Shown: positions 1-23,454 of the stretch, piece by piece
How the letters are laid out: each line of letters begins with the position of its first letter
How positions within the stretch are numbered: the first letter of the stretch is position 1
DNA from: a virus
Strand: one strand, 5' to 3'
IMG/VR virus record: IMGVR_UViG_3300020395_000108
Coordinates: 1-23,454 of that record
DNA length: 23,454 bases
Made by a program: the position numbers and the translations under genes
Notes under the pieces: model-generated
The model's database searches: none
What the model saw: the letters and a program-made list of their open reading frames with translations, nothing else
What the model was told of the DNA's origin: nothing

Positions 1-3000
1 TGAGACTTAAATAAAGATCCTAAAGCAGGTTGTGTTGTGACAGTTGTGCTAGTGGCCACCTCTGTTTCACCAAGTTTAGATGCCCATACAAGATAATCAA
101 TAGAGTCTGTCTCAAGAACAAGAGCATACTCAGTATCATTCTGTAGATAGACAGGATAATCAAACTTGAAGTTAGTTGGAGTAGTAGAATTGGTAACACC
201 AGTTTGATCAGTAGAAATACCCATACGAACTGCTGGTGTATCAATAGTAATAGAAGATTCAATTACAGCACCAGAGTTACCTGTACCAGTTCCTCTAATA
301 ATAACTGCTGGTGGTTCTGTATACTCAGAACCAGATAAGATAATATCAGAATGATAAACTTTACCATTAGAAACTCTAACTGTGGCAGTAGCACCACCAC
401 CGCCAGGTAATTGTGGACTTTCTAAAGTTATGATTGCAGAATCATATGATGTTCCAGTATTACTTACAGTCAAACCTGTAACTCTACCAGAATCTTTTAC
501 TATCTTAAGAGTGTTGGATGTATTATTTGCATTATTAGCAGCAACAATTGATGGTACAGTTAATGTTTCATCTTGTTTAAATGCTGTTCCAGTATGATTA
601 TCTAATACCAATGTATAGATTTGATCATTAGTTAATGAGAATATACCAGTAGTTGAAGCTATCAATTCAATATTATTCTTGTCAAATACACGTGAAACAG
701 GACCAGAACCATTAGATGATTGACCAGTAACTTTTTCTCCTTTAGTTACTTCAAGTGTGTCACTAGCAAGAACTCTTAGATATGTGTCAGGATTAAGAAC
801 CTTTTGTGTGCCAGGTATAATGTTCTTACCTGGTTTTCCATTTTGAATATCAGTTAGATATACTCTAATTGGAATATTAGAACTCTTAGTAGAGAAGAAT
901 AGATCAACACTAGTAGTAAATACACCACCATCAAATCCCTCAACAGTAAATGTTTGAGCAAGTGGATTTGGTTTAACTGGATTCTCTGTATTACTATCTG
1001 TTACCTGTGTACCTTCATTTGCCTTAAAGAATGCAGGTGATGTAGATACAATAGAAGAAGGATTCTCAGGTAGAAGACCAGTTGCATAGTACTTAACTTC
1101 TGCATATGTCTCTACTGTATCCTTATCAGCATCGGTAGAACTTGATGTAAATCTAATAGTCTTGACACCAGTTGTAAATCTAATTTCACTAGCACTAGTA
1201 TCATAATCTAAATTAGCAGCATCACCAGTCCATACACTTGCTTCCCTAGGAGGTAATCCAGCAGGAATTAAGATAACACCACTAGCATTACCATTCTCAT
1301 CGGTAACAATAGGTGTATTGAAAGAAGATAAAGAATTACCAGCAATACCTGTATACTTAGAATCAGCATTAACCCAACGTGAAACATCCTGTCCTTCCAT
1401 GAATGGATATATTCTTGTGTTTGGTTTAAGACGATTAATTACATAATTAACAGGAACACTTCTGGCAAAGAATGACAGAGAAGTAGCTACAACATTAGAT
1501 CCAACTCCTTTAGTAGAAAGTCCTTTTCCAATCTCATTGTTGTCAGGACTTACGTTTGATGAACTAGAAACAGAAGCATTAGTAACATTAGAACCTGATA
1601 CATCACTATTTGTGTCGCTGAAAGAATCAATATTAAAGAATGATCTATTTGCACCTATCCAATTAACTTTATATGAATTATAAAGACTAGAGAATGCATC
1701 CTTTAAATTATCTTTAGCAAGGAATATTGAATATAGATTGGTATTATTATCAGTGACAAGTGGTGCAACACTAGTGTCATACCAAGCATCTACATTAGGA
1801 CCAACAAACGAATCACCAGCATATTGTAATACTACAAATGGGTTAGGATTGATTGTCTTAGTTGCAAAATCATTTCCTAATACTTTTAATTCTGTAAATG
1901 GTAATGTAACACGATCAGTATTTCTTACATAACCAGAAGAATTTCTCTGATCATCTCTAGTATTAACTTCTACCAATCCAAAAGAATCTTCCTTTGTTTG
2001 AGGTCGCATTACAGATTGTTGTGTATCAACAGAACACTTATAATCAATTGATTGTAATGAACCAATCTTATGAGTCTCAAAATTGTCTACAATGAAACCA
2101 CTCTTGAATCTGTTATTACCATTACCATCAATAACCTGCATATTGAGTGCTTGCTGCTCAAGAATGCTTAACGTGGTGTAATATTCTAGACGCTCAATAC
2201 GTTTTTCTAGTTTACCAATATCACGCATTGTATAGCGTTTATGATCAACTGGTACAATTCTTACATCCTTACTTGTTTGAGTGAATGCTGGTACGTACAT
2301 GTAGTACAAAGCAATAGCATCCTCAATTGGATCTGGTTTGGTTGGATTTAAAGAAGAATTACCTTCCTTAATATGGAATTTACCTTTCTTATCTAAGAAC
2401 AATCCATCAATTCTACTAAGATATTGTGTTTGTGAGAATGAGAAAGTATATTCAAGATTTGAATCTGGTGCAGGTGTACTAGAAACAATTCCACCACCAC
2501 CAGCAAAAGACCTACTATTAGATGAACCTAATAAAGAAGTATCTTGATATCCTGATATAATAGCATCATTATCTACCTTTGGTCTGAAATCTAATACATC
2601 ACCCAAAGATATTTTACCTAAAGCAGGTGAATTGTATGTTGGAATCTCATCAGCACCAACACCAGCTTCATGTAAATATGAATCAACTGTACAGAAGTCA
2701 CCAGTTGTGTGATCAAAGTAATCAAATGCAATTAATAATTGACCAGTTGGTGCTTCAAATCCAGGCTTCAATATGATTCTTGATACATCATATACAGTAT
2801 CTCTTTGCCCATTATCAAATGTATACCTGTTAGTAACGTCAGTTCCACTTACAAGATTACCAGATGCATCAACAGTTGGAGCATCTTGTGAAGAACCTTC
2901 ATAAACATACCTAAGTTTAAAAGCATCAGCATATGTAAATGTCTCTACACTTTGAGTATCATAGTTCTTTCCTCTAAAAGGAATAACCCTATCACCAGGT

Positions 3001-6000
3001 GATTGAATTACAATTCTAGTATTAAGTTTTGCTGTCTTAAGTCTTGGTTTTGCCTTAGTTACTTCAAGAGTAGCACTCAACTTTAACTTAGGAAATTTTG
3101 TATAGTTAGATGCATCACCACCAAAGAATGTCTGTGGCAAACTAAGTACAACACTACCAGATGTTAAACCACTAGCAGAATCAGTAGAAGCACTAATATC
3201 AACTTGATCTGATGTAATATAAACTATATCACCTTTTTCAATATCAGTTGCACTTCCTTCATCTAAAATTGTAATTAGGAAATTACTTTCATTAAATGAA
3301 ACAAATCTTTGAGTACCAAATGGTAATTGAGCAGTGAAGGTAATACTACCACCACTAGAACTACCAGTACTTACAAAATCTCTTCTTACATAATGAACAA
3401 TCTTAGAATCTTCACTACTTGCTACAATAGAAGAAACTTCTTTTGTTCCTGTCTTATAAAGTAATGTTCCTTGATTGAAGTTTACAATAGAAGGACGTAT
3501 TCTAACAACACTCGTGTTACTTACATCATCAGGTAATGCTCTATCAAAATAAATTCTTGACTTCAATACACCAGATGGTTCTGTTGCATATTGAACAATA
3601 CAACGAACAATAGTATCTGTAGTATCAGAGAATTGTACAATATCTCCTTGTTGTAGTATCTTTGTACTATCACCACCAAAACCATTACACTCAATAAACT
3701 TATTACCCTTTACACCACTAAATGTAAAGTTTGTTACAGAAATAACTTCAGCATACTTTTCATTGTTGATTTCAATATCAGCTGTAAATACATTAGCATT
3801 ACCAGAACCAAATTCTGAATAGAATGATTTGACGTTCTGAGGGGTGTATGTAGTTACTGAGTTTCTAACAAGAACTGGAGTAATCTTTGCAACCTTTGTG
3901 GGTTCAGATTTTCCTTCTGCCTGATTGATTATCACAACAGGAGGTTTTGCATATTCTGTTTTTACAAATTCTCTACTTACAATAGTTGCCTGTAATACTT
4001 TCTTACTGGTTGGTATATTAAGTTTGATCTTAGAAGAATCAAAATCAACTCCATCAATCTTTATTGAAGATCCACTCTCATAACCAACACCAGGGAAAGT
4101 AATGATAAAATGTGATATTGTATTATCTTGAGCAATTCTAACAGAATTGTTATTTTCATCTCTAATAATTTCACCACTCTTAAAGTTTCCAAAAAGAGTT
4201 TTAACCATCAAAGTTTTATTTTTGCTATATGATCCAGTTGAAGAACCTTCTATAACACCATAAGCACCGCTTGTAATACCGTAGATATACTTTCCAGTTA
4301 GAAATCCACCTGTTCCTTCAATTGAATCGTCTAAGAGAATTTTAGTAAAGAATTGAGGATCAAAATAAGATAAACCAAATACACTGTTATAAACAGCAGT
4401 ACCGTCATTTTTTCTACCTTTAGAAAGAATAATATCAGTATCAGTATTGAATCCTGTTCCCCTATCTACCAATGTAAAGTTGCTTGGTTTAGCAATACCA
4501 ACAACAGGTGTTATTGTCTCATTGTAGTCTCTTATAATACCAAATCTATTCTGATCATTCTCTCCATCTATTTGAGTTCTGAATAATTCTCTATTTCCAG
4601 AATCACTAGAATTTTCACTATCATATTCAGTAAAAAACTTATCAAGAAGATTCTTGTCACCTTTAAGTGTTAATTCAAGATATGTTTTTGCTGAAAAAGC
4701 AGGATCATCTAATTCAGGTCTAGAAACCTCAGAGTAACCAATAACATCAATTGAACTAATGGTATTAGGAATACCGCTTGTATTTCTTCCTTGTACCCAA
4801 TAAAGTGTTGATAATGCTGCCAATCTTGCATCAAATGTATCTGTAGCACCTACACCAGATATAGATGATACTGTTACTGTAATAGCAGCACCCCCACCAG
4901 CACCTAGAAGTCCATCAGAGATACTTAAAGTGTCTGTAGCAGCATATCCTGTACCTGCTACATTCAACGTCACTGTAGGCGTTCCATCTGCTCCTACAAC
5001 AACATCAAATGTTGCACCAGCTCCAGATCCTGTAGATGTTGTTGCTGCAATATTAAGATATGTTCCAGCAGTTCTATTTGCATCAGCAGCACCATCATTA
5101 GTAAAAGTTCCAATACCACTAGCAGCACCATTTAATGTACTTAAATTTACACTAGAATCTTTTTCTACATAAACAGTTTTAACTCCTGTATTTTGATCAA
5201 AGAAAGAACCTCTACGAGATACAGTCTGCTTTGAATCATTAGAACCCTCAGTTCCACTTAAACCAATACTTCCATCATTAAAAACAGAAGATAAAAATAC
5301 ATTAGGATATGCAGTTAAATCACCACCATCAGCATTAAGTGGTGTGCTTCCATATGTGTTTGTAATTCTATAAGTAGGAAGTCCAGAAGTCTTTAAACGA
5401 ATATCAGATCTATCAAGAGTTTCTCTTGCTTTGGATATAGGAAGATATTTTGTCTCCTTATTAACAATCTCAAAACCTTTTACGTATGCTTTACCAGAAC
5501 CAACGCTTGCAAGTAATTTACCTTTTGCATCATCTACTGTAAGACCATTAACCTTACCAAATTCATCAGCAGAATATACTCCTAAGTTACCTTCATTCTG
5601 ATAATATTCTCTAACATCCAAAGAAAAATCTTCAACAATATAATCTCCAGACTCATCATAAGTCCTTCTTGCTAAAGTTTGCTCTATAAGATTATAATCT
5701 GTTTGTGTTATTTGAGATTGTACAGATCCACTCTTAACTGTAAGAATCTGAATAAAATTCTTTTCTGTAGTTGCATTTAAATCATACTTGACTAAATCAA
5801 GAACAATCTTTAATCTATTTGCACCTGGTGCAGAATAATTATTAGATCCAATAGCATTGTCATATAAAGAAGCATCTTCTTCTGCTGTTACAATACTTTC
5901 GCTAATCTTAAAACCAACCTTTGCAGATGGTTTATTGTAATACTTATCAACTATAAGAAGTTGTTCCGCATTTCTTACAAAATATCCATTAACAAAGTAA

Positions 6001-6626
6001 ATACCTTCTTCTACTTTAACAGCAGAAGCAAATCCCATTGCAGGACTTTCTAATGTTGCCGATGCACCTGTGTCAGGATCAGTAACAGAAATACTAGTAG
6101 GAAGTACGCTTCCATCGGTTCCAACCACCATCAGTGGTGTATTAACGCCATCTACGACCTCTAGGGTCTCACCTTGTCTAAATGTATCTTCATTAGACGC
6201 ATCACCACTATTTGTATAATTTACATATAAAACATCAGAAGCAGTTTCTGTTGCTACATTAGCATCAATAACAGTTCCTGTTACTCCAGAAGTATTACCC
6301 TTAAGAACCAATCCTTTTAGTTGGGTAATATCATACTTCTTGTAAACGATCTTACCATTTACATTTATAGGTATTTCGGATACAGAAGATAACTTCACAT
6401 AAGGAAGTTTGGTATTAATTCCTACTTCACCAGGAATGACAAGTTCACCTTGTTTAAAAGAGTACTTACCAAAACTTTCAATCTGATTCTGAAGAATAGA
6501 TTGCAGCTGAGTTAACTCTCTCGCCTGAATTGAATATCCAGGACGAAAGAGTACTTTGTAGAAATTTTTATCTTGTGTGAAATCTTCGTAGTATGGAGCT
6601 ACATTTAGGTTTGTCTTCTGAGGCAT
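1..6626 (-). CDS. DUF4815-type large virion structural protein (3' end outside window)
   Basis: One frame stays open from the ATG at 6626 to the left edge, about 2208 codons, with the C-terminus beyond the window. The N-terminus contains NVAPYYEDF, then VLFRPGYSIQARELTQLQS and FGKYSFKQGELVIPG. I recognise this as the DUF4815 opening found in structural proteins of marine T4-like phages. Near residues 1290-1330 is a FDYFDHTTGDFCTVDSYL-like stretch. Around 1880-1925 is PLAQTFTVEGFDGGVF followed by TSVDLFF, and around 2150-2190 FDYPVYLQNDTEYALVLETD, both usual near the C-terminus of such proteins, so little is probably missing. GTGY/GSEY beta modules lie near residues 545-575 and 2040-2130. It starts 32 nt after gp8 and occupies the T4 gp9/gp10 position. 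I infer a peripheral baseplate or fibre-connecting component; I see no clear sequence match to T4 gp9 or gp10. Confidence 0.85.
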   Translation of the reverse strand, partial: MPQKTNLNVAPYYEDFTQDKNFYKVLFRPGYSIQARELTQLQSILQNQIESFGKYSFKQGELVIPGEVGINTKLPYVKLSSVSEIPINVNGKIVYKKYDITQLKGLVLKGNTSGVTGTVIDANVATETASDVLYVNYTNSGDASNEDTFRQGETLEVVDGVNTPLMVVGTDGSVLPTSISVTDPDTGASATLESPAMGFASAVKVEEGIYFVNGYFVRNAEQLLIVDKYYNKPSAKVGFKISESIVTAEEDASLYDNAIGSNNYSAPGANRLKIVLDLVKYDLNATTEKNFIQILTVKSGSVQSQITQTDYNLIEQTLARRTYDESGDYIVEDFSLDVREYYQNEGNLGVYSADEFGKVNGLTVDDAKGKLLASVGSGKAYVKGFEIVNKETKYLPISKARETLDRSDIRLKTSGLPTYRITNTYGSTPLNADGGDLTAYPNVFLSSVFNDGSIGLSGTEGSNDSKQTVSRRGSFFDQNTGVKTVYVEKDSSVNLSTLNGAASGIGTFTNDGAADANRTAGTYLNIAATTSTGSGAGATFDVVVGADGTPTVTLNVAGTGYAATDTLSISDGLLGAGGGAAITVTVSSISGVGATDTFDARLAALSTLYWVQGRNTSGIPNTISSIDVIGYSEVSRPELDDPAFSAKTYLELTLKGDKNLLDKFFTEYDSENSSDSGNRELFRTQIDGENDQNRFGIIRDYNETITPVVGIAKPSNFTLVDRGTGFNTDTDIILSKGRKNDGTAVYNSVFGLSYFDPQFFTKILLDDSIEGTGGFLTGKYIYGITSGAYGVIEGSSTGSYSKNKTLMVKTLFGNFKSGEIIRDENNNSVRIAQDNTISHFIITFPGVGYESGSSIKIDGVDFDSSKIKLNIPTSKKVLQATIVSREFVKTEYAKPPVVIINQAEGKSEPTKVAKITPVLVRNSVTTYTPQNVKSFYSEFGSGNANVFTADIEINNEKYAEVISVTNFTFSGVKGNKFIECNGFGGDSTKILQQGDIVQFSDTTDTIVRCIVQYATEPSGVLKSRIYFDRALPDDVSNTSVVRIRPSIVNFNQGTLLYKTGTKEVSSIVASSEDSKIVHYVRRDFVSTGSSSGGSITFTAQLPFGTQRFVSFNESNFLITILDEGSATDIEKGDIVYITSDQVDISASTDSASGLTSGSVVLSLPQTFFGGDASNYTKFPKLKLSATLEVTKAKPRLKTAKLNTRIVIQSPGDRVIPFRGKNYDTQSVETFTYADAFKLRYVYEGSSQDAPTVDASGNLVSGTDVTNRYTFDNGQRDTVYDVSRIILKPGFEAPTGQLLIAFDYFDHTTGDFCTVDSYLHEAGVGADEIPTYNSPALGKISLGDVLDFRPKVDNDAIISGYQDTSLLGSSNSRSFAGGGGIVSSTPAPDSNLEYTFSFSQTQYLSRIDGLFLDKKGKFHIKEGNSSLNPTKPDPIEDAIALYYMYVPAFTQTSKDVRIVPVDHKRYTMRDIGKLEKRIERLEYYTTLSILEQQALNMQVIDGNGNNRFKSGFIVDNFETHKIGSLQSIDYKCSVDTQQSVMRPQTKEDSFGLVEVNTRDDQRNSSGYVRNTDRVTLPFTELKVLGNDFATKTINPNPFVVLQYAGDSFVGPNVDAWYDTSVAPLVTDNNTNLYSIFLAKDNLKDAFSSLYNSYKVNWIGANRSFFNIDSFSDTNSDVSGSNVTNASVSSSSNVSPDNNEIGKGLSTKGVGSNVVATSLSFFARSVPVNYVINRLKPNTRIYPFMEGQDVSRWVNADSKYTGIAGNSLSSFNTPIVTDENGNASGVILIPAGLPPREASVWTGDAANLDYDTSASEIRFTTGVKTIRFTSSSTDADKDTVETYAEVKYYATGLLPENPSSIVSTSPAFFKANEGTQVTDSNTENPVKPNPLAQTFTVEGFDGGVFTTSVDLFFSTKSSNIPIRVYLTDIQNGKPGKNIIPGTQKVLNPDTYLRVLASDTLEVTKGEKVTGQSSNGSGPVSRVFDKNNIELIASTTGIFSLTNDQIYTLVLDNHTGTAFKQDETLTVPSIVAANNANNTSNTLKIVKDSGRVTGLTVSNTGTSYDSAIITLESPQLPGGGGATATVRVSNGKVYHSDIILSGSEYTEPPAVIIRGTGTGNSGAVIESSITIDTPAVRMGISTDQTGVTNSTTPTNFKFDYPVYLQNDTEYALVLETDSIDYLVWASKLGETEVATSTTVTTQPALGSLFKS

Positions 6627-6658
6627 CTCACTGTTCTTCTAACTTTGGATTGGATAAA

Positions 6659-8452
6659 TTAGAATTCAATTACAAGCTTGATGTCCTCAATTTGGTCAGC
6701 AGCTCTTGTAATCTGTCTTCTGTTCTCTATGTATACTATATCTCCAGAGTTGGGTTCAATCTCAGCAGATGCTTTACCTTCTACAAAAGAAACATCAGCA
6801 ACTACTGAAGGAGTACCAGAAGTACCTTCTGTAGTAACAACATTTCTTGATGCAGCAGATTCAGCACCAACAACAGCATTTGCAGCATTAGATTCAAATG
6901 CAAGAACAACACCAGCATCGGTGTGTACAGTAGGAGATTGGAAGTACTTAACAATCTGGTTAGTAGAATCCCAAGAAACAACAGTTCCTTTAGCAGTACC
7001 ACCAGTTACTGTCTGTGATATAACTTCATCAACAACATAATCATTACCAGTTCCATTAACTTTTAATGCATGGGTTCCACGTAATGTGCTATTAGAAGCA
7101 TACGTTGTAGTACCATAGTCATATGGATCTTGAATAATTCCTATTCTACGGAAATCGTTATCAACAGGGAAATCACCTTGTCCTTCTGCATATGTTAGAC
7201 GAATATTCGTCATCACTCTTTTAGCAAAGAGTTCTACATCAGCATTAGAACCATGTCCACCTTCAGGTGAAATTACAGTTTCAATATATGCGGAACCAGT
7301 GAATGCACTAGGATTTGTTGTAAGAGCACTATCAGTAAATACTGTAGTTGTGGTTAGGATTAGATTACCATATGTGTAACCAGAACCAGCTGCCTCCATA
7401 GAAGCAGATGTTACCTCACCAGAAGCATTGGTTTGGAACTTAACAATAGCACCAGTACCATCACCCTTAACTGGAGTGTATAATGTAGCAGTAGCAGGAA
7501 GACCTGTTCCAGCATCTCTAACTACAGCAACGTGAATACCACCATCAACAGCAAGTGCTTCTACAGCAGTTCTAGATGCGTCAGTTGCAGCAGCAACAGG
7601 CATAAAGTCTGTTGATAAGAAAGCAAGAACATCACCTGTTGAAAGTGTAAATAGATGCTTCCAAATATATCCAGCAGTACCAGCAGGTTCTGTGTATACA
7701 CCAGTAGCACTATCAAATGTACCCTGACCAGCAGTAGGTTGAGACTTTGGTTCGTAGGTTACATTCTGACCAGCAGTATTTGTAGGATCTTGACCATTAT
7801 AAAGACACTTAAAGACTTCATACTGAGAGTTCATTACATAGAACTTAGATCCAGATAAAGAACTAGCACCTAAAGCAGTTGATGTACCAATTGCACCGCC
7901 ACCACCAGGTGTTGATGCATAGTTTGGACGGTACATATCAAACTTTGGATTCGTTTGTGTATTCCAATTATAACGAGGAGTAACTAAACGGGCATTATCA
8001 CTAAGAATACGTTTGGCAGCGATTATCTCATCATATACGTCACCCTTTTCTTCAGCATTATCTAGAGGGACAGGTGGAACTTCCTCTGTCGCATATCTAT
8101 AAGTTCCTGTCTTAGCAGTTGCAGTACCATTAGTAATGACAGTTCCAAATGAAGGAGTTGCAGTTGCTGTAGGAAGAATAGTATTTAAAAGAAGACTGTT
8201 TGGGTAAACTGCCTCCACTGTTCCTTTGAATGTAGCAGTGTTAACATCGTTACCTTCGTAAACGACATCATTAACTGCAAAGGTTCCGCTTACATTGAAT
8301 ATTTCAAGGTAACCGTTCCATGAAGAAGACTTTCCAACAAAGAAATACATTCTAGTACGATCAGCTGAGGCATCATCTGCACCTTCACCTAATGATTCTA
8401 AAAATTGTTTCGCATTGAAAATTCTAAATTTTTCTGAAATAATAGCTGCCAT
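6659..8452 (-). CDS. 8: Baseplate wedge subunit gp8
   Basis: 597 aa, against about 334 in T4 gp8; the extra length appears spread as beta-rich insertions. The N-terminus (SEKFRIFNAKQFLESLGEG, residues about 6-24, then TRMYFFVGKSSSW) matches the gp8 pattern of a short helix followed by a TxxYFFVGRxxxW strand. Further gp8 landmarks are RLVTPRYNW, a YEVFKCLYNG strand, AGYIWKHLFTLSTGDVL, RRIGIIQDPY, and the C-terminal GDIVYIENRRQITRAADQIE ending in KLVIEF. The last aligns with T4 gp8 GEMIYMENRPPI followed by DQTEEI. A GSGYTYGNL module near the middle resembles modules in the neighbouring large proteins. In T4 gp8 binds gp7 and gp10 in the baseplate wedge. The gene has its own late-promoter box 48 nt upstream and sits between the gp7-position protein and the DUF4815 protein. 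Confidence 0.93.
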   Translation of the reverse strand: MAAIISEKFRIFNAKQFLESLGEGADDASADRTRMYFFVGKSSSWNGYLEIFNVSGTFAVNDVVYEGNDVNTATFKGTVEAVYPNSLLLNTILPTATATPSFGTVITNGTATAKTGTYRYATEEVPPVPLDNAEEKGDVYDEIIAAKRILSDNARLVTPRYNWNTQTNPKFDMYRPNYASTPGGGGAIGTSTALGASSLSGSKFYVMNSQYEVFKCLYNGQDPTNTAGQNVTYEPKSQPTAGQGTFDSATGVYTEPAGTAGYIWKHLFTLSTGDVLAFLSTDFMPVAAATDASRTAVEALAVDGGIHVAVVRDAGTGLPATATLYTPVKGDGTGAIVKFQTNASGEVTSASMEAAGSGYTYGNLILTTTTVFTDSALTTNPSAFTGSAYIETVISPEGGHGSNADVELFAKRVMTNIRLTYAEGQGDFPVDNDFRRIGIIQDPYDYGTTTYASNSTLRGTHALKVNGTGNDYVVDEVISQTVTGGTAKGTVVSWDSTNQIVKYFQSPTVHTDAGVVLAFESNAANAVVGAESAASRNVVTTEGTSGTPSVVADVSFVEGKASAEIEPNSGDIVYIENRRQITRAADQIEDIKLVIEF

Positions 8453-8499
8453 AGCACTGAGTCTCGTTAAGTTCTTTAATATTAGACGAATCTAAGGTT

Positions 8500-8507
8500 T
8501 ATTTATA
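8500..8507 (-). promoter_or_regulatory. T4-type late promoter box upstream of gp8
   Basis: The minus strand reads TATAAATA here, an exact match to the T4 late-promoter core used with a phage sigma (gp55-type). It lies 5 nt after the stop codon of the giant gene (8512) and 48 nt before the gp8 ATG (8452), in the only noticeable gap of the wedge cluster. It probably drives gp8 and the DUF4815 gene. Confidence 0.75.
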
Positions 8508-8511
8508 CGTT

Positions 8512-11500
8512 TTAATTTGCGTTTCTTAAGAATGCTCCCACAGTATGACTCTCTATAGGAGAACCATCTACTCCACGTGAGCATCCAATGAAACGATCAC
8601 TTAGTTTACTGGTATAAGAAATAGTCTCTCTACCAATTAAAATTTTACCTGTTGCAGGGAATTTAGTAGTGTTTGCGTAAACTACTGCACCTGTTGCGAC
8701 ATATCCTGCACCATTCGCATCAGGGAGATCTGTAGTATCTAGTTGACTTAGATAGTTGTTGATAGTTGGATAGGCAACATTCATTGAATATTGACTACTA
8801 GACCATCCAGATCCAGCATAGTCAGAAAACTCTAATAACTGGAATCCATATCTATCAAACTCTTCAATGGTATACTCAGAAACTGAATGTCCTGCTTGAG
8901 ATAAAATATCTCCTGTATCCATAAATTTAGCACCTTCCCATTGGAAGAAAGCAGGTCTCATAGTAGTATTATGTAGCGGAGGAGGAGCAGAGTTATATGC
9001 TGGATTATAGAAACGGTGATCAACAAATCCCAACTGGTATGTAGTAGAAGATTCTCCACCTTCTCCTCCACCGCCACCGCCACCACCGCCTCCTCCCCCG
9101 TTTCCAGGGAATTTAGGACCAGGTAGTCTATTACCATTGACATCAATCCAACTATGGAATCCAACAGCAGCTTCATATGCTCCCAATTCAAGTATACTTG
9201 TTCCTTGAGAAGTAAGATCACCACAAGGAGGAACAGTTACAGAATCAACAACAGTTGGCCAGTATCTTACAATTTCTTGTGGAAGTGCTACTGGTGCAGG
9301 GAAGGTAAACGTAAGATCAAATGTATTAGTAATTTGAATCATACTACCAGTCCAAGTAGAATCTGCCCAAGGATATAATTTATGTGAATTATCAAAAGGA
9401 TCATCAGGAAGAGTAGGATTTCCTCCTCCTCCACCGCCTCCTCCACCGCCTCCACCGCCTCCACCACCACCGATTCCTCGGATAGGTGTGACTATGGAAA
9501 TGATGCTTAGGTTATCAACAAGAATATCATTCTCAAAACCTAATTCAATAAGACTATCAATCTTTCTACCATTTTTCTTAATTACTTTAAACTGTCTAGT
9601 AACAACAACTCTTGGTGCAGTTGTATAACCAGAACCAGCATCAGTAATAACAATATCAACTACAGTTCCTTTCTGTACTATAACTTCTGCCTTTGCACCA
9701 CCACCTTGTTTGTTAACAGGAAGGAATTGTAGTACAGGTGTACTATAGTACCCTCCAACAACACCAGAATCCTTATTCCAAGTTATAGCAGTTACTTTAC
9801 CATCTGTAACAGTACATTCAACACTTAGACCAGTTCCATAAGTGTCACCTGAATACTTGGTTACTAATACAGGTCCATGGAAACTATTTGATACATCACC
9901 ATCTACATTATAATTTTTAGGTGTTACATAACGAGGAAGTTTATTAACTGTTCTCCATTCTTGTTCACCATCAACTTTGATTAAATCACCATCAATTAAA
10001 TTAGCACCATTTCTATTTCTTTCAAAATATGCTTCATCTGCTCTAGGAGTACCATACAACCATCTAGCAGAATTTCTCTGCATTTGATTCTCGTTAAATC
10101 CATCCTTAACAGGAACAAGTGTATCTGTTGTTCCTGTTAATTCATATTCATCACTGAAGTCTGGTTTGCCAGCAAAGAATATATTTGATGCATCCAATGT
10201 CTGATTACTACCAGCAATGGTAACAATCAAAGTATTTGAAGTAGTTGTGTATAGTTTTACATTACCAATATACTTCTTAACACCACCAACCTTTTGATAT
10301 GCAACTTGATGATCATTATGTGATAAATTATACCAAGAAATCCAATTAATGAAATCATTAGGAGAACCAGCATCACATGTCAGTTTAAGTTCATTATAAT
10401 ATTGATTTCTTTCATAATCAAATAAAGTTAATGTTGTTTCAGACTCCCTACCATAAAGACTAATGATATGAACATTATTCTTTGGAGAAATAGGTCTCAT
10501 GAATCTAATAGAAGGTCCACTAATAACATAAGACTTATTTTCTATCTGTAATACACCATCTAAGAATACAAATACAAATGTACTATTATCAATAGATTTA
10601 ATATCATTATTATTGTCTACAATTAAGAATGGACCTGTTCCAGCACTATTAATACTAATACTAAACTTATTATATGATCCAATACCTTGACCAAAGAATC
10701 TTTCAACTGCTAAACCTTCATATACAGTCTTAGTATTCTTTGACTGACCCCATATAGGAGGTTTTGAGAATACAATCTTATTAGGTATTGATGATCTATC
10801 AATACTATATGCATCTCCAACTTGTAGAACACCACTTAAAGCAATCCACAAATCTTCATTTGTTTCAGTATCAACTGGTTTACCATCTTCATAATACAAA
10901 TCAAATATAGTATTCTCACCATTAAAATAATCTGGATATCCAACTTCAACAGAACCAGGACCAGTAGTAAGAATAACTCTTATAACTTCAGATAAGGTAT
11001 CCAAAGCAGAAAGAACATCTGCACACTTAACAGGACCACTATCAGTTAAGATATCATTATCAATAAATCCACCTGTTAGTTCATTGTTTATTGCTTCTTT
11101 AGCAAGTCCAACAGCATATTGGAACGCTTCTATTGTTGGTTCTAATTCACCATCAATATAATCTAAAAGACCGTTGTTGAAATATTTCTCTAGAGAAACT
11201 TTTGTCTTTTCATTACCACCAAACCTTATATCATGTGCTAATGCATCTACTATAAATCCAATGTCTCTAAAACATTTTGTACTTAATGAGTTCCAAGCAA
11301 GTGTAGGATGGACAGTCTTTATATGTGTGAGTGTTGAATCCTGAATAAATTCTTTGTTCCTTTCAATCTGATTAGAAGCATCTAACCATCTACCATTTCT
11401 TTGGAAGATATTTCTAATTTTCTTTAAGTATTTGGTACTTAAATTATTACTCTTAAATTGGAATTTTTTAGCATAGAAAGAAACTCCTTCTAATGGTGCT

Positions 11501-14500
11501 TCTGCAAAGGTTATCTTATCATTAGTGACAGTATATGCTTTACCTGGTTCTTGTAATATACCATCTAATGTAACAACTAATGCTTGACTATTAAATGGTG
11601 TAACTGCATTATTGTTATTATCTACAAGAGTAAATTCTTTTTGACCTATACGATTTCCTTTATTTCCAAACGATCCATTAAATGATGCATTTAATTTTAT
11701 ATCATCCTTACCAAGGATCTCACTTGTATTAAGAGCATCAAGAGCAACTGATCCAACACCATTCTGAACATTCAAATTGTCCATCAAAATGATATTCTGT
11801 GTAATTTGCTTTCTTACACTTTCTACTGTTATCTTATTCTTATTTGGATCCCATGCTTGAATTACTGAAACTCTGCTAGTAGCAGGAGTATCACTCATTT
11901 TTGCTTCTACTTCACTCTCAATTAAAACTTCACCAAACAACTGAAATCCAGCTGGATGAGTTGTTTCTTTGATGAGTTGTCTCCAAGTATCTACTGAAGT
12001 CTTAGACTTAATTGTATATGAGAAATCTTGATAGTAGTAAGAATCATGGATTCTCTGATTTGCGTCACTAACTTTTCCAGCATCAGAACTATAGAATCCT
12101 ATATTATCAAAATTTGTTTGAATAATAGGAGAGAATTCAGTAAAACTAATATTTTTTAAATTAGCAGTTTGATGTCTAGCAAGACCAATAATATTTTGAT
12201 CTTTTCTAAAAATACCTGTAACTCTGTCAACTATAAGAATATTAGATCCTTCTGTCCATGAAGTAACTCTTGCTCTAGCAATTTCTACTGTGCCAGATTT
12301 TTGAATAATAGTTTCACCAACACTAAATGGTTTTTGATTGAAATTAGATAGTGTGAATACGTAGTTTGATCTAAATGTAGATTTTAAACTATCATCATTA
12401 TGATAAGATCCACCATTATTGATAATCTTAATATTGCTAGGAATTCCTATGTCATTACTTGATAAGTAACATTTAACAGTAGTATCAACATTACCAGAAG
12501 AATCAATAATACCAGTAACAATAGGAAGTTTTTTATAATTCAATCCTGTATTAGAAACTTTAATAGAATCAATCTCACCAACTGCAAATGAGGATTTGGT
12601 TGTATAACTCATAGATCCTGTACCATCATGAGTGGTAGGTGTCTCTGTAGAGTATAAAATTTTTGTTGGAGTTACATATAGAACAGTTTTGTCACCATTT
12701 AAATTATCATCAATAACATTTAAGTATGAACCTTCTGCATTTACAATATTGTTATTATCAAAATAATAATATTTGTTATATGGACTATCTACTTTATTGG
12801 TATATGCATTTGTAGAAATTCTAGAACCAAAACCAACTTTAATATTGGTTTCAAAAATAGTAGGAGAATCCTTTTCTATAGCAACAAGATTATGATTTAT
12901 ACTTGGTGATAGATCAAACTTCTTACCAATCATTGATGAATGAGAAGTATTAAAGATATACTTGTAATATCTCTTAATATCAATTATCTTATTTCTTTCA
13001 CCATCAATCTCAAAGCATGTAACAGGATCACTAACATTGCTTATATTGACAATTCTATTAATAGGAGTACTTTGATCTTTAAATACAGAACTTAATGTGA
13101 GATATGTTGGAGTAATACCATACCCATACTTAAATACCACCTTTTGTGTTACTGCGTCATATGATACAACATATGGTTGAGATGCATCAGCAGTTTCTTG
13201 ATTGATTTGATATCCACTATTAAGAGTAAATCCTGCATCCTGTAAAGTAATAGATGCTCCATCAAAATGATCCGATGGTTTAGTTCCTCTATCAACAGTA
13301 ATAGTATTACTATTAATACCTGTTATTGTTACAACCTCAGTACCAATAACAAGTTTATCATTAACACTAAAACCAAGAGAACTTGTAACTATAAGATCTG
13401 TTCTTTCTTTAGCAAAGCCTGCATGATCTACTTCTATTTTCAATGATGCTGTATTTGTATTAGTTTTTACTAAATCAGAATCACCTACAGTCAACACATC
13501 ATACTTTTCATACCCAGTTCCTCTATCAGTTAAGGTAATTTCATTAACTACACCAGAACTAGAAACTTTAATTGTTGCCTTTGCACCACTTCCTGTTCCA
13601 CCTGATAGTGCTATGTCAACATATTCATTTGGAGTATAATCTGCACCACCATTTAATATTGAAAATCTTCCAACTCCACTATCGCTGAGAACCGTTGCTA
13701 CAACAGGGATCTCAACGGTGACTTCTTGATATATAGTAGACTTTACTTCGTATGTTGTTGTAGTGGTAGAATCATTAGGATTTACATCTACCGTTATTTT
13801 TTCTCCTTCAGCAACACCGTGGTTTAATCCTGTTGTAAGTAGAGCAACATTATCTTGTACTGTTCTAATATCTAAATTTTCACTTAAGGAATTGATAGAA
13901 ATTATTTTAGAACCAGGTGTGTTTAATAAATCAGAACTGGAAATGAATAATGTTGATGAAATTACAAATCCTTCCTGTGTTACCTTTACTTTAACACTAT
14001 TTTGTGAAGATGTAGTTTCTAATACCTCACCTTTAGCAACAGGAAGTGCAATACCATCACCTAATGACAGAATAGCACCTTTTGTATATGATGAATTCTT
14101 GTCAAGGAGTAATGTTAATACCTTAGTATCAGATGTTAGTGTTCCAGAAGCACTCCATATGCCTGTTACAGAGCGAATAGGAAACTTAGTAGCAGAGAAT
14201 ACATTGCCAACTACAAGACCTGTTGCAGACCCTTGTGTAACTCTATCACCATCAAACAAATAAGCAGTATCACTCAAAGACAGATATAATACTTTATCAG
14301 TTTGAGACTCAATTGAGACTACTGACTTTCCTTTAACAGAATCAACTTCTGCATCTACACCAGTACCACCAGTACCACTCTCATCAATAACTAACTTAGA
14401 ACCAACTGAAAATTTATCAGAAGATGTTTCTATAACAGCAGATGCTATACTACCTCTAGTTACATCTTGTATTTGAAGTGATGTACCATCACCATTGTTC

Positions 14501-17082
14501 TCAATATCAGAAGTCCTTAATCTTCTCGCACTTTTTGGTAAATCATATTGATTTAATGCTGAATTGTAGTTGGAATCAACAGGTAGAGAATAATAAGATT
14601 TACCAACAACATAAGGATATACAGGGACATTCGTATCATCCACTGTAATAAAATATGCATAAGTGCCATTTGGATATTCAGGTGTGACACAATAACGACC
14701 ATTGTTCTTATCTAAAGAACCTCTTTCATGAACATACACCCAATCTTGAATGAATGTGCCAATTGGATAATCGGACTCAGCAGGACCACCATCTCTAATA
14801 GTTACTGGCATATAACTACTACTCATCCTAGAAATAGAACTAGATGGATCTAAAGGATCTGAATAAGCATAAGCACCATATATGGGGTTACCGTCATATG
14901 CAAACCCTAGAATAGAAGAATGTGATGCTCCTGTGTCATTTGTTCTTAATGTAGTAGGAGATGCAAGATATCCATATCCTTGTCCTATAGAAGTAACGTA
15001 GTTATAAAAGAATGTACCATTCTCAGAATCTACAGATGTCTTCTTAAATCTATCCTTTCTCCACTCTTTAATAGTAGCAGTCGCAATAGCACCAGATCCT
15101 ACAGGAATGATATCTATCAAAACATTACCTGAAGTATATCCCTTACCACCATTAACTTTAACCAAATTAGTCAACTCACCAGAAGTTGATACTTCTGTTG
15201 TATAAACAGCAAATTGTCCTCTACCTGCTAAATCAGAGATTCTAACTTCAGGTGGAGAAGAATAATACTCACCAGCATTATCAATAGAGATACTAGTAAT
15301 TTCACCATTTGTAACAATAGGAGTTACTTGTGCATTTCTACCAGACAATATTTCAATTGTAGGAACAGATGTATAATCACCTGTTGTAACAATTGATACA
15401 GACTCAACAACTTCACCAGCAAGTTTTGTTGTTGCTTGATTAGCAACTCCATCAACTAAAACAAAAGGTGGTTTCTTATAACCATTACCCCTCTTATCTA
15501 CATCAATTTTTTGAAGTGGTCCATTGAGTATTACATCATCATCTTTATAACTTAGGAATGGAATACCATTAATAGCAATACCAACATCTCTAGACCCAGT
15601 ATCATATACTTCACTAGTAGAGATTGGTTTCTTTCTAATAATCTTTAAATGCTTTTGATCTGCTGCATCAGAAGGTAGTGTTCCAATAACATGTGAAGGA
15701 AATCCAGATGATGCAATGTAATAGGAATCATCATCTTCATAGATTGCAGAAACATTAGAATTTAAATCAGTAATAGCAGGTGTAGTACCACCAATAGTCC
15801 ATCTAAGATTATTTTGTGAATCAAATATTTTTACATCATCAGTAACAAAACCAGACTCAGAAATATCAATGGTATCACCAGAATTTGAGTAAGGAACTTT
15901 ATTATCTACTTCTAAATTGTATACAACACCATAAACTAATAATTCTACTCCATTACCACTTACATCAGAACCAAATGTTACAATTTCTCCAATATCATGT
16001 GTATTATTATTTGTTCTAGATTCAACAATGAATTGGTTTACATTTTTATCACTAAATGTAAATACTTCATTATCAATAATAAATTTTCCTTTATTTTCCC
16101 ACCCCATTGTGGAGAAAACATTAACTCTATCGCCAGTACCAAGGTTTGCTTCTATAGATTTTGTTAACTTTGTTTTTGTAGATACAGAAAATACTCCATT
16201 AACACTAGATTCCGAAAGAATCAATTCATATAATTCGTCACCATCATATTGTCCAGCATATCTTACATTATCTACAATAGCAGAAGCATAATCACCTGTT
16301 GTCTGTGTAATCTTTCTACCAATTAAATCATTTACATCACCAGAAAGAATTTTTGCTTTAATTGAATAGTTATTAATCCAAGTAGAATCTGATGGTTTTA
16401 ATGTATGTTCTCTTGGGTATGAAATTGATGGTTCAGGATCATTATCAATAAGACACTTAAATAAAAACTTAACTGAATCAACAGTTCCTTTTGCTTTATA
16501 AAAAGACGTTATATTCTTAATAAGAGTTCTCTTATCAATATCTTTTTTTAAATACTGTTCTGGAAAATTACTAAGGTATTGCTTCTCAAAACTTTTAACT
16601 AAAGCATATAAGAATAGATTACTAATATTATGTACAGTAGACCCTAATATATGATTGTCTGCCTGTGTTGTTACAAAAGTACTCTTTTCATAAAGATCAC
16701 CAATCTTTGTATTACCACTTACACCACGACTTACTTCTAAAAACTCTGTGTCTGTCCTACTTTTATAGAAACAAATTTCATCATCAATTTTAATATAACC
16801 ACCACTCTCAGGAAATGAAGTAGCATCAACAACAGTAATACTTTTATCTACATCTTGTATATACGTTGTGGTTGTAGATGACTGCTTTAATATATTCTTC
16901 TCGTAAAAATCTATATCACGATACTGTTGGAGATTACTAATAATATCCAACGGTTGACCTTGAATTTCATTCTGCTCATAATACTTCTGTATAAACTTAG
17001 CAAAAAGTTCATACTCTTCGTTGATGAAATCTGGTATTTGTGACTCAATTAAAAATGAGACTTTATTGGCAGTTTTTGGCAC
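8512..17082 (-). CDS. Giant baseplate structural protein in the gp7 position, with YHYH domain and polyglycine linkers
   Basis: 2856 aa, starting with GTG in a TAGTG overlap with the gp6 stop. The N-terminus (IPDFINEEYELFAKFIQKYY, about residues 16-35) is the opening usual for the large protein after gp6 in marine T4-like phages; T4 gp7, at this locus, has 1032 aa. A YHYH-type domain lies near 715-825 (FAYDGNPIYGAYAY, then NNGRYCVTPEYPNGTYAYF). GSGY-type beta modules occur near 555-660, about 1170-1220 and 2440-2520. 'LDGVLQ...Y' modules start near 1838, 2080 and 2172, and KCFRDIGFIVDALAHDIRFG lies near 1930. A beta module with an E(I/V)xxY...SRG core recurs near residues 84-127, 1230-1271 and 2804-2850. 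Two pure glycine tracts lie at 2538-2554 and 2662-2673. I infer a wedge scaffold with exposed, possibly ligand-binding domains. Assignment as the gp7 equivalent rests on position, not on visible sequence identity. Confidence 0.88.
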   Translation of the reverse strand: MPKTANKVSFLIESQIPDFINEEYELFAKFIQKYYEQNEIQGQPLDIISNLQQYRDIDFYEKNILKQSSTTTTYIQDVDKSITVVDATSFPESGGYIKIDDEICFYKSRTDTEFLEVSRGVSGNTKIGDLYEKSTFVTTQADNHILGSTVHNISNLFLYALVKSFEKQYLSNFPEQYLKKDIDKRTLIKNITSFYKAKGTVDSVKFLFKCLIDNDPEPSISYPREHTLKPSDSTWINNYSIKAKILSGDVNDLIGRKITQTTGDYASAIVDNVRYAGQYDGDELYELILSESSVNGVFSVSTKTKLTKSIEANLGTGDRVNVFSTMGWENKGKFIIDNEVFTFSDKNVNQFIVESRTNNNTHDIGEIVTFGSDVSGNGVELLVYGVVYNLEVDNKVPYSNSGDTIDISESGFVTDDVKIFDSQNNLRWTIGGTTPAITDLNSNVSAIYEDDDSYYIASSGFPSHVIGTLPSDAADQKHLKIIRKKPISTSEVYDTGSRDVGIAINGIPFLSYKDDDVILNGPLQKIDVDKRGNGYKKPPFVLVDGVANQATTKLAGEVVESVSIVTTGDYTSVPTIEILSGRNAQVTPIVTNGEITSISIDNAGEYYSSPPEVRISDLAGRGQFAVYTTEVSTSGELTNLVKVNGGKGYTSGNVLIDIIPVGSGAIATATIKEWRKDRFKKTSVDSENGTFFYNYVTSIGQGYGYLASPTTLRTNDTGASHSSILGFAYDGNPIYGAYAYSDPLDPSSSISRMSSSYMPVTIRDGGPAESDYPIGTFIQDWVYVHERGSLDKNNGRYCVTPEYPNGTYAYFITVDDTNVPVYPYVVGKSYYSLPVDSNYNSALNQYDLPKSARRLRTSDIENNGDGTSLQIQDVTRGSIASAVIETSSDKFSVGSKLVIDESGTGGTGVDAEVDSVKGKSVVSIESQTDKVLYLSLSDTAYLFDGDRVTQGSATGLVVGNVFSATKFPIRSVTGIWSASGTLTSDTKVLTLLLDKNSSYTKGAILSLGDGIALPVAKGEVLETTSSQNSVKVKVTQEGFVISSTLFISSSDLLNTPGSKIISINSLSENLDIRTVQDNVALLTTGLNHGVAEGEKITVDVNPNDSTTTTTYEVKSTIYQEVTVEIPVVATVLSDSGVGRFSILNGGADYTPNEYVDIALSGGTGSGAKATIKVSSSGVVNEITLTDRGTGYEKYDVLTVGDSDLVKTNTNTASLKIEVDHAGFAKERTDLIVTSSLGFSVNDKLVIGTEVVTITGINSNTITVDRGTKPSDHFDGASITLQDAGFTLNSGYQINQETADASQPYVVSYDAVTQKVVFKYGYGITPTYLTLSSVFKDQSTPINRIVNISNVSDPVTCFEIDGERNKIIDIKRYYKYIFNTSHSSMIGKKFDLSPSINHNLVAIEKDSPTIFETNIKVGFGSRISTNAYTNKVDSPYNKYYYFDNNNIVNAEGSYLNVIDDNLNGDKTVLYVTPTKILYSTETPTTHDGTGSMSYTTKSSFAVGEIDSIKVSNTGLNYKKLPIVTGIIDSSGNVDTTVKCYLSSNDIGIPSNIKIINNGGSYHNDDSLKSTFRSNYVFTLSNFNQKPFSVGETIIQKSGTVEIARARVTSWTEGSNILIVDRVTGIFRKDQNIIGLARHQTANLKNISFTEFSPIIQTNFDNIGFYSSDAGKVSDANQRIHDSYYYQDFSYTIKSKTSVDTWRQLIKETTHPAGFQLFGEVLIESEVEAKMSDTPATSRVSVIQAWDPNKNKITVESVRKQITQNIILMDNLNVQNGVGSVALDALNTSEILGKDDIKLNASFNGSFGNKGNRIGQKEFTLVDNNNNAVTPFNSQALVVTLDGILQEPGKAYTVTNDKITFAEAPLEGVSFYAKKFQFKSNNLSTKYLKKIRNIFQRNGRWLDASNQIERNKEFIQDSTLTHIKTVHPTLAWNSLSTKCFRDIGFIVDALAHDIRFGGNEKTKVSLEKYFNNGLLDYIDGELEPTIEAFQYAVGLAKEAINNELTGGFIDNDILTDSGPVKCADVLSALDTLSEVIRVILTTGPGSVEVGYPDYFNGENTIFDLYYEDGKPVDTETNEDLWIALSGVLQVGDAYSIDRSSIPNKIVFSKPPIWGQSKNTKTVYEGLAVERFFGQGIGSYNKFSISINSAGTGPFLIVDNNNDIKSIDNSTFVFVFLDGVLQIENKSYVISGPSIRFMRPISPKNNVHIISLYGRESETTLTLFDYERNQYYNELKLTCDAGSPNDFINWISWYNLSHNDHQVAYQKVGGVKKYIGNVKLYTTTSNTLIVTIAGSNQTLDASNIFFAGKPDFSDEYELTGTTDTLVPVKDGFNENQMQRNSARWLYGTPRADEAYFERNRNGANLIDGDLIKVDGEQEWRTVNKLPRYVTPKNYNVDGDVSNSFHGPVLVTKYSGDTYGTGLSVECTVTDGKVTAITWNKDSGVVGGYYSTPVLQFLPVNKQGGGAKAEVIVQKGTVVDIVITDAGSGYTTAPRVVVTRQFKVIKKNGRKIDSLIELGFENDILVDNLSIISIVTPIRGIGGGGGGGGGGGGGGGGGNPTLPDDPFDNSHKLYPWADSTWTGSMIQITNTFDLTFTFPAPVALPQEIVRYWPTVVDSVTVPPCGDLTSQGTSILELGAYEAAVGFHSWIDVNGNRLPGPKFPGNGGGGGGGGGGGGEGGESSTTYQLGFVDHRFYNPAYNSAPPPLHNTTMRPAFFQWEGAKFMDTGDILSQAGHSVSEYTIEEFDRYGFQLLEFSDYAGSGWSSSQYSMNVAYPTINNYLSQLDTTDLPDANGAGYVATGAVVYANTTKFPATGKILIGRETISYTSKLSDRFIGCSRGVDGSPIESHTVGAFLRNAN
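9064..9099 (-). repeat. Polyglycine tract 2 (12 Gly) in the giant baseplate protein
   Basis: Twelve consecutive glycine codons (residues 2662-2673), followed by E-G-G-E. All four GGN codons appear mixed, so the protein tract is held by selection for glycine rather than by a pure DNA microsatellite. It separates a short aromatic-rich domain from the C-terminal modules. Confidence 0.9.
9421..9471 (-). repeat. Polyglycine tract 1 (17 Gly) in the giant baseplate protein
   Basis: Seventeen consecutive glycine codons (residues 2538-2554) made of GGA, GGT and GGC in irregular order. With the second tract about 107 residues downstream it brackets a compact segment, as a flexible linker or a glycine-rich surface loop would. 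Confidence 0.9.
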
Positions 17083-18887
17083 TACTCTTTATACGCAACG
17101 AATTTACTATTTGATACATCTACATCTAGATACATCTCACGTTTTACTTCAATATCTTTATTAGCAGGTTTGACACGTAATTCAATACGGTTGTCAGAGA
17201 AACTACCTTTCAAGATAGTAAAGTCATAAATTTGAATTTCACCCTTATCATAATTAACATCACCCACTGAATCATTCAATAAGATTTTATCACCAGTGAT
17301 AGAGTCTAGTCTATATAGCACCAATTTACCATTTCTATCCTCTAGATACGAGGTGTAATTTGGATGTTCAAATACTGTGATACCAGTAGATGAAACTACT
17401 GGATCATCACAATCTTTAAGAAATGCATTCTTATAACAAATTTCATAATAAGTGGAGGTATTGATTTGAGCAATAAAATCCTTCCTCATAGTAATAGAAG
17501 TATCATTTGAATTAATAGCACGATCCGCACCATCTATAACACCAACAAACTTACTATATCTAAACTTACCATTAAACTTCTCTGTTCCTGATGATTTCAA
17601 ATACTCAACTATAGTAGTTGAAACCTTAGAAGCGATATCAGTAGTAAGTAATTTAGTTTTTGTACTATCAAAGTAAATATTACTATCTATTTCAACATAA
17701 AGAATAGAAGGATCAATAAACTCTGGTCTAATAGAAGCAACTGTATACTTCTTAAGTTCAGTCGTCAACTGATTTTTTGTGTATGATGATAGTGATGCTG
17801 CTTCAGTTGGTTTAATAGAAAGAAATACCTTACCATATGCAGGAGGTTCTTGCTCTTCACCACCAAATACTATAATATCACTAATTGCAGGATATATCTT
17901 ACGAACAATAGCAGAGTAATCATTGGAAGTAACTGCTCTATTCTGTGATCCAAAGTACTTAGGAGCATTAAACTTAATATTGGAAATAGATTCAATCTCT
18001 GCTCCTCCGCTTGCTACGGAAGAAGTTGTTAATGTATTTACGGAAAACGGAGTATTTAATGTATTGCCATCACCATCAGTAACAGTTCCATTAAACACAA
18101 AGGACTTAGCACCATTAGTAACAGGACCACTAGTGACAACGTATGAAATTTCAACAATATTATTGTTGCTTAACTTCTCTCCTAATACACCATCACCAAA
18201 GAATACTTCATATTTCTCATCCTCTACTTCACTAAGGAAGTATACTCTATCACTAGAACCAACAGACAGAATATTATCTGCTTTCTCATAAGTATATGAT
18301 ACTGTTGAATTTCCTGATTCAAATACTTTTACCTTAAGTGTGCTAACATCTGCTTTTGAATTATCAATAATAAATCTTTGATTCTTCAGTGAAGTATCTA
18401 CCCTAGTTTTATTAGTAATTAAAGAACCCTCATATACAGGTAAATCAGTAAATGTAGCGGTGTCATTAACAACTTCCGTCTTATAATCTTCCGAAAGAAC
18501 AAACTCATATAAAGAGTCATCATAATTTGTTATGAATCCTGTACCAGCTTCTAATATAACTGAACTTGGTGTTGAATTGCCAGTAAACAACAATTGCATA
18601 TCAATTGCTGCCTTTGGTGACGTGACTGACTTTGGTGAGTAACCTATCTGCTTTGCCAGAGCAACCACGTTGTCTCTCAAGGTGGATGAATCTAAGAACA
18701 GTTCATTGACTACCATGTTAGCGTTAAACGCTGTGTAGTACGTATTATATGCTAATACATCAATCAATTGACTGATAACCGATCCTTCAAAATCATAATC
18801 AGTAAAATCTGTCTCTGCCCTCATATACTCTTTGATGGCAGTCTTTATATCAGCAAAGTCTAAATTGTTTACTTGGGTATAGGGCAT
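17082..18887 (-). CDS. 6: Baseplate wedge subunit gp6
   Basis: 601 aa (T4 gp6 has 660). The N-terminus YTQVNNLDFADIKTAIKEYM, then FTDYDFEGSVISQLIDVLAYN with TYYTAFNANMVVNELFLDS, is the characteristic gp6/baseplate-J opening in marine T4-like phages. Further on come KVFLSIKP with the KNQLTTELKKYTVASIRPEF helix, and VEIDSNIYFD, the usual C-terminal half of gp6. In T4 gp6 forms the inner ring of the baseplate through dimers that join the wedges, binding gp25, gp53 and gp7. The ATG overlaps the gp25 stop (TAATG) and the stop overlaps the next GTG (TAGTG), so the three wedge genes are translationally coupled. Confidence 0.95.
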   Translation of the reverse strand: MPYTQVNNLDFADIKTAIKEYMRAETDFTDYDFEGSVISQLIDVLAYNTYYTAFNANMVVNELFLDSSTLRDNVVALAKQIGYSPKSVTSPKAAIDMQLLFTGNSTPSSVILEAGTGFITNYDDSLYEFVLSEDYKTEVVNDTATFTDLPVYEGSLITNKTRVDTSLKNQRFIIDNSKADVSTLKVKVFESGNSTVSYTYEKADNILSVGSSDRVYFLSEVEDEKYEVFFGDGVLGEKLSNNNIVEISYVVTSGPVTNGAKSFVFNGTVTDGDGNTLNTPFSVNTLTTSSVASGGAEIESISNIKFNAPKYFGSQNRAVTSNDYSAIVRKIYPAISDIIVFGGEEQEPPAYGKVFLSIKPTEAASLSSYTKNQLTTELKKYTVASIRPEFIDPSILYVEIDSNIYFDSTKTKLLTTDIASKVSTTIVEYLKSSGTEKFNGKFRYSKFVGVIDGADRAINSNDTSITMRKDFIAQINTSTYYEICYKNAFLKDCDDPVVSSTGITVFEHPNYTSYLEDRNGKLVLYRLDSITGDKILLNDSVGDVNYDKGEIQIYDFTILKGSFSDNRIELRVKPANKDIEVKREMYLDVDVSNSKFVAYKE

Positions 18888-19279
18888 TATCTCGTTCTAG
18901 ATAGGAAGAATTCTACATTTGTAGGTGGTGTATCAACACCATTAATTTTATATGTCATATCAACATTAAAACCATTATCTCCGTAATTGAGAAAAATGTT
19001 AATATTCAATACATTAATTCTTGGTTCAAACGTAGACAATGAATATAATATGGAACTCTTTATACTAGCAGCAGTAGCATAGTCTAAAGGTTCAAATAAT
19101 TGACTTCTTATATCAGAACCGTACTCTGGTTGAAATAGTCGTTCTCCTTTATTAGTCAGTAACAAATTTACAATTGCTTGCTTAATAGCAGAAGCATCCT
19201 TACTGACAACTAGGTCACCAGTAACAGGATGCTTCTTAAAATTGATATTAATGTCCCGAAAGGACAATTTAGTCGCCAT
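18887..19279 (-). CDS. 25: Baseplate wedge subunit gp25 (gp25/GPW lysozyme-like fold)
   Basis: 130 aa, the usual length of the family (T4 gp25 has 132). Family landmarks are SFRDININFKKHPVTGDLVV at the start, the helix AIKQAIVNLLLTNKGERLF, then QPEYGSDIRSQLFEPLD and the FEPRI motif near residue 88. The protein is part of the inner baseplate wedge next to gp6 and sheath attachment, and is related to the GPW/TssE proteins of other contractile machines. No strong Shine-Dalgarno is visible. Instead a perfect 7-bp inverted repeat ends one base before the ATG. Confidence 0.96.
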   Translation of the reverse strand: MATKLSFRDININFKKHPVTGDLVVSKDASAIKQAIVNLLLTNKGERLFQPEYGSDIRSQLFEPLDYATAASIKSSILYSLSTFEPRINVLNINIFLNYGDNGFNVDMTYKINGVDTPPTNVEFFLSRTR

Positions 19280-19304
19280 TACTGACAGATATATTGAGTC
19301 AGTA
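19280..19304 (-). promoter_or_regulatory. Inverted repeat abutting the gp25 start codon
   Basis: On the minus strand TACTGAC and GTCAGTA form a perfect 7-bp inverted repeat with an 11-nt loop, ending directly before the ATG at 19279. In mRNA it would fold over the place where the ribosome binds. It may be a translational control element or a repressor site; this is inferred from position only. Confidence 0.5.
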
Positions 19305-19305
19305 G

Positions 19306-19313
19306 TTATTTAG
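19306..19313 (-). promoter_or_regulatory. Weak late-promoter-like box upstream of gp25
   Basis: The minus strand reads GCTAAATA, 6 of 8 matches to TATAAATA, in the 40-nt gap between the SET gene and gp25 and about 27 nt before the gp25 start. Position suits a late promoter for the wedge operon, but two mismatches make it uncertain. Confidence 0.35.
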
Positions 19314-19319
19314 CGAGTT

Positions 19320-19616
19320 TTATGTAACTTTGTAAAATGTATACTTCAAAAACAACTCTTCTCCCTTCTTAATAGGTCTAATTGTTGTCATATGATAGAT
19401 TTTACCCCACCCTTGATCTTCATACCCCTTCACGCAATTAGGATCATCACTATGATTCACAAAACCACCTAGAGGAGTTCTCATAATCTTATCATCCACT
19501 ACTATATGGGATATACCAAGATAAATGGTATCTGGTATATCCTCTGTAGCAAAGATGCCCTGTCCTGCGACAGAACTATGCTTAACTTGTAAACAACTGG
19601 GTAGTGCTTGGTACAT
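19320..19616 (-). CDS. Small SET-domain protein (putative protein-lysine methyltransferase)
   Basis: 98 aa made almost wholly of a minimal SET fold. SET landmarks appear in the right order: GQGIFATEDI (residues 18-27), NHSDDPNC (54-61, matching the NHS.xPNC cofactor-binding pseudoknot strand), and RPIKKGEELFLKYTFY (80-95), which holds the GEEL strand and the terminal tyrosines. SET enzymes move a methyl group from S-adenosylmethionine to lysine side chains of proteins. The protein is shorter than most SET domains (about 120-130 aa); the insert between the first and second motif is minimal. The ATG overlaps the oxygenase stop (TAATG), so the two are probably made together. The substrate is unknown; a virion or host protein is inferred from location. 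Confidence 0.85.
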   Translation of the reverse strand: MYQALPSCLQVKHSSVAGQGIFATEDIPDTIYLGISHIVVDDKIMRTPLGGFVNHSDDPNCVKGYEDQGWGKIYHMTTIRPIKKGEELFLKYTFYKVT

Positions 19617-20389
19617 TAGAATTCAATATCTCCCTCAACTTCCGTTGGATTCATTGGTACTTGAGAATCTCTATCCATCATCAGTAAATCTCCATCTTCT
19701 TCTTTGACTCTGGTAAATTTACATGCAATGGTAAATCTATACTTAGGTCCGACCAATGCTTGTGGTTTTGCACAGTGTGGGATACTCCCATCAAAAATAC
19801 ATATTCTACCTGGTACATATGGATTTAAATATACCATCTCAGTTTTATCTTCCTCATAGAAGACCGTCTCGCCACCGTGATTTGATCCCCATTCAATATT
19901 AGGGTATATCAGCATGGTTATAACTTGACCTCTTGTAGGACCATCTACATGGATCTCATGAGAGTCATTTACAAGACCCATATTAACATATGCATTTGAG
20001 AACTCATATTTCTCAGGATCAATAAATTGAGAGAAATTCTCCATACGAAGAGAACTTCCAAAGATAGCAGTACATATATTATCTTCAGGTATTTTACCTA
20101 GGTCTCCATATTTTTTATGAAAGTCCGAACCACAGACAGGACATAAAGATCTTCTATACCTAGTACCATCAGGACCATTATCCATTAACTTATATTCATT
20201 AAGTTGGGGTAGATCAGCCTTAAGTCTTCGGTCACTAATATCTTGTATATCAAAGTTACTTGAATTCGCACAAGAATACTTCAACGACATACAGGTGTCA
20301 TATAGTGCTTGGTGTTCACCAGCCTTGAAAGCCTCATCCATGATAATAATATCACGACCTTCATCAACTTCTATTTTGTTAATTCGCAT
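19616..20389 (-). CDS. 2-oxoglutarate/Fe(II)-dependent oxygenase (prolyl-4-hydroxylase-like)
   Basis: 257 aa. The double-stranded beta-helix core carries the iron triad H147-x-D149 (EIHVDGP) and H205 (FDGSIPHCAKP), with R218 (KYRFTIACKF) as the 2-oxoglutarate-binding arginine. GGETVFYEE (172-180) and PGRICIFDGSIPH (193-205) are typical strands of the P4H-like family. These enzymes couple 2-oxoglutarate decarboxylation to hydroxylation of a protein or small molecule; marine T4-like phages often carry them, with unknown substrate. An extra segment at residues 80-91 contains CPVCGSDFH, which looks like half of a zinc knuckle and is not part of the catalytic core. It starts 53 nt after a small acidic gene and overlaps the SET gene by one base. 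The context suggests a late-expressed modification function. Confidence 0.88.
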   Translation of the reverse strand: MRINKIEVDEGRDIIIMDEAFKAGEHQALYDTCMSLKYSCANSSNFDIQDISDRRLKADLPQLNEYKLMDNGPDGTRYRRSLCPVCGSDFHKKYGDLGKIPEDNICTAIFGSSLRMENFSQFIDPEKYEFSNAYVNMGLVNDSHEIHVDGPTRGQVITMLIYPNIEWGSNHGGETVFYEEDKTEMVYLNPYVPGRICIFDGSIPHCAKPQALVGPKYRFTIACKFTRVKEEDGDLLMMDRDSQVPMNPTEVEGDIEF

Positions 20390-20395
20390 AATTTG

Positions 20396-20442
20396 TATAG
20401 TACTTTAGAGTCCCTCGGTGTTTTCGGGTCGGAGACCTCGCC
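20396..20442 (-). other. GC-rich structured linker before the oxygenase gene
   Basis: This short gap is clearly richer in G and C than its neighbours. It holds GGTC-TCC-GACC, a 4-bp hairpin, followed by CACCGAGGGACTC, which can pair imperfectly with GAGGTC upstream. There is no T-run, so it is not a classical terminator. It may slow or process the transcript between the small genes and the oxygenase-SET pair. No late promoter box was seen here. Confidence 0.35.
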
Positions 20443-20592
20443 CTAAAACTGCTTCGGATGGGTTACCACGTCACCGTGTATCTCACCGATATCATCTATG
20501 TGGGCATGATCAATATCAACATGCAACTCTTTCTCAAAAGCATCTGCAATCCTCTCAAGGGCAGAAGCAATCCTCAGTAATTCTTCGCTCAT
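20443..20592 (-). CDS. Small acidic helical protein, function unknown
   Basis: 49 aa beginning MSEELLRIASALERIADAFE, a clear amphipathic helix with leucine/isoleucine spacing, followed by an acidic, histidine-rich tail (HVDIDHAHIDDIGEIHGD) ending in KQF. Its ATG overlaps the stop of the preceding basic gene (ATGA), which supports both as genuine. The helix could dimerise. The His/Asp tail could bind a metal or the basic partner; that is inference. I recognise no named family. Confidence 0.7.
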   Translation of the reverse strand: MSEELLRIASALERIADAFEKELHVDIDHAHIDDIGEIHGDVVTHPKQF

Positions 20593-20723
20593 CTGCCCTG
20601 TCCTCTGTAACGCTTCTTAGCAGCATTGCGAGAAGTAGCAGAAAGCTTTGTGTTCTTCCCACGTCCTTGTCTAGTATTCTTTGGTTTTGCAGGAACGTAT
20701 GTTCCACCACCCATAATTGCCAT
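20589..20723 (-). CDS. Small basic glycine-rich protein, function unknown
   Basis: 44 aa: MAIMGGGTYVPAKPKN then RQGRGKNTKLSATSRNAAKK and RYRGQGR. It is strongly basic with no hydrophobic core, so it is probably an unstructured nucleic-acid- or protein-binding peptide. Peptides of this type (MGGGTY..KPKNT..G.GKNTK) occur in marine T4-like phages as far as I recall, without known function. A second in-frame ATG three codons in could be the real start. It lies 29 nt after PAAR and overlaps the acidic 49-aa gene by 4 nt. The opposite charges of the two products suggest they may interact. Confidence 0.72.
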   Translation of the reverse strand: MAIMGGGTYVPAKPKNTRQGRGKNTKLSATSRNAAKKRYRGQGR

Positions 20724-20752
20724 AATAATTATTCTAAGGTATTGTTATTATA

Positions 20753-21118
20753 TCACGGAATCGGTGGACCTGCAACTATCGTACCAGCAAATACACCTGT
20801 TAATGGATTATCAACACCAGATGCTGTAGTTACAACTCCTGTACCAACTGTATCACCAAGTGTTGATATAACCTTCCCATTTACAAATACACTAGGAGCA
20901 CCTGGTCCAACTATCGGTTTGGTAATGGGAACACAAACAGGGGGTATACCTGATGAGTAAGGTGCTGTTAGATCTCCCAACATAGCCGCAGGTTGACCAT
21001 TAACAATAACTCCTGTAAGACCAACAGCACCAGGTCCAGCAATCGCAGTAACTCCTGTGACGTTGCATGGATCAAATGTAGTGGCAGTGTCTCCTACCCT
21101 CGTTACTCCTCCTGGCAT
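20753..21118 (-). CDS. PAAR-domain spike-tip protein
   Basis: 121 aa. It opens with MPGGVTRVGD and repeats the PAAR beta unit: VGLTGVIVNGQPAAMLGD (residues 32-49) and APSVFVNGKVISTLGD (74-89). PAAR proteins form a small cone that caps the central spike of contractile tails (T4 gp5.4) and pierces the host envelope. The family usually holds a metal with histidines and a cysteine, but this protein has no histidine at all; C18 and C62 are the only cysteines. A GAGGA sequence lies about 10 nt before the ATG. The start overlaps the end of the upstream coiled-coil gene by 16 nt. Confidence 0.9.
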   Translation of the reverse strand: MPGGVTRVGDTATTFDPCNVTGVTAIAGPGAVGLTGVIVNGQPAAMLGDLTAPYSSGIPPVCVPITKPIVGPGAPSVFVNGKVISTLGDTVGTGVVTTASGVDNPLTGVFAGTIVAGPPIP

Positions 21119-21321
21119 TGCTTCAATTCCTCTACTGTCTTATGTAGGTAGTTGAGTGTATCAGATATACTTTCGTGCTCCTCTGCATTAGGTCGCTTGT
21201 ACATCAACTGTGGTTTCTCCAGCGATAAGATCCTCTCTTCCAAGTGGTTCAACTTCTCGGACAACTTCTGGAGTAACTCGTGTAACGCTATCATGTGAGA
21301 TTGGAGTTCTGGAGTCTTCAT
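21103..21321 (-). CDS. Small coiled-coil protein, function unknown
   Basis: 72 aa from the ATG at 21321 (MKTPELQSHMIALHELLQK), preceded by AGGA four bases upstream; the open frame extends to a TTG at 21378. The segment IALHELLQKLSEKLNHLEER with ILSLE shows regular heptads and must form a coiled coil; a second helix follows (ISDTLNYLHKTVEELKQ). Such heptads are unlikely in a chance frame, so I believe this reading. It shares 21188-21321 with another ORF in a different frame, and its end overlaps the PAAR start. It could be a baseplate accessory or chaperone, judged by place only. Confidence 0.62.
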   Translation of the reverse strand: MKTPELQSHMIALHELLQKLSEKLNHLEERILSLEKPQLMYKRPNAEEHESISDTLNYLHKTVEELKQCQEE

Positions 21322-21418
21322 CTTGTCCTGAGAATCTTTCTGCTGCTGCATCTTCAAAGTCATCGCAAAATTTATCAAAGTTATTCAGTATGTCTTGGTA
21401 TGTATTACGTTCCATCAT
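21188..21418 (-). CDS. Small acidic protein, function unknown, overlapping the coiled-coil gene
   Basis: 76 aa, MMERNTYQDILNNFDKFCDD then FEDAAAERFSGQDED and a Thr/Val/Glu-rich tail. The ATG overlaps the stop of the upstream 83-aa gene by 4 nt (ATGA), the spacing seen throughout this operon, which supports translation. The N-terminal 40 residues look like a real acidic helical protein. The last 45 lie opposite the coiled-coil frame and look less constrained. Either both proteins are made, or a +1 shift joins this N-terminus to the coiled coil. Confidence 0.5.
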   Translation of the reverse strand: MMERNTYQDILNNFDKFCDDFEDAAAERFSGQDEDSRTPISHDSVTRVTPEVVREVEPLGREDLIAGETTVDVQAT

Positions 21419-21666
21419 ATAGAAAGTGTAGGGGATTCGGGCGGACCATCATTCCTCTTAGTCTCTTTGAATCTTACAGAGAGTTCCAAGTCTATGAACT
21501 TATCCTCTAATGCAACCAATCTTTGAGATACTTCTTCAATTACCTCAACGATACGCTTGAGTTGACTCTCATGCACGTGGACGGCATACTTGGGGTCATT
21601 CATCAACTGGTTATGAACATCATCTGATGTATCGGTAATAATATTTGGTTCGTCTTTTTCAGTCAT
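21415..21666 (-). CDS. Small coiled-coil protein, function unknown
   Basis: 83 aa, beginning MTEKDEPNIITDTSDDVHNQ. The middle (SQLKRIVEVIEEVSQRLVAL then EDKFIDLELSVRF) has regular hydrophobic heptads over about 30 residues, so it is predicted to be a coiled coil. The ends are acidic at the front and proline/serine-rich at the back. It is the first gene after the late promoter at 21724-21731. It has no strong Shine-Dalgarno; the leader before the ATG is a run of A. A virion or assembly role is inferred from the transcription unit. Confidence 0.72.
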   Translation of the reverse strand: MTEKDEPNIITDTSDDVHNQLMNDPKYAVHVHESQLKRIVEVIEEVSQRLVALEDKFIDLELSVRFKETKRNDGPPESPTLSI

Positions 21667-21720
21667 TTTTTACCAGGAAAATTTTTTTGGATTTGGGGAA
21701 AATTTTTTTTCATTTTCAAA
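21667..21720 (-). repeat. A-tract/T-tract direct repeat in the late leader
   Basis: The minus strand contains AAAAAAATTTTCC twice (AAAAAAAATTTTCCCC, then CCAAAAAAATTTTCCTGG) between the late promoter and the first late gene. A-tracts followed by T-tracts bend DNA; in RNA each unit could fold on itself. It could serve as a translation enhancer, protein-binding site or bent DNA. Confidence 0.55.
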
Positions 21721-21723
21721 TTA

Positions 21724-21731
21724 TATTTATC
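21724..21731 (-). promoter_or_regulatory. T4-type late promoter box of the PAAR/baseplate unit
   Basis: The minus strand reads GATAAATA, 7 of 8 matches to TATAAATA and fitting the NATAAATA form known for cyanophage late promoters. It lies 58 nt before the first gene (ATG at 21666) and after the terminator of the preceding unit, so it is well placed to start the late structural operon. Confidence 0.65.
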
Positions 21732-21802
21732 GCTCGTCTGGATACTTTTGTAGGTTAGCTCTTTTGAATTTTGCTCGGCATCCGACCCCGCCCACGAACC
21801 AA

Positions 21803-21831
21803 CAAAAAACCCTGTCGTTTCGGACAGGGTG
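21803..21831 (-). terminator. Intrinsic terminator after the small-gene unit
   Basis: On the minus strand an 8-bp perfect stem ACCCTGTC/GACAGGGT with loop CGAAAC is followed at once by TTTTTT. It lies 11 nt after the stop of the 64-aa gene (21842) and separates that unit from the late operon. The 21732-21802 stretch beyond it holds no convincing gene. Confidence 0.9.
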
Positions 21832-21841
21832 TGTTATACTG

Positions 21842-22036
21842 TTAAAAGCGTGGGTCACCTAAGTCATCCAGCACGTCTTGTAAGAAATTGACTGGACTGA
21901 CCTCTACCGTGTGAGGTTGGACGTTGGGAAGATCGTATGATCCAGTCCTCTCAAATCGTTCAAGGATTGCTGCCATTGCTGCTTGAACAACAGGGTCACG
22001 CCTAGCGGCAGCGTTAGTGAGAAAAATGTTTTTCAT
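21842..22036 (-). CDS. Small helical protein, function unknown
   Basis: 64 aa from the ATG at 22036 (MKNIFLTNAAARRDPVVQAA then MAAILERFERTGSYDLPN). The alanine-rich front is a clear helix and the end is acidic (FLQDVLDDLGDPRF). In-frame starts also exist at 22072 and 22084, but those would place a strong hairpin (22056-22077) inside the coding region, so I prefer the short form, noting that its Shine-Dalgarno (AAGAG, very close to the ATG) is weak. It is the last gene before an intrinsic terminator. No family recognised. Confidence 0.6.
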   Translation of the reverse strand: MKNIFLTNAAARRDPVVQAAMAAILERFERTGSYDLPNVQPHTVEVSPVNFLQDVLDDLGDPRF

Positions 22037-22040
22037 ACTC

Positions 22041-22077
22041 TTATTATAGAGGATAGGGTGACGGTTGCCCATCACCC
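22041..22077 (-). promoter_or_regulatory. GNRA-capped hairpin and TATAAT box before the 64-aa gene
   Basis: On the minus strand a 9-bp stem with one G-T wobble closes a GCAA tetraloop (22077-22056), followed by TATAAT (22046-22041) a few bases before the ATG at 22036. The hairpin has no T-run. A promoter reading would give an almost leaderless message and the -35 region is poor, so a leader hairpin or processing site is as likely. Confidence 0.4.
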
Positions 22078-22088
22078 TTAACAATTTG

Positions 22089-22241
22089 TTAGAATCCAGG
22101 TGCTATGAGTTCACACCTGATACCAGCACCTTGATAGAATGCCAGCATGTCCAACGCCTTCTGATAAGTGTTGAACGTGATACGCCTGGACTGTCGCTGG
22201 TCGTTGGGTGTCCAGTAGCGGATTGCAGTTGATGTACTCAT
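22089..22241 (-). CDS. Small protein, function unknown
   Basis: 50 aa: MSTSTAIRYWTPNDQRQSRR then ITFNTYQKALDMLAFYQGAG and IRCELIAPGF. The strand-helix-strand pattern (ITF, QKALDMLAFYQ, RCELIAP) resembles a minimal alpha/beta peptide of the kind common among phage accessory genes. Its ATG follows the stop of the DUF3574 gene without a spacer (TAAATG), which implies coupled translation. Confidence 0.72.
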   Translation of the reverse strand: MSTSTAIRYWTPNDQRQSRRITFNTYQKALDMLAFYQGAGIRCELIAPGF

Positions 22242-22547
22242 TTAAATAAATGCGTTGTTGGTTTGGACTTGTGAGATAAGAACGCTGTCTTGCCTGAACT
22301 GTTTTTTGTACGCTGCTGCGATACAGTTCAAAGATAGCATATGCTCATCCACTTCAGAATCAGCACACTCAAGATAAAAAATCTTGGTTTGCTCTAGTTC
22401 GCCTTTCCAGAGACCTTCGCCATCTATGAAAGTGCCATACTCAAAATGTGGCATGATCTCACGCTTAATGAATGAATTCATCATGCTATCGGTAACAGTC
22501 CCATTATCGGGAATGTTGCGTCCCATGATTAGTTCAAGTCGTTTCAT
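22242..22547 (-). CDS. DUF3574-family protein
   Basis: 101 aa from the ATG at 22547. The sequence MGRNIPDNGTVTDSMMNSFI, then REIMPHFEYGTFIDGEGLWK and CIAAAYKKQFRQDSVL, fits the DUF3574 pattern as I know it: a (F/M)GR.IP..G.V strand, a V.P.F..G.T..D..G.W segment, and a final IA.AYK..F.Q.SVL helix. The family is found in bacteria and their phages and has no known function; its compact ferredoxin-like appearance is inference. An upstream in-frame ATG at 22601 would add a stretch that overlaps the promoter-like inverted repeat and is rejected. Next gene follows with no gap. Confidence 0.8.
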   Translation of the reverse strand: MKRLELIMGRNIPDNGTVTDSMMNSFIKREIMPHFEYGTFIDGEGLWKGELEQTKIFYLECADSEVDEHMLSLNCIAAAYKKQFRQDSVLISQVQTNNAFI

Positions 22548-22565
22548 AAGAATTTCTTGAGTACA

Positions 22566-22609
22566 TACACAGTATAGCAAGAAAGCAAGGAAAAAAAGCA
22601 TACTGTGTA
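22566..22609 (-). promoter_or_regulatory. Long inverted repeat with embedded -10-like box
   Basis: Perfect 10-bp arms (TACACAGTAT and ATACTGTGTA) are separated by 24 nt that hold a T7 run on the minus strand. The arm nearer the gene contains TATACT (22576-22571), a good -10 hexamer about 24 nt before the DUF3574 ATG. A -35 hexamer is not clear. The arrangement suggests a promoter with an operator, or a transcript hairpin. Confidence 0.5.
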
Positions 22610-22666
22610 CCAGTTTGTGAATTGGTTGGGTGTGGAGTCTGACTTCAAAACTGTCTTTTCAGATGT

Positions 22667-22801
22667 CTAGGACATCAGCAGTACTAGAGGTCTCCAAACA
22701 TAAAGAGCAAAGGAAAACAGTACGATCACCATGTTCAATACACGGTCATTTAAGATCCTTCTGAATTGTCGCTCACCCCTGCCTAGCGTCTCGCTCCACA
22801 T
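22667..22801 (-). CDS. Small single-span membrane protein
   Basis: 44 aa: MWSETLGRGERQFRRILNDR then VLNMVIVLFSFALYVWRPLV and LLMS. The first half is amphipathic and basic. Residues about 21-43 form one hydrophobic helix interrupted by W36-R37. With the positive charges before the helix, the N-terminus probably stays in the cytoplasm. It overlaps the upstream 45-aa ORF by 29 nt in another frame. Small membrane peptides of phages include holins, antiholins and superinfection-exclusion factors; nothing in the sequence picks one. Confidence 0.62.
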   Translation of the reverse strand: MWSETLGRGERQFRRILNDRVLNMVIVLFSFALYVWRPLVLLMS

Positions 22802-22910
22802 GTAGGAGAGTAACCATATAAGAACTGTACATAGCAGATGTCTGTTCAGTTACTGCGGATGGGCGAAACCAGTTACCGTCAGATGAACTCAGGGATGCCA
22901 TGTATACCAT
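22773..22910 (-). CDS. Small protein, function unknown
   Basis: 45 aa from the ATG at 22910 (MVYMASLSSSDGNWFRPSAV then TEQTSAMYSSYMVTLLHVER); a start four codons in is also possible. The longer frame upstream reads through the intrinsic terminator and is not believable. Composition is Ser/Met-rich with no recognisable family. It follows the terminator at 22951-22976 and overlaps the membrane-peptide gene. Support is moderate. Confidence 0.45.
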   Translation of the reverse strand: MVYMASLSSSDGNWFRPSAVTEQTSAMYSSYMVTLLHVERDARQG

Positions 22911-22950
22911 GTTCAAAATGGTTGAACCCTCTCCCACTTCTTTATAATAA

Positions 22951-22976
22951 CAAAAAAAGACCCCGTGTGGGGTCTT
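22951..22976 (-). terminator. Intrinsic terminator
   Basis: On the minus strand AAGACCCC/GGGGTCTT forms an 8-bp perfect stem with loop ACAC, followed by a run of seven T including the last two of the stem. It lies 42 nt after the stop of the 55-aa gene (23019). Confidence 0.92.
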
Positions 22977-23018
22977 AGTGGACAGTTCGTGAACTGGTTG
23001 CAAGTCAGCTGGATTTTC

Positions 23019-23186
23019 TCATAATTCCTCTACACTCTCAATAGTCCACTCAGAGGTGTATTCATCTTCAATATCAAATGAATTGATATTTGCTTTGGCA
23101 AGTTCGCTTGCCTCTTCTTTGGTATCTGCTTCAACTAAAACCGTGAAGTAGTTTACCTCTGAACATTCAATTCGGAATTGATTCAT
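23019..23186 (-). CDS. Small alpha/beta protein, function unknown
   Basis: 55 aa: MNQFRIECSEVNYFTVLVEA then DTKEEASELAKANINSFDIE and DEYTSEWTIESVEEL. The layout strand, strand (YFTVLVEADT), helix (EEASELAKA), strand (WTIESVEEL) is common in tiny phage proteins of the 'VxVeAdseeEAxelA' type (DpnD-like in general look; not a firm assignment). ATG overlaps the upstream stop (TCATGA), and an intrinsic terminator follows. Confidence 0.75.
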   Translation of the reverse strand: MNQFRIECSEVNYFTVLVEADTKEEASELAKANINSFDIEDEYTSEWTIESVEEL

Positions 23187-23362
23187 GAGAATAAAGGACG
23201 CATGTAATCTTTGAACTGTTCACGCATGTCATTTGCTAGAACTCTCAACTGGTCTTCTGTTGAGTTGTTGCCACTAGCGACAAGTTCATCATAACATGCT
23301 TGAGAGATGCCCTTGTCTGTAATGTCATACTCATGTAGTTTGACGTGTTGAAAAAAACTCAT
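23183..23362 (-). CDS. Small protein, function unknown
   Basis: 59 aa: MSFFQHVKLHEYDITDKGIS then QACYDELVASGNNSTEDQLR and VLANDMREQFKDYMRPLFS. Mostly helical by composition; I recognise no family. Both ends overlap neighbouring genes by 4 nt (ATGA), so translation of the three genes is coupled. Confidence 0.74.
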   Translation of the reverse strand: MSFFQHVKLHEYDITDKGISQACYDELVASGNNSTEDQLRVLANDMREQFKDYMRPLFS

Positions 23363-23454
23363 AGTCCGTTTAGAAATTCATGTAGGTCGTCAACGTATTC
23401 ATTATACGTTGCGTTGGGATACCTGTTAAGGTAGAATTGTGGCACTTGCTTAAG
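23359..23454 (-). CDS. C-terminal end of a small gene (5' end outside window)
   Basis: The last 31 codons of a gene entering from the right edge: LKQVPQFYLNRYPNATYNEY then VDDLHEFLNGL and a TGA that overlaps the next ATG. Only the tail is visible, so no function can be given. Confidence 0.6.
   Translation of the reverse strand, partial: LKQVPQFYLNRYPNATYNEYVDDLHEFLNGL

Follow-up and report, generated by a model that had tools for sequence, protein, structure and literature searches.

The locus considered here raises the question whether two enzymes encoded by overlapping genes in the baseplate operon of a T4-like cyanophage, a 2OG-Fe(II) oxygenase and a minimal SET-domain protein, act as one unit on a virion protein or represent independent cargo. 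The window, i.e. the whole 23.5-kb stretch of DNA from an IMG/VR virus record that was analysed, carries this operon on its minus strand in the order two small ORFs, PAAR protein, phrog_516, 49-aa ORF, oxygenase, SET protein, gp25, gp6, a 2856-aa protein and a gp8-like wedge (Table 1). A first-pass annotation had placed the two genes, with a TAATG overlap and intact catalytic motifs, between the PAAR spike tip and gp25 and regarded them as a coupled cassette. The overlap and the motifs were confirmed, as was the position upstream of gp25, but phrog_516 and the 49-aa ORF separate the PAAR gene from the oxygenase gene. Matches to the T4 late-promoter consensus were not enriched (60 found, 76 expected). 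The 2856-aa structural protein (window 8512-17082), which has the gp6 and the gp8-like gene on either side, contains two poly-glycine runs near its C-terminus.

Table 1. Positions of the oxygenase and SET genes and of the surrounding features in the window, listed from the upstream to the downstream end of the operon section.
Feature	Position	Strand	Evidence or remark
PAAR spike-tip protein	20753..21118	-	PF05488, E 3.3e-7
phrog_516, 44-aa Lys/Arg-rich peptide	20589..20723	-	Upstream border of the cargo slot
49-aa acidic ORF	20443..20592	-	Overlaps the phrog_516 stop (ATGA); homologue in contig L064
Conserved boundary/leader element, ~50 bp	20390..20444	-	GGTCTCCGAC..CGAA..CCGA, directly before the cargo
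2OG-Fe(II) oxygenase, 257 aa, PF13640 type	19616..20389	-	PF13640, phrog_274, phrog_81; HxD...H...R intact
TAATG overlap of oxygenase stop and SET start	19614..19618	-	Sequence; one base common to both ORFs
SET-domain protein, 98 aa, minimal	19320..19616	-	PF00856, phrog_28741, fold model, motifs
gp25 baseplate wedge/sheath initiator	18887..19279	-	PF04965, E 6.4e-15; phrog_261, E 9e-51; downstream slot border
gp6 baseplate wedge	17082..18887	-	phrog_219, E 7.6e-199

The assignment of the smaller protein to the SET family is based on several lines of evidence. It matches PF00856 with an E value of 6.8e-11 (43 bits, curated Pfam cut-off 22.4), falls into phrog_28741 in the PHROG search (E 7.5e-51) and gives profile matches to MLL3 (3e-10) and vSET (1.3e-5). 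Its AF2 model reached a pLDDT of 92.3, and the Foldseek matches of this model include MLL1, vSET (3kma) and PFL0690c, with MLL1, vSET and ASH1L at probability 1.00. All of the 33 aligned relatives from phages and bacteria have G18 and G20 (GxG), N54, H55 and N60 (NHxxxPN motif) and E87 (GEEL); the catalytic tyrosine Y92 is kept in at least 90% of the relatives, and P59, also of the NHxxxPN motif, shows no variation in the 18 phage sequences aligned. Comparisons with relatives gave dN/dS values of 0 to 0.19; the gene is under strong purifying selection. As judged from motifs and predicted fold, the protein is probably a SAM-dependent protein-lysine methyltransferase. Phrog_28741, a PHROG of unknown function, is identified here as a SET-domain family, widely distributed among marine phages and with relatives in bacteria.

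The PF13640 match of the oxygenase lies just above the cut-off (E 1.7e-6, 29.3 bits, cut-off 27), and the protein also matches phrog_274 (E 3e-19) and phrog_81 (E 1e-6); the best full-length match among phage isolates shows 31% identity. The residues H147, D149, H205 and R218 are invariant in nine relatives, and dN/dS values of 0.17 to 0.33 show that this gene is under purifying selection as well. The model of the oxygenase is of low confidence (pLDDT 52) and was used for fold class only; protein prolyl hydroxylases (P3H1, PHD2) predominate among its top Foldseek matches, which have E values of about 3e-5 to 4e-4 and also include PolD, in our view a small-molecule enzyme. By sequence, the best PDB match was a HIF prolyl hydroxylase, which was not significant (E 0.05). 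Hence, the earlier assumption that both enzymes modify proteins is probably correct, for the SET protein in view of its well-modelled MLL1/vSET-like fold and for the oxygenase in view of the predominance of prolyl hydroxylases among the matches of a low-confidence model. A CPxCG motif (residues 83-87) in the N-terminal half is invariant in the oxygenase family and possibly represents half a metal site. Phrog_274, annotated as 'DNA endonuclease V', also looks like a family of 2OG-Fe(II) oxygenases (examples are L259:828-1394 and L086:2494-3030). The annotation is probably wrong, because the window oxygenase matches this group and the L259 protein matches PF13640 with E 5e-5, just under the cut-off; the name has spread into cyanophage records.

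The adjacency of the two genes proved to be one-sided. While 347 relatives of the SET protein were found in IMG/VR, only 15-18 loci encode a window-type oxygenase, and in every one of them it is situated immediately upstream of SET. Since about 18 IMG/VR contigs contain the pair, it is not unique to the window genome; its position beside gp25 recurs as well, and the existence of hundreds of homologues excludes chance. Constant adjacency of the two genes, as would be expected of a cassette, holds for the oxygenase but not for SET, which mostly occurs without a window-type oxygenase. Relatives differ in the junction between the genes (TAATG, ATGA or a 2-base gap), and SET is found within 40 bp of gp25 both with and without the oxygenase. 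Among 87 non-redundant close SET loci, 66 are situated in the gp25 slot, 17 elsewhere and four could not be placed; a 2OG gene adjoins SET in 26 of the 66 slot loci and in three of the 17 others, leaving 40 and 14 SET genes, respectively, with no adjacent 2OG gene. These partners belong to several unrelated groups, namely the window type, P4H-like PF13640 proteins, PF13759 types and phrog_274 types. SET proteins 93-99% identical to that of the window occur with no window-type oxygenase in three contigs (L016, L018 and L019), and in L016, in which the SET protein is 99% identical, an unrelated 87-aa ORF takes the position of the oxygenase. Moreover, synonymous divergence differs within contig L011 (dS of 0.28 for SET and 0.59 for the oxygenase), as expected if the two genes move separately.

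On the SET tree, which was calculated by a quick method from few columns and has many unresolved forks, 2OG adjacency changed 17 times, 13 of them among the close SETs. Gains and losses of SET, as well as its combinations with various 2OG oxygenases, were independent events. An association is nevertheless visible in phrog_516-anchored slots, which were sampled independently of SET presence: a 2OG gene is present in 5/12 slots with SET versus 2/35 without it (Fisher p 0.008, uncorrected for relatedness), and in an enlarged set including both SET families described below in 3/11 versus 2/72 (p 0.015, likewise uncorrected). For a paired test of slot versus 2OG adjacency, the SET tree offered too few independent pairs. 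Collectively, the gene arrangements characterize the pair as a recurrent association and not as an obligate unit, for which the term coupled cassette is too strong.

The distribution of SET beyond the operon is informative regarding its substrate. Searches by tblastn detected SET in P-SSM7, P-RSM6, AG-345-P14 and Kolga, with a window-type oxygenase beside none of the four. In P-SSM7 the SET gene is located beside nrdB, far from the slot, which in this phage holds a 2OG gene before phrog_516, and Kolga is a Pelagibacter siphovirus; further relatives occur in other phage contigs. Contigs of Pelagibacter, SAR86 and Porticoccaceae (L126, L123, L107 and relatives) likewise carry small SET genes that belong broadly to this family and have host-type neighbours. 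SET is thus not confined to gp25-type baseplate operons, and its presence beside nrdB, in a siphovirus and on bacterial chromosomes excludes a T4-type baseplate protein as general substrate of the family, so that the virion or baseplate target suggested in the initial annotation was not borne out.

The genomic position itself is known as a gene hot spot of T4-like cyanophages, the gp46-gp25 interval (Sullivan et al. 2010, PMC3037559). Here, the borders of the slot are phrog_516, which usually has this role, and gp25, and the cargo ranges from nothing over SET and several 2OG groups to phrog_3704, phrog_3577 and others. The ~50-bp element precedes the oxygenase when it is present and SET directly in contigs lacking the oxygenase; it is the same before oxygenase, SET or phrog_274 oxygenase and rare elsewhere in the compared loci, and would fit a recombination or leader boundary. 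A conserved RNA hairpin before the oxygenase was not supported, because the predicted fold was no better than that of shuffled sequences (z 0.84). The commonest other cargo is phrog_3704, annotated as ferredoxin or PurM (L202:3728-4402; S-SCSM1 5022-5735), and both names look doubtful because the L202 protein has no Pfam match. In the GenBank record of S-SCSM1, the slot of which lacks SET, gp25 and gp6 are marked as virion proteins, while phrog_516 and the slot gene are unmarked; the corresponding publication reports 45 proteins from virion mass spectrometry (PMC9602691).

A second SET family uses the same slot in Synechococcus phages. It comprises a 122-aa protein (PF00856, E 7e-13) whose gene immediately follows phrog_516 in all of the three isolates, SynMITS9220M01 (51724-52086; L502), S-B05 (L503) and Sf-CH1b (L504), and in the five contigs examined (L498:1137-1505, L495:3615-3983, L471, L211 and L273). 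It is followed by phrog_3704, here annotated as PurM. The family shows only a weak relationship to the first one (phrog_28741, E 0.0013) and forms a clade with SH-aLRT support of 99 apart from it, grouped with bacterial SETs, although long branches make the exact neighbours unsure. One GenBank record already labels a member as SET protein. The entry of two unrelated SET types into one slot hints at a local substrate, which is worth testing.

Taking these observations together, we give slightly better than even chances to the reading that the SET protein and the oxygenase are independent protein-modifying cargo enzymes in a hot spot and are not required for baseplate assembly. Both genes would be cargo of the T4-like cyanophage recombination hot spot between phrog_516 and gp25 and their translation would be coupled to that of the baseplate operon. 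The SET enzyme, with its minimal vSET-like fold, may use SAM to methylate a lysine in a host protein, which could be ribosomal, DNA-binding or regulatory, while the oxygenase may separately hydroxylate a protein side chain in the manner of prolyl hydroxylases. Both activities might aid host takeover and need not share a substrate, and neither would be a required step of baseplate assembly. A host protein is the most likely target, with phrog_516 as testable alternative; the presence of SET beside nrdB in P-SSM7, in Kolga and in Pelagibacter, SAR86 and Porticoccaceae argues for a substrate that is independent of T4 baseplates. Two observations point the other way: the higher 2OG frequency in slots with SET, in a test uncorrected for relatedness, hints at cooperation, and the second, unrelated SET family in the same slot hints at a local substrate.

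The local substrate methylated by SET could be phrog_516, the neighbouring core peptide of 44-49 aa, which is rich in Lys and Arg and resembles a histone tail, or gp25, with consequences for DNA, RNA or baseplate binding. We consider this unlikely, although phrog_516 borders the slot, has invariant lysines in the alignment and overlaps with its stop codon the SET start in P-RSM6, AG-345-P14 and two contigs (L025 and L035), and although the second SET family, separate on the tree, directly follows it in every case described above. Of the about 450 cyanophage records with phrog_516, almost none contains SET, SET homologues exist in phages and bacteria that have no T4-like cyanophage operon, and SET is located away from phrog_516 in P-SSM7. 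Position 18 of the last 36 residues of phrog_516 is Lys or Leu depending on the clade. K18, the sole lysine that tracks SET, was found in 65/65 phrog_516 proteins with SET versus 31/37 without it (p 0.0017, uncorrected), but it was rejected as specific SET target, because Leu18 is present in a large clade that comprises, among others, phages with the second SET family, so that SETs do not generally depend on K18.

Distinctly unlikely is the more specific version that two unrelated SET families were independently recruited beside phrog_516 because they methylate this peptide or its baseplate/DNA complex, with 2OG oxygenases as optional partners. If true, it would represent a phage-encoded lysine-methylation system for a basic protein of the phage itself.

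Quite improbable appears the possibility that the oxygenase acts on the 2-oxoglutarate balance or a small molecule and that SET is unrelated to it. The presence of PolD among the fold matches is consistent with such a role, but the best matches of the low-confidence model are mostly protein prolyl hydroxylases, and the constant SET adjacency of the window-type oxygenase would be left unexplained. A modulation of the host 2OG/NtcA status by cyanophage 2OG oxygenases has been proposed (PMC3037559).

The sequential action of oxygenase and SET on one protein, as suggested in the first-pass annotation, is unsupported and highly improbable, because the gene overlap, the invariable SET neighbourhood of the window-type oxygenase, the several 2OG groups adjoining SET and the nominal 2OG enrichment are opposed by the majority of SETs with no adjacent 2OG gene, the replacement in L016, the unequal divergence in L011, the 13 adjacency changes among close SETs, and the general abundance of cyanophage 2OG genes (1-5 per genome, with 24 in S-SCSM1; PMC9602691).

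The analysis adds two points to the present knowledge: a PHROG that had no assigned function represents a very small SET enzyme, and two unrelated SET types have entered one slot. Our literature search found no paper joining SET domains with cyanophages, and to our knowledge little is known about phage-encoded protein-lysine methyltransferases in general. Isolates suitable for experiments are P-SSM7, P-RSM6 and Kolga for the first SET family and SynMITS9220M01, S-B05 and Sf-CH1b for the second. Identification of the SET substrate would reveal a host or phage protein that is methylated by cyanophages during infection.

Among known systems, 2OG genes of cyanophages are already well described (PMC9602691). 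The window oxygenase shares superfamily, catalytic motif and kind of cargo with the cyanophage 2OG-Fe(II) oxygenases of the PF13640/PF13759 types, but its subfamily is distant (31% at best) and found only beside SET. The gp46-gp25 hot spot (PMC3037559) corresponds in location and in its variable small cargo genes, and no mention of SET was found in that paper. The second SET family occupies the same phrog_516-gp25 slot as the first one, but its members have 122 aa, form a separate branch and have phrog_3704 as companion instead of a window-type oxygenase. Phrog_28741, to which the window SET protein belongs, is assigned no function in PHROGs. A characterized counterpart is vSET (A612L, PDB 1n3j/3kma) of the chlorella virus PBCV-1, a 119-aa viral histone H3K27 methyltransferase. 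Both are virus-encoded, stand-alone minimal SET folds with the same motifs (Foldseek TMq 0.72, in addition to the profile match given above), but the phage protein, with 98 aa and almost no SET-I insert, belongs to a different virus realm and host, and histones are absent from the bacteria that these phages infect.
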